Source: Brevibacterium linens ATCC 9172 (GTDB lineage Bacteria; Actinomycetota; Actinomycetes; Actinomycetales; Brevibacteriaceae). Taken from it: 64,000 bases of DNA. The notes beneath the pieces were generated by a model, which worked only from the letters and a program-made list of their open reading frames with translations, was not told where the DNA came from and ran no database searches. Position numbers and translations under genes: made by a program. The DNA is taken from NCBI RefSeq assembly GCF_900169165.1, contig NZ_FXYY01000001.1:186001-250000 (forward strand), read 5' to 3'. Shown here piece after piece: positions 1 through 64,000 of the stretch; positions within the stretch are counted from its first letter, which is position 1, and each line of letters begins with the position of its first letter.

Positions 1-719
1 ACGGGATCGAAGCGCACGAGCGTGGTGAACAGTCGGACATCCGCCTCGGTGATGGTCTCACCCATGAGGAACCGTGACCGGCCGAGCCGATCCTCGACGA
101 TGTCGAGCGCGTTGAAGAGGCGATCGAAAGCGGCATCGTAGGCGTCCTGGGAACCGGCGAAGCCGCAGCGGTAGACCCCGTTGTTGATCTCCGTATAGAT
201 ATGGCGCATCACCTTCCCCATCTCCTCCCGGGATTCTTCGGGCCAGAGATTCGGGGCGCCTGCGCGGTGGTAGTCGGTCCACTGAGTGGAGAAGTCCTCC
301 GTGATCTGCGGGAAGTCGTTGGTCACGACGACGCCGGTGGGCACGTCGACGACGGCAGGCACGGTGATTCCGCGCGGATAGTCCGGAAAGCGCGCGAAGA
401 ACGCCTGCTGCAGCCGTTCGATGCCGAGCACCGGATCCACCCCGCCCGGATCGAGGTCGAACGTCCATGACCGCGCATCATGGGTGGGACCGGGCATCCC
501 GAGGGAGATGACGTCCTCGAGCCCGAGGAGGCGACGGACGATGATCGTCCGGTTCGCCCAGGGGCAGGCGCGGGCGGCGATGAGGCGATACCGGCCCGGT
601 TCGACGGGCCACTGAGCGTTCGGATCGTTGAGGATGCGATCGTCGATGTAGTTCGTATCGCGGTTGAATTCCGCACCTTCGGTCACGTAGCTGGGGGTGT
701 GATCGGTGGACTCGGACAT
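1..719 (-). CDS. Glutathionyl-hydroquinone reductase-like protein (ECM4/YqjG-type GST), 3' end outside window
   Basis: An open frame runs from ATG at 717-719 off the left edge; 239 codons are visible. A GGGAGG ribosome binding site lies about 5 nt before the ATG. The protein has the ECM4/YqjG signature: a thioredoxin-like N-terminal half with ACPWANRT (nucleophilic Cys52), LGMPGP near residue 75, TNDFPQITEDF near 130, then a helical C-terminal GST domain. Family members reduce glutathionyl-hydroquinones by a Cys-dependent mechanism. Actinobacteria generally use mycothiol rather than glutathione, so a mycothiol conjugate is the likelier substrate (inference). The C-terminal 80-100 residues are missing from the window. 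Confidence 0.85.
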   Translation of the reverse strand, partial: MSESTDHTPSYVTEGAEFNRDTNYIDDRILNDPNAQWPVEPGRYRLIAARACPWANRTIIVRRLLGLEDVISLGMPGPTHDARSWTFDLDPGGVDPVLGIERLQQAFFARFPDYPRGITVPAVVDVPTGVVVTNDFPQITEDFSTQWTDYHRAGAPNLWPEESREEMGKVMRHIYTEINNGVYRCGFAGSQDAYDAAFDRLFNALDIVEDRLGRSRFLMGETITEADVRLFTTLVRFDP

Positions 720-785
720 GACGCTGCCTCCCATGGGATCGACGAGTTCGACTTCTGTCCTCAGCTTACGACGTTGAGGCAAGCC

Positions 786-864
786 CTCGCCGAGGCGGGA
801 CGACGTTCCCGCCCCGCCGTCCTCCCGGACGGCAGGCATTCATCCTCGCCGAGGTGGGACGACG
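786..864. repeat. Two 20-nt direct repeats containing the CGCCGAGGYGG word
   Basis: The 20-mer CTCGCCGAGGYGGGACGACG occurs at 786-805 (Y=C) and 845-864 (Y=T), in the non-coding space between the acyl-CoA ligase gene and the reductase gene. These are the only intergenic copies I found of a word that recurs throughout the window (see findings). Confidence 0.7.
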
Positions 865-866
865 AC

Positions 867-902
867 GGCCCGGGACGGACCGTTCGAGTCCGTGCCCGGG
901 CC
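867..902 (-). terminator. Probable terminator of the acyl-CoA ligase gene
   Basis: Two 14-15-nt arms (867-880 and 888-902) pair almost perfectly around a 7-nt loop with one bulged base. The hairpin starts 72 nt after the stop of the minus-strand ligase gene. There is no U-run, which is common for actinobacterial terminators. Confidence 0.5.
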
Positions 903-973
903 GTGCCCGCACGCTGTGCTCAGCGACTGTCCGTTGTCGGCGGCGATCGACCGTCGCCGGCGGCGTGTGTGCC

Positions 974-2782
974 TCAGCCGGCGTAGAGCGCGTCGATCTC
1001 GGCGGCGAAGTCTTTATTGATGAAGTGACGCTTGACCGACTGCTTGGCAGAGAGGTAGCCGTTCTCCTCGCTGAGCTCGATCGGCAGGATTGTGAATTTC
1101 TTGACTCCTTCGGCCCGCGAGACGGTCCTGTTCATCTGTTCGACGGCTTTGGCCACTTCGGCCTGGACCGCATCGTCCTCGGCGGCTTCGCGCAGATCCA
1201 TCTGCGGCAGATCGTGGTTCTTCAGCCAGCCCGGCAGCATCTCCGAATCGAGGAAGATCAGCGCCGAGACGAACTTGCGGTTCTCGCCGACGAGCACCGG
1301 CTGGCCGATGATCGGGTGGCGACGCAGCACATCCTCGAGCGGAGCCGGGGCGACGTTCTTGCCGCTGGAAGTCACGATGATCTCCTTCTTGCGGCCGTTG
1401 ATCGTGAGATACCCGTCGTCATCGAGTGAGCCGAGGTCACCGGTGCCGAACCAGCCGTCGTGGAACTCCTTGGCCGTGGCCTCGGGGTTGTTCCAGTACT
1501 CGCGGAAGACCGGCGCGCCCTTGGCCAGGATCTCACCGTCGGGAGCGATCGCCACAGAGGCGCCCGGCAGCGGAACGCCGACAGTTCCGATCTTCGACTT
1601 CTCCGGAATATTGACGGTGATCGGTGCCGTGGTCTCAGTGAGTCCGTAGCCTTCGAGAACGATGATGCCGAGTCCGCGGAAGAAGTGTCCGAGATGAGAG
1701 CCGAGTGCGCCACCGCCGGAGACCGCGTGAGTGACGTTGCCGCCCATAACTGCGCGCAGCTTCGAATAGACGAGCTTGTCGAACAAGGCATGCTGGAGCT
1801 TGAGGGCGGTCGGCACCTTGCCGGTGTCGAGTGCCTTCGAGTAGGCGACTGCGACCTGCTCGGCACGGCGGAAGATCTTCTCCTTGCCGCCTGTTTGAGC
1901 GGTCGCCAGCGCGGAATTGAACACCTTTTCGAAGACACGGGGCACACCGAGGATGAACGAGGGGCGGAAGCTGCCCATGGCGTCGGTGAGCTTCGTCAGA
2001 TCCGACTGATGGGCGAGCAGAGCACCGTTGCTGATGGCCAGGACCTCGATGAACCGGGCGAAGACGTGAGCCTGCGGCAGGAACAGCAGGCAGCGCATAT
2101 TCGTGTCGAGAACGCTGGGGATCTGGTGGCGAGCGGCCTGGGCGGTCTGCACGAAGTTCGCGTGGGTGAGCACACAGCCCTTGGGCTTTCCGGTGGTGCC
2201 GGAAGTGTAGATGATCGTCGCCACGGAATCGGAGCCGACCTGCGAGCGAGCGGCTTCGAGCTCTTCATCGGTGACGGCCTTGCCGGCTTCGGCGAGATCG
2301 GCGAAAGCGCCGTCGTCCCAGACCCGCAGCGCTGGCTCGTCGCGTCCGGCGGCCTTGGCTGCAGCACGCACCCGATCGGCATGCTCGCGTGATGCGACGA
2401 GCCCACGAGTGACATCGACGTCGGTGAGCATCCAGCTGAGCTGACTCTCCGAAGAGGTGTCGTAGAACGGCACGGAGATTCCGCCGGCGTACCAGATGGC
2501 GTAGTCGCTGAGCGTCCACTCATAGGAGGTGGGGCCGAAGATCGCGATCCGGTCACCGACTTCCACGCCCAGAGCGATGAGCCCCTTAGCGACCGCCTTG
2601 ACCTCTGCGAGGAATTCGGCCGCGGTCAGTTCGTTCCAACCGTCGCCGTCGGGCTTGGCTACCAGAGGACGGCCGGGGTTCTCAGCGACGGTGCTGAGGA
2701 AGATATCAGTGGTCGACGAGGTGGTATCGACCTCGAAACCGACAACGGGTGTTGACGACTGCGGCATGGTCGTTGAGCTCAT
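974..2782 (-). CDS. fadD: Long-chain fatty acyl-CoA ligase (AMP-forming)
   Basis: A 602-residue ANL-superfamily enzyme of the FadD15 type. It activates long-chain fatty acids to acyl-AMP and then acyl-CoA for degradation or lipid synthesis. Visible motifs: P-loop YTSGTTGKPKG near 190-200, GYGLTET near 380, the FGTGDLG region near 440, and NGRKKEIIVTSSGKNV near 465. ATG at 2782 follows a strong AAGGAG. An oddity is the C-terminus: where relatives carry the adenylation lysine in a motif like LTPTLKVKR, this protein reads LSAKQSVKR, so Ser stands at the expected Lys. It is transcribed divergently from leuS. The family call is firm; chain-length preference cannot be read. Confidence 0.9.
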   Translation of the reverse strand: MSSTTMPQSSTPVVGFEVDTTSSTTDIFLSTVAENPGRPLVAKPDGDGWNELTAAEFLAEVKAVAKGLIALGVEVGDRIAIFGPTSYEWTLSDYAIWYAGGISVPFYDTSSESQLSWMLTDVDVTRGLVASREHADRVRAAAKAAGRDEPALRVWDDGAFADLAEAGKAVTDEELEAARSQVGSDSVATIIYTSGTTGKPKGCVLTHANFVQTAQAARHQIPSVLDTNMRCLLFLPQAHVFARFIEVLAISNGALLAHQSDLTKLTDAMGSFRPSFILGVPRVFEKVFNSALATAQTGGKEKIFRRAEQVAVAYSKALDTGKVPTALKLQHALFDKLVYSKLRAVMGGNVTHAVSGGGALGSHLGHFFRGLGIIVLEGYGLTETTAPITVNIPEKSKIGTVGVPLPGASVAIAPDGEILAKGAPVFREYWNNPEATAKEFHDGWFGTGDLGSLDDDGYLTINGRKKEIIVTSSGKNVAPAPLEDVLRRHPIIGQPVLVGENRKFVSALIFLDSEMLPGWLKNHDLPQMDLREAAEDDAVQAEVAKAVEQMNRTVSRAEGVKKFTILPIELSEENGYLSAKQSVKRHFINKDFAAEIDALYAG

Positions 2783-2817
2783 GAGTCTCCTTCGAGGACG
2801 TAAGTTACTGCTCGGTT

Positions 2818-2823
2818 ATCTTA
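2818..2823 (-). promoter_or_regulatory. Candidate -10 element of the acyl-CoA ligase gene
   Basis: TAAGAT on the minus strand would start a transcript about 29 nt before the ATG. It lies in the 189-bp divergent region shared with leuS. No clear -35 element is seen. Confidence 0.4.
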
Positions 2824-2971
2824 CAGTTCGGCCGGGTCTCAGTGAAATCGATCACGTTTGCCGAGATAACCGGCGTCCGCTGACCTGTGAGCAGTCTAAC
2901 CAAGTCGAATCAGGGGGCGTTCAGAGTACGATGGTCAGAACCCGCTCACGTCTGTTCTGCGAAGGAAGGTA

Positions 2972-5887
2972 ATGACGACGAACCCTGAGGAGACCGGTTT
3001 CCGCTATGATGCGGCGCTGGCCGAAAAGATCGAGAAGTCTTGGCAGCGCACATGGGAGGAATCGGGCACGTTCCACACCCCGAACCCCACCGGAGACCTC
3101 GGCGAGCTCGACTCCCAGGATGCTTCGTCGCCCTACGGTCCGCCGGCCGACCTGAGTGAGCGCGAATCCCTGTACATCATGGACATGTTCCCGTACCCCT
3201 CCGGTGTGGGACTGCACGTCGGCCACCCGCTGGGCTACCTCGGCACCGACGTCTACGGCCGCTACCAGCGGATGCGCGGACACAACGTCATGCACGCCCT
3301 GTCCTACGACGCCTTCGGACTGCCCGCCGATCTCTACGCGGTGCAGACCGGGCAACACCCGCGCATCACCACCGATGCCAATATCGCGAACATGACCGAG
3401 CAGCTGCGCCGCCTGGGGCTGGCCCACGATGTGCGCCGTCGCTTCGCCACGACCGACGACAAATTCGTCAAATGGACGCAGTGGATCTTCCTGCAGATCT
3501 TCAACTCCTGGTACGACACCGAGGCGACCACCCCCGACGGTGAAGCCAAAGGCGCGGCTCGTCCGATCGACACGCTCATCGAGCAGTTCGCCTCCGGTGC
3601 CCGCCCCACACCCGACGGTCGCGCCTGGTCGGAGCTGAGCTCGACGGAGCGCGAGAACGTCCTGCAGGGCTACCGCCTCGCCTACGTCTCCGAATCCCCG
3701 GTCAACTGGTGCCCAGGGCTGGGCACCGTGCTGGCCAATGAAGAGGTCACCGCCGAGGGGCTGTCCGAGCGCGGAAACTACCCGGTCTTCACCCGCCGGC
3801 TGCGCCAGTGGAACATGCGCATCACGGCCTACGCCGACCGCCTCATCGACGACCTCGACGCACTCGACTGGCCGCATGCCATCCACGCGATGCAGGTCAA
3901 TTGGATCGGCCGCTCGAAGGGCGCCCTGCTGCGCCTGCCCATCGCCGGTGACGATGCTTCCGACATCGAGGTCTACACCACACGCCCGGACACCCTGTTC
4001 GGCGCCACCTACCTCGTCCTCAGCCCCGAACACCCGCAGGTCGCCGACCTGACCGCTGAATCCTGGGATGAGACGACCCCCGAGTCCTGGCGCGGGGGAG
4101 AGGCCACCCCCGCCGAGGCGATCGCCGCCTACCAGCGCGCCGCTGCGGCCAAGACCGACGCCGACCGGCAGCAGAGCCGGGAGAAGACCGGCATCTTCAC
4201 CGGCTCCTATGCGCTCAACCCGGCCACCGGGGCACAGGTTCCGATCTTCATCGCCGACTATGTGCTCATGGGATACGGCACCGGAGCGATCATGGCCGTG
4301 CCGGCCGAAGACGCCCGTGACTGGGACTTCGCAAAGGCGTTCGGACTGCCCTATATCCGCACCGTGCAGCCTCCGGCCGACCACGACGAGGACGCGCCGT
4401 TCACCGGCACCGGGGTGATGATCAACTCGGCCAATGCCGAGATCGACATCAACGGCCTCGAGATCGACGCGGCGAAGGCCCAGGTCACCGAATGGCTGGC
4501 GGGAAAGGGACTGGCCACCGAGTCCACCCAGTACCGCCTGCGCGACTGGCTGTTCTCTCGCCAGCGCTACTGGGGCGAACCGTTCCCGATCGTCTACGAC
4601 GAGAACGGCACCCCGATCGCTCTGCCCGACGAGATGCTGCCCGTCCAGCTGCCCGAAGTCGACGACTTCGCCCCGCGGACCTACGCGCCCGACGATGCCG
4701 ACAGCCGTCCCGAACCGGCACTGAGCCGGAATCAGGAATGGACGAGCATCGAACTCGACCTCGGCGACGGTCCGAAGACCTACCAGCGTGAGACGAACAC
4801 GATGCCCAACTGGGCCGGATCCTCGTGGTACCAGCTGCGCTACGCGGACCCGCACAACGACGAACGCCTCGTCGACCCCGCCAACGAGAAGTACTGGCTG
4901 GGACCGCGGGCCTCGAAACCGCGCGGTGGCGCCGACCTCTACGTCGGCGGACAGGAACACGCTGTGCTCCACCTGCTCTATGCCCGCTTCTGGCACAAGA
5001 TCCTCTTCGACCTCGGGCACATCTCCTCGTCCGAGCCGTTCCACCGTCTGGTCAACCAGGGATACATCCAGGCCTATGCCTACACCGATTCCCGCGGCGT
5101 CTACGTCCCCGCCGCCGAGGTGGAGGAGAAGACCGAATCGAACGGTGAGCTGACGTTCTGGTACAACGGCGAACAGGTCAACCGGGAGTACGGAAAGATC
5201 GGCAAATCGCTGAAGAACTCCGTCATGCCCGACGAAATGTACGACGCCTTCGGCGCCGACACCTTCCGCGTCTACGAGATGTCGATGGGCCCGCTGGAAC
5301 AGGACCGCCCCTGGGACACCCGCGCCGTCGTCGGTGCCCAGCGGTTCCTGCAGCGCGTGTGGCGACTCTTCGTCGACGAGGCCACCGGCGAGTCCGTGGT
5401 CGCAGACGGCGAGGCCGACGCCGAATCGCTCAAGGTCCTCCACCAGGTCATCGACGGTGTGCGCGAGGACATGGACCATCTGCGGTTCAACACCGCGATC
5501 TCCAAGCTCATCGTGCTCACCAACCACGCCACCAAACAGGGCGGCGCGACCCGGGATGTCCTCGAACCGCTGACGATCATGCTCGCGCCCTTCGCACCGC
5601 ACCTGGCCGAAGAGCTGTGGTCACGTCTCGGTCACGAGTCGACTCTCACCTACGCGGCCTTCCCCGAGGCGGACCCGAACCACCTCGTCGCCGAGACCGT
5701 GACCTGCGTGGTCCAGGTCAAGGGCAAGGTGCGCGCACGGCTCGAAGTCGCCCCGGACATCTCCGCAGAGGAATTGGAGACGCTGGCGCTCGAATCTCCG
5801 AACGCCCTCAAGGCCCTCGGCGGTGCCGGAGTGCGCAAGGTGATCGTGCGTGCACCGAAGCTGGTCAACATCGTTCCCGACGCCTGA
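2972..5887 (+). CDS. leuS: Leucyl-tRNA synthetase
   Basis: A 971-residue class Ia synthetase charging tRNA-Leu. The HIGH-type motif reads GLHVGHPLG near residue 82, in a Rossmann fold beginning YPSGVG. A large CP1 editing insertion occupies roughly residues 270-470. The KMSKS-type loop reads KIGKSLKNS near residue 742, a form I believe is common in actinobacteria. ATG at 2972 has a GAAGGAAGG site 3-4 nt upstream. The length is at the long end for bacterial LeuRS, mainly from an N-terminal extension of about 60 residues before the catalytic fold. The upstream region is 189 bp; no T-box is recognisable. Confidence 0.97.
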
Positions 5888-5931
5888 AGGCACGGCGATA
5901 CTTTGCCGTAACACAGCATCTGGGAGACTGC

Positions 5932-5982
5932 ATGGGTACGGGCGCCGGACGGCGGCACCCCTTCTTCGACTACGACTGGTGA
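5932..5982 (+). CDS. Possible 16-residue small ORF upstream of nadE
   Basis: ATG at 5932 opens a 16-codon frame ending at TGA 5980-5982. A GGGAG site sits 5 nt before the ATG. The product is MGTGAGRRHPFFDYDW, basic in the middle and aromatic/acidic at its end. It stops 4 nt before the nadE ATG, so its ribosomes could feed into nadE. I do not recognise the peptide. It could be a leader peptide, a true small protein, or chance. Confidence 0.35.
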   Translation: MGTGAGRRHPFFDYDW

Positions 5983-5986
5983 GAGC

Positions 5987-6820
5987 ATGACGAACGACAG
6001 AGTCCAAGACGAGATCCGACACGCCCTCGGCGTGCGACCGCAGATCGACCCGGCGACGGAGATCGCCCGCCGGGTCGAGTTCCTCGTCGACTATGTGCTC
6101 ACCACCGGGGTCAGAGGACTCGTGCTCGGCATCAGCGGCGGACAGGACTCCACACTGGCCGGCAGGCTCTGCCAACTGGCGGTGGAGGACCTGCGCCGTC
6201 GCGGTGCCGAGGCCGAGTTCTGGGCCGTGCGTCTGCCTCATCATGTGCAGACCGATGAGTCTGACGCTCAGGATGCTCTGTCCTTCATTGCCGCCGACCA
6301 TGAGCTGGCGATCAATATCGGCGCCGCCACGGATGCGGCCGCCGAGGAATACGAGAAGGCCACAGGAGAGCCGATCACCGACTTCGGCAAGGGCAACGTC
6401 AAGGCCCGGATGCGGATGATCGCCCAGTTCGAGCTGGCAGGGGAGAAGAAGGCGCTCGTCGTCGGCACCGATCACGCCGCCGAGGCGGTCACCGGGTTCT
6501 TCACGAAGTTCGGTGACGGTGCGGCCGACGTCATCCCTCTGGCGGGTCTGAACAAACGGCAGGGACGGGAACTGCTGCGCCACCTCGGTGCTCCCGACCA
6601 TCTCATCGTCAAGGTTCCGACCGCGGATCTGCTCGATGACGAACCGGGGCAGACGGACGAATCCTCGCTGGGTCTGAGCTACGACCAGATCGATGACTTC
6701 CTCGAGGGGAAGGAGATCGAGCCCGCGGCCGCCTCGGCGCTCATCGAGAAGTACCGCCGTTCGGAGCACAAACGGCGGACCCCTGTGGCTCCGACGGATA
6801 CCTGGTGGATCCGGCACTGA
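5987..6820 (+). CDS. nadE: NH3-dependent NAD+ synthetase
   Basis: A 277-residue enzyme converting deamido-NAD, ATP and ammonia to NAD+, the last step of NAD biosynthesis. The N-type pyrophosphatase loop SGGQDS lies at residues 50-55. The VGTDHAAEAVTGF stretch and the C-terminal PTADL...DE loop are typical. The length matches the short ammonia-using enzymes (about 275 residues); there is no N-terminal glutaminase domain. ATG at 5987 is 4 nt after a possible 16-codon ORF. The gene ends at a strong bidirectional terminator. Confidence 0.96.
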   Translation: MTNDRVQDEIRHALGVRPQIDPATEIARRVEFLVDYVLTTGVRGLVLGISGGQDSTLAGRLCQLAVEDLRRRGAEAEFWAVRLPHHVQTDESDAQDALSFIAADHELAINIGAATDAAAEEYEKATGEPITDFGKGNVKARMRMIAQFELAGEKKALVVGTDHAAEAVTGFFTKFGDGAADVIPLAGLNKRQGRELLRHLGAPDHLIVKVPTADLLDDEPGQTDESSLGLSYDQIDDFLEGKEIEPAAASALIEKYRRSEHKRRTPVAPTDTWWIRH

Positions 6821-6834
6821 GCCCGACAGACGAA

Positions 6835-6875
6835 AACAGGTGAGGGCCCTCAATCTCTGAGGGCCCTCACCTGTT
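6835..6875. terminator. Bidirectional terminator between nadE and the convergent gene
   Basis: Perfect 18-bp stem (6835-6852 with 6858-6875) and a 5-nt loop, between two convergent genes. The AAAA at 6833-6836 gives a short U-run for the minus-strand transcript. Confidence 0.9.
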
Positions 6876-6885
6876 GATCGGTACT

Positions 6886-7602
6886 TCAGTCGTTGAACGG
6901 CGGGGTGCCCGAGACGAGTCCGAGTTCGAGAGCCGTCTGGTTGAACTCCCACCGGGAGGAGACGAAATCGTCGCTGAGGCGTTCGCCGCGGCTCTGGGCT
7001 TCGGTGTAGCCGCGCCAGCCGTCTTTCCGTGCGTCACCGGGGCGGATCTCACGGATCCCGGAATCATCGGGAGAGACCTGAGTCTCCTCCTTCACCCAGA
7101 GCGACAGCCCCTCGGCAGCCCGATAGAGGTTCATGAACGCGGTGTGCGAGCGCGGATTGTCGAAGCTGGCCTTCTTGAACTCGGCACAGAAGGTGGTGAG
7201 CGGTTCGAGCTCATCGACGGCGACGGTCGCGAAGGTCGCATCCAGTCGCAGGGACTGGACGAGACCCGACGAGTCCGGGATGAGTTCGAGGATGCGGCGG
7301 GCGCGACGCTCATCGGGAAGCAGTTCGACCGCGTCCTCCACCGGGGTCAGCCCGAGCGTGTCCATCCGCCCGCGCTCGACACTGAGCTGCTGCCGCAGCG
7401 CATCGATCTGCTGCTGGGCGCGGCGCCATTCGCCGTGGAACATCAGCAGTGCGGCGATCACGCCGAGGCACAGCACGAGTCCGATGATCCAGGCTGCGGA
7501 GTGCAGTCCGGGAATGGCGAAGGCGATGATGCCGAGCACGGTGAGCACAGCAAACGTCACGGCGGCCGGTGAGTTGGTGAGGAAATCAAGGAAACGCTTC
7601 AC
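6886..7602 (-). CDS. Conserved-looking membrane protein of unknown function
   Basis: A 238-residue protein I do not recognise. Two hydrophobic helices lie near residues 14-32 and 36-56, followed by a short coiled stretch rich in Arg and Gln (about 58-75, EWRRAQQQIDALRQQL) and a soluble mixed domain to the C-terminus. The layout suggests an inner-membrane anchor with a cytoplasmic domain. The start is GTG at 7600-7602. A TAGGCT hexamer ends 7 nt before it, so the mRNA is probably leaderless. It shares a bidirectional terminator with nadE and has no obvious operon partner. Confidence 0.75.
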   Translation of the reverse strand: MKRFLDFLTNSPAAVTFAVLTVLGIIAFAIPGLHSAAWIIGLVLCLGVIAALLMFHGEWRRAQQQIDALRQQLSVERGRMDTLGLTPVEDAVELLPDERRARRILELIPDSSGLVQSLRLDATFATVAVDELEPLTTFCAEFKKASFDNPRSHTAFMNLYRAAEGLSLWVKEETQVSPDDSGIREIRPGDARKDGWRGYTEAQSRGERLSDDFVSSRWEFNQTALELGLVSGTPPFND

Positions 7603-7609
7603 AATTCCA

Positions 7610-7615
7610 AGCCTA
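7610..7615 (-). promoter_or_regulatory. -10 element of a leaderless transcript
   Basis: TAGGCT on the minus strand ends 7 nt before GTG at 7602, so transcription would begin at or next to the start codon. Confidence 0.55.
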
Positions 7616-7652
7616 CTGTTTCAACCTCCACATATCGTGGAACCGGGTGGCA

Positions 7653-7658
7653 TATAGT
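7653..7658 (+). promoter_or_regulatory. -10 element of ugd
   Basis: TATAGT lies 39 nt before the TTG start of ugd. It sits downstream of the in-frame GTG at 7647, which argues against that GTG as the start. Confidence 0.5.
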
Positions 7659-7697
7659 GTGGTCGAAAACGCATGCCAACTGCCAGGAGAGCTCGGT

Positions 7698-9005
7698 TTG
7701 AAGATTTCAGTCATCGGTTGCGGATATCTGGGCGCGGTCCATGCGGCGGCCATGGCGTCCCTGGGTCATGAGGTCACGGGAGTCGACGTCGACACCGAGA
7801 AGGTCGAGGCGCTGATGTCGGGCCGTCCGCCGTTCTTCGAACCGGGGCTGAGTGAACTCCTCGTGAAGGCTCAGGAACGCGGAAAGCTCGAGTTCACCAC
7901 CGACGTCTCCCGCGCCGCCGATGCGGTGGTGCACTTCGTGTGCGTGGGCACCCCGCAGAAGCCCGGCGAGTTCGCCGCCGATGTCACCTATGTCGATGCG
8001 GCCGTGGAATCGCTGCACCCGCACCTGACTGCCACGTCGGTGGTTGTGGGAAAGTCGACCGTTCCCGTGGGCACCGCCGAGCGTCTGGCCGGAATCATCG
8101 CCGACACCGGAGCCGCGATGATGTGGAACCCGGAGTTCCTCCGTGAAGGCCATGCCGTCGAAGACACTCTCCACCCGAACCGTCTGGTCTACGGAGTCGC
8201 CGACGGGGAGCCCGGGCAGGCTGCGGCCGCGACTCTCGACGAGGTGTACGCGTCGATCCTCGCCGACGACACCCCGCGGATGATCACGGACTTCGCGACC
8301 GCCGAGCTCGTCAAGACTGCGGCGAACTCGTTCCTGGCCACGAAGATCTCGTTCATCAATGCCATGGCCGAACTCTGCGAAGCCTCGGGCGCCGATGTCA
8401 CTCAGCTCGCCGATGCGATCGGCATGGATGACCGGATCGGACGCAAGTTCCTCAACGCCGGACTCGGCTTCGGCGGCGGCTGCCTGCCCAAGGACATCCG
8501 CGCCTTCATGGCCCGGGCCGGCGAGCTCGGCGCCGATCAGGCGGTGGCCTTCCTCAAGGAGATCGACTCGATCAACATGCGCCGGCGTGTCCGGATGGTC
8601 GACATCGCCCGCGACGCCCTGGGCGGGTCGTTCATCGGCAAGAAGATCACCATCCTCGGTGCCGCTTTCAAGCCCGACAGCGACGATGTCCGTGACTCCC
8701 CGGCACTGGCCGTGGCCCGACTCATCGCCACCCAGGGCGGGCTGGTCACGGTCACCGACCCGCAGGCGATCGGCAATGCGCAGAAGTCGTTCCCCGAACT
8801 CGACTACGTCGCTGACACCGCCGAGGCGATCACCGGGGCCGAAGCCGTGCTGCTGCTGACGGAATGGCGCGAATACCGCGACCTCGACCCAGCGGCGGCC
8901 GCTGAGCTCGCGACCGGGAAGGTGCTCGTCGACGGTCGCAATGTGCTCACTCCCGAACTGTGGCGTGCAGCGGGCTGGACCTACCGGGCCCTGGGCCGTC
9001 CATGA
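7698..9005 (+). CDS. ugd: UDP-glucose 6-dehydrogenase
   Basis: A 435-residue NAD-dependent dehydrogenase oxidising UDP-glucose to UDP-glucuronate, a precursor of surface polysaccharides. The Rossmann motif GCGYLG lies near residue 8. Family motifs NPEFLREG and the catalytic-cysteine loop GFGGGCLPKD follow near residues 150 and 260. A C-terminal UDP-binding domain contains FKPDSDDVRDSPA. The frame stays open upstream to a GTG at 7647, but I chose TTG at 7698 because AGGAGAG lies 7 nt before it, the protein then begins MKISVIG as relatives do, and a -10 element lies between the two starts. It overlaps degV by 4 nt (ATGA). Confidence 0.93.
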   Translation: MKISVIGCGYLGAVHAAAMASLGHEVTGVDVDTEKVEALMSGRPPFFEPGLSELLVKAQERGKLEFTTDVSRAADAVVHFVCVGTPQKPGEFAADVTYVDAAVESLHPHLTATSVVVGKSTVPVGTAERLAGIIADTGAAMMWNPEFLREGHAVEDTLHPNRLVYGVADGEPGQAAAATLDEVYASILADDTPRMITDFATAELVKTAANSFLATKISFINAMAELCEASGADVTQLADAIGMDDRIGRKFLNAGLGFGGGCLPKDIRAFMARAGELGADQAVAFLKEIDSINMRRRVRMVDIARDALGGSFIGKKITILGAAFKPDSDDVRDSPALAVARLIATQGGLVTVTDPQAIGNAQKSFPELDYVADTAEAITGAEAVLLLTEWREYRDLDPAAAAELATGKVLVDGRNVLTPELWRAAGWTYRALGRP

Positions 9006-9877
9006 GAATCGGGCTGGTCACCGACTCCACGGCGCAGCTCTCAGCAAGCGAACGCGAAGAGCTGGGCGAGGCCACCGGCGGCCTCTTCGCCGTGGTGCCG
9101 CTGACCGTGCTCATCGGCGGAGTCGCTTTCGCCGACGGTGAGGTCGATGCCGGGCATCTGTGCGCGACGATGACCGAGGGTGTCGAGGTCACGACCTCCA
9201 TGGCCACCCCGACCCAATTCTCCGAGGCCTACGGGCGGCTGCGGGAGGACGGGGCCGATGCCATCATCGTCGTGACGATGTCCGCGGAGCTTTCCGGCAC
9301 CCGCGATTCCGCGGTCGCAGCCGCAGAGGCCGAGGACATCCTCGTTGATGTCGTCGACTCGAGGACCACCTCGGCGGGATTGGCCGGGGCGCTGTCCGTG
9401 GCCGTGGCCGGGATCCGGCAGGGGCACGACGCCGAATCGATCGCCGGAACCATCGCCGACTGGTGCGCGGCAGAGACCCGTACCGTGTTCGCCCCCGGCA
9501 ACCTCGAATTCCTGCGCCGAGGCGGCCGGATCGGTGCCGCATCATCGCTGCTTGGCAGGGCCCTGCAGATCGTTCCCGTGCTCGGCCTCAACGCCGGAGT
9601 CGTCGTTCCGCTCGCTCGGGTGCGCACTCGCGCGAAAGCGCTGGAGAAGATCGTCACTCTCGCCGTTCAGGCCGCCGCCGAGGTGGCCGACCCGGAGGAC
9701 ACCGTGCACGTGGAGGTGCAGAACGCCGAAGGGGAGATGGACGCAGCCGACGCCGAGCTGCTGAGCTCACGGCTCCGCGAACTCGGATTCGAGCCCTCGT
9801 TCAGGACGCTGTCGACGATCATCACCGCGCATGTGGGGCCCGGCACGGTCGGAGTGACCGTGCAGACGAAACCCTGA
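9002..9877 (+). CDS. DegV-family fatty-acid-binding protein
   Basis: A 291-residue DegV/FakB-type protein. The family binds a single fatty acid and, where a FakA kinase exists, presents it for phosphorylation. N-terminal IGLVTDSTAQ and the central FRRGGRIG-like LRRGGRIGAASSLLG stretch are diagnostic. ATG at 9002 overlaps the ugd stop in an ATGA arrangement, implying translational coupling. An earlier in-frame GTG at 8960 lies inside ugd and is unlikely to be used. No FakA homologue is in the window, so the downstream use of the lipid is unknown. Confidence 0.88.
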   Translation: MRIGLVTDSTAQLSASEREELGEATGGLFAVVPLTVLIGGVAFADGEVDAGHLCATMTEGVEVTTSMATPTQFSEAYGRLREDGADAIIVVTMSAELSGTRDSAVAAAEAEDILVDVVDSRTTSAGLAGALSVAVAGIRQGHDAESIAGTIADWCAAETRTVFAPGNLEFLRRGGRIGAASSLLGRALQIVPVLGLNAGVVVPLARVRTRAKALEKIVTLAVQAAAEVADPEDTVHVEVQNAEGEMDAADAELLSSRLRELGFEPSFRTLSTIITAHVGPGTVGVTVQTKP

Positions 9878-10004
9878 CTCACACACCCGGGCCTGCATCC
9901 GGGCCTGGGGACGATCGTGTGACTTGACCACCTCAGCCCTGTGGACGCCGAACCCGTGTCCACAGGCCGGGGCGCTGTCATGGCCGTCGTGTGCCAGCAG
10001 CGCC

Positions 10005-10010
10005 TATCGT
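10005..10010 (+). promoter_or_regulatory. -10 element of a leaderless comEA transcript
   Basis: TATCGT ends 6 nt before the comEA ATG at 10017. Confidence 0.5.
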
Positions 10011-10016
10011 CGGGTC

Positions 10017-10853
10017 ATGGCTGTGTCTCCGGATGATCGTTTCGCGGGCCTCCTGGGTGCCAGTGCCGAGCGCGGTGGTTGGGTGCCGGGCGACATCTAT
10101 ACCGCCGACACCGCTGGTGACGAGGCACCCGTCGAGCCGCGACGGGTGCGGCTGCCCGTTGTGGTGGCCCTGGGCATCGCCACGGTCGGCATCCTCGTCC
10201 TCGCCTTCTTCCTCTTCCGGCCCGCGCCACAGCATTCGCCTGTGGGCAGCGGTGGCGACCCCGGCGACGGTGCAGAAGCCGGTCAGTCGCCTGCTGTGAC
10301 CGAGGATGGAGCCGAATCAGGCACAACCGCCTCGGCGACGTCCGGCGAGGCGAACGGGAAGGTGATCGTCCACATCACCGGGGCGGTGAACGATCCCTCT
10401 GTGGTCACCCTGAAGGCGGGCGCCCGGGTTCAGGACGCCGTCGAAGCCGCCGGAGGACTGAGCCCCGGAGCCGACGGCGAAGCGGTGAATCTGGCGCGCG
10501 TGCTCGCCGACGGTGAGCAGATCCATATCCCGACAGAAGGCGAAGCACCGGCAGCCGGCGTCGATGGTGCGGGGGCGGACGGCGTCGGCGCGGGAGGAGG
10601 CAGCGGTTCACCGGGAACCGCGGATTCTTCCGCAGCCGCGAACAGCGGAGCACCCGGGACCGGGAAAGTCGATCTCAACACCGCCGATGCCACGACTCTC
10701 GAGACGCTGCCCGGAGTCGGGCCGGTGACCGCACAGGCGATCATCAGCCACCGCAGCCAGCAGCCGTTCGCGAGCGTCGAGGATCTGCTGCTCGTCAAAG
10801 GCATCGGGCCGAAGACCTTCGAGAGCCTCAAAGACCTTGTCACCGTCGGCTGA
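10017..10853 (+). CDS. comEA: ComEA-family DNA-binding competence protein
   Basis: A 278-residue protein. It has a Pro-rich cytoplasmic N-terminus, one membrane helix near residues 45-62, an acidic/Gly-rich linker, an SLBB beta-grasp domain beginning VIVHITGAVNDPSVV, a second Gly/Ala-rich linker, and a C-terminal helix-hairpin-helix pair (VDLNTADATTLETLPGVGP). ComEA is the outer-face receptor that binds double-stranded DNA and passes it to the ComEC channel. ATG at 10017 was chosen over GTG-type starts upstream because it follows a TATCGT -10 by 6 nt and gives a normal N-terminus. The gene overlaps the possible comEC start. Confidence 0.93.
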   Translation: MAVSPDDRFAGLLGASAERGGWVPGDIYTADTAGDEAPVEPRRVRLPVVVALGIATVGILVLAFFLFRPAPQHSPVGSGGDPGDGAEAGQSPAVTEDGAESGTTASATSGEANGKVIVHITGAVNDPSVVTLKAGARVQDAVEAAGGLSPGADGEAVNLARVLADGEQIHIPTEGEAPAAGVDGAGADGVGAGGGSGSPGTADSSAAANSGAPGTGKVDLNTADATTLETLPGVGPVTAQAIISHRSQQPFASVEDLLLVKGIGPKTFESLKDLVTVG

Positions 10854-13170
10854 ATCGGACCGTCCCGGTTCGCGGTCTCGAGCGCGAGGGTCTGGGACGC
10901 GGGCGTGGGATCGCATGCGCGCCGGACTGGCACGGATGTCCGGGGCCGTGGTCGCCTCGATGCGGGAGCACGCGGCGCTGTGGCCGGGCTCCGTCCGTCT
11001 CCTCTGCTGTTCCGCGGGCCTGTGGGCCTGCGCACTCCTGGCACCGGGACCGTGGGCGCTGTTCGGCATTCCCGTGCTCGGGCTGGCCGGGATCGTGATC
11101 CTGCGACGGCACCACCACCTCGGTGTCGGGATCCTCGTCTTCACCTGTCTGCTGACCATCCAGATCACCGCCCTGGCCGCCGCACACGGCCCCGATGAAG
11201 AGGTCGAGACCACGGGGCTCGTCGTCGGCCACAGCGAACCCGGAGCGTCCGGATGGACGCGACTGACGCTGGTCACACCCATCGGGTTCACCCACGTGCT
11301 CAGCCCCGAAGCCGCCGCGGACGGAGCGAGAGTGCGGATGCGCACGACCCGCCTCGACGACATCCGCGCCACCGATGCAGACCCACACGTGCTGGCAGAA
11401 CCGAACACACTGTGGCAGTGGCGAGAGACGCTTCGCACCGAACTGCGCGAGGATTCGGTGGCCGCCGGCAACGACGGCGGACGGCTGCTGCCCGGGCTCG
11501 TCGTCGGCGACACCTCACCGCAGGACGACCGGATGGTCGACGATATGCGAGTCGTCTCCCTCACCCACGTCTCGGCGGTATCCGGCAGCAACGTCACGAT
11601 CGTCAGCCTCGGTGCCGGACTGCTCGCCGGAGCCTGCCGAGCCGGACCGCGGCTGCGAGTGAGCATCGGGGTGCTCACCTGCCTCGGCTACGTCTTCATC
11701 GTCGGCTTCGAACCCAGCGCCATCCGTGCCGCCGGAATGGCGATCGCGGCGGCACTCGTGTTCCTGCGCGGCGGCGGGATCTCCCCGGTCGCGGTCATGT
11801 GCTCGACAGCGAGCCTGCTTCTGGCCTTCGTCCCCGTGCTGGCCACCTCAGTGGGGTTCGTCCTGTCCGTGGTCTCCACGGCCGCGATCATGTTCGTCGT
11901 CCCGGTCCTGCTGCGCCGCCTCGCCGTGCACCTGCCTCTGCTGCCCACGGTGCTCGTGACCGCACTCATCGTGCCCTTCGTCGCCCAACTCGCGTGCACC
12001 CCGGTGCTCGTGGCGATCGATCCGCGCATCGGACTCTGGTCGGTCGCCGCGAACGCACTGGCCGCACCCGCGGTCATGCCGGCGACGGTGGCAGGATTTT
12101 TCAGCCTCGTGGCCACCGGCATCGCGACGACGGGACTGCCCGGAGGCGACTTCGCCCCGGCCCTGTTGGCCTGGATCGGATCGTTTCCGGCCTGGTGGAT
12201 CGTTCTCATCGCCCGAATCTGCGCCGCCCTGCCCGGTGCGGGCCTCGACTGGCCGGTGCCGCCGGTCGGAACGCTGTTGGCACTCGGGCTGCTCGGCCTG
12301 GCCGTGGTCGGAACCGGGATGCTCGTGCGTCGCAGGCTCTGGGGCCTGCCCGTGCTCGTTCTGTGCTGTGTGCTCACCGCCGCCGTCATCGTTTCGGTGA
12401 GGGCGAAGCCGCCGGCCGCGGACTGGCTGGTGCTCGTCTGCGATGTCGGTCAGGGGTCGGCCGCGGTGATCAACCTCGGTGGCGGTCGCGGTCTCGTCGT
12501 CGACACGGGGCGCGAGCCGAAACCCATCGACACCTGCCTCGACTCATCCGGGATCGAAGAGTTGGATCTGCTCATCTCCCACTTCGATGCCGACCACTTC
12601 GCCGGTTACGCGGGCACGACGTGGGGGCGCAGGGTCGTCCGTCTGTACGTCTCCGCGAATGTCGCTGCCTCGCCCGAATCAGAGCGGGTGAGCGCTGACA
12701 CCGGCGCGGAGGTGGTCCCCACCCACCGTGGCCAGACGCTCGACTTCGACTCGGCCAGTCTTGAGGTGCTGTGGCCTCCGGTGCGGTCGGTGCCCGCGGC
12801 GGAGGATGAAGAGCTGCGCAACGACGACTCCCTGGTGGTGCGGGTCGAGCAGGAGGGGCTGAGCACCCTGCTGCCCGGCGACGTCGGAGCCGAGGAGCAG
12901 TACGTGCTGGCCCAGCAGGTCCAGCCGGTCGATGTGCTCGTCGCGCCGCACCACGGCTCCTCCGATCTGGCTCCCGAATTCTTCGCCGCCGCGGCACCCG
13001 GTCTCGGTGTCGTCTCGGTGGGGGAGAACAGCTATGGACATCCGAGCGAGAAGTCTCTGCGGGCCTTCGGCCCCATGCCCGTGCTGCGCACCGATCACTG
13101 CGGTTCGGTCGCTCTCTACGCGCAGAGTCGCTTCAGCACCGGACACGACTGTCCCGAGGACAAGGGGTGA
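10837..13170 (+). CDS. comEC: ComEC/Rec2 DNA uptake channel protein
   Basis: Up to 777 residues. Order: several N-terminal membrane helices, a beta-rich periplasmic-type domain (about 120-190), the Competence membrane domain with many helices (about 230-510), and a C-terminal metallo-beta-lactamase-like domain. The last contains DVGQGSAAVIN, the metal motif SHFDADHFAGY and APHHGSSD. ComEC carries one DNA strand across the membrane; the C-terminal domain is proposed to degrade the other. The start is uncertain: TTG at 10837 overlaps comEA by 17 nt, while ATG at 10915 is in frame and would trim 26 basic, unstructured residues. Confidence 0.92.
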   Translation: MSPSAESDRPGSRSRARGSGTRAWDRMRAGLARMSGAVVASMREHAALWPGSVRLLCCSAGLWACALLAPGPWALFGIPVLGLAGIVILRRHHHLGVGILVFTCLLTIQITALAAAHGPDEEVETTGLVVGHSEPGASGWTRLTLVTPIGFTHVLSPEAAADGARVRMRTTRLDDIRATDADPHVLAEPNTLWQWRETLRTELREDSVAAGNDGGRLLPGLVVGDTSPQDDRMVDDMRVVSLTHVSAVSGSNVTIVSLGAGLLAGACRAGPRLRVSIGVLTCLGYVFIVGFEPSAIRAAGMAIAAALVFLRGGGISPVAVMCSTASLLLAFVPVLATSVGFVLSVVSTAAIMFVVPVLLRRLAVHLPLLPTVLVTALIVPFVAQLACTPVLVAIDPRIGLWSVAANALAAPAVMPATVAGFFSLVATGIATTGLPGGDFAPALLAWIGSFPAWWIVLIARICAALPGAGLDWPVPPVGTLLALGLLGLAVVGTGMLVRRRLWGLPVLVLCCVLTAAVIVSVRAKPPAADWLVLVCDVGQGSAAVINLGGGRGLVVDTGREPKPIDTCLDSSGIEELDLLISHFDADHFAGYAGTTWGRRVVRLYVSANVAASPESERVSADTGAEVVPTHRGQTLDFDSASLEVLWPPVRSVPAAEDEELRNDDSLVVRVEQEGLSTLLPGDVGAEEQYVLAQQVQPVDVLVAPHHGSSDLAPEFFAAAAPGLGVVSVGENSYGHPSEKSLRAFGPMPVLRTDHCGSVALYAQSRFSTGHDCPEDKG

Positions 13171-13217
13171 GCCCGTGAGTGAGGGTCCGTCATGTCGGTC
13201 GTGTCGGACGGCCGCGA

Positions 13218-13223
13218 TAGGCT
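13218..13223 (+). promoter_or_regulatory. -10 element of a leaderless holA transcript
   Basis: TAGGCT ends 7 nt before the holA ATG at 13231. Confidence 0.5.
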
Positions 13224-13230
13224 GGGGTCC

Positions 13231-14214
13231 ATGGCAGTGAAGAAGACCCTGATCCCGTGGAGCTCGGCGAAACCGGCCCCTGTCGTCATGATCTCCGGTG
13301 GCGAATCGGTGCTCGTGCGCATGGCTAAGGACCGCATCGTATCGGCTGCACGGAAGCAGGATCCCGAGGAGATCGAGTTCGATGCTGCCGGATACCAGGC
13401 CGGTGAGCTGGCGATGGCGGCGTCACCGTCCTTGTTCTCCTCCTCGAAGCTCATCGTCGTCGATGCCGTCGAGAAGTGCTCGGAAGATTTCCTCAACGAC
13501 GCGCTGGCTTATCTCGATGCCCCGAACGATGACGCCGTCGTGGTGCTGCTGCACGCCGGCGGCAACCGGGGAGCGAAACTCGTCAAGAAGATCGACTCCG
13601 TCGGCTTCCCACGTATCGACGCGGCTGTGGTGAAGAACGAAAGCGATCGGGCGAAGTTCGCTCAGACCCGGTTCAAGACCGCGAAGCGACGCATCGACGA
13701 AGCGGGAATGGCCGCGCTCATGTCGGCGCTGGGCTCCGATCTGGCCGAACTCAATGCCGGGGTCGACCAGCTCATCGAAGACACCGAAGGCACGATCACC
13801 GCCGAGGTCGTCGATCAGTACTACGGTGGACGAGTCGAGGCCACCGGCTTCAAGGTCGCCGATGCGGCAGTGGCCGGGGACGCGAAGAACGCGCTGAGTC
13901 TGCTCAGGCATGCGCTGTCGACCGGGTCCGATCCGGTCCCGCTCGTGGCGGCAGTGGCGATGAAGCTGCGCGGCATGGCGAAGGTGCAGGGATTCGCCGG
14001 CACCAGCGGGGAGCTGGCCTCGGAGCTGAAGATGGCGCCATGGCAGGTCGACCGTGCCCGCCGGGAAGTGCGGCGGTGGAATGAGGTGGCGCTGGGCCAG
14101 TCGCTCATCGCCGCGGCCGAAGCCGATGCGGCCGTCAAGGGCGGCGGACGCGACCCCGTCTATGCGGTCGAGTGGTTCGTCTCCGAAGTAGCCCGCCTAG
14201 CCCGCCAACGCTAA
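13231..14214 (+). CDS. holA: DNA polymerase III delta subunit
   Basis: A 327-residue clamp-loader subunit that opens the sliding clamp. It has the AAA-like N-terminal fold without a Walker A motif (PVVMISGGESVLV, EEIEFDAAGY), the LIVVDAVEK strand, and a C-terminal helical collar with SLLRHALSTGSDPVPLVAAV. Three-gene order comEA-comEC-holA is typical of actinobacteria. I start at ATG 13231 rather than ATG 13192 because a TAGGCT -10 lies between them, 7 nt before 13231. The stop codon forms the first base of a 64-nt palindrome. Confidence 0.93.
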   Translation: MAVKKTLIPWSSAKPAPVVMISGGESVLVRMAKDRIVSAARKQDPEEIEFDAAGYQAGELAMAASPSLFSSSKLIVVDAVEKCSEDFLNDALAYLDAPNDDAVVVLLHAGGNRGAKLVKKIDSVGFPRIDAAVVKNESDRAKFAQTRFKTAKRRIDEAGMAALMSALGSDLAELNAGVDQLIEDTEGTITAEVVDQYYGGRVEATGFKVADAAVAGDAKNALSLLRHALSTGSDPVPLVAAVAMKLRGMAKVQGFAGTSGELASELKMAPWQVDRARREVRRWNEVALGQSLIAAAEADAAVKGGGRDPVYAVEWFVSEVARLARQR

Positions 14215-14277
14215 TTGCTACCTGACGGCGGCCCAGCAACCTCGCGCGAGGTTGCTGGGCCGCCGTCAGGTAGCAAT
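14214..14277. terminator. 64-nt perfect palindrome, terminator between holA and rpsT
   Basis: Positions 14214-14245 and 14246-14277 are exact reverse complements, all 32 pairs checked. The palindrome begins at the last base of the holA TAA. The RNA could form a stem of about 30 bp with a minimal loop. Its place between convergent genes suggests termination in both directions. Confidence 0.85.
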
Positions 14278-14288
14278 AAGGGAAGAGA

Positions 14289-14320
14289 ACGGGGTCCGAA
14301 CCGTGTGGTTCGGACCCCGT
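14289..14320 (-). terminator. rpsT terminator
   Basis: A 14-bp perfect stem (14289-14302 with 14307-14320) and GTGT loop lie 25 nt after the rpsT stop. The minus-strand RNA continues with a pyrimidine-rich tract, as expected of an intrinsic terminator. It is the first of two consecutive hairpins met by rpsT transcripts. Confidence 0.85.
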
Positions 14321-14344
14321 GAAGCTATAGCCTCAGTCGTGCGC

Positions 14345-14605
14345 TCAGAGAGTGTTGATCTGCGTGGACAGGCGCGACTTGCGGTTCGCAGCGTTGTTCT
14401 TGTGCAGAACACCCTTCGAAACAGCTTTGTCGAGCTTGCGGGCAGCCACAGCATAAGCCTGCTGTGCCTCTTCCTTGTTGCCGGCAGCAATGTTCTCGCG
14501 AACGACGCGGACGTAGGACCGAACCTCGGACCGGACAGCCTTGTTGCGCTGACGAGCCTTCTCGTTGGTCTTGATCCGCTTGATCTGGGACTTGATATTA
14601 GCCAA
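14345..14605 (-). CDS. rpsT: 30S ribosomal protein S20
   Basis: An 86-residue basic protein, MANIKSQIKRI onward, with the NEKARQRNKAVRS helix and the C-terminal GVLHKNNAANRKSRL motif. S20 binds 16S rRNA early in small-subunit assembly. The frame is open to GTG at 14614, but TTG at 14605 gives the family's standard N-terminus and has GAAAGAG upstream. About 240 bp of non-coding sequence lie upstream, before the PemK-like gene; I see a possible -10 (TATCAT type) on the minus strand there but nothing else recognisable. Confidence 0.96.
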   Translation of the reverse strand: MANIKSQIKRIKTNEKARQRNKAVRSEVRSYVRVVRENIAAGNKEEAQQAYAVAARKLDKAVSKGVLHKNNAANRKSRLSTQINTL

Positions 14606-14849
14606 TTTCAACACTCTTTCGTGTTAGTGGTACATGGTCGTGAGGGCGCATCGAACCGACATGATCATCTCCGCGGGGAAACACATCGACGACTTCGAAT
14701 CCGACGGCATCTTCACCCGACCTCGGCGAGACACACGCCTTGATGAAGACACAATTACCTATGATACAGCCTCGAACACCGGGCCGGAAATCCCGTGCAG
14801 CCTCGTCGCGCAGTGCACACAATGGTCCGTCCGGGCTGTCAGGCGGGTC

Positions 14850-15455
14850 TCAGCCGGAGATGTGCTCGGCGACGCGGTCGAAAACGTCGCGGGGGATGAC
14901 CGCACCTTCCCGGCGGATCGAATCCGGGTCGAGGCGGATGATCCGATCAAGGCGGAGTTCAGAGGGCCTTCCCTGCGAATCCCAGTCCCCGGTGCCGATG
15001 TTCATCCACTTGGCGTGCCGGTCCTCGCGGACCTCGCCGACGCCGCCGGGGATGTGATCCTTGCTCGTGAGCATGAGCGCGAGCACCCACCTGCCGTCAC
15101 GGCCGACAACCAGCGACGGGCGATCCTTTCCCTGTGAGTGATCCTCCTCGAAGGGGACCCACCCCCAGACGACCTCGCCCGGATCGGCATCGCCGTCGAG
15201 ATCGGGGGAGTAGCTGACCTTGATCGACCCCGTGAAATCACCGGGGTACGAACCCGAACCGCCTGAGCCGGCACGGTCATCAGGCCTCGCCGAGGTGGCA
15301 CCTCCACCGCCCGGCCGCGGAGGATCCTGCCGGCGGGCATCCGTGGGCTGCGAGGAGCCTCCGGAGTTCTTCTTCGACTGCGACTGTCGCAGGTAGCGCA
15401 GGCCCTCACGGACTCCGATTCTCGCGGCCCGATTGACCAGTGATTTCCAATTCAT
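14850..15455 (-). CDS. PemK/MazF-like protein without an adjacent antitoxin
   Basis: A 201-residue protein. Residues 1-30 are basic and helical, 30-75 are a Gly/Pro/Ser/Arg-rich linker, and residues from about 85 on form a PemK/MazF-like barrel: GEVVWGWVPFEE, GKDRPSLVVGR (with the Arg-Pro that MazF uses near its active site), LMLTSKDH and a C-terminal RLDRIIRLD. MazF-type proteins cut mRNA, but this long linked form, common in actinobacteria, has no antitoxin ORF on either side. Toxicity is therefore not established. A TAGGCT hexamer ends 6 nt before the ATG, so the transcript is probably leaderless. Confidence 0.75.
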   Translation of the reverse strand: MNWKSLVNRAARIGVREGLRYLRQSQSKKNSGGSSQPTDARRQDPPRPGGGGATSARPDDRAGSGGSGSYPGDFTGSIKVSYSPDLDGDADPGEVVWGWVPFEEDHSQGKDRPSLVVGRDGRWVLALMLTSKDHIPGGVGEVREDRHAKWMNIGTGDWDSQGRPSELRLDRIIRLDPDSIRREGAVIPRDVFDRVAEHISG

Positions 15456-15461
15456 ATGTCC

Positions 15462-15467
15462 AGCCTA
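15462..15467 (-). promoter_or_regulatory. -10 element of a leaderless transcript for the PemK-like gene
   Basis: TAGGCT on the minus strand ends 6 nt before ATG 15455. Confidence 0.5.
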
Positions 15468-15532
15468 AACGAGTCGACTGCCGCAGGTCGCGCAGAACAG
15501 CGAACCGACGCAGACATATGAAACCGACACGG

Positions 15533-16297
15533 TCACGAGAATTCGAGGACAGCCTCGACTGGGAAATGGTCGGAGGGGTACGTCCCGTCGATCTCGAACG
15601 TGTCGATGCGCGTGGACACCGTGCGCAGGCCCGGGGTCGTCAGGATCCAGTCGATGCGCGGCTCACCGGCTTTCGGGCCCGTGTAGCGATGGAAGGTGCC
15701 GATATCCTCCCCGGGGATCTCCGCGGCGGTGTCGGTGAGGCCGAGTTCGGTGCAGAAGAAGTCGTAGACCGGGGAGCCGGTGGCGACATTGAAGTCACCG
15801 GTGACCACGCAGGGATGGGCCGCCTCGGCGATGGACTCGGCCATGATCCGACCGGACTCGAGACGGGCGCGCTCGGACTTGTGGTCGAGGTGGGTGTTGA
15901 GCACACGCAGCCGTCGGTCGGAGTCGAGGTCGCGGACATCGACCGTCGTCAGGGTGCGTGCATGCGAGACTCCCCATGACTCCGATGCCACGGTGTCGGG
16001 CTGTTCGGACAGCCAGCTGATGTCGACGGCGTCGACGTCGAAGCGCTTCGAATCGAGCATCACGGCCGTGAACTCTCCGGAATTGCCGCCGGAGTGGCCC
16101 TCTCCGAGCCAGATGTACTCCTCGGGCAGCAGGCTGATGAGCGTCTCGAGCTGGTCGAGTTCGCCCTCCTGGGTGCCGATGAGGTGCGGACGTGCGCGCC
16201 GGATGAGCTCGGCGGCGATCGGCAGCCGCTCGGCCACCGGATGTCCGTCCATGGCGGGATAGCGGAGGTTGAAGCTCATGACCCGGAATTCGCTCAT
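15533..16297 (-). CDS. Endonuclease/exonuclease/phosphatase-superfamily phosphoesterase
   Basis: A 254-residue EEP-fold protein. It shows the superfamily's metal and catalytic motifs: MSFNLRY at the start, the IGTQEG glutamate near residue 40, LNTHLDH, VTGDFNVATGS near 170, and SDHFPVEA at the C-terminus. The fold hydrolyses phosphodiester or phosphoester bonds in nucleic acids, inositides or sphingolipids; the substrate cannot be read. There is no signal peptide, so it is probably cytoplasmic. ATG at 16297 has GGAAGATGG upstream; the longer frame to 16438 adds only basic, low-quality sequence. The PemK-like gene lies 77 nt downstream. Confidence 0.85.
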   Translation of the reverse strand: MSEFRVMSFNLRYPAMDGHPVAERLPIAAELIRRARPHLIGTQEGELDQLETLISLLPEEYIWLGEGHSGGNSGEFTAVMLDSKRFDVDAVDISWLSEQPDTVASESWGVSHARTLTTVDVRDLDSDRRLRVLNTHLDHKSERARLESGRIMAESIAEAAHPCVVTGDFNVATGSPVYDFFCTELGLTDTAAEIPGEDIGTFHRYTGPKAGEPRIDWILTTPGLRTVSTRIDTFEIDGTYPSDHFPVEAVLEFS

Positions 16298-16502
16298 GCC
16301 ACCATCTTCCCCGATCGGCACGGTCCGGCACATGCATCGGCCCCGTTCGGCGCGGACGAATCGCATCCGACAGCTGACGAACCGCGAAAGTCCCCGACGA
16401 TGACGACGTGCACGTCTGTGGATTCCAGGTCCGTGCACAAGTCATGAAACAATGGGAGATCGGGTCTGACCGGGGACCCGGTCTGTCAACGAAAGGGCGT
16501 TC

Positions 16503-18371
16503 ATGTCACCTCAGGTGAATCAGGAAGCTGCACAGCGGATCTCACCGTCTGCCACCTCACCCGAGCTGATTCGCAATTTCTGCATCATCGCTCATATCGA
16601 CCATGGCAAATCGACCCTGGCCGACCGCATGCTCCAGATGACCGGTGTCGTCGAGAACCGCGATATGCGCGCCCAGTACCTCGACCGGATGGACATCGAA
16701 CGCGAACGCGGAATCACCATCAAGTCCCAGGCCGTGCGCATGCCGTGGGAACACGGGGACACTCCGTACGCGCTCAACATGATCGACACTCCCGGCCACG
16801 TCGACTTCAGCTACGAGGTCTCGCGGTCCCTGGCCGCCTGTGAAGGCGCGCTGCTGCTCGTCGACTCCGCTCAGGGCATCGAAGCCCAGACGCTGGCCAA
16901 CCTGTACCTGGCCATGGAGAACGATCTGACGATCATCCCCGTGCTCAACAAGATCGACCTGCCGGCCGCACAGCCGGAGAAGTACGCGGACGAGCTCGCC
17001 AACCTCATCGGCTGCGAACCCGAGGACTGCCTGCTCGTGTCCGGCAAGACCGGTGAAGGCGTCGAAGAGGTCCTCGACCGCATCATCACCGATATCCCCG
17101 CTCCTGTCGGCGACGCCGACGCCCCGGCCCGCGCCATGATCTTCGACTCCGTCTACGACACCTACCGCGGTGTGGTCACCTATGTTCGGCTCGTCGACGG
17201 TTCCCTCAAGCCGCGTGAGAAGATCGAGATGATGTCGACCGGCAGCACTCACGAACTGCTCGAGATCGGTGCCTCCTCACCCGAGCCGAAGGCGACGAAG
17301 GGCCTCGGCGTCGGTGAGGTCGGCTATCTCATCACCGGGGTGAAAGATGTCCGGCTGTCGAAGGTCGGCGACACCGTCACGCTGGCCGCGTCTCCCGCAT
17401 CGGAACCGCTCGAGGGGTACAAGGAGCCGCAGCCGATGGTGTATTCGGGCCTGTTCCCGATCGACGGCTCGGACTACCCGGTGCTGCGTGACGCGCTGGA
17501 CAAGATCAAACTCAACGATGCCTCCCTGGCATACGAGCCCGAGACGTCCACGGCGCTGGGCTTCGGCTTCCGCTGCGGCTTCCTCGGCCTCCTGCACCTC
17601 GAGGTCCTCCGCGATCGGCTCGAGCGCGAATACGACCTCGACCTCATCTCGACGGCACCGAGCGTGATCTACGACGTGACCATGGAGGACGGGACCGAGA
17701 CGACGGTGACGAACCCGAGCGAATTCCCCACGGGCAAGGTCAAGGAAGTCAGAGAACCCATGGTCCGGGCGACGATCCTCACTCCGAGCGACTACATCGG
17801 TGCGGTGATGGAGCTGTGCCAGACCCGTCGGGGCAACCTGCAGGGCATGGACTACCTGTCCTCGGACCGCGTGGAGATCCGCTACCGCCTGCCGCTGGCA
17901 GAGATCGTCTTCGACTTCTTCGACCAGCTCAAATCACGGACCAAGGGCTATGCGACGCTCGACTATTCCGATGACGGGGAGGATCCGTCGGATCTCGTCA
18001 AGGTCGATATCCTGCTGCACGGCGACCAGGTCGATGCGTTCTCGGCGATCGTCCACCGCGACAATGCCTACTCCTACGGTGTGGCGATGGCAGGCAAGCT
18101 GCGCAAGCTCATTCCGCGCCAGCAGTTCGAGGTGCCCATCCAGGCGGCCATCGGCTCTCGCATCATCGCCCGTGAGACCATCCGTGCCATCCGCAAGGAC
18201 GTGCTGTCGAAGTGCTACGGCGGCGATATCAGCCGTAAGCGCAAGCTGCTCGAGAAGCAGAAGGAGGGCAAGAAGAGGATGAAGGTGGTCGGCACCGTCG
18301 AGGTCCCGCAGGAAGCCTTCATCGCGGCCCTGTCCTCCGACGAGCCGGAGACGAAGGACAGCAAGAAGTAA
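16503..18371 (+). CDS. lepA: Elongation factor 4 (LepA)
   Basis: A 622-residue translational GTPase. Motifs: [10 protein letters not shown] (G1, near residue 31), [10 protein letters not shown] (G2), DTPGHVDF (G3) and NKIDLP (G4), then EF-G-like domains and the LepA-specific C-terminal domain with [20 protein letters not shown]4 acts in ribosome biogenesis or back-translocation. ATG at 16503 has GAAAGGG upstream. hemW begins directly after the TAA, so the two form an operon. Confidence 0.97.
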
Positions 18372-19601
18372 GTGCCCGCACAACCGACCGGTGAGGTCCC
18401 TCCGCGCGACGGTTCGCTGCCGACTTCGGCGGGGATCGGGGCCGCTGAGCGAGGGCTGAGCCTCTACATCCACGTCCCGTACTGCCGGGTCCGCTGCGGC
18501 TACTGCGACTTCAACACCTACACCGCCGACGACCTCGGCCCGGGCGCGTCCCGTGAGGACTACCGCGGAAACCTCGCCCGTGAGCTCGATCTGTCCGTGT
18601 CCACCCTCGCCGAGGCTGGGGCGGGCGACCGTGAGGTCTCGACGATCTTCTTCGGCGGGGGCACCCCGACGCTGCTCGCAGCCGACGTGCTCGCCGGGGT
18701 GATGGACGATGTCCGCGCCCGCTTCCGCCTGGCCGAGACCGTCGAAGTCACCACCGAAGCCAACCCCGACACCCTGGATCCTGCCTATATCGCGACTCTC
18801 GCCGGAGCCGGTGTCAACCGGATCTCCATGGGTATGCAGTCGGCCGTGCCGCATGTGCTCGCGACCTTGGACCGCACCCATGATCCGGAGAAGATCCCCG
18901 AGGTGGCTCGCTGGGTCAAGGACGCCGGACTCGAACTCAGCCTCGACCTCATCTACGGCACCCCGGGGGAGTCGTTCGCCGATTGGCGTCGCTCGCTGGA
19001 GGTTGCCCTGTCCAACGAGGTCGATCACATCTCGGCGTATTCCCTCATCGTCGAACCGGGAACGAAGATGGGCGCGATGGTGCGCCGCGGCGAACTGCCG
19101 ATGCCCGATGAGGACGACTTGGCCGACAAATACGAGATCGCCGACGCCGCGATCTCCGCCGCCGGTCTGCATTGGTACGAGGTGAGCAATTGGTCGACCG
19201 GTCCCGATACGCGCTGTGAACACAATCTGGCCTATTGGCGCAATGCCGACTGGTGGGGCTTCGGGCCGGGCGCCCACTCCCATGTCGGGGGTGTGAGGTT
19301 CTGGAACGCCAAACATCCGCGTGCCTGGGCCGACCGGCTCGTGGCAGGGCAGTCCCCGTCGATCGGTCGGGAGGTCCTCGATGATCGGACCCGGGAGATC
19401 GAGCGGATCATGCTCGCCGCTCGGATCGACCGTGAGCTGCGCCTGGACTCTCTGGCTCCGGGCAGCCAGCAGGCGATCAGAACCTTCGTCGGACAGGGTC
19501 TGCTCGACGCGGATGGCGCCGCGGCCGGCTGGTTCCAGCCGACTCTGCAGGGACGTCTCATGGCCGACTATATGGTGCGCATCCTCACCGAATACGTGTG
19601 A
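18372..19601 (+). CDS. hemW: Heme chaperone HemW (radical SAM)
   Basis: A 409-residue radical SAM protein. The Fe-S cluster motif CRVRCGYC lies near residues 39-46, preceded by LYIHVPYC. FFGGGTPTLL and NRISMGMQS are typical of the HemW/HemN-like group. It lacks the N-terminal features of true oxygen-independent coproporphyrinogen oxidase, and family members bind heme and transfer it to membrane cytochromes. The GTG start directly abuts the lepA stop codon. A hairpin follows the stop. Confidence 0.93.
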   Translation: MPAQPTGEVPPRDGSLPTSAGIGAAERGLSLYIHVPYCRVRCGYCDFNTYTADDLGPGASREDYRGNLARELDLSVSTLAEAGAGDREVSTIFFGGGTPTLLAADVLAGVMDDVRARFRLAETVEVTTEANPDTLDPAYIATLAGAGVNRISMGMQSAVPHVLATLDRTHDPEKIPEVARWVKDAGLELSLDLIYGTPGESFADWRRSLEVALSNEVDHISAYSLIVEPGTKMGAMVRRGELPMPDEDDLADKYEIADAAISAAGLHWYEVSNWSTGPDTRCEHNLAYWRNADWWGFGPGAHSHVGGVRFWNAKHPRAWADRLVAGQSPSIGREVLDDRTREIERIMLAARIDRELRLDSLAPGSQQAIRTFVGQGLLDADGAAAGWFQPTLQGRLMADYMVRILTEYV

Positions 19602-19607
19602 ACGAGT

Positions 19608-19642
19608 CTCGCCCCGCCATCCGGATCGGGCGGCGGGGCGAG
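19608..19642. terminator. Terminator after hemW
   Basis: Perfect 11-bp GC-rich stem (19608-19618 with 19632-19642) and a 13-nt loop, between convergent hemW and the minus-strand DUF4870 gene. Confidence 0.75.
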
Positions 19643-19687
19643 CTGCTCAGCGAATCTGCGCCGGTGGGACTCTCGGGCTGCGTCAGC

Positions 19688-20461
19688 TCACTTGATCCAG
19701 TTCGGAGTCATCGGCATTCGGTAGCCCTCACCGCGGTTGGCTGCCATTCCGGCGATGATCTCGATGACGATCATGTAGATCGAGAGCACCGGCAGGAGCA
19801 GCAGGATGAGGAAGCCGATGCCGACGATCGTGAGGATTCCGCCGATCAGTCCGATGCCGAATCCGGCGATGACACCGATGATCAGCAGGTTGAGCGACTG
19901 TGCGCCATGATGACGCAGGAACGGCGACTTGTCCTTGTTGATGATGAAGAGGATGAGGGTGACGATCCAGCCGACGCCGACGACGTAGGTGGCGGCGTGT
20001 GCGAGGTGTGACCACAGTGCGGTGGTGCGTTCGCTCTGGTCGGCGTTCCAGAATCCGAGTGAGTTCGGACCGTAGGCGGCATCCGGAAGTTCTGCTCCCA
20101 TGGGAACACCGGCGGCAGCCGACTGCGCCGAGGATGCTCCCTGGAATCCGTATCCCGCCTGCGGCTGTCCCTGGGGAGCGCCGAAAGGCTGCTGGGAGCC
20201 GTAGCCGGGCTGCGAGCCGTAGGCCGGATTCTGCTGCGGGGAGCCGTGCCCGGCGTGGGGCTGCTGAGAGCCGAAGCCGGGCTGAGATCCCTGCTGAGGG
20301 TTCTGCGGCTGCGAGCCGTACTGGGTCTGACCATTCTGCTGCGGCTGCGAACCCTGCTGCGGCTGCTGCGCTTGCGGCTGCTGTGAGCCCGACTGCGGGG
20401 AATAGTTCGGGGGCATCGGCTGTGACTGTCCGTTGTTCGGCTGCTGCGGGTTGTCCGACAT
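19688..20461 (-). CDS. DUF4870 membrane protein with Gln/Gly/Pro-rich N-terminal tail
   Basis: A 257-residue protein. Residues 1-135 are low complexity (Gln, Gly, Pro, Ser, Tyr, with many QQ and GSQ steps). A DUF4870-like domain follows, starting SERTTALWSHLAHAATYVVGV, with three or four membrane helices and the NKDKSPFLRHHGAQSLN loop typical of the family. The C-terminus, NRGEGYRMPMTPNWIK, is nearly shared with the neighbour. Function is unknown. ATG at 20461 has GAAGGGAC upstream. The gene lies 86 nt after a paralogue, so they are a tandem duplication, probably cotranscribed. Confidence 0.85.
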   Translation of the reverse strand: MSDNPQQPNNGQSQPMPPNYSPQSGSQQPQAQQPQQGSQPQQNGQTQYGSQPQNPQQGSQPGFGSQQPHAGHGSPQQNPAYGSQPGYGSQQPFGAPQGQPQAGYGFQGASSAQSAAAGVPMGAELPDAAYGPNSLGFWNADQSERTTALWSHLAHAATYVVGVGWIVTLILFIINKDKSPFLRHHGAQSLNLLIIGVIAGFGIGLIGGILTIVGIGFLILLLLPVLSIYMIVIEIIAGMAANRGEGYRMPMTPNWIK

Positions 20462-20546
20462 GAGAGTCCCTTCAGAGTGTGCGATCACTCCACATTAACC
20501 CAGGGAGTGCGGGCTGTCCCAGAGTGCGCGGGGTGACGGGGGATGG

Positions 20547-21239
20547 TCACTTCACGAAGTTGATGGTGAGCGGAAACCTATACCCCTCGCCCCTGTTCGC
20601 TGCGACGGCGGCAATGATGTAGAGGACGCAGTAGACGAGTGGGACGATGACCGCGGCGTACATGATGATGATGCCGATCCCGAAGGTCACCAATGCGAGG
20701 ATGAAACCGAGGATGCCGAAGACGAAGAGGGCTGCGAAGGTGACGATCGTGTTCGTGATCATCGCGTTGAGTCCCTGACGCGAATGCTCGCGGACGAACG
20801 GCGACTCGTCCTTCTTCACGAGGAACATGATGAGCGGCATGAACCCGAACAGAAGCGCGCCGAGGTGGGTCCACAGAGCCGTGGTCCGGTCAGGTTCGGG
20901 GGCCATCCAGAACTGTTCGGAGCCGGGTCCGTACGCCTGCTCGGGCAGGGAGCGGGAGTCGAACATCGCCGGGTTGTGCATCTGCGGCATGCCGTAACCC
21001 GGCTGCGCGCCAAATCCAGTCTGCCCACCGTACCCCGGCTGACCACCGTACCCCGGCTGACCGCCGTAACCAGGCTGCGCGCCGAACGACTGTTGTGAGC
21101 CGTAGCCCGTCTGACCACTGTGCGTCTGCGGCCGAGAATACTGCTGGCCCTGCGGCGTGTAGGGCTGCTGCGGGCCCGACGCCTGAGAGTAGTTCGGCGG
21201 CATCGGTCGGCTGCCCGGCTGCTCGGGGTGGTGCGACAT
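20547..21239 (-). CDS. DUF4870 membrane protein, paralogue of its neighbour
   Basis: A 230-residue protein with the same plan: a Tyr/Gly/Gln/Pro tail of about 95 residues that contains tandem GYGGQP repeats, then a DUF4870-like domain (DRTTALWTHLGALLFGF, KKDESPFVREHSRQGLN) with three or four helices and a closing NRGEGYRFPLTINFVK. The soluble tail is likely cytoplasmic (inference). ATG at 21239 follows AAAGGATC. The function is unknown. Confidence 0.85.
   Translation of the reverse strand: MSHHPEQPGSRPMPPNYSQASGPQQPYTPQGQQYSRPQTHSGQTGYGSQQSFGAQPGYGGQPGYGGQPGYGGQTGFGAQPGYGMPQMHNPAMFDSRSLPEQAYGPGSEQFWMAPEPDRTTALWTHLGALLFGFMPLIMFLVKKDESPFVREHSRQGLNAMITNTIVTFAALFVFGILGFILALVTFGIGIIIMYAAVIVPLVYCVLYIIAAVAANRGEGYRFPLTINFVK
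21028..21081 (-). repeat. 18-nt tandem repeat coding for GYGGQP
   Basis: Three consecutive 18-nt units at 21028-21045, 21046-21063 and 21064-21081; the first two differ by one base and the third is diverged. They encode part of the low-complexity tail of the DUF4870 protein. Confidence 0.8.
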
Positions 21240-21388
21240 GGGGATCCTTTCGAAGAACGTCTGCCATTCACACTATCCGAGCCGGGTGTCCCGAGGATGT
21301 CGGGAAAGCCTCACTCCTGTGACAGTTTCGGCACACGCCGACAGCTCGCCGTGACCACCACGGGCCACCGACGCACCACCGAAGTCAA

Positions 21389-22252
21389 TCAGCCGACGGT
21401 GACGAAGTCGATGAGCTCCTCGACCCGACCCGACAGCGTCGGTTCGACATCGGCGATCGTGCTCACCTTCCCGAGGATGCGCACCCACCCGCGAGCGACA
21501 TCTCGATGGTCGGCGTGCGGCCATCCGATGCGCCGGAGGATTCCCGTCTTCCAGTCCTCACCGCGGGGGACGACCGGCCATTGCCGGATGCCGACGACAT
21601 GGGGCTTCACCGCCTGCCAGATATCGACGTAGGGGTGGCCGATGATGTGGACGACGTCGCGGTAGCGCGGATCGGCACGGACCGCCTCGGCGATCTTCGA
21701 TTCCTTCGTCCCGGTCACCAGGTGATCGGCGAGGACACCGACCCGATGGTCCCGATCCGGACCGAAGGCTGCGAGCTTGTCGGCGACATCATCGAGACCG
21801 CCCAAGGGTTCGACGACGACGCCTTCGATGCGCAGATCATCGCCCCAGATCTTCTCGACGAGTTCGGCATCGTGCTTGCCCTCCACCCAGATCCGCGACC
21901 CGCGGGCCACTCGAGCCTTCGCACCGACCACGGCGCGAGACCCGGAAGCCGTCCGCCCGGGCTGCTGCGCCTTCTTCTTCGGCAGCTGCACATCGACGGG
22001 CTGTCCTTCGAGGAGGAAACCCGGTCCCAGCGGAAAGGCACGGACCTTGCCGACGCGGTCCTCGAGCTTGACGACGACACCGGCCGTGGTCTTCTCCGCG
22101 CCGACGACAGCACCGACATAGCCGCTCATCGCATCCTCGAGAACCATGCCCAGGCCGAGCTCGACCTGACGGGACTTCTGCGGACGGTGCGACGACGGCG
22201 AGGAACCGGAGAGCACATCGGGGCCATAGCGATCAAAAGCATTCACGGGCAC
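21389..22252 (-). CDS. DUF3097 protein, possible Toprim-like fold
   Basis: A 287-residue protein of the actinobacterial DUF3097 type. The N-terminal third contains a small beta domain (GYVGAVVGAEKTTAGVVVKLEDR). The middle reads SRIWVEGKHDAELVEKIWGDD near residue 118 and later VGVLADHLVTGTKESKI; an E-G-K-x-D followed by D-rich strand resembles Toprim enzymes such as RNase M5 (my inference). The C-terminal part has HIIGHPYVDIWQAVKP. Enzymatic activity is not known to me. It lies divergent from hrcA, a common position in actinobacteria. GTG at 22252 is the track start; GTG at 22246 is possible. Confidence 0.8.
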   Translation of the reverse strand: MPVNAFDRYGPDVLSGSSPSSHRPQKSRQVELGLGMVLEDAMSGYVGAVVGAEKTTAGVVVKLEDRVGKVRAFPLGPGFLLEGQPVDVQLPKKKAQQPGRTASGSRAVVGAKARVARGSRIWVEGKHDAELVEKIWGDDLRIEGVVVEPLGGLDDVADKLAAFGPDRDHRVGVLADHLVTGTKESKIAEAVRADPRYRDVVHIIGHPYVDIWQAVKPHVVGIRQWPVVPRGEDWKTGILRRIGWPHADHRDVARGWVRILGKVSTIADVEPTLSGRVEELIDFVTVG

Positions 22253-22336
22253 CCACCATAATCAAGGACGGTCCCGCAGGCGCGCAGACCCGCAGGTCAC
22301 CCCCAGAAATGAATTCCGGGGACGAGAAGCGTAGAA

Positions 22337-22363
22337 TTGGCACTCAGGCTCAAGGAGTGCCAA
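22337..22363 (+). promoter_or_regulatory. CIRCE operator upstream of hrcA
   Basis: TTGGCACTC, 9 nt, GAGTGCCAA: a perfect 9-9-9 inverted repeat matching CIRCE (consensus TTAGCACTC-N9-GAGTGCTAA) with two compensating changes. It overlaps a possible -10 (TAGAAT, 22332-22337) and lies 50 nt before hrcA. HrcA is expected to bind here and repress hrcA-dnaJ. Confidence 0.92.
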
Positions 22364-22413
22364 GTATCGGCACGGGACCGTGATCGGCTGAAGAGACGGA
22401 GAGGAGAACCGCG

Positions 22414-23455
22414 ATGAACGACAGCAGACGTGCACAGGTGCTGCGCGCCATCGTCGAGGACTTCGTCGCCACCAACGAACCCGTGGGATCGAAGGCGATC
22501 GTCCAGCGCCACACCCTCGGCGTCTCCCCGGCCACGATCCGCAACGATATGGCCCAGCTCGAGCACGAAGGCTATATCGCCCAACCCCACACCTCGGCCG
22601 GTCGGATCCCCACCGACCTCGGCTACCGGATGTTCGTCGACCGCATCGACGAGTTCAAACCGCTGACCACCGCCGAGCGCCGCGCGATCTTCCAGCTCAT
22701 CGACGGCGATGTCGACCTCGACGAGATGCTCGACCGCACCGTCCGCGTGCTCTCCGGCCTCACCCGCCAGGTGGCGCTCATCCAATACCCGACGGTGTCG
22801 CGGGCGCGCATCAAACACGTCGAGATCGTCGGCCTCGGCCCCGGCCGGATCCTCGTCGTCCTCATCACCGACGCCGGTCAGGTCGAGCAGAAGTCCGTGA
22901 TCACCCCGACCCCGCTCGACGAGGATGCCGTCCGCGGGCTGCGCGACCAGATCAATGCCGATTTCGCCGGACGCACGCTCGCGCAGGTCTTCGGTTCGTC
23001 CCCCACCGCCGAGGCGGTCGCCGCCGAATCGAGCGAGTCGGCGGGACGTGACGAGTCCGGACTCACACAGGTCAGGGCCGCCGTCGTCGACCTCGTCGCC
23101 GCGACCCGCGAAGAGCGCATCATCATGGCCGGGACTGCGAACCTCGCCCGTTCCGGCAGCGAATTCGGAGAGAAGATGGCCCCGATCCTCGAAGCCTTCG
23201 AGGAGCAGGTGGTCCTGCTCCGGCTGCTCACCTCGATGGCAGAGGACCATGGGGGGGATCAGCGTGCGCATCGGGCGTGAGAATACTCACGAATCGTTCA
23301 GTTCGACTTCCGTCGTCGCCGCCGAATATGGTCATGACGCGGGTTCGTCGGCCAGACTGGCGGTGCTCGGCCCGACCCGGATGGACTATCCGACGACGAT
23401 CTCGGCAGTCCGTGCCGTCGCGAAGTACGTGTCCTCGATCCTCGACCGAGGGTAG
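22414..23455 (+). pseudogene. hrcA: Heat-inducible repressor HrcA, split by a +1 frameshift in a G7 run
   Basis: The first frame (22414-23280) gives 288 residues: a winged-helix N-terminus (VGSKAIVQRHTLGVSPATIRNDM), SAGRIPTDLGYRMFVD, and the HrcA core. It then runs through seven G at 23251-23257 and stops after six residues of unrelated sequence. The remaining HrcA C-terminus, [10 protein letters not shown] through [10 protein letters not shown] to [17 protein letters not shown], continues in the next frame to 23455. With six G the frame is restored and the protein would be about 347 residues, normal for HrcA. Either the extra G is a sequencing error or the repressor is truncated by about 65 residues. 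dnaJ follows after 127 nt. Confidence 0.85.
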
Positions 23456-23582
23456 GGCCGGTGCAGTGACGACGACCAGGGGTGCCCGCAGTCGGGCAGC
23501 ACGCAACCGGTGAGTACCGCGCAGGAGCGCAGCCACCACCACGAACAGAGAAGACCACTACGTCAGGGAGAGAGAAGTTTCT

Positions 23583-24698
23583 GTGGCCGATCACTATGAA
23601 ACACTCGGAGTGTCCAAAGACGCTTCCGCGGCTGAGATCAAGTCGTCGTACCGGAAGCTGGCACGCAAGTACCACCCGGACGTCAATCCCGGTCACGAAG
23701 ACGAATTCAAAGCCATCTCACTGGCCTACGACGTGCTCTCGGATCCGGAGAAGCGCCGCAACTACGATATGGGCGGCGGCGAGAACGGTCAGGGCTTCCC
23801 CGCCGGCGGCGGCTTCGGCGGATTCGGCGACATCTTCGAGACCTTCTTCGGCGGTGGCGGCGGACAGGCCGGAGGCCCCATCCCGCGCACACAGCGCGGC
23901 AAGGACGCCCTCGTCGGCGTCAACATCGACTTGAAGACCGCGGCCTTCGGCGGCACCGTCGATCTCGACGTGACCACTGCGGTCGTCTGCGACACCTGTT
24001 CGGGTGCCGGCACGCAGGAGGGCACGAAGATCGAGACCTGCTCGCTGTGCCACGGCGCCGGCAGCGTCCAGCGCATGACGCGGACCCTGCTGGGCCAGAT
24101 GGTCACGAACCAGACCTGCAACTCCTGCCACGGCTTCGGCACCGTCATCCCCAACCCCTGCCTCAACTGCCAGGGCGACGGACGCGTGCGCAAGCAGCGG
24201 ACCATGAAGATCCGCATCCCCGCCGGAGTCTCCGACGGCACCCGCATCCAGCTGTCCAGCCAGGGAGAGGTCGGTCCCGGCGGCGGACCCGCCGGTGATC
24301 TCTTCGTCGAGGTCATGGTCACCCGCCACGAGGTCTTCCAGCGCGACGGCGACAACCTCCGGGCCGCCGTCTCGGTGCCGATGACCGCAGCGACCCTGGG
24401 AGCGACCATCCCGTTCGAGACCTTCGACGGCACCCAGGACCTCACCATCGCCGCCGGCACCCAGTCCGGCACCGTCGTCAAACTCCCCGGACTCGGCGCC
24501 TCCCGCCTGCGCTCGGAGACTCGCGGCGACCTGCTCATCACCGTCGACGTCCTCACCCCGGACACCCTCGACGACGAACAGCGCGAACTGCTCGAGAAGC
24601 TCGCCGAACTGCGCGGAGAGGAAGCACCGCGGGCCCAGATCTCGACGGAGAACCGCGGAATGTTCTCCCGCATGCGTGAGAGGTTCGCCGGTCGGTGA
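23583..24698 (+). CDS. dnaJ: Chaperone DnaJ
   Basis: A 371-residue type I Hsp40. The J domain (1-65) has HPD at residues 31-33. A Gly/Phe-rich stretch follows ([20 protein letters not shown]). Four zinc-binding repeats appear near 140-205: [24 protein letters not shown] and [10 protein letters not shown]-terminal substrate-binding domain completes it. It stimulates DnaK ATPase and delivers unfolded clients. Sitting after hrcA and CIRCE, it corresponds to the hrcA-linked DnaJ2 of actinobacteria. GTG at 23583 follows AGGGAGAG. rsmE overlaps the stop. Confidence 0.96.
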
Positions 24699-25456
24699 GT
24701 CTTCCCGTATTCCGCTCCGCCACCGCCGCCGAGGCGGTCGTCGGGTCCGCTCTCACCCTCGGTGAGGACGTGGCCGGGCACGCGGTGCGGGTGCGTCGGA
24801 TCGGTCCCGGCGAGGACATCGACATCGTCGACGGGGACGGCACACGGGTGCGCGGAACCGTCACGGCCGCCTCGACGAGCGAGCTGACGATCGACGTCAC
24901 CGCGGTGACGCACGAGGACAGCACCGGCCCACGCCTCGTGCTCGTCCAGGCCCTGGCCAAGGGCGACCGAGACCTGCAGGCGATCGAAACGGCCACGGAG
25001 ATCGGCGTCGACGACGTCATTCCCTGGGCCGCCGAACGTTCGATCGCCGACTGGCCGGCGAAGAAGCGGGAGAAGATGGCCGCGAAATGGGAGAACCTGC
25101 TGAATGCGGCCTCCCTGCAGGCCAGACGCTCCCGGTTTCCGGTGCTGCGCGAACTCGTCCGCGGGGCCTCCCTGGCCACAGCCTTCGACGAGTCCGATGC
25201 GGTCTTCGTCCTCCACGAGACCGCTCAGCGCAGACTCTCCGCAGCGCTGGCCGATCTGATCGCGGAGGGCAATTCGCCGCTGCCGGAGCGCATCGTCTTC
25301 GTCGTCGGGCCCGAAGGCGGCATCAGCGACGGCGAACTCGCAGCCTTGACCGGCCGTGGAGCGAGACCGGTGCTGCTGGGACCGACGATCCTGCGTTCGT
25401 CATCGGCAGGACCCGCCGGTCTCGTCCTGGCCCAGAATTCATTGGGCCGTTGGTGA
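24695..25456 (+). CDS. rsmE: 16S rRNA m3U1498 methyltransferase
   Basis: A 253-residue SPOUT-class methyltransferase that methylates U1498 of 16S rRNA. An N-terminal PUA-like domain (about 1-75) begins LPVFRSATA. The SPOUT knot has [10 protein letters not shown], the [12 protein letters not shown] segment, [13 protein letters not shown] and [16 protein letters not shown]. Relatives usually read ILRTETA at the last motif. GTG at 24695 overlaps the dnaJ stop by 4 nt, a common dnaJ-rsmE pairing. Confidence 0.93.
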
Positions 25457-25511
25457 GACACCGGACTAGGATGGAAGCACACTCTGGCGCCGCCGGTGAC
25501 GGTGCGCCCAC

Positions 25512-26591
25512 TTGCAAAGGAACATTCTGGACATCACTCCACCGAACCCGAACGCCATGAACCCCACCGACTCGGACGCCGCCGCACCCGGCGACGGTGC
25601 CGCGGGCAATGATGCCGTGACGGACACACGCGACGCCGAACGCGACACCGTGCGGCTGGTCATCCCGGACTCCATCGACCTCGTCGCCTTCTTCGGCCCC
25701 GGAGAGTCGAATCTGCGCGCCCTGGAGAAGACCTTCGACGACCTCGACATCCACGTCCGGGCCAATCAGGTCCAGGTCACCGGTGACCCCCAGCGTGTCG
25801 AAGCCTTCGTCAGCGTCATCGGGGAACTCAAGAAGCTGCACACGGCCGGCCATCGCATCAACGAAGAGACGATCGAGAGGGTCACGACGTTCTCCTCCGA
25901 GGGAGCGGCCGCCTCGGCGGTGCTCGGCACGGACATCCTCTCCACCAGGGGAAAGTCGATCCGTCCGAAGACGATGGGCCAGCACGACTACGTCAGGGCC
26001 ATCCGCAACCACACGATCACCTTCGGCATCGGTCCGGCCGGAACCGGCAAGACCTACCTGGCGATGGCGATGGCCGTCAACGCCCTCCAGCACAAAGAGG
26101 TCTCGCGGATCATCCTCACCCGGCCTGCCGTCGAAGCCGGCGAATCCCTGGGCTATCTGCCCGGCACGCTCAACGACAAGATCGACCCGTATGTGCGTCC
26201 GCTCTATGACGCCCTCCACGACATGGTCGATCCCGAATCGATCCCGCTGCTCATCGAGACCGGCACGATCGAGGTCGCTCCCTTGGCCTATATGCGCGGG
26301 CGCACCCTCAACGACGCGTTCATCATCCTCGACGAAGCCCAGAACACGACGGCCGAGCAGATGAAGATGTTCCTCACCCGCCTCGGCTTCGGATCGCGCA
26401 TGGTCGTCACCGGTGACATCTCCCAGATCGACCTGCCGGGCAAGACCCGCAGCGGACTCAAGGTCGTCCGCGACATCCTCGACGGCATCGATGACCTGCA
26501 GTTCTGCGAACTGGGCAGCAAGGACGTCGTCCGGCATTCGCTGGTGACGAAGATCGTCGAAGCCTACGACCTGTGGGGGAGTGCCGAATGA
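25512..26591 (+). CDS. phoH: PhoH-family ATPase
   Basis: A 359-residue PhoH-like protein. It has an N-terminal KH-like region (VQVTGDPQRVEAF), Walker A GPAGTGKT, FIILDEAQNTT (Walker B) and RMVVTGDISQIDLP. PhoH proteins are ATPases linked to RNA metabolism; in this gene order (phoH-ybeY-era) a role in ribosome maturation is likely. The start is uncertain: TTG at 25512 lacks a binding site, AAAGGAA lies at 25516-25522 before in-frame ATT/CTG codons, and ATG at 25557 would give 344 residues. The stop overlaps the ybeY start. Confidence 0.93.
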   Translation: MQRNILDITPPNPNAMNPTDSDAAAPGDGAAGNDAVTDTRDAERDTVRLVIPDSIDLVAFFGPGESNLRALEKTFDDLDIHVRANQVQVTGDPQRVEAFVSVIGELKKLHTAGHRINEETIERVTTFSSEGAAASAVLGTDILSTRGKSIRPKTMGQHDYVRAIRNHTITFGIGPAGTGKTYLAMAMAVNALQHKEVSRIILTRPAVEAGESLGYLPGTLNDKIDPYVRPLYDALHDMVDPESIPLLIETGTIEVAPLAYMRGRTLNDAFIILDEAQNTTAEQMKMFLTRLGFGSRMVVTGDISQIDLPGKTRSGLKVVRDILDGIDDLQFCELGSKDVVRHSLVTKIVEAYDLWGSAE

Positions 26592-27076
26592 ACACCGAGA
26601 TCCTCAATGAGACCGACGCCGAGGTGGACCTCGACGAAGTCGTGGCCCTGACCGAATACTTGGGCTCTGCCCTGCACATGCACCCGGGGGCGGAGCTGGC
26701 CGTGACGATGGTCGATTCGGCGGCGATGTCCGAACTCCACGTCACCTGGATGGATCTCGAGGGCCCGACCGACGTCATGTCCTTTCCCATGGATCAGCTC
26801 CACCGTGGTGAGCCGGGGACGCCGACCGAAGGTCAGATGGGCGATATCATCATCTGCCCCGAGGTCGCCGGGGCTCAGGCTCGGGCGGCCGGTCATTCGA
26901 CGATGGACGAGATCCTGCTGCTGACCGTCCACGGTTTCCTCCACCTGCTCGGCTACGACCATGGTCAGCCCGAGGAGCGCGAGGAGATGTTCGCCCTCCA
27001 GCGGCATCTGCTGCTGACTTTCTTCGCAGCCCGCTACGACGGTCGCACCGACATCCCCACCCCCACCGAGGTCTGA
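26588..27076 (+). CDS. ybeY: Endoribonuclease YbeY
   Basis: A 162-residue metalloprotein with the family's zinc motif HGFLHLLGYDH near residues 112-122, and TDVMSFP and GDIIICPEV before it. YbeY is needed for 16S rRNA 3'-end processing and ribosome quality control. ATG at 26588 overlaps the phoH stop (ATGA) and has GGGGAG upstream. The next gene starts 2 nt after the stop. Confidence 0.95.
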   Translation: MNTEILNETDAEVDLDEVVALTEYLGSALHMHPGAELAVTMVDSAAMSELHVTWMDLEGPTDVMSFPMDQLHRGEPGTPTEGQMGDIIICPEVAGAQARAAGHSTMDEILLLTVHGFLHLLGYDHGQPEEREEMFALQRHLLLTFFAARYDGRTDIPTPTEV

Positions 27077-27078
27077 TC

Positions 27079-28392
27079 GTGTTCATGTTCTTCCTCGGTG
27101 CGGCGCTGTGCCTCATCATCGCGGCCACCCTGTCTGCCGTGGATGCCGCTCTGCTCAACGTCTCCCACCATGCGGTCGAGGAGGCGAAGGAGGACGGCAA
27201 ACGCTCTGCTGTGCGGGTGGAGCGGATCCTCGCGGACCTGCCGACGAACATCAACGTCATCATCTTCGTCCGCAACTTCCTCGAAGCACTCGCCACGGTC
27301 TTCATCGCGCTGGCCTATGACTCCTACTACTCCGTGGGCCCGCTCATGGTCTTCCTCACGGTGATCACCGCCTCGGTGGCGGTCTTCATCATCGCCGGAG
27401 TCTCCCCGCGCACGATCGGCAAACGCCGGTCCCTGGCCGTGAGCCTCAACCTCAGCTGGGTCGTGCGCATCGTCCTCGTCGCGCTCAAACCGCTGGCCCG
27501 CATCCTCGTCGTGCTCGGCAATCTGCTCACTCCGGACAAGGTGTACAAGGACGGTCCGTTCGTGACCTCCGAACAGCTGCGCGACCTCGTCGAACGTGCC
27601 AGCGAATCCGACATCATCGAAGACGGCGAACGCGAGATGATCCAGTCCGTGTTCAACCTCTCGGACACCTCGGCGAACGAGGTCATGGTGCCGCGCACCG
27701 ACCTCATCACCGTCGACGCCGACGTCAGCCTGCAGAAGACGATGAATCTGTTCTTCCGCTCCGGCTTCTCCCGGATCCCCGTCTGCGGGGAGGATCTCGA
27801 CGACGTCCGCGGAGTCGCCTACCTCAAGGACGTCGCCCGGCGCCTCCACCTCCATCCCGAGGAGGCCGAACGGCCCGTGGGCAAGCTGGCCCGCACCGTC
27901 CTGTTCGTCCCGGAGACGAAGCCGGCCGATGACCTGCTGCGGCAGATGCAGCTGGACTCGACGCATCTGGCGATCCTCATCGACGAATACGGCGGCACCG
28001 CCGGGCTCGTGACCATCGAAGACATCGTCGAGGAGATCGTCGGCGAGATCGAAGACGAATACGACAACGGCGATGACGAACTCGTTGAAGGCGACGATGG
28101 ATCATTCATCATCAGCACCCGCATGTCGATCTCCGACTTCGCCGACTATTTCGATGTGCGCATCGACGAGGATGACGTCAACAGCGTCGGCGGACTGCTC
28201 TCGAAGCTCATCGACCGGGTGCCCATCGACGGCTCGCACGCGTCGATCGAAGGCCTCGAGATCGAAGCCATGGAGGGTCAGGGCCGCCGCCACCGGATCA
28301 CCCACGTGCGGGTCACCCGCACCCACGAGGACAGCAGAGACGACGCACAGACCGCCGCAGCCGGTGGTTCGGGGACGCAGGAAGAGGACTGA
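27079..28392 (+). CDS. CNNM/CorC-type transporter with CBS pair
   Basis: A 437-residue membrane protein of the hemolysin C/CorB family. The CNNM domain (1-170) has about four helices. A CBS pair follows (about 195-320; ANEVMVPRTDLITVD, SGFSRIPVCGEDLDDVRGV, LIDEYGGTAGLVTIEDIVEE) and then a CorC/HlyC C-terminal domain (DGSFIISTRMSI...). Bacterial members are linked to Mg2+ efflux. An acidic/Ala tail ends the protein. GTG at 27079 is 2 nt after ybeY, and era follows after 1 nt, so it belongs to the same operon. Confidence 0.92.
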   Translation: MFMFFLGAALCLIIAATLSAVDAALLNVSHHAVEEAKEDGKRSAVRVERILADLPTNINVIIFVRNFLEALATVFIALAYDSYYSVGPLMVFLTVITASVAVFIIAGVSPRTIGKRRSLAVSLNLSWVVRIVLVALKPLARILVVLGNLLTPDKVYKDGPFVTSEQLRDLVERASESDIIEDGEREMIQSVFNLSDTSANEVMVPRTDLITVDADVSLQKTMNLFFRSGFSRIPVCGEDLDDVRGVAYLKDVARRLHLHPEEAERPVGKLARTVLFVPETKPADDLLRQMQLDSTHLAILIDEYGGTAGLVTIEDIVEEIVGEIEDEYDNGDDELVEGDDGSFIISTRMSISDFADYFDVRIDEDDVNSVGGLLSKLIDRVPIDGSHASIEGLEIEAMEGQGRRHRITHVRVTRTHEDSRDDAQTAAAGGSGTQEED

Positions 28393-28393
28393 G

Positions 28394-29332
28394 ATGGAAT
28401 TTCGCACCGACTACCCCGAGGACTACCGGGCGGGCTTCGCCTGCTTCGTGGGACGGCCCAATACGGGCAAATCGACGCTGACGAACGCCCTGGTGGGCGA
28501 GAAGGTCGCGATCACCTCGGCCAAACCTCAGACGACCCGTCACACGATCCGCGGAGTCGTTCACAAGGACGATCACCAGCTCATCCTCATCGACACCCCC
28601 GGACTGCACAAACCGCGCACCCTCCTCGGGTCACGACTCAATGATCTTGTGGCGTCCACGCTGGGGGAGGTCGACGTCATCGGCTTCTGCCTGCCCGCCG
28701 ATGAGCCGATCGGTCCCGGTGACCGCTATATCGCCTCCCAGCTGGCGCTGCTGGACGGGCGGACCCCGATCGTGGCGCTCGTGACGAAGGTCGACCGGGT
28801 GCCCAAGGACAAGATCGCCGAGGCGCTGCTGGCCGTCGGCGAGCTCGCCGACTTCGCCGATGTCGTGCCCGTCTCCGCCGTCGAGGACTTCCAGGTCGAC
28901 ACCGTCGATTCGGTGCTCGCGGCACACCTGCCGAAATCTCCTCCGCTCTATCCCGACGGTGACCTCACGGATGAGCCGGAGGAGAAGATGATCGCCGAGC
29001 TCGTCCGCGAGGCCGCCCTCGAAGGTGTGCGGGACGAACTGCCGCATTCCCTGGCTGTGCAGGTCGAGGAGATGTACCCGCGGGAAGGCCGCAGCGAGGA
29101 CAATCCGCTGTGGAACGTCCACGTCAACCTCTATGTCGAACGTCCCAGCCAGAAGGCCATCATCATCGGCAAGGGCGGCAGCCGGCTCAAGGCGATCGGC
29201 TCGGAGTCCCGCCAGGGCATCGAACGGCTGCTCGGCACGAAGGTCTACCTCGACCTGCACGTCAAGGTGGCCAAGGACTGGCAGCGCGATCCGAAGCAGC
29301 TCGGCCGCCTGGGCTTCGACTTCAACAACTGA
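28394..29332 (+). CDS. era: GTPase Era
   Basis: A 312-residue small-subunit assembly GTPase. G motifs: GRPNTGKST (near residue 18), TRHTIRGV, DTPGLHKP and TKVD. The C-terminal KH domain has IIIGKGGSRLKAIG, which binds the 3' end of 16S rRNA. ATG at 28394 lies 1 nt after the preceding stop; an open frame extends upstream inside that gene but is a shadow. The 154-bp gap to zapE carries a TTGAAC (29449-29454) and a -10 for that gene. Confidence 0.96.
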   Translation: MEFRTDYPEDYRAGFACFVGRPNTGKSTLTNALVGEKVAITSAKPQTTRHTIRGVVHKDDHQLILIDTPGLHKPRTLLGSRLNDLVASTLGEVDVIGFCLPADEPIGPGDRYIASQLALLDGRTPIVALVTKVDRVPKDKIAEALLAVGELADFADVVPVSAVEDFQVDTVDSVLAAHLPKSPPLYPDGDLTDEPEEKMIAELVREAALEGVRDELPHSLAVQVEEMYPREGRSEDNPLWNVHVNLYVERPSQKAIIIGKGGSRLKAIGSESRQGIERLLGTKVYLDLHVKVAKDWQRDPKQLGRLGFDFNN

Positions 29333-29473
29333 GCCTGTCAAGCCTGTCGCCGATGGCGGGGTGTACCGCGCGTTGTCCGTCAGTTGTCAGGTGGCGGAAT
29401 CCGCGCCGATCCGCGCTCTGTGATGGACGCCACCTCGTGTCGGCCGAGTTGAACCGGGTGCTCGAGCCTGCCT

Positions 29474-29479
29474 TAGACT
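29474..29479 (+). promoter_or_regulatory. -10 element of a leaderless zapE transcript
   Basis: TAGACT ends 7 nt before GTG 29487; TTGAAC at 29449-29454 is a possible -35 with 19-nt spacing. Confidence 0.55.
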
Positions 29480-29486
29480 AGGCCGA

Positions 29487-30494
29487 GTGAATGCCGAGCA
29501 GACTCTGGTCGCACTGAGCGACCGATCCCCACAGGTTGCCCCCGAAGAGCTCATCGCAGGTCTCGTGCCGCCGCCGCAGTTCGAAGACGTGTCCTTCGAC
29601 AGCTACCGCACCGACCCGGCCGAGCCGTCGCAGGAAGAGGCGAGGAACAAGCTGCGGGAATTCACCGAGCGCTCGACCGGCCAGGGATTCTTCGGCAAGC
29701 TGTTCTCGAAGGGCAAGTCCGGCGCCAAGGGCGTCTACCTCGACGGCGGCTACGGCGTCGGCAAGACTCATCTGCTGGCTTCTGCCTGGCACGCCAATGA
29801 CAAGCCTGCAACCTTCGGCACCTTCGTCGAATACACGAATCTCGTCGGAGCCTTGGGCTTCGCTCGGGCCCGCGACGATCTGTCGACGATGAAGCTCGTC
29901 TGCGTCGACGAATTCGAACTCGACGACCCCGGCGACACCGTGCTCATGTCACGGCTGATGCGCGAGCTCACCGACGCCGGGGTGAAGATCATCGCGACGT
30001 CGAACACTCTGCCCGGATCTCTGGGGGAGGGGCGCTTCGCCGCTCAGGACTTCCTGCGCGAGATCCAGGCGCTGGCCGATCAGTTCGAGGTCTACCGCAT
30101 CGACGGCAAGGACTACCGTGCCCGTGAGCTCACCGCTCCGGCCGATCCGCTGTCGGAGTCCGAACTCGACGCGGCTGCGAGCCGGCTCGACGGGGTCGTC
30201 GCCCGCGACGACTTCTCTCAGCTGCTCAGCCACCTGTCCACCGTCCATCCCTCGCGCTACGGGCGGATGGTCGACGGCGTCGACGCGGCTGTGTGGGAAA
30301 ACGTTCGCACCATCGACAACGAGAGCGTGGCACTGCGATTCGTCGCGCTCGTCGACCGGCTCTACGATCGCAATGTGCCGATCCTCAACTCCGGTGCGGC
30401 CCTCGACAAGGTCTTCACCGACGAGTCGCTGGCCGGCGGGTACAAGAAGAAGTACATGCGCTGCCTCTCACGCCTGACCGCACTGTCGTCCTGA
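29487..30494 (+). CDS. zapE: AFG1-like ATPase ZapE
   Basis: A 335-residue AAA-type ATPase. Walker A is GGYGVGKTH (near residue 92) and Walker B is LVCVDEFELDD. The opening FEDVSFDSYRTD and the RDDFSQLLSHLSTVHPSRYG segment are usual for the actinobacterial group. E. coli ZapE destabilises FtsZ bundles at the closing septum; the mitochondrial relative AFG1 helps remove damaged membrane proteins. GTG at 29487 has no ribosome binding site and follows a -10 by 7 nt, so it is probably translated from a leaderless mRNA. A strong terminator follows. Confidence 0.9.
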   Translation: MNAEQTLVALSDRSPQVAPEELIAGLVPPPQFEDVSFDSYRTDPAEPSQEEARNKLREFTERSTGQGFFGKLFSKGKSGAKGVYLDGGYGVGKTHLLASAWHANDKPATFGTFVEYTNLVGALGFARARDDLSTMKLVCVDEFELDDPGDTVLMSRLMRELTDAGVKIIATSNTLPGSLGEGRFAAQDFLREIQALADQFEVYRIDGKDYRARELTAPADPLSESELDAAASRLDGVVARDDFSQLLSHLSTVHPSRYGRMVDGVDAAVWENVRTIDNESVALRFVALVDRLYDRNVPILNSGAALDKVFTDESLAGGYKKKYMRCLSRLTALSS

Positions 30495-30546
30495 GCCCGT
30501 ATCGGGGTCCTTCCCCGAACCGGACCGGGGTCCGGCCCGACGAGCC

Positions 30547-30583
30547 ACGCCCGTGAGACCTCCGAACGAGGTCTCACGGGCGT
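30547..30583. terminator. Bidirectional terminator between zapE and the PGPGW gene
   Basis: Perfect 15-bp stem (30547-30561 with 30569-30583) and a 7-nt loop, between convergent genes. Confidence 0.88.
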
Positions 30584-30591
30584 CGTTGTCA

Positions 30592-31068
30592 TCAGCTCAG
30601 GCCGATCACATCGAAGATGCGCAGGTCCGGGACCCAATCGGGCAGACCGGTGAGTCGGAGGGTCAACCACACGACGGCGGTCACGAACGCTGCCGTCACC
30701 GCGCCGACGGTCCAGCGCACCCACAGACTCTGCGCCATGATCCAGTGGGTCCACCGTTCGACGTTCACGCGCACGAAGTGCAGCAGCCGCCGAGCCCAGT
30801 GGAACTCGCTGGAGATGATGAACAGGCCGATGATGACGATGAGCCAGCCCGGCCCGGGCAGCGGAACGAGAACGAGTCCGATGAGCACGATGAGTGTGCC
30901 GAGGCCACCGACGATGCTGCGATACAGCCGTGCCGTGTGCGGATTGGCCAGCACTGTGCGGCGCCACCGGAGGAAGCCCAAACGCAGCTTGCGCCACGGT
31001 CGGGGACCTTGCCGGTGGTGGCGTGACAACCAGCCTTTGGGGCGGGTCTGCGGACTCTCTGCGTTCAC
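30592..31068 (-). CDS. PGPGW (TIGR02611-type) membrane protein
   Basis: A 158-residue membrane protein. A basic N-terminus of about 45 residues is followed by two close helices with VPLPGPGWLIVIIG between or within them, then an amphipathic segment and a third helix near residues 118-138. The PGPGW motif defines a small family of unknown function. GTG at 31068 has no ribosome binding site; TATAGT on the minus strand ends 6 nt before it, indicating a leaderless transcript. Confidence 0.82.
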   Translation of the reverse strand: MNAESPQTRPKGWLSRHHRQGPRPWRKLRLGFLRWRRTVLANPHTARLYRSIVGGLGTLIVLIGLVLVPLPGPGWLIVIIGLFIISSEFHWARRLLHFVRVNVERWTHWIMAQSLWVRWTVGAVTAAFVTAVVWLTLRLTGLPDWVPDLRIFDVIGLS

Positions 31069-31074
31069 CCCACC

Positions 31075-31080
31075 ACTATA
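31075..31080 (-). promoter_or_regulatory. -10 element of a leaderless transcript
   Basis: TATAGT on the minus strand, 6 nt before GTG 31068. Confidence 0.55.
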
Positions 31081-31138
31081 GGATGGCGACCCTGAAAGCT
31101 TGATCGACGGGTGTGACCACGATCACCCGATTCTGATT

Positions 31139-31167
31139 TTGCGTAAGCCGCCACCTGCGTATAGAGT
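31139..31167 (+). promoter_or_regulatory. Promoter of the tRNA cluster
   Basis: TTGCGT (31139-31144), a 17-nt spacer and TAGAGT (31162-31167). Transcription would begin about 30 nt before tRNA-Gly. Confidence 0.65.
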
Positions 31168-31204
31168 TATATCTCGTTGCCAGGGAAACCGGGCAGCGAG
31201 AAAT

Positions 31205-31277
31205 GCGGATGTGGCTCAGTTGGTAGAGCATCACCTTGCCAAGGTGAGGGTCGCGGGTTCGAGTCCCGTCATCCGCT
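31205..31277 (+). tRNA. tRNA-Gly (GCC)
   Basis: A 73-nt cloverleaf: acceptor GCGGATG pairs with CATCCGC, D-arm GCTC...GAGC, anticodon stem-loop TCACC-TTGCCAA-GGTGA with GCC, and T-arm GGGTTCGAGTCCC. The CCA end is not encoded. Confidence 0.97.
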
Positions 31278-31303
31278 CGGAGGCGTCATGGCACTGCCTT
31301 GGC

Positions 31304-31374
31304 GGTGGCGTGGCCGAGAGGCGAGGCAGCGGCCTGCAAAGCCGTATACACGGGTTCGAATCCCGTCGCCACCT
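31304..31374 (+). tRNA. tRNA-Cys (GCA)
   Basis: A 71-nt cloverleaf: acceptor GGTGGCG pairs with CGCCACC, anticodon loop CTGCAAA with GCA, T-arm CGGGTTCGAATCCCG. CCA is not encoded. Confidence 0.96.
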
Positions 31375-31404
31375 CGGATGACCGGCAGAAATGTCGGTTG
31401 ACCA

Positions 31405-31476
31405 GCGCGATTGGCGCAGCGGTAGCGCGCTTCCTTCACACGGAAGAGGTCACTGGTTCGATCCCAGTATCGCGCA
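31405..31476 (+). tRNA. tRNA-Val (CAC)
   Basis: A 72-nt cloverleaf: acceptor GCGCGAT pairs with ATCGCGC, anticodon stem CTTCC/GGAAG with loop TTCACAC, anticodon CAC. It reads GUG. It differs from the next tRNA-Val at only two positions. Confidence 0.97.
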
Positions 31477-31513
31477 CAGGGACCCTCGGGTTCCGGTGCA
31501 ACAAATGAATAGA

Positions 31514-31585
31514 GCGCGATTGGCGCAGCGGTAGCGCGCTTCCCTGACACGGAAGAGGTCACTGGTTCGATCCCAGTATCGCGCA
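31514..31585 (+). tRNA. tRNA-Val (GAC)
   Basis: A 72-nt cloverleaf with the same acceptor and arms as the preceding tRNA-Val; the anticodon loop is CTGACAC, anticodon GAC, reading GUC and GUU. A tandem duplication with anticodon change is the simplest origin. Confidence 0.97.
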
Positions 31586-31590
31586 CGGAA

Positions 31591-31619
31591 GAAGCCCCGA
31601 GTGATCCACTCGGGGCTTC
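31591..31619 (+). terminator. Terminator of the tRNA cluster
   Basis: Perfect 13-bp stem (31591-31603 with 31607-31619) and ATC loop, 5 nt after the last tRNA. Confidence 0.88.
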
Positions 31620-31652
31620 GTGCATTCACGCTCGGGCAGGTGTCTGTCTATG

Positions 31653-31733
31653 AGGCGCTCTTTCGCAATAGCTCACTTTTGGGTGAATAGCCCATGTTTG
31701 AAACAGGGCTGTTCACTCTAAAGTGGGCTGAAC
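31653..31733 (+). repeat. Dispersed palindromic repeat, copy 1
   Basis: An approximately 80-bp element with a second copy, inverted, at 58171-58254. The shared core is AATAGCCCATGTTTGAAAC, then GGGCT; outer arms (GCTCACTTTT...AAAGTGGGC) pair imperfectly, so the unit folds as a nested hairpin. Both copies start GGCGCYTTTCG-like and lie just behind a terminator. The rest of this 356-base gene-free stretch holds the tRNA terminator and, at 31891-31918, a possible promoter (TTTGCT, 16 nt, TACTAA) for the next gene. Confidence 0.8.
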
Positions 31734-31941
31734 CCGCGAGGTATGGCTGCGGCCGCCAGCGGCGGGGAAGCGCGATGGTGGGCACGGCGAGGCAGTGGCT
31801 CCCGAGGTTCATGGTGCTGATGTGGATAGTGTGCGTTTCGTTCACCATGTTCCAGGACTGAAACGCGGTCAGCATGCGGTAACAAAGGGGTTTGCTAGTA
31901 CGCTGGGTGTTGTACTAAACGACGATGACTTCGGAGCACCT

Positions 31942-33294
31942 ATGTCTACTCCTCAGAACCCGTACGGTTCGGGTGACGGTTCGCCCAACGACCCCAACGG
32001 GCAGAACCCGAACACCCAGCCGCCGAACGCCCCCAACTACGGCAATGATCAGAATTCCGGCCAGCAGCCGGGCCAGTCGGGCTCGGGGCAGTCCGGGCAG
32101 CAGTACGGCTCGGCGGGCAGCCAGCCCTACGGCTCGCAGCCGAACTACGGCCAGGGCGGCAACGACGGCTCGCAGCAGTACGGGCAGCAGGCTCCCCAGT
32201 ACGGTTCGCAGCCCAACTACGGTGCGTCGAACGACCAGAACCAGTACGGGCAGAACCAGTACGGGCAGAACCCGAACAACCAGTACGGCCAGGGTCATGG
32301 CGACCAGAACCCGTACGGAGACAACCAGTACGGGCAGAACCCCTATGACGCCAACGCGCAGTACGATGCCAACCAGTACGGTCAGCAGCCGGCCTACGCA
32401 GGTGCAGACGGTTCCTCCGATCAGTTCATCCCGGCCAACCCGAACGCCTCCTACGGTCAGTACCCGCCGGGCGGCGGCGGGAACACGTCGAAGAACATCT
32501 GGGGCATCCTCGCTCTCATCGGCGGCATCGTCGGCGTCCTCGGCGCCTTCGTGTTCGGCGGCGGCGCGCTCTTCGGCATCGCCGCGGTGATCTTCGGCTT
32601 TGTCGGACTCTCCGCTGTCAAGAAGGGCCTCGCCAGCAACAAGGGCCTCAACATCACCGGCATCATCCTCGGTGGGCTGTCGATTCTCATCTCCATCGTC
32701 GTGGTGATCTTCACCATTCTCGGACTCGGAATGCTCGGCAAAGCCATTGACGAGGCCGCCAGCTCGGCAGCACCCGCCGATCCCAGTCAGGGGGCCGGAC
32801 AGGATCCCAGCCAGGGGGCCGGACAGGATCCCAGCCAGGGGGCCGGACAGGATCCCAGCCAGGGCTCCGATGGCTCGGATGGAGGCGACGCCGCACCCGC
32901 TCAGGCCGGAGAGGTCGAGATCGGCACCGACGTCACTGCACAGATCAACGTCCGCGAGGGCACCGCAGGCGAGTACGCCTCAGGCGCCGAATCGACCAAT
33001 GGCGAGATCGCCATCGTGACGATGACCGTGAAGAACAACTCGAATTCCGACCTGGAGATGACTCTCACGAACCTGTCCGCCAACGACGGCGGCAGCACGG
33101 AATACGACGACGTCTTCGACGGCGGAAACTACAAGGGCTCCCTGGCCTTCACCGATCCGGTTCCCGCCGGCGGCGAAACGACATATGAATTCGCCTTCGC
33201 TGCCCCCACGGCCGAAATCGATGGGATGCACCTCAAGCTCGAACTCGTCGACGACCTCGGCAAGGGCAAGGACTTCGAGTTCTACAAGCAGTGA
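31942..33294 (+). CDS. Membrane protein with Tyr/Gln/Asn-rich tail, DUF4190-like helices and DUF4352-like C-terminus
   Basis: A 450-residue protein in three parts. Residues 1-170 are a Tyr/Gln/Gly/Asn-rich tail with many YGQN and YGS steps. Residues 185-270 hold three membrane helices (NIWGILALIGGIVGVLG, FGIAAVIFGFVGLSAVKKG, GIILGGLSILISIVVVIF), resembling DUF4190. An extracytoplasmic part follows: DPSQGAGQ repeats, then an Ig-like DUF4352-type domain with VTMTVKNNSNSDLEMTLTN and PVPAGGETTYEFAF. No function is assigned. ATG at 31942 follows GGAG; the frame open from 31795 is not used. The plan resembles the two DUF4870 proteins near 20 kb. Confidence 0.82.
   Translation: MSTPQNPYGSGDGSPNDPNGQNPNTQPPNAPNYGNDQNSGQQPGQSGSGQSGQQYGSAGSQPYGSQPNYGQGGNDGSQQYGQQAPQYGSQPNYGASNDQNQYGQNQYGQNPNNQYGQGHGDQNPYGDNQYGQNPYDANAQYDANQYGQQPAYAGADGSSDQFIPANPNASYGQYPPGGGGNTSKNIWGILALIGGIVGVLGAFVFGGGALFGIAAVIFGFVGLSAVKKGLASNKGLNITGIILGGLSILISIVVVIFTILGLGMLGKAIDEAASSAAPADPSQGAGQDPSQGAGQDPSQGAGQDPSQGSDGSDGGDAAPAQAGEVEIGTDVTAQINVREGTAGEYASGAESTNGEIAIVTMTVKNNSNSDLEMTLTNLSANDGGSTEYDDVFDGGNYKGSLAFTDPVPAGGETTYEFAFAAPTAEIDGMHLKLELVDDLGKGKDFEFYKQ
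32779..32865 (+). repeat. 24-nt tandem repeat coding for DPSQGAGQ
   Basis: Three full 24-nt units (32779-32802, 32803-32826, 32827-32850) and a partial fourth. The second and third are identical and the first differs by one base, so copy number could vary between strains. Confidence 0.88.
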
Positions 33295-33366
33295 CACTCT
33301 GTTTCCCGAGGTGACAGGGCCCAGACGGTCCTGAACGCTCGGCTGCAGGGGTCGCCGGACTCAGTA

Positions 33367-33394
33367 TGGGTGGCAGTCTTCGGACTGTCACCCA
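33367..33394 (+). terminator. Terminator upstream of thrS
   Basis: A 12-bp stem (33367-33378 with 33383-33394, one G-U pair) closed by a stable TTCG tetraloop, 73 nt after the stop of the preceding gene. Confidence 0.8.
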
Positions 33395-33421
33395 ACTGAT
33401 TTGTCGCAACCGAATTGGTAC

Positions 33422-33427
33422 TAGAAT
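33422..33427 (+). promoter_or_regulatory. Candidate -10 of thrS
   Basis: TAGAAT, 62 nt before the chosen thrS start; TTGTCG at 33401-33406 is a weakly spaced -35 (15 nt). Confidence 0.45.
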
Positions 33428-33489
33428 CTGAGGGTGAGTCGCCCACCGAACGGGCTGCTCGAATGAACACGGAACGAACGGAGAAATCA

Positions 33490-35496
33490 GTGGCAGACAG
33501 CATTGACTGCGCGGGCGAAAGCATTCCTTTCACAGAGGGGCTGACCGGAACGGAGATCTTCTCCACCGACCGCACGGTCGTTGCCATGTGGCTGAACGGC
33601 GAACCCGCCGACCTCAGCCGCGAGCTGCAGGCAGGCGATCGGATCGCCCCGATCACCATCGACTCCGATGCCGGACTCGATATCCTGCGCCACTCGACCG
33701 GTCACGTCACCGCTCAGGCCGTTCAGGAGCTCTTCCCGGGAACCAAACTCGGCATCGGTCCCTACATCACCGACGGCTACTACTTCGACTTCGACGTCGC
33801 CGAGCCCTTCACCCCTGAGGATCTCAAGGCGATCCAGAAGAAGGCCGCCCAGATCGTCAAGTCCGGCCAGACCTTCAACCGCGTCGTCGTCACCGAGGAC
33901 GAGGCACGGGAGCGGATGGCGAACGAACCGTTCAAGCTCGAGCTCATCGACGACAAAGGCAAAGGCGGCGACGAAGAGACCTCCGTGGAGGTCGGCGGCG
34001 GTGAACTCACCGTCTACGAGAACGTCGACCGCAAGGGGGAAGTCGTGTGGCAGGACCTGTGCCGCGGTCCCCACCTGCCCAACACCAAGCTCATCGGCAA
34101 CGGCTTCGCCATCACCCGATCCTCGGCCGCCTACTGGCGCGGCGACCAGGCGAATGCGAGCCTGCAGCGCGTCTACGGCACCGCCTGGGCTTCGAAGGAC
34201 GACCTCAAGGCCTACCAGGACCGCATTGCCGAGGCCGAACGTCGCGACCATCGCAAACTCGGTGCCGAAATGGACCTGTTCTCCTTCCCCGAGGAGCTCG
34301 GCTCCGGTCTGCCCGTCTTCCACCCCAAGGGCGGCGTCATCAAACGGGAGATGGAGGACTACGTCCGCGCCCGTCACATCGCTGAGGGCTTCGAATACGT
34401 CGGCACCCCGCACATCTCGAAAGAGACCCTCTACTACACGTCGGGCCACCTGCCTTACTACGGCGAGAACATGTTCCCGGCGATGTCGGTCGACGAGGTC
34501 CGCGACGAGTCCGACCAGGTCGTCAAGGAGGGCACACCGTACCGGCTCAAGGCCATGAACTGCCCGATGCACAACCTCATCTACCGGTCCCGCGGCCGGT
34601 CCTATCGAGACCTGCCCCTGCGCCTGTTCGAGTTCGGCACCGTCTACCGCGATGAGGCCTCCGGTGTCATCCACGGCCTCACTCGCGTCCGCGCCCTGAC
34701 CCAGGACGATTCGCACTCCTACGTCGCCCAGGAAGACGCCGGGAAGGAGATCCGCCATCTGCTGGGCTTCGTGCTCAGCCTCCTGCGCGACTTCGGCCTC
34801 GACGACTTCTACCTCGAGCTCTCCACCCGCGATGAGGACGGGAAGAAGGCGGATAAGTTCATCGGCTCCGACGAACAGTGGGCCGAAGCCACCAGCGTGC
34901 TCGAGGAGGTCGCCCAGGAGACCGGACTCGAACTCGTCCCCGATCCGGGCGGCGCGGCCTTCTACGGCCCGAAGATCTCCGTCCAGGCCCGCGACGCCAT
35001 CGGCCGCACCTGGCAGATGTCGACCGTCCAGCTCGACTTCAACCAGCCCGAGCGCTTCGGCCTCGAATACGTCGCCGCCGACGGCTCCCGCAAACAGCCG
35101 GTGATGATCCACTCCGCGAAGTTCGGGTCCATCGAACGCTTCCTCGGCGTGCTCACCGAACACTACGCCGGAGCCTTCCCCGTGTGGCTGGCGCCCGTGC
35201 AGGTGACCTGCATCCCCGTGGCCGATGAGTTCAACGACTACCTCGCCGAGGTGGCCGACCAGCTGCGTGCCGCCGGAGTCCGCGTCGAGATCGACGACAG
35301 CGACGACCGGTTCCCGAAGAAGATCCGCAACGCGTCGAAGTCGAAGGTGCCCTTCACTCTCATCGCCGGAGGAGAGGACCGCGACGCCGGTGCCGTGTCC
35401 TTCCGCTTCCGCAGCGGTGAACAGGAGAACGGCGTGCCCGTCGCCGAGGCGGTGCGACGGATCCTCGACACGATCGAGACCAAGGCCCAGGTATGA
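33490..35496 (+). CDS. thrS: Threonyl-tRNA synthetase
   Basis: A 668-residue class II synthetase. An N-terminal TGS domain (about 1-65) precedes the editing domain with [11 protein letters not shown]. The catalytic core has the motif 2 region [15 protein letters not shown] and zinc ligands in MNCPMH, and motif 3 in [12 protein letters not shown]-terminal anticodon-binding domain begins [14 protein letters not shown] at 33490 was chosen because GGAGAA lies just upstream; an in-frame ATG at 33463 has no such site. The TGA overlaps the next ATG, so thrS, the HIT gene and the peptidase gene are translationally coupled. Confidence 0.96.
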
Positions 35497-36098
35497 GCGG
35501 AGGCGACGAGGACCGAACCGCTCAGGATCACTCGGGCGGCCGCCTCGGTGAGGGAATTCCCTGCGCCGAGGCCGCCGCCGGGTTCCCCGGGGAACCCGAC
35601 GGATTCCAACGCCTGTGGACCCCGCACCGGATGGTCTACATCGACGGTCAGGACAAACCCAAGGACGATCGAGCCGACGAATGTCCGTTCTGCACGGCAC
35701 CGTCGAAGACCGACGCGGACGGACTCATCGTCGCCCGCGGTCAGCACGTGTACGCGGTGCTCAACCTCTACCCGTACAACCCGGGCCATCTGCTCATCTG
35801 CCCCTACCGTCACGTCGCCGACTACACGGACCTGAGCCAAGACGAGACCGTCGAACTCGCCGGTTTCACGCAGCAGGCGATGCGCGTGATCCGGGCCGTG
35901 TCCGGACCCCACGGTTTCAACCTGGGCATGAATCAGGGACCGGTGGCCGGCGCGGGAATCGCCGCCCACCTGCACCAGCACGTCGTCCCGCGCTGGGGCG
36001 GAGACGCGAACTTCCTGCCCGTGATCGCTCAGACCAAGGCCCTGCCGCAGGTGCACGCCGATGTGCAGGCACGGCTGCAAAAGGAATGGAACAGATGA
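35493..36098 (+). CDS. HIT-domain nucleotide hydrolase/phosphorylase
   Basis: A 201-residue HIT protein. The zinc-side motif CPFCTAPSK is near residue 70 and the histidine triad [13 protein letters not shown] lies near 155-167, with [12 protein letters not shown] between them. It resembles the actinobacterial Ap4A phosphorylase-type HIT protein found after thrS (Rv2613c in M. tuberculosis), which would clear diadenosine tetraphosphate made by synthetases. ATG at 35493 overlaps the thrS stop and its own TGA overlaps the next start. Confidence 0.9.
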
Positions 36099-38137
36099 AT
36101 CCTGAAGACCTCGGCACCCTCGCCGAGTACTCCTCGCCCATGCTGCGCGGCAGCGACACCGTCATCACGATCCGGCGACCCGACCTCGAGACCAACAGCT
36201 ACCTCGGCCAGCTGTTCGCCTTGAGTGGCGACCGCTCCAGACGGCTGACACACTCTTGGTCGGACTCGGACCCGCAGTGCGGCCCGAACTGGTCGGGATA
36301 TCTGAGCGCGGAGAAGAAGGCCGCCCCGCAGCTCTACGTCGGCGACAGCCTGGAGACGGCACACCAGATCACGGACAACCACCTCGGGGTGTCCGAATTC
36401 GCTCTCGACGACTCCAGCGCCAGGGCGCTCTACGTCGCCCGTGTCGCCGAACCCGGCCGCTACGGCCTCGACGAGGCCGTTCCGGCGTCCGAAGAGGCCC
36501 CACGCCGGATCACCACGGCGTCCTACCTGGCCAACGGACTCGGCTATACGAACGACCGCCCGGCCCGTGCCTTCCTCGTCGACCTCGCCGAACCCGGACT
36601 CGGCACCGTCGGCCTGCGGGGGGCCTCCGAGGTCCCGCTGTCGACGCTGCTGACCACTCCGGACACCGACGTCCACGACCCCCAGTTCTCCCCGGGCGGT
36701 CACTGGGCGAGCGTGATCGCGGCAGCCGAACCCGATCGGGGCCGACCCGACCTGCGCAGCACCGTGTGGCTGCTCGGCCGCGAGGAGTCGCACCCGCTCG
36801 ACCTGCCGCCGATGAGTCTGAGTCTGCACGTGTGGATCGACACCGAACGGGTGCTGCTGCTCGGCAACGCTCTGAGCCGGGACGAACTCGACTTCGTCGG
36901 GCAGATGCCCGGACTCTTCCTCCACGACATGACGACCGGCTCCACGAGGCGGCCGACCGACCCGGAGACCGTGGCCCTGGCACCGATCCGGCCGCAGATC
37001 CACGGGGGAGCGGTCGTCGCCGCCGTCGACACCGACGGAGCCACCCGGATCGTTCGCATCGGCCTCGACGCCGCACAGGTCGCCCTCGACGACCTCGACT
37101 TCCTCACCGACGACACCACCGTCGTCAACGGCTTCGACCTCGACGAGGAGACCCTCGTCTTCACCGGATCGACTCCACACTCTCCGGCCGTCCTCGGCCG
37201 GATCGGTCTCGACGCCCGCGCGGACTCCGGGGCCGCCTCGGTGACGGGTGAGACGGTCATCGTCAAGGAGCATCCGGCACCGGCGAACTCCGTCGAACCC
37301 CAGGTGCTGCGGGTGCCAGGCGTTTCCGGGACGATCACCGGCTGGCTGGCCAAACCGCACGGGGAGGGACCCTTCCCCGTCATCCTCAACATCCACGGCG
37401 GGCCCTTCGCCCAGTACACGCATTCGTGGTTCGACGAGACCCAGGTGCTCACCTCCGCAGGATATGCCGTCGTGTATTCGAACCCGCGCGGATCCGGCGG
37501 CCGCACCCGCAGCTGGGGGACCGCCGTCCAAGGCGATATGGCGGCTCCGGCGATGGCCGATGTGCTCGCCGTCCTCGACCACGCCCTCGAATCCGATCCC
37601 ACCCTCGACCGCAGCCGGCTGGGCATCCAGGGCGGATCGTATGGGGGATATCTCACAGCCATGACGATCGCCGCGGACCATCGCTTCGACGCAGCCATCG
37701 TCGAACGCGGCTACCTCGATCCCGACAGCTTCGTCGGGACCTCCGACATCGGGCGCTTCTTCACCGAGGAGTACACGAGCCGCAGCCGAGAGGCCATCGC
37801 GGCCCAATCGCCCCTGGCCCACGCCCCACAGGTCGGCACACCGACTCTGGTGATGCATTCGGAACTCGATCTGCGCTGCCCGCTGGAACAGGCACAGCAG
37901 TACTACGCGGCCCTGCAGCGAGCCGGAGTCGACACCGAGATGCTCATCTTCCCCGGCGAGAACCACGAGCTCTCCCGGGCCGGGCAGCCCCGCCACCGCC
38001 GGCAGCGTTTCGAAGCCATCCTCGACTGGTGGGACCGGTACCTCAGCGGCGGGGAGCGGACCCGGCCGGAGGGTGAGCGACATCGCTCGGGCGAGGCTGA
38101 ACCTGGTGCCGTCTCCGCGGCCGACTCCGCCTCGTGA
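36095..38137 (+). CDS. S9-family prolyl-oligopeptidase-type serine peptidase
   Basis: A 680-residue peptidase. Residues 30-390 form a beta-propeller-like region with repeated FSPGG-type and WL-type strands. The alpha/beta hydrolase domain from about 410 carries NIHGGPFAQY (oxyanion side), GGSYGG with nucleophile Ser515, Asp592 in SELDLRCPLEQ and His624 in ENHELSR. No signal peptide is seen, so it is probably cytoplasmic. Such enzymes trim short peptides or acyl-peptides. ATG at 36095 overlaps the HIT stop; the much longer frame from 35615 overlaps the HIT gene and is not used. In mycobacteria this spot holds pgsA and pimA. Confidence 0.9.
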   Translation: MNPEDLGTLAEYSSPMLRGSDTVITIRRPDLETNSYLGQLFALSGDRSRRLTHSWSDSDPQCGPNWSGYLSAEKKAAPQLYVGDSLETAHQITDNHLGVSEFALDDSSARALYVARVAEPGRYGLDEAVPASEEAPRRITTASYLANGLGYTNDRPARAFLVDLAEPGLGTVGLRGASEVPLSTLLTTPDTDVHDPQFSPGGHWASVIAAAEPDRGRPDLRSTVWLLGREESHPLDLPPMSLSLHVWIDTERVLLLGNALSRDELDFVGQMPGLFLHDMTTGSTRRPTDPETVALAPIRPQIHGGAVVAAVDTDGATRIVRIGLDAAQVALDDLDFLTDDTTVVNGFDLDEETLVFTGSTPHSPAVLGRIGLDARADSGAASVTGETVIVKEHPAPANSVEPQVLRVPGVSGTITGWLAKPHGEGPFPVILNIHGGPFAQYTHSWFDETQVLTSAGYAVVYSNPRGSGGRTRSWGTAVQGDMAAPAMADVLAVLDHALESDPTLDRSRLGIQGGSYGGYLTAMTIAADHRFDAAIVERGYLDPDSFVGTSDIGRFFTEEYTSRSREAIAAQSPLAHAPQVGTPTLVMHSELDLRCPLEQAQQYYAALQRAGVDTEMLIFPGENHELSRAGQPRHRRQRFEAILDWWDRYLSGGERTRPEGERHRSGEAEPGAVSAADSAS

Positions 38138-38197
38138 ACGTCGAGTTGGTGGGGAACGCGCAGAGCCGATATCGTTCTCAGGGCCGCTGTCGTGCTC

Positions 38198-38226
38198 TTG
38201 CCGAAATCCCCCAGCGTCATTATTCT
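38198..38226 (+). promoter_or_regulatory. Promoter of the Nudix gene
   Basis: TTGCCG (38198-38203), a 17-nt spacer and TATTCT (38221-38226), giving a leader of about 35 nt before ATG 38268. Confidence 0.6.
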
Positions 38227-38267
38227 GCAAACACTTGCCTCCCTTCGCCGCCGACCACTGGAGAAAC

Positions 38268-38747
38268 ATGAAACCTCGTAAAGCCTCACGGGTCGTTTTA
38301 CTCAATGAGCGCGACGAGGTCCTCCTGATCCGGGCCCAAGACCTGCTGACCCCCAGCCACCAGTGGTGGATGACCTGCGGCGGAGGTTCCGAACTCGGCG
38401 AATCGGCCGCGCAGACGGCGGCCCGGGAACTGGCCGAGGAGACCGGGATCGAATGCGAACCCCACGAACTCATCGGCCCCTTGGCCACTCGTGACGAGGT
38501 CTTCGAATTCACGGAGAAGTCACTGCGCCAGGTCGAAACCTATTTCGCCTTCCGCACCACCGAGGACATCGAACTCGAAGACGCGGTCTGGACGGACATC
38601 GAGAAACGCAGCCTGCTCGAATTCCGCTGGTGGACCCGGGAGGAGCTCCTGGCCACGACGGAGACGATCTATCCGAAGAATCTGCTCGGCCTCATCGACC
38701 TGTCCACCGCCGGGTCCATTCCCGACGTGCCGCTGGTCATCGACTGA
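38268..38747 (+). CDS. Nudix hydrolase
   Basis: A 159-residue Nudix protein. The Nudix box runs from GGGSELGESAAQ to ARELAEETGI near residues 42-65, with the required Glu residues. The opening RKASRVVLLNERDEVLLIR and the late FRWWTREEL are usual. The family hydrolyses nucleoside diphosphates linked to another group; the substrate is not readable. ATG at 38268 follows GGAGAAAC and has its own promoter, so the long upstream frame from 38073 is not used. A Nudix gene is also present in this neighbourhood in mycobacteria. Confidence 0.88.
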   Translation: MKPRKASRVVLLNERDEVLLIRAQDLLTPSHQWWMTCGGGSELGESAAQTAARELAEETGIECEPHELIGPLATRDEVFEFTEKSLRQVETYFAFRTTEDIELEDAVWTDIEKRSLLEFRWWTREELLATTETIYPKNLLGLIDLSTAGSIPDVPLVID

Positions 38748-38884
38748 ACCCGCGACTGCGCACCGAGGCGAGTCCGCACGGAGTCGCCGACGTGAGGCCG
38801 CACGGAATCGCCCACAGCCGTCTGCATGGGTCCCGGCGATCAGCGTATAGACTTGAGAGGCTGTAACTACAGGAAGGAACACCA

Positions 38885-39637
38885 GTGTCAGGTCATTCCA
38901 AATGGGCAACGACTAAACACAAGAAGGCTGCCATCGATGCCAAGCGCGGCAAACTCTTCGCCAAGCTGATCAAGAACATCGAGGTTGCCGCTCGCAACGG
39001 TGGACCCGACCCCGACGGCAACCCGACGCTGTTCGACGCGATCCAGAAGGCGAAGAAGAACTCCGTTCCCGCCGACAACATCACCCGCGCGGTCAAGCGC
39101 GGCGGCGGCCTTGACGGCTCCGGAGTCAACTACGAGACGATCATGTACGAAGGCTACGCCGCCGGCGGTGTGGCTCTGCTCATCGAGTGTCTCACCGACA
39201 ACCGCAACCGGGCCGCCTCCGAGGTGCGCGTGGCCGTGACCCGCAACGGCGGGTCGATGGCCGACCCCGGTTCGGTGACGTACAACTTCAACCGCAAGGG
39301 CGTCATCACCGTGGGCGCCGAGGAGACCGACGAAGAGGCCATCCTGCTGGCGACCATGGACGCCGGGGCCGAAGAGGTCAAGGAAGTCGGCGAGAAGTTC
39401 GAGATCATCTGCGAGGCCACCGACCTCGTGGCCGTGCGCACCGCTCTCGTCGACGCCGGGATCGACTACGATTCGGCCGAAGCCTCTTTCGTACCCGAAC
39501 TCGAGGTCAGCCTCGACGCAGAGACCGCGCAGAAGGTCTTCACCCTCATCGACGCGCTCGAAGACAGCGACGAGGTCCAGAACGTCTACTCGAACGCCGA
39601 TGTCAGCGATGAGGTCCTCGCCGAACTCGATGCCTGA
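38885..39637 (+). CDS. yebC: YebC/PmpR-family protein (TACO1-like)
   Basis: A 250-residue protein beginning [21 protein letters not shown], the universal YebC signature, with NNITRAV-type [13 protein letters not shown] and [14 protein letters not shown] following. Members act as transcriptional regulators or, in more recent work, relieve ribosome stalling at proline stretches. GTG at 38885 follows AAGGAAC. It heads a run of yebC-ruvC-ruvA-ruvB; its TGA overlaps the ruvC ATG by one base. Confidence 0.95.
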
Positions 39638-40233
39638 TGCGCATCCTCGGCGTTGACCCCGGACTGACCCGGTGCGGGCTCGGTGTCATCGACACCCTGC
39701 CCGCCCGGAAGGCGACGATGGTCGCCGTCGACGTCCTGCGGACCCCCTCGGCCGATTCCGTCGACCTGCGCCTCGGCGCCATCGCCGAGGCGTTCGACAC
39801 CTGGTTGGACACGTACCGTCCCGATGTCGTCGCCATCGAACGCGTCTTCGCCCGCAACGATGTCTCCACGATCATGGGCACCGCCCAGGCATCGGGACTG
39901 ACGATGGGGCTGGCGGCCCGCCGCGGACTGCCCGTGGCCATGCACACCCCGTCGGAGGTCAAGGCCGCGATCACCGGTTCGGGACGTGCGGACAAGAAGC
40001 AGGTCACCTCGATGGTGACACGGATCCTCGGGCTCGAGGCACCGCCGAAGCCCGCCGACGCCGCGGACGCTCTGGCGATCGCGATCTGCCATTCCTGGCG
40101 CGGGGCTCTGTCGGCCCAATCGACGCCGGGGCAGAACAAGGACCTCACCGAACGCAAGGCCGGTGGCCGGCAGGGCAGCGGACTGACGAAGGCCCAGAAG
40201 CAGTGGGCCGAGGCTATGCGGCGCGCCAAGTGA
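39637..40233 (+). CDS. ruvC: Holliday junction resolvase RuvC
   Basis: A 198-residue endonuclease cutting Holliday junctions. Catalytic acidic residues appear in place: Asp7 in GVDPG, Glu68 in AIERVF, and the Asp pair in [14 protein letters not shown]. The C-terminal 30 residues beyond the usual end are basic and Gln/Lys-rich. ATG at 39637 overlaps the yebC stop. ruvA follows after 65 nt, which holds a possible -10 (TAACCT), so ruvAB may also be made separately. Confidence 0.95.
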
Positions 40234-40298
40234 GCATGGGGCAGAGGGCGCCTGCTAACCTGGATTCGTACACGTGTTCCCCTTAAGAAAGGCTGTCC

Positions 40299-40895
40299 GT
40301 GATCAGTTTCCTCAGCGGTACGGTGCATCGGATCGCAGCTGACCACCTCGTCGTTCTCACCTATGGTGTCGGCCGCAAGGTCCACGTCACCCCCGACACC
40401 CTGGCAGGCACCCGGCACGGCGCCGAGATCGAACTGGTCACCAGCCTCGTGGTGCGCGAAGACTCGATGACGCTGTTCGGCTTCACCACCGAAGACGAGA
40501 ACCATACCTTCGAAGTGCTGCTGTCGATCTCCGGAATCGGCCCGCGCCTGGCGATGGCGATCCTGTCGGTGATGGGACCCGACGAGCTCGCTGCCGCGAT
40601 CACGACTCAGGACGCCAATGCGCTCACCCGCGTGCCCGGAATCGGGAAGAAGGGCGCCTCACGCATCATCCTCGAACTCGAGAACAAGCTGCCGAAGCTC
40701 ACCGCTGCCGCTCCCGGGCCGACCCTGTCATTCGGCGGTGGGAACCAGCAGGTCGTCGACGCCCTCGTGGGACTGGGGTGGAAGGAAGCGCAGGCCGAGG
40801 AGGTCGTCGCCGAGGTCGTCAAGGAGACCGATGCTGACGCCGGCACCTCCGTGATCCTCAAGGCCGCACTGAAGGTCCTGGGTGCGAAGAAATGA
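40299..40895 (+). CDS. ruvA: Holliday junction branch migration protein RuvA
   Basis: A 198-residue protein with the OB-fold domain ([12 protein letters not shown]), two helix-hairpin-helix motifs ([16 protein letters not shown] and [16 protein letters not shown]) and a C-terminal domain III that contacts RuvB ([19 protein letters not shown]). RuvA tetramers clamp the junction. GTG at 40299. It overlaps ruvB by 4 nt. Confidence 0.96.
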
Positions 40896-41968
40896 CGAGC
40901 TCCTTCGACCGTGACTCCTACGAGGTTGACTTCGGCGACCAAGACTTGACCGGAGCCGAACAGGACAGGCTCGTCTCCGGACGCGCCGAGACGGCCGAAC
41001 GCGATGCCGAGGCGGCGCTGCGCCCGAAGGGCCTGGCCGACTTCATCGGCCAGCCGCAGGTGCGTGAGCAGCTCTCCCTCGTCCTCGACGCCGCGAAGGC
41101 CAGGCAGAAGGCTCCCGACCATGTGCTGCTCTCCGGTCCTCCCGGGCTCGGCAAGACCACTCTGGCAATGATCATCGCCCATGAGATGAACGCGAGCCTG
41201 CGGGTGACCTCCGGCCCTGCCGTCCAGCATGCCGGCGACCTCGCAGCGATCCTGTCCTCCCTCGAGGAAGGCGAAGTCCTCTTCATCGATGAGATCCACC
41301 GGATGGCCCGTGCCGCGGAGGAGATGCTCTATGTGGCGATGGAGGACTTCCGAGTCGATGTCATCGTCGGCAAAGGACCCGGCGCGACCGCCATTCCGCT
41401 CGATCTCCCGCAGTTCACTCTCGTCGGCGCCACGACCCGGTCCGGTCTGCTTCCGGCGCCGCTGCGCGACCGCTTCGGCTTCACCGCCCTGCTCGACTTC
41501 TATTCGAGCGCCGACCTGCTCACGGTTCTCAGGCGTTCGGCCCGGATGCTCGGCATCGAATCCGAGCTCGCCGGGCTCGAAGAGATCTCCACACGTTCGC
41601 GGGGCACCCCGCGAATCGCGAATCGACTGCTGCGCCGCGTCCGCGACTGGGCACAGGTGCGCGGGAGCGGAATCATCGACGAGGAAGCCGCCACCAACGC
41701 CCTGCGCGTCTACGAGGTCGACGAACTCGGTCTCGACCGACTCGACCGCTCGGTTCTGCAGGTGCTGTGCCAGCGCTTCGGCGGAGGCCCGGTCGGGCTG
41801 GGAACCCTCGCTGTCTCCGTGGGCGAAGAAGCCGACACCGTCGAAACCGTGTCCGAGCCGTACCTCGTGCGGGAAGGGCTGATCAGCCGCACCCCACGGG
41901 GACGGGTGGCCACCTCGGCCGCCTGGAATCACCTGAAAATGCAGATCCCAGCAAACTATGAGTTCTGA
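40892..41968 (+). CDS. ruvB: Holliday junction branch migration ATPase RuvB
   Basis: A 358-residue AAA+ motor. Walker A is [11 protein letters not shown], Walker B is [10 protein letters not shown], sensor 1 is in LVGATTRSG and the arginine finger lies in [10 protein letters not shown]. The C-terminal winged helix contains [17 protein letters not shown]. It drives branch migration with RuvA. An acidic N-terminal extension of about 35 residues precedes the core. ATG at 40892 overlaps the ruvA stop. Confidence 0.97.
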
Positions 41969-42049
41969 ACCGCGCATTTGAGTTCGCTATGAGAGGTGAG
42001 GACGAACTAAGCTGGTTCACTGATTCATTCATATGAAAGGCTGATATCT

Positions 42050-42604
42050 GTGGATTTGCTGATCCCTCTTGCGCTTGCCGCGCTGCTGATCTTTTTCCTG
42101 TTCAATTCTCGGCGTAAGCAGAAAGCGCGTGCGGAGCAGATCAAATCGGGTCTCGTGCCCGGCGCAACCGTGATGACGACCTTCGGTGTCTTCGGCACCG
42201 TGCTCTCCATCGACGAAGAGAACAACCAGGTGACCATCGAATCGGGACCAGGTACGGTCCTGCGCGTGCACCGCCAGGCGATCGGCCAGATCGAGAACAA
42301 CCAGGCCGCAGCGCCGGTCGACGCGCCCGCCGCCGACACGCCCGCCGCTGATGCCGATGTCGATGCCGCCGCCGATGACGAGAAGCCGGCCATCACCGAT
42401 GCTGAGCTCGACGCCATGAACGAACGCAAGCGCGCCGAGAAGGACACGGCGGATGACGAGGCTGCTGAGGACATCAGCACTGAGGAATCTGCTGCGGAGA
42501 CCGAGGACGTCGACGCTGAGGCCGCAGAGACCGATGCCGATTCCGCCGCTGCGGATGACGCTTCCACGGATTCGACGGACTCGGATACCGACAAGAAGAA
42601 CTGA
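42050..42604 (+). CDS. yajC: Preprotein translocase accessory protein YajC with acidic tail
   Basis: A 184-residue protein. One N-terminal helix (LLIPLALAALLIFFLF) is followed by RRKQKARAEQIKSGLVPGATVMT and the small YajC beta domain to about residue 85. The remaining 100 residues are almost entirely Ala, Asp, Glu, Ser and Thr, roughly doubling the usual length. YajC binds SecDF. GTG at 42050 follows GAAAGG. secD starts 38 nt later. Confidence 0.93.
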   Translation: MDLLIPLALAALLIFFLFNSRRKQKARAEQIKSGLVPGATVMTTFGVFGTVLSIDEENNQVTIESGPGTVLRVHRQAIGQIENNQAAAPVDAPAADTPAADADVDAAADDEKPAITDAELDAMNERKRAEKDTADDEAAEDISTEESAAETEDVDAEAAETDADSAAADDASTDSTDSDTDKKN

Positions 42605-42642
42605 TCCGTTCTCGCCCTCTGCTCCCGACTGAAAGCTGAAAC

Positions 42643-44778
42643 GTGTCCGATATCGAAGAAAAACCACGCCCTGGTTTGCGCTTCCTGTGGCTGGCCATCA
42701 TCACTGTGGCCCTGGCCGCAATCATCGCCGGCGGGGTCATCTGGTCGAATGCCACGACGACTCCGAAGCTCGCGCTCGACCTCGAGGGCGGAACCTCGAT
42801 CATCCTGGAACCACAGGTGTCCGAGGGCACGGACATCAGCAAGGAGCAGCTCGACCAGGCCGTGGCGATCATCCGTCAGCGCGTCGACTCGACCGGTGTC
42901 TCCGAAGCCGAGATCTCGACGCAGGGTGACCGCAACATCGTCGTCAACCTCCCGGGCAACCCCGACGAGGAGACACGCAACCTCGTGCGTTCGTCGGCTC
43001 AGCTCGTGTTCCGTCGTGTGGCGCTGGTCGGTGACCCGCGTTCACAGGAGCAGATCCAGAAGGAGCAGGAGAGCAGCGGCGAGGAGTCGGGCGCCGATGA
43101 CGGGCTGAGCGACGAAGAGCGCAAACGCCTCGAGGACCTCACCGGCGCCGATTCGCAGGGCGACGGAGACGGTGAGGATCAGGCTCCGTCCGGCGGCGGC
43201 GATGTCGTCGATGCCGGCGGCTCGGCCACAGAGACGGACGAGGCCTCAGAGACGTCGAAGCCGTCGGAATCGGAGAGCAGCGACGCGGAGGAATCCGACG
43301 AGACCAGCGGCTCGAGCGAGGGTTCGAAGGTCACCGACTCGACACCGCGGCCTCTCTTCGATCCCGAGAAGGACGCCTCCGAATGGCAGACAGAAAAGAT
43401 CATCAAGGAATACTCGGAGCTCGACTGTACGAACAAGAAGAACCGAACGGGCGGCCAACAGCAGCCCTCGGACGAACCGGTCGTCTCGTGCTCGGAAGAC
43501 GGACAGGCGAAGTACATTCTCGGCCCCGTCGAACTCTCCGGTGATCATCTTGCCGATGCGAACGCAGGCTATGCCGCGGGAGCCAACGGCGTGCAGACCA
43601 ACACCCCTGCCGTCAACCTCTCCTTCGATTCGACCGGGCGTGAGATCTTCAAGCAGATCACCTCGGACATCACCGGCAAGCAGCAGCCGTACAACCAGTT
43701 CGCGATCGAGCTCGACGGCCTCGTGCTCTCGGCTCCGTCCTCGAACGCGGTGATCACAGACGGCAACGCTCAGATCACCGGCAATTTCACCCTCGACTCG
43801 GCACAGACTCTGGCCAATCAGCTCAAGAACGGTTCGCTGCCTCTGAGCTTCCAGGTCCAGAGCGAGAACCAGATCTCACCCACCCTGGGATCGAACTACC
43901 TCAAGATCGGTCTGCTCACCGGTTTCGTCGGACTCCTGCTCGTCGTCGTCTACTCGCTGCTGCAGTACCGAGTGCTCGGCCTCGTCACGGTCTCGAGCCT
44001 CGTCGTCGCCGGTGTGCTCACCTACCTGCTGCTGTTGCTGGCATCGTGGAGATACGGCTATCGACTGTCACTGGCAGGTGTCGCCGGTATCATCATCGGC
44101 ATCGGAATGGCCGCGGACTCGTTCATCGTCTACTTCGAACGTGTGCGAGACGAACTGCGCAGCGGGCGCAATCTGCTCTCCGCCGTCGAGGTCGGCTGGA
44201 ACCGTGCCAAGCGCACGATCTACGCCTCCAAGGCCGTGAACATGCTCGCCGCGGTCATCCTCTACATCCTGGCCGTCGGCTCGGTGCGAGGCTTCGCGTT
44301 CACCCTGGGCCTGACCGTGATCATCGACGTGCTCATCGTCTTCCTGTTCACCCACCCGATGCTGCAGTTCCTGGCACGCACGAAGTTCTTCGGCGAGGGG
44401 CACCCGATGTCGGGCATGGATCCGCGTCTGCTCGGGGTCAAACCCGCCGCATACCGCGGGGCGCTCAACCTGTCCATCGACGACGAGGACAAGTCGCCCG
44501 AAGCCAAACGGCGGGAGAAGGCGCGGCTGCGCAAGGCCGGGATGACGGCCGAAGACGGGTCCGATACAACCGCCGCGGCAGCAGCCGCGTCCGAATCGGA
44601 GGAGACCTCGTCCGACACGACGAAGGCCGCCAAGCCGAAGACGGCCAAACCGAAAGCGGCGAAGACCGCGGTGGGCGGGATGACTATCGCCGAGCGGAAG
44701 GCCGCGGCTCGACGTGCAGAGGAAGAAGCTGCTGCCGAGGACTCGGCAGCAGCCGACGGCAAGGAGGATGACAAGTGA
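42643..44778 (+). CDS. secD: Protein translocase subunit SecD with acidic insertion and charged tail
   Basis: A 711-residue membrane protein; typical SecD is about 550-620. The first helix (FLWLAIITVALAAIIAGG) leads to LALDLEGGTSIILEP, the SecD D1 signature. Residues about 135-250 are an insertion rich in Ser, Glu and Asp with many acidic runs. The membrane half has GLLTGFVGLLLVVVYSLL and IIIGIGMAADSFIVYFERV. The C-terminal 110 residues are Lys/Ala/Glu-rich and cytoplasmic. SecDF uses the proton gradient to pull secreted proteins. GTG at 42643; the stop overlaps secF. Confidence 0.95.
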   Translation: MSDIEEKPRPGLRFLWLAIITVALAAIIAGGVIWSNATTTPKLALDLEGGTSIILEPQVSEGTDISKEQLDQAVAIIRQRVDSTGVSEAEISTQGDRNIVVNLPGNPDEETRNLVRSSAQLVFRRVALVGDPRSQEQIQKEQESSGEESGADDGLSDEERKRLEDLTGADSQGDGDGEDQAPSGGGDVVDAGGSATETDEASETSKPSESESSDAEESDETSGSSEGSKVTDSTPRPLFDPEKDASEWQTEKIIKEYSELDCTNKKNRTGGQQQPSDEPVVSCSEDGQAKYILGPVELSGDHLADANAGYAAGANGVQTNTPAVNLSFDSTGREIFKQITSDITGKQQPYNQFAIELDGLVLSAPSSNAVITDGNAQITGNFTLDSAQTLANQLKNGSLPLSFQVQSENQISPTLGSNYLKIGLLTGFVGLLLVVVYSLLQYRVLGLVTVSSLVVAGVLTYLLLLLASWRYGYRLSLAGVAGIIIGIGMAADSFIVYFERVRDELRSGRNLLSAVEVGWNRAKRTIYASKAVNMLAAVILYILAVGSVRGFAFTLGLTVIIDVLIVFLFTHPMLQFLARTKFFGEGHPMSGMDPRLLGVKPAAYRGALNLSIDDEDKSPEAKRREKARLRKAGMTAEDGSDTTAAAAAASESEETSSDTTKAAKPKTAKPKAAKTAVGGMTIAERKAAARRAEEEAAAEDSAAADGKEDDK

Positions 44779-45791
44779 AACGGTTCTTTGCCTGGGGCAA
44801 CCGGCTGCACAGCGGCGAATCATCGATCCCCTTCGTCGGCAAGGCGAAGCTGTGGCTGAGCATCGCCGGTGTCCTCGTCCTCTTGTCTCTGCTCGTCCCG
44901 CTCATCTTCGGCTTCAACTTCGGAATCGCGTTCAAGGGCGGTTCGCAGTTCCAGGTCGACCACATCACCGACACGTCGGCGGCCAAGGGCGAAGGCATCA
45001 TCAACGAGGTGGTCTCCGGTTCCGAGCCGCGTCTGACGCCGACCAGTGACACGGCCGTCCAGATCGAGACGAACCAGCTCACCGATCCGCAGATGCAGGA
45101 CGTCCGCGACGCCCTCGTGTCCGGATACGACGTGAAGGTCGAAGACGTCACCTCGACGTTCGTCGGTCCCGAATGGGGACAGGACGTGACGTCGAAGATG
45201 ATCCGTGCGCTCGTCATCTTCGTGGCGATCGCGCTGATCGTTATGGCGCTGTACTTCCGCACCTGGAAGATGTCGGTCGCGGCCATCGTCGGACTCTTCG
45301 CCGTGATGATCGTGACCATGGGCATCTACTCGGCCACCGGCTTCGAAGTCACTCCGGAAGCCGTCATCGGATTCCTCACCGTGCTCAGCTTCTCGCTCTA
45401 CGACACGGTGGTCGTCTTCGACAAGATCCGAGAGAACACCACGAGGTTCGAAGAGAGGCGGAACCTCAAGTTCTCCGAACTCGTCAACCTCGGTGTGAAT
45501 CAGACGACCGTGCGTTCGATCAACACATCGGTGGTGTCCGTGCTCCCGATCGCCTCGATCCTCTTCATCGGCGTGTTCCTGCTCGGTGCCGGAACGCTGG
45601 TCGATATCTCGCTGTCCCTGTTCATCGGTACTATAGTGGCAGCCGCTTCGACGCTGTTCGTCGCGAGCCCCCTCTACGCCGTCCTCCGGGCGAACGAACC
45701 GGCGGTCAAGGCACAGGAGGAGGCCGTGCGTGAACTACGCTTGAAGAACGGGGGCGCAGACGTCCCACCGGTGATTCACGCCGAAGTCTGA
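44775..45791 (+). CDS. secF: Protein translocase subunit SecF
   Basis: A 338-residue membrane protein with about six helices. Signature motifs are FNFGIAFKGGSQF in the first periplasmic part and GFLTVLSFSLYDTVVVFDKI in helices 4-5, where relatives usually read GYSINDTVVVFDRI. VRSINTSVVSVLPIASI is typical. GTG at 44775 overlaps the secD stop by 4 nt. rel follows after 21 nt. Confidence 0.95.
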   Translation: MKRFFAWGNRLHSGESSIPFVGKAKLWLSIAGVLVLLSLLVPLIFGFNFGIAFKGGSQFQVDHITDTSAAKGEGIINEVVSGSEPRLTPTSDTAVQIETNQLTDPQMQDVRDALVSGYDVKVEDVTSTFVGPEWGQDVTSKMIRALVIFVAIALIVMALYFRTWKMSVAAIVGLFAVMIVTMGIYSATGFEVTPEAVIGFLTVLSFSLYDTVVVFDKIRENTTRFEERRNLKFSELVNLGVNQTTVRSINTSVVSVLPIASILFIGVFLLGAGTLVDISLSLFIGTIVAAASTLFVASPLYAVLRANEPAVKAQEEAVRELRLKNGGADVPPVIHAEV

Positions 45792-45812
45792 TTCGGCGAG
45801 AGAGGAGATGGT

Positions 45813-48110
45813 GTGGCATCGTCGGCTGATTCGCGTCGTCCGCGAGGCATCTCCCGCTTAGCCTGGTGGGCGGCCAGGGCGCAGAACAACCCTGGCTACC
45901 CGCGAGTGCTCGGCCCGATGATCCGGGCCCTGCAGTCGAACCATCCGAAGGCGGACATCGACCTCGTCGTCCGGGCCTACAAGGTCGCCGAGGAGGCTCA
46001 CCGCGGGCAGACCCGGAAGTCCGGTGACGCCTATATCACCCATCCCATCGCAGTCGCGACGATCCTCGCGGAGATCGGGATGCTGCCGGTCACGCTCGCC
46101 GCCGCACTGCTGCACGACACGGTCGAAGACACCTCGTATTCGCTCGACGAGCTGACCGCGGAATTCGGGTCCGAGGTCGCAGCCATGGTCGACGGTGTGA
46201 CGAAGCTCGACAAACTCACCTACGGGCAGGCCGCGCAGTCCGAGACCGTGCGCAAGATGATCGTGGCGATGGCCAAGGACATCCGTGTCCTCGTCATCAA
46301 GCTCGCGGACCGCCTGCACAATGCACGCACCTGGCGATTCGTCCCGGCCTCGTCGAGCACGAAGAAGGCCCGCGAGACCCTCGACATCTTCGCCCCGCTG
46401 GCACATCGGCTGGGCATGAACACAATCAAATGGGAACTCGAAGACCTGTCCTTCCAGGTCCTCCATCCCAAGGTCTACGACGAAGTGGTCCGACTCGTCG
46501 CCGACAGGGCTCCCGAGCGCGAGAAGTACCTGGCCACGGTCTCCGAGGAGCTCCAGGGCGAACTCAAGGAATCCGGGATCGACGCCTCCATCACGGGGCG
46601 GCCCAAGCACTACTACTCGATCTATCAGAAGATGGTCGTGCGCGGACACGAGTTCGCCGACATCTACGATCTCGTCGGCGTCCGCGTCCTCGTCGAATCC
46701 GTGCGCGAATGCTATGCCACCCTCGGCATCGTCCACGCCCGTTGGAACCCGGTTCCCGGACGGTTCAAGGACTATATCGCCATGCCGAAGTACAACATGT
46801 ACCAGAGCCTGCACACCACGGTGATCGGTCCGGCCGGCAAACCCGTCGAGATCCAGATCCGGACCCACGAGATGGACCGGCGCGCGGAATTCGGCGTCGC
46901 CGCCCACTGGAAGTACAAGGACCTGAATAAGTCCTCGAAGGCCGTGACCTCGAACACCGCGCGTTCTGTGAAGGTCTCCGACGCCGGAGAGGTCGACGAC
47001 GCCGCCTGGCTGCGACAGCTGCTGGACTGGCAGCGCGAGGTCTCCGATCCCGACGAATTCCTCGACAGCCTCCGCTACGAGGTGAACTCGAAGGAGGTCT
47101 ACGTCTTCACGCCCAAGGGCGAGGTGATGAGCCTGCCGTCGGGTGCCACCCCCATCGACTTCGCCTATGCCGTGCACACCGAGGTCGGACACAAGACGAT
47201 GGGCGCGCGAGTCAACGGTCGCCTCGTCGCCTTGGACACGGAGCTGAAGAACGGGGACTCCGTCGAGGTATTCACCTCCAAGGACGAGAACGCCGGCCCC
47301 AGCCGTGACTGGCTCGGCTTCGTCAAGAGCCCGCGTGCCCGCAGCAAGATCCGGCAGTGGTTCTCGAAGGAACGACGCGAAGAGGCGATCGAGAACGGCC
47401 GCGAACAGCTTGCCCGAGCGATGCGACGCCATACGATCTCAGCGGCCTCGCTGATGAGTCAGGAAGCCCTCCAGGTCGTCGCCACGGAGATGCGGCTGCC
47501 CGATGTCAGCGCCCTCTACGCCGCGATCGGCAACGGCGTGTCCTCGGCCCAGCACGTCGTGGATCTGCTTGCCAAGGAAGTCGGGGAGGAGGACGACTCG
47601 GCGGTGCTGCCGCCGGAGCCGCGCAACCGGACCGGACAGTCCTCGGGGCATCATTCCTCGTCCGAAGGCGTCATCGTCAAAGGCGTCGACGATGTGCTCG
47701 TCAAACTCGCCCGCTGCTGCACCCCTGTGCCGGGAGATGAGATCCTCGGTTTCGTCACCCGCGGCTCGGGAGTCTCCGTGCATCGCGTCGACTGCCCTAA
47801 CGTGACCTCACTCAAACGGGAACCGGAACGTATGGTCGAGGTGTCCTGGGGCGAGAAGACGAGCGGAATCTACCTCGTCCAGATCCAGGTCGAAGCCCTC
47901 GACCGTTCCGGTCTGCTCTCCGACATCACGAAGGTGCTCACCGAAACCCATGTGAACATCCTGTCGGCGTCGGTCGGCACCTCCCGGGCCCGGGTGGCCC
48001 AGTCGAAGTTCGTCTTCGAGATGAGCGACGCCAGTCATCTGGACACGGTGCTCTCCGCCGTGCGCAAGGTCGAAGGGGTCTTCGACGTCTATCGCATCTC
48101 CGGCGGCTGA
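45813..48110 (+). CDS. rel: Bifunctional (p)ppGpp synthetase/hydrolase
   Basis: A 765-residue long RSH enzyme controlling the stringent response. The HD hydrolase domain has [11 protein letters not shown] and LLHDTVEDT near residues 75-105, intact. The synthetase domain has [22 protein letters not shown] and [15 protein letters not shown] follows ([19 protein letters not shown]), then a zinc-finger-type [10 protein letters not shown] segment and a C-terminal ACT domain ([17 protein letters not shown]). GTG at 45813 follows GAGGAG. Its last 22 nt overlap the convergent AbiEi-like gene. Confidence 0.97.
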
Positions 48111-48643
48111 TCCTCCCGGTCCAGGGCCTCGCGCATCTGGGCGACGAACGGGCGGCGGGCCACCTCGGTGAGGTAGTCCCGGAAGCGTTCCCGCAGTCCC
48201 GCGGGGACCTCCGCGATGATGCCCTTGAGTGCCCGCGGGGACTCGGCCGTCCGGAACCGGAAGTGCGGGAAGAGCAGATCGTAGAGTGTGCGTTCCTCCG
48301 TGGTGATGGGCAGCCCGTCGATGAAGCACCAATCGTCGTCGGCCAAGGTCGTCTCATGGACGTCGAAACCGTCATCGGCGATCCATCGGCGTCTGGGCAG
48401 AGTGATGAAATTCAGCGGAGCAGGAGCACGGCCGAGACCCCGATGCACCCACCAGGCGCTGTCATGGGAGAGCGCGAGACCCGGCGGAATGAGCGAATGC
48501 AGGGCGGCCATACGCTCTGCGGGGGAGAGGATTGCGCCCTTGCGCACCCATGTCGATTCGGTCAGTCGGATGAGCAGTCCGTCGAGGGTGAGCTCGGTGA
48601 GCTGCTCGTACCCGAAGTCCCGCAGATGAAACAACGCCTCCAT
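48089..48643 (-). CDS. AbiEi-like protein, no partner gene visible
   Basis: A 184-residue protein resembling the AbiEi antitoxin family of actinobacteria: a short N-terminal winged-helix-like part ([20 protein letters not shown]), [13 protein letters not shown], then [17 protein letters not shown]. In type IV systems AbiEi represses an AbiEii nucleotidyltransferase toxin, but no such gene is next to it, as is common for these solitary relatives. It converges on rel with a 22-bp overlap of coding ends. The 122 bp upstream contain nothing I recognise. Confidence 0.65.
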
Positions 48644-48765
48644 ACCCGAACTATCGTCGGGTCCGGAGGCGTTGACAAGACTCCGGTGAGCGCCTGTGGA
48701 CAGGTGCTGACTCGAACGTCAGGAGCTGTGGACGAGTCTCCCCGCCCCCGTCGAGCGCCGCGGCC

Positions 48766-50118
48766 TCAGTCGAGTTCCGCGGCCGTCTGGGCGAGCTGAT
48801 CGCGCCAGGCGCGGCGGGCGTCAAGAGCTTCCTGTGCCTCCGCGACGGCCTTCTCATCGCCGCCGGACTTCGCGGTCTCGAGTTTCTTCTCGAGGTCGAC
48901 GATCGACTCGTCGAGCTGACTCAGCGCACCCGAGGTGCGGGCCTTCGTCTCCGGGTTGCTGCGCTGCCACGCGGCTTCCTCGGCGTCGGCGAGTGCACGT
49001 TCGACATCGCGCAGTCCGTTCTCCATCCGTGAGACATCGGCGCGAGGCACCTTTCCGGCGTCCTCCCACTGGTCCTGGATGGTGCGCAGCTCGCGCTTGG
49101 CCGCCATTGGGTCGGTGATCGGCAGCAGCGCCTGAGCCTTCTTCAGCAGCTCTTCCTTGACGACGAGGTTGCTCTTGAACTCCTCATCCAGAGCGGCGTT
49201 CTCCGCATCACGGGCGGAGAAGAACACGTCCTGTGCCGCCCGGAACCGAGCCCACAGAGCGTCATCGTCCTTCCGTGACGCACGCGGGGCGCGCTTCCAT
49301 TGGCTCATCAGGTCCTTGTACTTCTGGGACACGGTGCGGAAATCGGTCGAGGCCGACAGCGACTCAGCCTCGGCGACGATCTTCTCCTTGATCCGCTTGC
49401 CTTCGGCATTGACCTTGTCGAGTTCGGCGAAGAACTCCTTGCGCTTGTGTTCGAAGGTGTTCCGGGCCTGTGAGAACCGGCCCCAGAGCTCCTGGTCGAC
49501 GGCACGCGGCAGACGCGGTCCGCTGCGCTGCATGTCCTTCCACTGTGCGAAGAGCTCACGCAGGCGAGCACCCGAGTGCTTCCACTGGATCTTCGACGGA
49601 TCCTGCTTGGCCAGGGTCTCGGCCTCCACGACGAGAGCCTCACGGTCCTCGGCTGCTGCCAGCTTCGCAGCCTGGGCCCGGGCAGCCTGCCGGGACTCCG
49701 TGGCCTCGGCATCGGAGATGAGGGTATCGAGTGTGGCGCTGAGCCCCTTGAGATCACCGACGACGTTGGCCTCGGGAAGCGACTCCTGCAGCGCTTTCGC
49801 CGCCGAGACCACCTCACGGCCGGGCGCGCCCGCAGACAGACGGTTGCGCAGCAGGACCGCGTTCTCGGCGAGTTCGACGTACTTCTTCGCGAAGTACTCG
49901 AGCGCCTCGTCGGGGGTGGCGTCCGGATACTGACCGACGGCCCGTTCGCCTGCTGGGGTGGTGACGAACACATTGCCGTCCGCATCGGCACGACCATGGC
50001 TCACCGCGCGAGCCACCTCGGCGTCGTGGTCGATATGGCTGGCATTGACCACCTGTGCCGCCTGCGGACGCGGCAGAGACGACGGACGGGGGGTCGGCTT
50101 CGGTGTCGGGGTCGACAT
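48766..50118 (-). CDS. DUF349 coiled-coil protein
   Basis: A 450-residue, mostly helical, highly charged protein. After a Pro-rich N-terminus and a short beta segment (VFVTTPAGERAVGQYPDATP), it has several DUF349-type repeats, each with a W-K-x2-R/G pattern: IQWKHSGARLRELFAQWKDM, LMSQWKRAPRASRKDDDALW and TIQDQWEDAGKVPRAD. A C-terminal coiled coil follows. The function is not established. I start at ATG 50118 (AAGGTGAG upstream) rather than GTG 50127. It is divergent from the metallo-hydrolase gene across a 119-bp region holding a palindrome. Confidence 0.88.
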   Translation of the reverse strand: MSTPTPKPTPRPSSLPRPQAAQVVNASHIDHDAEVARAVSHGRADADGNVFVTTPAGERAVGQYPDATPDEALEYFAKKYVELAENAVLLRNRLSAGAPGREVVSAAKALQESLPEANVVGDLKGLSATLDTLISDAEATESRQAARAQAAKLAAAEDREALVVEAETLAKQDPSKIQWKHSGARLRELFAQWKDMQRSGPRLPRAVDQELWGRFSQARNTFEHKRKEFFAELDKVNAEGKRIKEKIVAEAESLSASTDFRTVSQKYKDLMSQWKRAPRASRKDDDALWARFRAAQDVFFSARDAENAALDEEFKSNLVVKEELLKKAQALLPITDPMAAKRELRTIQDQWEDAGKVPRADVSRMENGLRDVERALADAEEAAWQRSNPETKARTSGALSQLDESIVDLEKKLETAKSGGDEKAVAEAQEALDARRAWRDQLAQTAAELD

Positions 50119-50181
50119 GGTTCTCACCTTGTTTCCATCGGTCGAACCGGCAGGTCATTCCACCCGCCGATCACTCGATTG

Positions 50182-50200
50182 TGGGATAGACGTTATCCCA
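50182..50200. promoter_or_regulatory. Candidate operator in a divergent promoter region
   Basis: TGGGATA, 5 nt (GACGT), TATCCCA: a 7-bp inverted repeat near the presumed -35 region of the gene at 50238 and 64 nt before the DUF349 start. No regulator is identified. Confidence 0.4.
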
Positions 50201-50225
50201 GCATAACCATCGGCGAGCGTGTAGA

Positions 50226-50231
50226 TAGACT
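50226..50231 (+). promoter_or_regulatory. -10 element of a leaderless transcript
   Basis: TAGACT ends 6 nt before ATG 50238. Confidence 0.6.
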
Positions 50232-50237
50232 TTGCAC

Positions 50238-50882
50238 ATGGATGTGTTCTCGACCAACGCCGAATTCCTCGATGTCAACTGCTATGCCGTGCGCGCAGAC
50301 GGACGCACCGACTGCATTCTCATCGACTCCGGATACGACTGTGCCCCCGGCCTCGAGAAGCTGCTGAGCGAGGAAGGATCGGAACCGCGGGCCATCTTCC
50401 TCACCCACGGCCACCCCGACCATATTCTGGGCCTGACCAATGTGCTCGCGCGCTGGGACGTGCCCGTCCACCTCGGCGCCGCCGACCGATACCGTCTCGA
50501 CTCCCCGGCGACGACGCTCACCCCGCAGTTCGCGGCGATGCTGGCCCCGCTCGTTCAGGACTGGACCGCCCCGGTCGCGACCGACATCACCGACGGGCAG
50601 AGCATCGAGATCGCGGGACTGACCATCACGGCGGTCGCCGCACCCGGGCATACGGAAGGATCCATGCTGCTGCGCGTCGCCGACGGCGAAGACGAGGTCG
50701 TCTTCACCGGTGACGTCGTCTTCGCCGGGGCCATCGGCCGCGTCGACCTGCCCGGGGGAGACCCGCAGGCCATGCAGGAGTCGCTGCGGACATTCGCCGC
50801 ACTCCCGGACGTGCCGATCTATCCTGGACACGGCCCGGCGTCCCGCGTGAGCACAGAACTCGCGACGAACCCGTTCTTCTGA
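50238..50882 (+). CDS. Metallo-beta-lactamase-fold hydrolase (glyoxalase II-like)
   Basis: A 214-residue MBL-fold protein. Metal motif THGHPDHILG lies near residues 57-66, with AAPGHTEGSMLL, FTGDVVFAGAIGRVDLPGG and IYPGHGPAS following. It resembles small glyoxalase II-type thioesterases, which in organisms without glutathione may act on mycothiol or other thioesters (inference). ATG at 50238 has no ribosome binding site and a -10 ends 6 nt upstream; TTG at 50232 is less likely. hisS starts 41 nt downstream; this pairing is common in actinobacteria. Confidence 0.9.
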   Translation: MDVFSTNAEFLDVNCYAVRADGRTDCILIDSGYDCAPGLEKLLSEEGSEPRAIFLTHGHPDHILGLTNVLARWDVPVHLGAADRYRLDSPATTLTPQFAAMLAPLVQDWTAPVATDITDGQSIEIAGLTITAVAAPGHTEGSMLLRVADGEDEVVFTGDVVFAGAIGRVDLPGGDPQAMQESLRTFAALPDVPIYPGHGPASRVSTELATNPFF

Positions 50883-50923
50883 ACGCATCACAAACCACCA
50901 CCACACCGAAAGCAAGGAGCACC

Positions 50924-52258
50924 ATGGCGAAGTCAGCCCGTCTGTCCGGATTCCCGGAACGACTCCCGGCCGAACGCGTGATCGAGAAGGCCATCATCGA
51001 CACGCTCGAACACACCTTCGCCCTGCACGGGTTCTCCGCCCTCAACCACCGCGCCGTCGAACCGATCAGCCAACTGGCCAAGGACGGAGAGATCGACAAG
51101 GAGATCTTCGCCGTCTCCCGCCTCCACTCCGAGGGTGCCGAACGCAACCCGCTCGGACTCCACTTCGACCTCACGGTGCCCCTGGCCCGCTATGTCGCCG
51201 ACAATGCGAACGACCTGAGCTTCCCGTTCAAGGCCGCCCGCGTCCAGCCCGTCTGGCGCGGCGAACGACCGCAGGCCGGCCGCTACCGTGAGTTCATCCA
51301 GGCCGATATCGACGTCATCGCCGATTCCGAGCTGCCCGGACACTTCGAGGTCGAGATCCCCCTGGCCGTGGCCGATGCGTTCTCCCGTCTCGCTCCGCTC
51401 GGCGTGCCCGGAATCAAGATCGTCGTCAATGACCGCAGGCTGCTCGAAGGCTTCGCTCGCGGAATCGGACTGACGAACATCCAAGCCGTGCTGCGCTGCC
51501 TCGACAAATACGACAAGATCGGTCCCGACGAAGTGGCGAAGCTGCTGGCTGCCGAAGCGGGCGCCGATGAGGAGCAGCAGCGCCTGTGCTTGGAGCTGGC
51601 CGCCATCGAATCCGACTCCCCGGACTTCGCCGATGAGGTGCGCGCGCTCGGCGTCGACCACCCGCTGCTGGAGACCGGACTCGAATCGCTGACGACGCTG
51701 CTGGCAGCCGCCGCCGTTCGCGCACCCGGAGTCGTCGTCGCCCAGCTCAAGATCGCCCGCGGCCTCGACTACTACACGGGAGCGGTCTATGAGACCCAGC
51801 TGATCGGTCACGAAGAGCTCGGCTCCGTGTCCTCCGGCGGTCGCTACGATTCGCTCGTGACCGTGGGCAAGAAGAGCTATCCCGGGGTGGGCATGTCCAT
51901 CGGCGTCTCCCGCCTCATGGCGTTCATCCTCGGCGAGGAATCCGCCGTCCGTGCCACCCGCGGCACCCCCTCGGCCGTCGTCATCGCCGTCACCGAGGAG
52001 GCCCGACGCGGCGAGGCCGACGCCGTGGCCGCGCAGCTGCGGTCCCGGGACATCCCGTGCGAGGTCTCGCCGAGCGCGGCGAAATTCGGCAAGCAGATCC
52101 GCTATGCCGAACGTCGCGAGATTCCATTCGTCTGGTTCACCGACGGTGAGTCCGGTCACGAGGTCAAGGACATCCGTTCGGGGGAGCAGGCCACGGCGGA
52201 TCCGGGCACGTGGACTCCGGCGGACGACGACCTGTGGCCCCGCGTGTACCGGAGCTGA
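50924..52258 (+). CDS. hisS: Histidyl-tRNA synthetase
   Basis: A 444-residue class II synthetase. It shows motif 1 (LEHTFALHGF...AVEPISQL), LHFDLTVPLARYV, motif 2 (VQPVWRGERPQAGRYREFIQ), the HisA signature GLDYYTGAVYE and a C-terminal anticodon domain (SAVVIAVTEEARR). ATG at 50924 follows AAGGAGC. It belongs to the longer actinobacterial type with LGLHFDLTVP. aspS follows after 58 nt that include a possible -10 (TATCAT, 52271-52276). Confidence 0.95.
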   Translation: MAKSARLSGFPERLPAERVIEKAIIDTLEHTFALHGFSALNHRAVEPISQLAKDGEIDKEIFAVSRLHSEGAERNPLGLHFDLTVPLARYVADNANDLSFPFKAARVQPVWRGERPQAGRYREFIQADIDVIADSELPGHFEVEIPLAVADAFSRLAPLGVPGIKIVVNDRRLLEGFARGIGLTNIQAVLRCLDKYDKIGPDEVAKLLAAEAGADEEQQRLCLELAAIESDSPDFADEVRALGVDHPLLETGLESLTTLLAAAAVRAPGVVVAQLKIARGLDYYTGAVYETQLIGHEELGSVSSGGRYDSLVTVGKKSYPGVGMSIGVSRLMAFILGEESAVRATRGTPSAVVIAVTEEARRGEADAVAAQLRSRDIPCEVSPSAAKFGKQIRYAERREIPFVWFTDGESGHEVKDIRSGEQATADPGTWTPADDDLWPRVYRS

Positions 52259-52316
52259 GCGCAGGGCGACTATCATTGATCAGGCGCTAGACCACAACAT
52301 CACAAAGGAGCCCTAG

Positions 52317-54101
52317 GTGCTGCGAAGCCACGAAGCCGGAAGCCTGCGAGCCGCGAACGCAGGAGAAACCGTCACCCTCACCGGGTGGGTCGATCGTCGT
52401 CGCGATCACGGAGGTGTCGCCTTCATCGATCTGCGTGACGCTTCGGGAATCGTGCAGGTCGTCGTCCGTGAGGACGATGCCCACCAGCTGCGCAACGAAA
52501 CCGTCGTCAAGGCCACCGGAACCGTGTCGGTCCGCCCCGACGGCAACACCAACCCGAACCTGCCCACCGGTGAGATCGAGGTCATCGACACCACCGTCGA
52601 GGTGCTCTCCGAAGCAGCGGCCCTGCCGTTCCAGGTCTCCGACCATGCCGAGGACTCCGGTGCTGTGGGTGAGGAGACCCGTCTGCGCTACCGGTACCTC
52701 GACCTGCGCCGTTCGGGCCCGGCCAAGACGATTCGTCTGCGCTCCGATGTCAACAGGGCCGCGCGGTCGGTCCTCGACGCCCACAGCTTCGTCGAGGTCG
52801 AGACTCCGACCCTGACGAAGTCGACTCCGGAAGGCGCCCGCGACTTCCTCGTCCCGGCTCGGCTCAAGCCCGGTTCCTGGTACGCACTGCCGCAGTCCCC
52901 GCAGCTGTTCAAGCAGCTGCTCCAGGTCGCCGGCATGGAACGCTACTACCAGATCGCCCGCTGCTACCGCGACGAGGACTTCCGCGCCGACCGTCAGCCC
53001 GAGTTCACCCAGCTCGACATCGAAGCCTCCTTCGTCGAGCAGGAGGACATCATCGCGCTGGCCGAAGAGATCCTCACAGCACTGTGGAAGCTCATCGGTC
53101 ACGACATCACCACGCCGATCCCGCACATCACCTACCACGAGGCGATGGAGAAGTACGGTTCGGACAAGCCGGACCTGCGTTTCGGCCTCGAACTGCACAA
53201 CCTCACCGAGTTCTTCCAGGACACCCCGTTCCGCGTCTTCCAGTCGCCGTATGTCGGCTCCGTCGTCTATCCGGGCGGCGGCTCCCTGCCGCGTCGTCAG
53301 CTCGACGGCTGGCAGGACTGGGCCAAGCAGCGCGGGGCGAAGGGCCTGGCCTATGTGCTCATCGGCGAAGACGGCACCCTGACGGGTCCGGTGGCCAAGA
53401 ACATCTCCGATGAGGAGAAGGCGGGACTCGCCGAGGCGGCCGGTGCGCAGCCGGGCGATGCGATCTTCTTCGCCGCCGGTGAGGCGAACTCCTCCCGTGC
53501 CCTGCTCGGTGCCGCCCGCAACGAGATCGCCGAGCGCACGGGTCTGATCAAGGACGGCGACTGGGCCTTCGTGTGGGTCGTCGACGCACCCCTGTTCGAA
53601 TCGGCCGCCGAGGCGCAGGCCGCCGGAGACGTCGCCGTCGGCGGCGGACAGTGGACCGCCGTCCACCACGCCTTCACCGCACCGAAGCCCGAGTTCCTCG
53701 ACACGCTCGAAGAGGACCCGGGCGCGGCGCTGGCCTACGCCTACGACATCGTCTGCAACGGCAACGAGATCGGCGGCGGCTCGATCCGCATCCACCGCAA
53801 GGACGTCCAGGAACGCGTCTTTTCGATCATGGGCATCTCCGCCGAAGAGGCCGAGGAGAAGTTCGGCTTCCTCCTCGAAGCCTTCAAGTTCGGCGCACCC
53901 CCGCACGGCGGCATCGCCTTCGGCTGGGACCGCATCGTGTCCCTGCTGGCCGGCGTCGACTCGATCCGTGAAGTCATCGCCTTCCCGAAGTCCGGCGGCG
54001 GATTCGATCCGCTCACCCAGGCACCGGCCCCGATCACCGACGCCCAGCGTGCCGAGGCCGGAGTCGACTTCGAACCGGAAGACGACGACGCCGAGGCCTG
54101 A
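52317..54101 (+). CDS. aspS: Aspartyl-tRNA synthetase, probably non-discriminating
   Basis: A 594-residue bacterial-type AspRS: N-terminal OB fold ([18 protein letters not shown]), class II core with [20 protein letters not shown] and [20 protein letters not shown], a GAD insertion domain and motif 3 in [16 protein letters not shown]. His31, in RDHGG, is the residue found in non-discriminating AspRS that also charges tRNA-Asn, against Leu in E. coli; this fits organisms that make Asn-tRNA by amidotransferase. GTG at 52317. The stop overlaps rarA by one base. Confidence 0.96.
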
Positions 54102-55504
54102 TGAGCCAAGAACCCAATCTGTTCTCCGACGGCCCGGACCAGGATTCGCCTGGTCCGGGCTTCGCCGGTTCCTCCGGGACCTCCTCGGGGCGGGCCTTGG
54201 ATCCGTTGGCCGTGCGGATGCGTCCGCGGACACTGGCCGAAGTCGTCGGTCAGGAGCATCTGACCTTCCCCGGTTCCCCGCTCAACCAACTCGTCGAAGC
54301 CAGCGGGGGAGACCGGGCGGGAGCCTCCTCGGTGATCCTGTGGGGTCCGCCCGGAGTCGGCAAGACCACGCTGGCCCATGTCATCTCCCACGCCCCGGGC
54401 CGCACCTTCGTCGAACTCTCCGCGATCACCGCGGGCGTCAAGGACGTGCGCCAGGTGATCGAGAACGCCCGCCGCGAGCGGGAGATGTACTCACGGACCA
54501 CCGTCCTCTTCCTCGACGAGATCCACCGGTTCTCGAAAGCCCAGCAGGATGCCCTGCTGCCGGCGGTGGAGAACCGGCTCGTCGTGCTCGTGGCCGCCAC
54601 CACCGAGAACCCGTCGTTCTCCGTCATCTCACCTCTGCTGTCGCGGTCGCTCATGCTCACCCTGCGTCCGCTCGACGACGAGGCGGTCGGCAATCTGCTC
54701 GATCGTGCCGTCGAATCCGATCGTGGGCTGGCCGGGCAGTTCACCCTCACCGAGGAGGCCCGGAACTTCATCGTCCGCATCGCCGGAGCCGACGCCCGCC
54801 GGTCGCTGACCGTCCTCGAAGCCGCCGCCGGAATCGCCGCCGCCCAGACCGAGGAGACCGGCGACGAGCCGATCTCGATCACCGAATCCGCCTGCGCCGA
54901 GGCGAGCAGCGAGACCGTTCTGCGCTATGACAAGAACGGCGACCAGCACTACGACGTGGTCTCCGCGTTCATCAAATCCATCCGCGGTTCCGATGTCGAC
55001 GCGGCCCTGCACTATCTCGCACGGATGATCGTCGCCGGTGAGGACCCGCGCTTCATCGCCCGCCGTGTCGTCATCTCCGCTGCCGAGGACATCGGCATGG
55101 CCGACCCGCAGGCGCTGCCCATCGCCGTGGCCGCCTCGACCGCGGTTGCCAACATCGGCATGCCCGAAGGACGGATACCGCTGGCCGAAGCGGTGACCTA
55201 CCTCGCTCTGGCCCCGAAGTCGAACGCCAGCTACCGCGCGCTGGACGCCGCGATCGCCGATGTGAAGAACGGACTCGCCGGGCAGGTGCCGATGCATCTG
55301 CGCGACGCCCACTATCCGGGGGCGAAGGAACTCGGTCACGGCGAAGGCTACAAATACTCGCACGACTATCCGCACGGGGTCGCCGATCAGGAGTATCTGC
55401 CGGAGACCCTGCGCGGAAAGCGCTACTACACTCCGACGGGCAACGGGATGGAACGGTCCATGACTGAGAGGCTCGAGAACCTCCGGCGACTCCTGCGGCC
55501 CTGA
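54101..55504 (+). CDS. rarA: Replication-associated recombination ATPase RarA (MgsA)
   Basis: A 467-residue AAA+ protein of the RarA/WRNIP1 family. [16 protein letters not shown] opens the ATPase; Walker A is [11 protein letters not shown], Walker B is [16 protein letters not shown], and sensor 1 is in AATTENPSF. The C-terminal tetramerisation region has [15 protein letters not shown] and the closing [11 protein letters not shown]. It acts at stalled forks with SSB. The ATG at 54101 overlaps the aspS TGA. An N-terminal Gly/Ser/Pro tail of about 25 residues precedes the core. Confidence 0.95.
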
Positions 55505-55570
55505 TAACTTAGGTGACAGACGCGGTGACGGGCTGAATCATCGCGGGCGGCGCCGAGCGAGGAGGACGGC

Positions 55571-57160
55571 ATGGCAGACATCGTCATCACCATCGCCGCC
55601 GCCCTCGCGCTCGGGCTGCTCGCCCATGAGCTGCGCATCCCGCCGCTCGTGGGGTTCCTCGCCGCCGGTTTCGGTCTGCACGTCTTCGGCTTCACCGCCT
55701 TCGCCGGGCTGCAGCAGATCTCCGACCTCGGCGTCGTTCTGCTCCTGTTCACCATCGGACTGAAGTTCGATCTGCGCTCCCTGCTCCAACCCGAAGCCCA
55801 CGGCACCGCTGCGCTGCACATGATCACGGTGGTCCTCCTCGGCGCCGGGACGATCGGAGCTGCCGCCGCCATCGGCCTCGTCAGCGTCGGCGGGGAAGCG
55901 GGCACCTTGGCTCTGCTCGGATTCGCCCTCTCGTTCTCCTCCACTGTGCTCGTGGTCAAAGTGCTCGAAGACCGCTCCGACGACGGGTCCTACTACGGTC
56001 AGATCGCCATCGCGATCCTCGTCCTCCAGGACCTCGCGGCGGTCGCCTTCATCTCGATCGCAGGCGAAGAGCCCCCGAGCCCGTGGGCCTTCGCCCTCGT
56101 CCTGCTCGTCCCCGCAGTCTGGGTGCTGCGACGGATCCTCGACCGCGTCGGACGCGGTGAGCTGCTCGTCCTCTTCGGCGTCGTCATGGCCCTGGGGCCC
56201 GGCTACGTCGCCTTCGAATCCGTCGGCATCCACGGCGACCTCGGAGCCTTGGTGCTCGGGCTGTCCTTCTCCACCCACCCGCGGGCCGTGGAGTTGTCGA
56301 AGTCCCTTTTCAGCGTCAAGGAGCTCTTCCTCGTCGGATTCTTCGTCGTCATCGGGCTCCACGCGGTTCCCACCTGGTCGGATCTGCTCATGGCGCTGGC
56401 CCTGTGCGTCGTCCTGCTGCCGTTCAATTTCGCGAGCTTCTACCTCATGGGACGGCTCTTCGGTCTGCGCAACCGCACCAGCGTGCGCACCAGCCTGGCT
56501 CTGAGCAACTTCTCCGAGTTCGCACTCATCGTCGTCGCCGTCGGCGTCGACAGCGGACTCTTCGAAGACAATTGGCTGACCACCATCGCCCTCGCCGTGG
56601 CCCTGGGTATGATCGGCTCCTCCCTGGCCAATGCCTACAGCCTTCCGATCGTGGCGAAGCTCGATGCGATTCTGCCGGATGAGAACGAGGCCCGGCTGCG
56701 GGCGAGTGACCGGCCGTTGGACACCGGGGACGCGGAAGTCGTCGTCCTCGGCATGGGCCGCATCGGCCGCGGGGCCTACGAGCGCTTCGTCGAACGCGGC
56801 GACCGCAGCGTCATCGGCATCGACAACGACCTCACCGTCGTCGAGGCTCTGCGCGCCGACGGGTTCACGGTGCTCGAAGGCGATGCCACCGACCACGAGT
56901 TCTGGCACCGCCTCGTCGTCGGCGGCAGCGCACACACCGTCGTTCTGGCCATGGCGCTGCACGATTCGAACACCTTCGCCCTCGAGCAGCTGCGCATCGC
57001 CGGGTTCCCCGGGACCATCGCCGCGGTTGTCCAACGCCCCGATCAGGCCGAACATTTCGTTCGTGCCGGGGTCCACGCGGTCATCAACATCTACGGCGGG
57101 TCCGGAGCCGCCGTGGCCGATGCCGCCATCGACAGTCACGAAGACGGCTGCCGGCAATGA
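55571..57160 (+). CDS. Kef/CPA2-type cation:proton antiporter with RCK domain
   Basis: A 529-residue membrane protein. Residues 1-375 hold about 12 helices of the sodium/hydrogen exchanger fold (CPA2), including LGLLAHELRIPPLVGFLAAG and LSFSSTVLVVKVLED. A TrkA-N (RCK) domain follows from about 395, with VVVLGMGRIGRGAYERFVER and GDATDHEFW, suggesting NAD(H)-gated K+ or Na+ export in exchange for protons. It ends before the TrkA-C domain seen in some relatives. ATG at 55571 has AGGAGG upstream. Confidence 0.92.
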   Translation: MADIVITIAAALALGLLAHELRIPPLVGFLAAGFGLHVFGFTAFAGLQQISDLGVVLLLFTIGLKFDLRSLLQPEAHGTAALHMITVVLLGAGTIGAAAAIGLVSVGGEAGTLALLGFALSFSSTVLVVKVLEDRSDDGSYYGQIAIAILVLQDLAAVAFISIAGEEPPSPWAFALVLLVPAVWVLRRILDRVGRGELLVLFGVVMALGPGYVAFESVGIHGDLGALVLGLSFSTHPRAVELSKSLFSVKELFLVGFFVVIGLHAVPTWSDLLMALALCVVLLPFNFASFYLMGRLFGLRNRTSVRTSLALSNFSEFALIVVAVGVDSGLFEDNWLTTIALAVALGMIGSSLANAYSLPIVAKLDAILPDENEARLRASDRPLDTGDAEVVVLGMGRIGRGAYERFVERGDRSVIGIDNDLTVVEALRADGFTVLEGDATDHEFWHRLVVGGSAHTVVLAMALHDSNTFALEQLRIAGFPGTIAAVVQRPDQAEHFVRAGVHAVINIYGGSGAAVADAAIDSHEDGCRQ

Positions 57161-57265
57161 CCGCAGTGAGCACCGACCGCCCGTTCAGCCGGACCAGATC
57201 GCCGGAATCAGTCCGATCGTCGGAATCAGTCGGGAAGATCACAGACGCGAGCGCGCCGATCCGCT

Positions 57266-57295
57266 TTGCGACACTCGGCCTGCACCCGCTAAGAT
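57266..57295 (+). promoter_or_regulatory. Promoter of rpsD
   Basis: TTGCGA (57266-57271), an 18-nt spacer and TAAGAT (57290-57295). Transcription would start about 57302. Confidence 0.65.
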
Positions 57296-57301
57296 TGACA
57301 G

Positions 57302-57449
57302 CTGTTGTGCCTGCACGCTAAAGGCGGTCGGTGCGAGCGGATCTCGACGCTCAATCCCTCTTTCCCATCCGGGGAAACAACAGTCGCGTTTCGGGGCGAG
57401 AACCCTGCCGGGCCCATCGTGACAGAACTCATTGATGAAAGGTAATACA
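57302..57449 (+). promoter_or_regulatory. Candidate regulatory leader of rpsD
   Basis: About 148 nt lie between the promoter and the start codon, long for this window. It contains a G/C-rich middle able to pair (GCGAGCGGAT... and ATCCGGGG...) and no ORF I can support. S4 represses its own operon in other bacteria by binding the leader, so this could be an autoregulatory site; I cannot assign it to a known leader class. Confidence 0.35.
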
Positions 57450-58076
57450 GTGCCAGCACCAGCACGTAATCGCCGCATGACGCGCCTCTCGCGCGCCCTC
57501 GGCATTGCTCTGACACCCAAGGCCGAGAAGTACTTCGAGCGTCGCCCGTACCCTCCAGGTGAGCACGGTCGCGCCCGTCGTCGCAACGACAGCGACTACT
57601 CGGTCCGCCTCAAGGAGAAGCAGCGTCTGCGCGCGCAGTACGGCATCCGCGAGGCCCAGATGCTCAAGACCTACAAGGAAGCCAACCGTCTGCCCGGTCT
57701 GACCGGTGAGACGATGGTCGAGCTCCTCGAATCGCGCCTCGACGCCCTCGTCCTGCGTTCGGGCTTCGCCCGCACCATGGCCCAGGCCCGTCAGTTCGTC
57801 GTCCACCGTCACATCACTGTCGACGGACAGCGCGTGGACCGTCCCTCCTTCCGCGTGAAGGAAGGCCAGACCATCCAGGTGCACGAGCGTTCGGCTTCGA
57901 TGGATCCGTTCCAGGTCGCCGCCGCCGGTGGTCACAAGGACGTCCTGCCCGCAACGCCGGGCTACCTCAACGTGAACCTCGAGGGCCTGCAGGCAACCCT
58001 GCTGCGCACCCCGAAGCGCGAAGAGGTGCCGATCACCTGTGACGTGCAGCTCGTCGTCGAGTTCTACTCGCGCTGA
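57450..58076 (+). CDS. rpsD: 30S ribosomal protein S4
   Basis: A 208-residue primary 16S rRNA-binding protein. After a basic N-terminus (RNRRMTRLSRALGIALTPKAEKYFERRPYPPG) it has the S4 domain with LDALVLRSGFARTMAQARQFVVHRHITVDG. The long form without the zinc-binding N-terminal cysteines is seen. GTG at 57450 follows GAAAGG; ATG codons at 57432/57435 would add six residues and lie before the binding site. It stands alone, away from the rpsM-rpsK cluster, as in other Micrococcales-type genomes. Confidence 0.96.
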   Translation: MPAPARNRRMTRLSRALGIALTPKAEKYFERRPYPPGEHGRARRRNDSDYSVRLKEKQRLRAQYGIREAQMLKTYKEANRLPGLTGETMVELLESRLDALVLRSGFARTMAQARQFVVHRHITVDGQRVDRPSFRVKEGQTIQVHERSASMDPFQVAAAGGHKDVLPATPGYLNVNLEGLQATLLRTPKREEVPITCDVQLVVEFYSR

Positions 58077-58106
58077 TCTGCTGAACACAGCGCACCGCGC
58101 CGCCGC

Positions 58107-58138
58107 GACTGCCCGGGACCGCACGGTTCCGGGCAGTC
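58107..58138 (+). terminator. rpsD terminator
   Basis: A 14-bp stem (58107-58120 with 58125-58138, one G-U pair) and GCAC loop, 30 nt after the rpsD stop. It is followed by GTGTATTCACG, much as the tRNA terminator at 31.6 kb is followed by GTGCATTCACG. Confidence 0.85.
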
Positions 58139-58143
58139 GTGTA

Positions 58144-58308
58144 TTCACGGCACGCCGCGCCCGCTGATTTGGCTGCGGCCCAGTTTGAGGTGAGCAGCCC
58201 AGTTTCAAACATGGGCTATTCATTCTCAAATGGGCTATTCAGCCGAAAGGCGCCGAAGCGGAATGAGGGCGGTGCAGTCCGGGACCGGATTTCACGGCAC
58301 GCCGCGCC
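58144..58308. repeat. 18-nt direct repeats flanking the palindromic element
   Basis: TTCACGGCACGCCGCGCC occurs exactly at 58144-58161 and 58291-58308, 147 nt apart, on either side of the dispersed palindromic repeat. This 353-base gene-free stretch between rpsD and alaS holds the rpsD terminator, these repeats, the palindromic element and a possible alaS -10 (TAAACT, 58334-58339). Confidence 0.8.
58171..58254 (-). repeat. Dispersed palindromic repeat, copy 2
   Basis: Read on the minus strand it matches copy 1 (31653-31733) across the whole length: GGCGCCTTTCG, two AATAGCCCAT-type units, the core AGCCCATGTTTGAAAC, TGGGCT, then CTCAAACTGGGC. Outer and inner arms pair, giving a nested hairpin. 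Confidence 0.8.
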
Positions 58309-58429
58309 ACATCGCATATTGCGATCGACCCATTAAACTAGTCCCTGTTAAGTGCGGGTACGCACGAGTAAGTGTCGCGTCGGGCTCATCCGCCCGGCGA
58401 TGCACAGGCAATACGCGAAAGGCCTTGGA

Positions 58430-61084
58430 TTGAAGACGGCAGAGATCAAACAACGCTGGTTGGACTACTTCGAAGCGAACGGGCACACCGTGGTCCCCTC
58501 GGCGTCGGTGATCAGCTCCGATCCGTCCATCCTGTTCAATATCGCGGGAATGGTCCAGTTCATCCCGTACCTCACCGGTCGTGAGCCTGCCCCGTTCAAC
58601 CGGGCCACCAGCGTGCAGAAGTGTGTGCGCACCGGAGACATCGAAGAGGTCGGCAAGACGACCCGCCACGGCACCTTCTTCCAGATGAACGGCAACTTCT
58701 CCTTCGGCGACTACTTCAAGCGCGACGCCATCAAGTTCGCCTGGGGACTGCTGACGACCCCCGTCGCCGAGGGCGGGCTCGGCTTCGACCCGGAGCTGCT
58801 GTGGGCGACGGTGCACGAGGACGATGCAGAGACCATCGACATGTGGCTGGAGGAGACCTCCGTTCCCCGTGAGCGCATCCAGCTGCGCGACAACGAAGAC
58901 AACTTCTGGCACACCGGCCAGCCCGGCCCCGGCGGCTACTGCTCCGAGATCTACTTCGACCGCGGCCCCGCCTACGGTGTCGACGGCGGACCCGTAGCCG
59001 ACGAGGACCGCTACATCGAGATCTGGAACCTCGTGTTCATGGAGTTCGAACTCTCCGAGGTCCGTTCGAAGGTCGACTTCGACATCGCCGGCGACCTGCC
59101 TGCGAAGAACATCGACACCGGTATGGGACTCGAACGTGTCGCTTTCCTGCTCCAGGGCGTGGAGAACATGTACGAGATCGACGAGGTCTTCCCCGTCATC
59201 GAGGCCGCCAGCCGCCTGGCCGGGCGCAGCTATGGCGAGGACGAGCACGCCGATGTGCAGCTGCGCGTCGTCGCCGACCACGTCCGTTCGGCCCTGATCA
59301 TCATCGGCGACGGAGTCCGTCCCGGCAATGAGGGCCGCGGCTACATCCTCCGCCGGCTGCTGCGCCGCGCCGTGCGCGCCATGCGTCTGCTCGGCGTCAA
59401 GGAAGAAGTCCTGCCCGAGCTGCTGCCCGTGTCCATGCAGGCCATGAAGCTGTCCTACCCGGAGCTCGAAACCGACTTCGACCGGATCTCCCGGGTCGCC
59501 TTCGCCGAGGAGAAGGCGTTCCTGCGGACCCTCGAATCCGGCACCCAGCTGTTCGCCAATGCCGCACAGTCCCTGGGCGGTGGAGACAAGACCATCAGCG
59601 GAGACATCGCCTTCGCCCTTCACGACACCCACGGGTTCCCCATCGACCTCACCCTCGAAATGGCGTCCGAAGCCGGACTCAACGTCGACGAAGCCGGGTT
59701 CCGCGAACTGATGAGTGAGCAGCGCACCCGCGCCAAGGCCGATGCCAAGGCGAAGAAGGGCGGCGGCCACACCGACCTGTCGGCCTATTCGGCACTGCTC
59801 GACGAAGGCGCCAGCGAATTCGTCGGCTACGACCGTCTCGAAGCCGACTCCCGTGTGCGCGGCATCGTTGTCGACGGAGTCGCCGCCGAGGTGCTCACCA
59901 CAGGCCAGAGCGGTGACGTCGTTCTCGACCTGACGCCCTTCTACGCCGAGGCCGGCGGCCAGCGCGCCGACGTCGGACTCATCTCCGGCCACGGCTTCAC
60001 CGCGCGGGTCAGCGATGTGCAGAACCCGGTCAAGGGACTGCCGGCTCACCGGGTCGAGGTCATCGACGGAGAACTGCGCGTCGGCGACGAGGTGCTCGCC
60101 GCCGTCGACCACGACCACCGCTTCCAGGGTGCCCAGGCCCACACCGCCACTCACCTCGTCCACGCCGCGCTGCGCGAGATCCTCGGCAGCCATGCCGTGC
60201 AGGCCGGTTCGCTCAACCAGCCCGGCTACATGCGCTTCGACTACTCGTTCCCCGAAGCCCCGAGCACGCAGATGCGGTCCGAGATCGAAGAGGTGGCGAA
60301 CCTTGCGGTGCGCTCGAACTACGACGTCGGCACCGAATACATGTCCTTCGACGATGCGAAGAAGTCCGGTGCCATGGCGCTCTTCGGCGAGAAGTACCCG
60401 AACGTCGTGCGCGTCGTCGACATCGGCGGGCCGTTCTCGCGCGAACTCTGCGGCGGCACCCACGTCGGAGCCTCCGCCGAGGTCGGCCCGATCTCCGTGC
60501 TCTCCGAAGCCTCCGTCGGCTCCGGAGTCCGACGCATCGAAGCCGCCGTCGGCATGGACGCCTTCCGGTCCCTGGCCGCCGAGCGGACCATCGTGTCCTC
60601 CCTGTCGGAGATGCTCAAGGTCCCCGGCACCGACGTCACCGCGCGCGTGTCCGACCTGATGAGCCGGCTCAAGGACGCAGAGAAGGAGATCGCCCGGCTC
60701 AACGCCCAACAGCTGCTCGCCTCTTCGGGCAAGTTCCTCGACGAGGCACAGACCGTGGGCCGGACGCTCTTCGTCCAGGCCGAACTCGGCGATATCGCCA
60801 ATGCCGGAGACATCCGCACACTGGTCACCGACCTGCGCAACCGGGTCGCCGACCGTCAGGCCGTGATCGTCGGCATCGGCGTCAGCAGCGGCAAGCCCGT
60901 CGTCGTCATCGCCACCACCGAGGCGGCCCGCGCCGCCGGCCTGCAGGCCGGCAGACTCGTGTCTCTGGCCTGCGGTGAACTCGGCGGCGGAGGCGGCGGC
61001 AAGCCCGACCTCGCCCAGGGCGGCGGCAGCAACCCCGCGGCGATCCCGTCGGCCATCGCGGCGGTCAAGGCAGCCATCCAGTGA
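58430..61084 (+). CDS. alaS: Alanyl-tRNA synthetase
   Basis: An 884-residue class II synthetase (E. coli 876). Domains in order: catalytic core with FANGHTVVPSASVI-type start and HGTFFQMNGNFSFGDYFK; a helical tRNA-binding part; the editing domain with HTATHLVHAAL and CGGTHV zinc/editing ligands; and a C-terminal DHHA1-like C-Ala domain rich in glycine (GGGGGGKPDLAQGGG). TTG at 58430 was chosen because GAAAGG lies 7 nt upstream and the protein begins MKTAEIKQRW as relatives do. GTG of ruvX overlaps the stop. Confidence 0.97.
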   Translation: MKTAEIKQRWLDYFEANGHTVVPSASVISSDPSILFNIAGMVQFIPYLTGREPAPFNRATSVQKCVRTGDIEEVGKTTRHGTFFQMNGNFSFGDYFKRDAIKFAWGLLTTPVAEGGLGFDPELLWATVHEDDAETIDMWLEETSVPRERIQLRDNEDNFWHTGQPGPGGYCSEIYFDRGPAYGVDGGPVADEDRYIEIWNLVFMEFELSEVRSKVDFDIAGDLPAKNIDTGMGLERVAFLLQGVENMYEIDEVFPVIEAASRLAGRSYGEDEHADVQLRVVADHVRSALIIIGDGVRPGNEGRGYILRRLLRRAVRAMRLLGVKEEVLPELLPVSMQAMKLSYPELETDFDRISRVAFAEEKAFLRTLESGTQLFANAAQSLGGGDKTISGDIAFALHDTHGFPIDLTLEMASEAGLNVDEAGFRELMSEQRTRAKADAKAKKGGGHTDLSAYSALLDEGASEFVGYDRLEADSRVRGIVVDGVAAEVLTTGQSGDVVLDLTPFYAEAGGQRADVGLISGHGFTARVSDVQNPVKGLPAHRVEVIDGELRVGDEVLAAVDHDHRFQGAQAHTATHLVHAALREILGSHAVQAGSLNQPGYMRFDYSFPEAPSTQMRSEIEEVANLAVRSNYDVGTEYMSFDDAKKSGAMALFGEKYPNVVRVVDIGGPFSRELCGGTHVGASAEVGPISVLSEASVGSGVRRIEAAVGMDAFRSLAAERTIVSSLSEMLKVPGTDVTARVSDLMSRLKDAEKEIARLNAQQLLASSGKFLDEAQTVGRTLFVQAELGDIANAGDIRTLVTDLRNRVADRQAVIVGIGVSSGKPVVVIATTEAARAAGLQAGRLVSLACGELGGGGGGKPDLAQGGGSNPAAIPSAIAAVKAAIQ

Positions 61085-61557
61085 GTTTCCGACGAGGTCG
61101 CCGGCTGGGTCTCGACATCGGTTCCGTGCGGATCGGCGTCGCCTCCTGCGACCCCGACGGGATCCTGGCCACGCCGCTGACCGTCGTCCGACGCAGCGAC
61201 GAACCGGCGGCGCTGGGTCAGCTGCGTGCCATCGTCGACGAATACGAACCCATCGAACTTCTGGTGGGGGACCCGAAATCCCTCGACGGCGCCGCCCGGG
61301 CCGCAGCCGCCTCGGCGTTGGAGTTCGCCCGTCGGGTCGCCGGGGCCACCGGCACTCCTGTCCGGCTCGTCGATGAGCGCTTCACCACGGTCGAAGCCCA
61401 CCACGCCCTCGCCGCGGCCGGGAAGTCATCACGCCAGCGACGCGAGATCGTCGACGCCCAGGCCGCCGTGATCATCCTCCAGAACGCCCTCGAGTACGAA
61501 CACAACACCGGTGTTCCCGCCGGCCGTGAGATGCCCGACGAGGAGTACGACGTATGA
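61081..61557 (+). CDS. ruvX: RuvX/YqgF-family RNase H-fold nuclease
   Basis: A 158-residue protein with a RuvC-like RNase H fold: RLGLDIGSVRIGVASCDPDG (first catalytic Asp), LLVGDPKSLDGAA, LVDERFTTVEA and the late VDAQAAVIILQNAL Asp. YqgF processes the 5' end of 16S rRNA in E. coli and was first proposed as a junction resolvase. GTG at 61081 overlaps the alaS stop; its TGA overlaps the mltG ATG. The alaS-ruvX-mltG-aroE order is conserved in actinobacteria. Confidence 0.94.
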   Translation: MSFRRGRRLGLDIGSVRIGVASCDPDGILATPLTVVRRSDEPAALGQLRAIVDEYEPIELLVGDPKSLDGAARAAAASALEFARRVAGATGTPVRLVDERFTTVEAHHALAAAGKSSRQRREIVDAQAAVIILQNALEYEHNTGVPAGREMPDEEYDV

Positions 61558-62690
61558 GCCCCATCACCGAAGAGTTCTCGTCCGACGAAGGACTGACCCG
61601 CGCGGAAGTCCGCGCGAAGAAGCGGCGCAGAATGCTGCGTCGGCGGCGGACGACGACGATCGTGATCATCTGCATCCTCGTCTTCGGCATCGGAGGATTC
61701 TTCGGTGTGCGCGCGGCCGGGGGAGTCGTCGACGACCTGTTCGGCCCCAAGGGCGACTACGAGGGTCAGGGCACGAACGAGGTCTCGATCGAGATCGCTC
61801 CCGGCTCCTCCGCCCGCACCGTGGCCAACCAGCTCGTCGAAGCCGGGGTGATCATGAATTCCAAACCCTTCCTCGACGAGATCGAACGCCGTGAGGCGAC
61901 CATCCAGGCAGGAACCTGGACGATGCGGGAGAAGATGAGTTCGGAGGCCGCGGTCGAAGCGCTCATCAACCCCATAGCCCCGCCGAAGATCACGGTCGCC
62001 GAAGGCAAACAGGTCGAAGAGATCAAGGCGATCATGATCGAGTCGGGGATGGACGCCGATGAGGTCGACAAAGCCGTCGACGACAAGACCCCGAAGGAAT
62101 ACGGACTCGATATCGAGGCCCCGAGCCTCGAAGGCTACCTGTACCCGGCGACGTACGACCTGAACAAGCAGAAGACCGCCGAGGACATCGTCCAGGAGAT
62201 GGTCGACAAGACCGAGACCGAACTCGACGAACTGGGAATCGAGGGCAAGGACGCCAACCGCATCCTCACCCTGGCCAGCCTCGTGGAGAAGGAATCCCCG
62301 GGAGATCCCGAGGTGCGATCGAAGGTGGCCAGGACCTTCCTCAACCGCATCTCCGAGAAATCGAAGACCGGGGGGCTGCTCCAATCGGATGCGACCGTGG
62401 CCTATATCCACGGCGCCCGCTCCGACCTGACGACGACGGAGGAGGAACGCCAGTCGGACTCGCCGTACAACACGTACAAGAAGAAGGGCCTGCCTCCCGG
62501 GCCCATCAACTCGCCGAGCCAGGGAGCGGTCGAAGCTGCGCTCGAACCCGCCGACGGCGATTGGCAGTTCTTCGTCGCGACGAATCCGGACACGGGGGAG
62601 ACGAAGTTCGCCGACAACTACGAGGATCACAAGAAGAACGTCGAGATCTACCGCAAATGGCTGCGCGAGCACAGGAAGGACAACGGATAG
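61554..62690 (+). CDS. mltG: Endolytic murein transglycosylase MltG
   Basis: A 378-residue membrane-anchored protein. A basic cytoplasmic N-terminus (AKKRRRMLRRRRTT) precedes one helix (IVIICILVFGIGGFFGV, about 40-57). A LysM-like part and the YceG catalytic domain follow, with ILTLASLVEKES (catalytic Glu), GGLLQSDATVAYIHG, SPYNTYKKKGLPPGPI and FFVATNPDTGETKFADNYEDH. It cuts nascent glycan strands and sets their length. ATG at 61554 overlaps the ruvX stop. Confidence 0.95.
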   Translation: MSPITEEFSSDEGLTRAEVRAKKRRRMLRRRRTTTIVIICILVFGIGGFFGVRAAGGVVDDLFGPKGDYEGQGTNEVSIEIAPGSSARTVANQLVEAGVIMNSKPFLDEIERREATIQAGTWTMREKMSSEAAVEALINPIAPPKITVAEGKQVEEIKAIMIESGMDADEVDKAVDDKTPKEYGLDIEAPSLEGYLYPATYDLNKQKTAEDIVQEMVDKTETELDELGIEGKDANRILTLASLVEKESPGDPEVRSKVARTFLNRISEKSKTGGLLQSDATVAYIHGARSDLTTTEEERQSDSPYNTYKKKGLPPGPINSPSQGAVEAALEPADGDWQFFVATNPDTGETKFADNYEDHKKNVEIYRKWLREHRKDNG

Positions 62691-62693
62691 CCG

Positions 62694-63587
62694 GTGAGGA
62701 TCCTCGCCGCAGTGCTCGGTTCGCCGATCGCCCATTCGAAGTCCCCGCTGCTCCACCGTGCCGCCTTCGCGGCGCTGAACATGGAGTCCAGCGAATACTC
62801 GCGATTCGAACTCGCAGCCGACGAGCTCGAAGGGTTCCTCGACTCCCATCCCGAGCACATCGGGTTCTCGCTGACGATGCCGTTGAAGGACCGTCTCGTC
62901 ACACTCGCCGCCGTTCGCGGATGGGACATCGACGAAACGGCGGCACTGACAGCGGCCGGCAACACCCTCATCCGGCGCAGCAACCGGGTGCAGGTGGCGA
63001 ACACCGACGTGCGCGGCATCGTGCGGGCGCTCTCTGCGCACAGAGACGGCGGAGCTGACAGTGCGGGAGCCGGTCGGGCGACGATCCTCGGCGCCGGGGC
63101 CACGGCCGCCTCGGCGCTCGTGGCCTGCCGCGACCTCGGGATCGCACACGTGGACTTCCGCGTCCGCAACCCGGACCGTGCCCGGCGGGTCCTCGATCTG
63201 GCCGAACGGATCGGACTGACCGCCTCGGTGGGGGATCTGAGCCGGATCGGTCCCTCGGCGATCGTCATCTCCACCCTGCCCGCCGAGGCGGCTCCCGACC
63301 CGGTCTGGGATGATGCCTTCGCCCCCGGTGCCATCGCCCTCGACGTCGCCTACGCCGCCGATTCGACGTTCCTCGCCGCGGCCGCCGCGCACGGCCTGCG
63401 CCCCGTCGCCGGAACCGCCATGCTCGTCGAACAGGCGGTCGCCCAGTTCGAGATGTTCCTCGCAGCGGCCAGGGCCGATGACGCATCGACGTCGGACAAC
63501 CTGCCGGCGGCAGACGACCTGACTGCGCGGGTCGCGTCGGCCATGTACGCAGCACTCGAGAGCCCACCCGCCCGGGTCCGGGACTGA
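62694..63587 (+). CDS. aroE: Shikimate dehydrogenase
   Basis: A 297-residue enzyme reducing 3-dehydroshikimate in aromatic amino acid synthesis. The substrate domain has GSPIAHSKSPLLHRAAF and GFSLTMPLKDRLV with the catalytic Lys; AAGNTLIRR and NTDVRGIV follow. The NADP domain has ATILGAGATAASALVACRDLG, and the late AYAADSTFL replaces the usual VYNPxxT segment. GTG at 62694 lies 3 nt after the mltG stop, with AGGAAGGA upstream. An insertion of acidic/Ala residues near 255-275 is unremarkable. Confidence 0.93.
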   Translation: MRILAAVLGSPIAHSKSPLLHRAAFAALNMESSEYSRFELAADELEGFLDSHPEHIGFSLTMPLKDRLVTLAAVRGWDIDETAALTAAGNTLIRRSNRVQVANTDVRGIVRALSAHRDGGADSAGAGRATILGAGATAASALVACRDLGIAHVDFRVRNPDRARRVLDLAERIGLTASVGDLSRIGPSAIVISTLPAEAAPDPVWDDAFAPGAIALDVAYAADSTFLAAAAAHGLRPVAGTAMLVEQAVAQFEMFLAAARADDASTSDNLPAADDLTARVASAMYAALESPPARVRD

Positions 63588-63600
63588 ACCGGGGATCGCG

Positions 63601-64000
63601 ATGGACACCGGAGTGCTGCACGCGATGACTGTCGGGCTCACGGTGCTGACCGCTCTGGCCGGCGGGCTCATCCTCGCGGCAACTCCGCAGACCTGGCTCA
63701 ACGACTCAGCACACCTGCACCGGTGGCACGCCTCCAGATGGGCTCGAGGGCCGGGACCGCTGGTGGTCGGACTCGTCATCGCCGCAGTCGCCGCCGTCGT
63801 CTTCACCCTCACGGTGCTCGCACCACCGGAGACGGGGTGGAGCGCATATGCGCCGCTGAGCGGGACGACGTTCACCCCGGCCGAGCCGAACTCGGCCGAC
63901 CGCATCGTCTCCGCCCTGCTGCTGGGCCTCGTCTCCGGCGCCACACCGTTCCTCGCCACCGCGGATGTCAGCCTACGCAGACTGCCTGATCGGATCGTTA
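63601..64000 (+). CDS. Probable prepilin peptidase (A24 family), 5' part only
   Basis: 133 codons are visible from ATG 63601, 13 nt after aroE; the frame runs off the right edge. Hydrophobic segments lie near residues 8-27, 52-74 and 100-116. At the edge, TADVSLRRLPDRI matches the A24 motif around the first catalytic aspartate. Prepilin peptidases of this position after aroE are known in actinobacteria and would process type IV pilin-like proteins, which fits the presence of comEA/comEC. The second Asp motif is outside the window. Confidence 0.6.
   Translation, partial: MDTGVLHAMTVGLTVLTALAGGLILAATPQTWLNDSAHLHRWHASRWARGPGPLVVGLVIAAVAAVVFTLTVLAPPETGWSAYAPLSGTTFTPAEPNSADRIVSALLLGLVSGATPFLATADVSLRRLPDRIV

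Follow-up and report, generated by a model that had tools for sequence, protein, structure and literature searches.

A seven-G run that breaks hrcA in one Brevibacterium genome: a probable recent loss of the CIRCE repressor

In the draft genome analysed here (G000; 3,959,351 bases in 80 contigs), the heat-shock repressor gene hrcA loses its reading frame at seven consecutive G, and a recent, lineage-private loss-of-function frameshift is the reading that we favour as probably correct on the sequences compared. A true loss fits best because the break is private to one of 57 genomes of the genus, a private A-to-G change stands beside it, and other private frame breaks appear to be few. Most likely this is an ordinary recent break of a single-copy regulator and not a new mechanism. 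The window is the 64,000-nucleotide stretch of contig C52 from 186001 to 250000; positions without a contig or locus name are those of the window.

The broken reading frame

The first hrcA frame starts with ATG, passes through the G run and stops at TGA (23278-23280), and its final nine residues are foreign to the protein (Table 1). The tail of the gene lies in the +1 frame, in an ORF of 176 aa. Profile searches divide the protein at the same place: PF01628 (HrcA) matches positions 1-165 of 215 in the first frame and 168-215 in the +1 frame, and TIGR00331 matches positions 1-273 of 338 and 273-337, respectively. The full C-terminal domain is therefore held in no single open frame. Compared with the 346-aa HrcA of the closest relative, 67 native residues are gone and nine foreign ones are gained. 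These results bear out the original prediction that hrcA is frameshifted at the seven G, that the HrcA C-terminus carries on in the +1 frame to 23455 and that about 65 C-terminal residues are lost. The truncated frame still scores above the family cut-offs (113.6 bits against 22.2 for PF01628, 229.9 against 197.2 for TIGR00331), which calls for caution in annotation: such an ORF would be named a normal repressor. A second, compensating hrcA copy was considered and rejected, the family matches in G000 being the two halves of the broken copy only.

The run is the sole stretch of seven G or C in the window and also the longest, with three runs of six. Seven-G runs are scarcer here than expected by chance: the 64 kb of the window contain a single match, whereas 100 dinucleotide-shuffled versions contain 16.89 on average (sd 5.11) and never fewer than one. 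Across the whole genome, 40 run matches collapse to 14 tracts; the only one on contig C52 other than the hrcA tract lies some 120 bases short of that contig's end.

Table 1. Features of the hrcA-dnaJ region in the window.
Feature	Position	Strand	Description
CIRCE operator, TTGGCACTC-N9-GAGTGCCAA	22337..22363	+	HrcA binding site upstream of hrcA-dnaJ
hrcA, first frame	22414..23280	+	ORF of 288 aa; matches to TIGR00331 (hrcA) and PF01628
Seven-G run	23251..23257	+	Frame-break site; six bases, GAGGGG, in the closest relative
hrcA, remainder in the +1 frame	23258..23455	+	65 codons and stop TAG; unjoined to the first frame
dnaJ	23583..24698	+	Intact; presumed second gene of the operon; PF00226, PF00684 and PF01556 all matched

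Origin of the break

The 57 genomes of the same genus are taken to be Brevibacterium, since 28 of the 31 named loci found with the window HrcA belong to this genus. In a profile search, 55 of the 57 carry PF01628 stop-free from position 1 or 2 to 215; in one genome (G012) the domain is in two pieces, cut by contig ends, and G000 is the only one with HrcA broken in frame. This combination of intact orthologues and a lone broken copy would, on sequence grounds, class the G000 gene as a unitary pseudogene by frameshift. The site was aligned across 60 loci and the window's own. Two loci fell short of the site (L058, L062) and two had names other than Brevibacterium and aligned poorly over it (L060, L061), which leaves 56 loci that come from two sources overlapping in genomes and so are not independent. 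At the break site, each of the 56 is one base shorter than the window. The longest G run found there is four, and five loci read GAGGGG, among them the closest relative (G043, locus L004; 97% DNA identity over the gene queried). A pattern for the hrcA context with either six or seven G matched one of the 57 genomes, G000 itself, and none of the 56 others.

Because the ancestral site was not six G, both the A-to-G change and the extra G fall on the G000 lineage as private changes; read in frame, the former would replace Glu by Gly. Aligning hrcA from relatives, as the original prediction had proposed, accordingly places the break in G000 alone and shows no ancestral run of six: six G would open the full-length frame on paper, but the relatives have no such run, the closest reading GAGGGG. 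The ancestral sequence and the CIRCE operator had both gone unmentioned in that prediction.

These two changes suggest a simple path. An A-to-G transition in the ancestral GAGGGG would create a slippable G run, and an extra G would then be gained by replication slippage and left uncorrected by the NucS-type mismatch repair of actinobacteria. Both this order of events and slippage as the cause are what we infer from the alignment and from the repair genes. NucS_C is matched in G000 at 146 bits, and MutS_V found no match in a profile search that matched 11 of 14 control genomes; the available part of one report states that NucS mismatch repair leaves indels uncorrected (PMC8228993). For these reasons the G run should be open to uncorrected slippage. 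The hrcA case would then be an example of a single transition giving a conserved actinobacterial gene a slippery tract.

Codon comparisons say little about the age of the break. Relative to the closest relative, hrcA has 21 synonymous and five nonsynonymous codon differences before the G run, and two and none, respectively, in the tail after it. The unchanged tail protein is equally consistent with a gene that broke recently, with one that is rescued and with a consensus error. When changes were polarised with two outer relatives (G028, G038), the G000 branch had six synonymous and three nonsynonymous private codon changes, and the sister branch had 12 and none. This contrast hints at relaxed constraint on hrcA, although the nonsynonymous excess (3/9 against 0/12) is not significant (one-sided Fisher p 0.063), and we rejected it as proof of an old loss, taking it as suggestive. 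By nonsynonymous fraction hrcA is mid-ranking among 134 genes (index 68 counted from 0), a ranking given no weight since the baseline consists of the longest, uncurated ORFs and is inflated by them.

The foremost alternative to a true loss, though we hold it to be unlikely, is that the draft consensus is wrong at this G-rich site and that hrcA is intact in the living strain. It would suit a draft of 80 contigs, a break at the window's longest stretch of G or C, a tail without private amino-acid changes and a gene that 55 of the 56 other genomes carry whole (in G012, contig ends interrupt it). Given GAGGGG in the closest relative, however, it needs two wrong calls jointly, an A read as G and an extra G. 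The lengths of G or C runs elsewhere also mostly agree with those of the closest relative: among 295 five-long runs in the aligned stretch, 206 are identical, substitutions alone account for the difference in 82, and seven coincide with gaps; among seven six-long runs, three are identical and four carry substitutions. Systematic homopolymer error was rejected on this basis, none being seen over 261,923 aligned bases of C52. In addition, a common sequence closes contigs C48, C52, C54 and C65, each of which breaks off 116-121 bases into it. This would suit a short-read k-mer assembly, a type that should make few indel errors.

Over the same 261,923 aligned bases, G000 and its closest relative differ by 25 isolated indels of 1-2 bases, nine of which lie outside any called ORF of both genomes (by uncurated ORF calls). 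Twenty-three sites, that is 22 of these indels and an extra site at 263368, were compared with G043, G028 and G038; the three indels not placed in this way are 32887, 134405 and 219335. For several sites, divergence of the outer relatives was too great to assign the change to one genome. Among the 23, indels private to G000 within genes of recognised domain were found in hrcA and in one ABC transporter gene, and private frame breaks in recognised genes thus appear few in the compared stretch. At two positions outside called ORFs (C52:116011, C52:231792) G000 differs from all three relatives, and at two others (C52:61248, C52:254917) the bases are missing in G043 and not in G000. A G000-private base at C52:243389 (window 57389) falls in the gap separating ORFs 55571-57160 and 57432-58076; the relative's frame that is broken there runs antisense to the latter. 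In the comparison with G000, split genes number nine in one direction and eight in the other, C52:243389 being one of them; not all were resolved singly.

The ABC transporter gene lies outside the window, at C52:172700 (L072:12154-12705). It is an ATPase ORF of 184 aa (PF00005) with the second private frame break: the three relatives are each one base longer near this position, and the G000 ORF ends just past it.

We regard it as improbable that slippage in the G tract switches HrcA on and off reversibly, as at a contingency locus. Expansion of a seven-G run in glpK of Mycobacterium tuberculosis is described as frequent and reversible in the accessible part of one report (PMC6667613), G000 has NucS and no detected MutS, and another of its tracts (L164, in frame) has nine G against six in three of five close relatives. 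Against this stand the single length state seen for the hrcA tract and its presence in none of the 56 other genomes, which speaks against a long-kept switch; a phase-variable locus would be expected to keep its tract in relatives, and the longest run at the 56 loci is four. A little less probable again is the version in which the newly arisen tract turns the repressor into a hard-wired switch, young and reversible, by which cells alternate between repression and permanent readiness for heat, with slippage uncorrected by NucS.

It is very doubtful that the cell continues to produce full-length HrcA, whether through slippage of RNA polymerase within the tract or through +1 frameshifting by the ribosome: the tail is conserved and a G run permits re-pairing after a slip, but a recoded gene would be expected to retain its slippery tract, which is absent from all 56 Brevibacterium loci spanning the site, and the branch, with two synonymous differences in all, is too short for the conservation of the tail to be telling. 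Among the four options offered at the outset (sequencing error, true loss, switching, transcriptional slippage), true loss is thus the best fit and error is less likely, whereas positive evidence was found neither for switching nor for transcriptional slippage.

Expected effect on the CIRCE regulon

The CIRCE operator upstream of hrcA-dnaJ matches its pattern with no mismatch, where 0.03 matches are expected at up to three mismatches. Exact copies of GCACTC-N9-GAGTGC number three in G000, one before hrcA and the others before two ORFs of the Cpn60 (GroEL) family. The genome therefore has the arrangement characteristic of the HrcA family, with CIRCE before its own operon and before chaperonin genes.

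If hrcA is truly lost, effects on the HrcA protein and on transcription in this strain can be predicted. The truncated HrcA would lack the last 48 or so of the 215 positions of the C-terminal domain and should fail to fold properly or to repress. Expression of the CIRCE-controlled hrcA-dnaJ operon and of two groEL loci would then be raised at all times, and we consider that the frameshift probably derepresses them. A polar effect is also conceivable: dnaJ starts about 300 bases past the premature hrcA stop, and premature termination could lower its expression. Structures add little here. The AlphaFold model of HrcA has a mean pLDDT of 54.7 and falls below 50 over residues 232-343, being too poor in the lost part, and the solved HrcA structure 1stz aligns well over residues 2-193 (profile positions 4-194) only. 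A strain without its CIRCE repressor would probably overproduce GroEL and DnaJ at rest, and its stress tolerance could change.

The closest experimental parallel is a laboratory knock-out of hrcA in Lactobacillus plantarum, in which the CIRCE repressor is likewise lost and the class I regulon partly deregulated. According to the portion of the report at hand (PMC3842655), the predicted regulon was altered in part only, the dnaK operon was not activated, and the loss was linked to enhanced colony formation at 42 C. By analogy, the partial change and the lack of dnaK operon activation would weigh against the derepression proposed above. Unlike that knock-out, the G000 gene has a natural C-terminal truncation, known from its sequence alone.

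Frame-breaking G runs have precedents in actinobacteria. In M. tuberculosis, one-base growth of a seven-G run disrupts glpK in clinical isolates; the functional state has seven G, and numerous isolates carry an eighth (45 out of 1,031 in one set), as far as the available part of the source goes (PMC6667613). The hrcA break is similar in that a one-base expansion of a G run breaks an actinobacterial gene, and it differs in that the tract itself is new and seen in one genome, whereas functional glpK has seven G already. Reversible frameshift indels and frameshift scars are also described for M. tuberculosis in the accessible part of another report (PMC8339072). These resemble the hrcA case as frame-breaking indels in low-complexity sequence of an actinobacterial gene, but in hrcA the aligned contig comparison with the closest relative revealed no restoring indel. 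Among the literature matches listed, no title names a natural hrcA frameshift in Brevibacterium.

Other tracts and neighbouring features

Two full-length hrcA genes are present in Brevibacterium sp. UCMA 11754, in opposite orientation and about 11 kb apart on one contig (L044, L045), and two copies likewise occur in G046:C9.

The sequence shared by the ends of C48, C52, C54 and C65 (L160, L161, L162, L165) directly follows runs of 7-10 G; it may mark one end of a mobile, repeated element that either lies within G runs or creates them. On contig C61, a glycosyltransferase ORF has nine G close to its end (L164:2001-2009). This tract is three bases shorter in all five close relatives compared, with six G in three of them and interrupted runs in two, and the reading frame is kept.

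Contig C34 holds two longer tracts. A zinc alcohol dehydrogenase-like ORF (PF00107) has thirteen C close to its end (L158:2001-2013), a candidate for variable length; the region found no match in the ten relatives searched, a search that shows little. Thirteen G (L157:2001-2013) lie beside an apparent inverted repeat, outside any ORF of at least 80 aa with a start codon. Within the window, four clustered tRNA genes (Gly, Cys, Val, Val) were found at 31205-31586.
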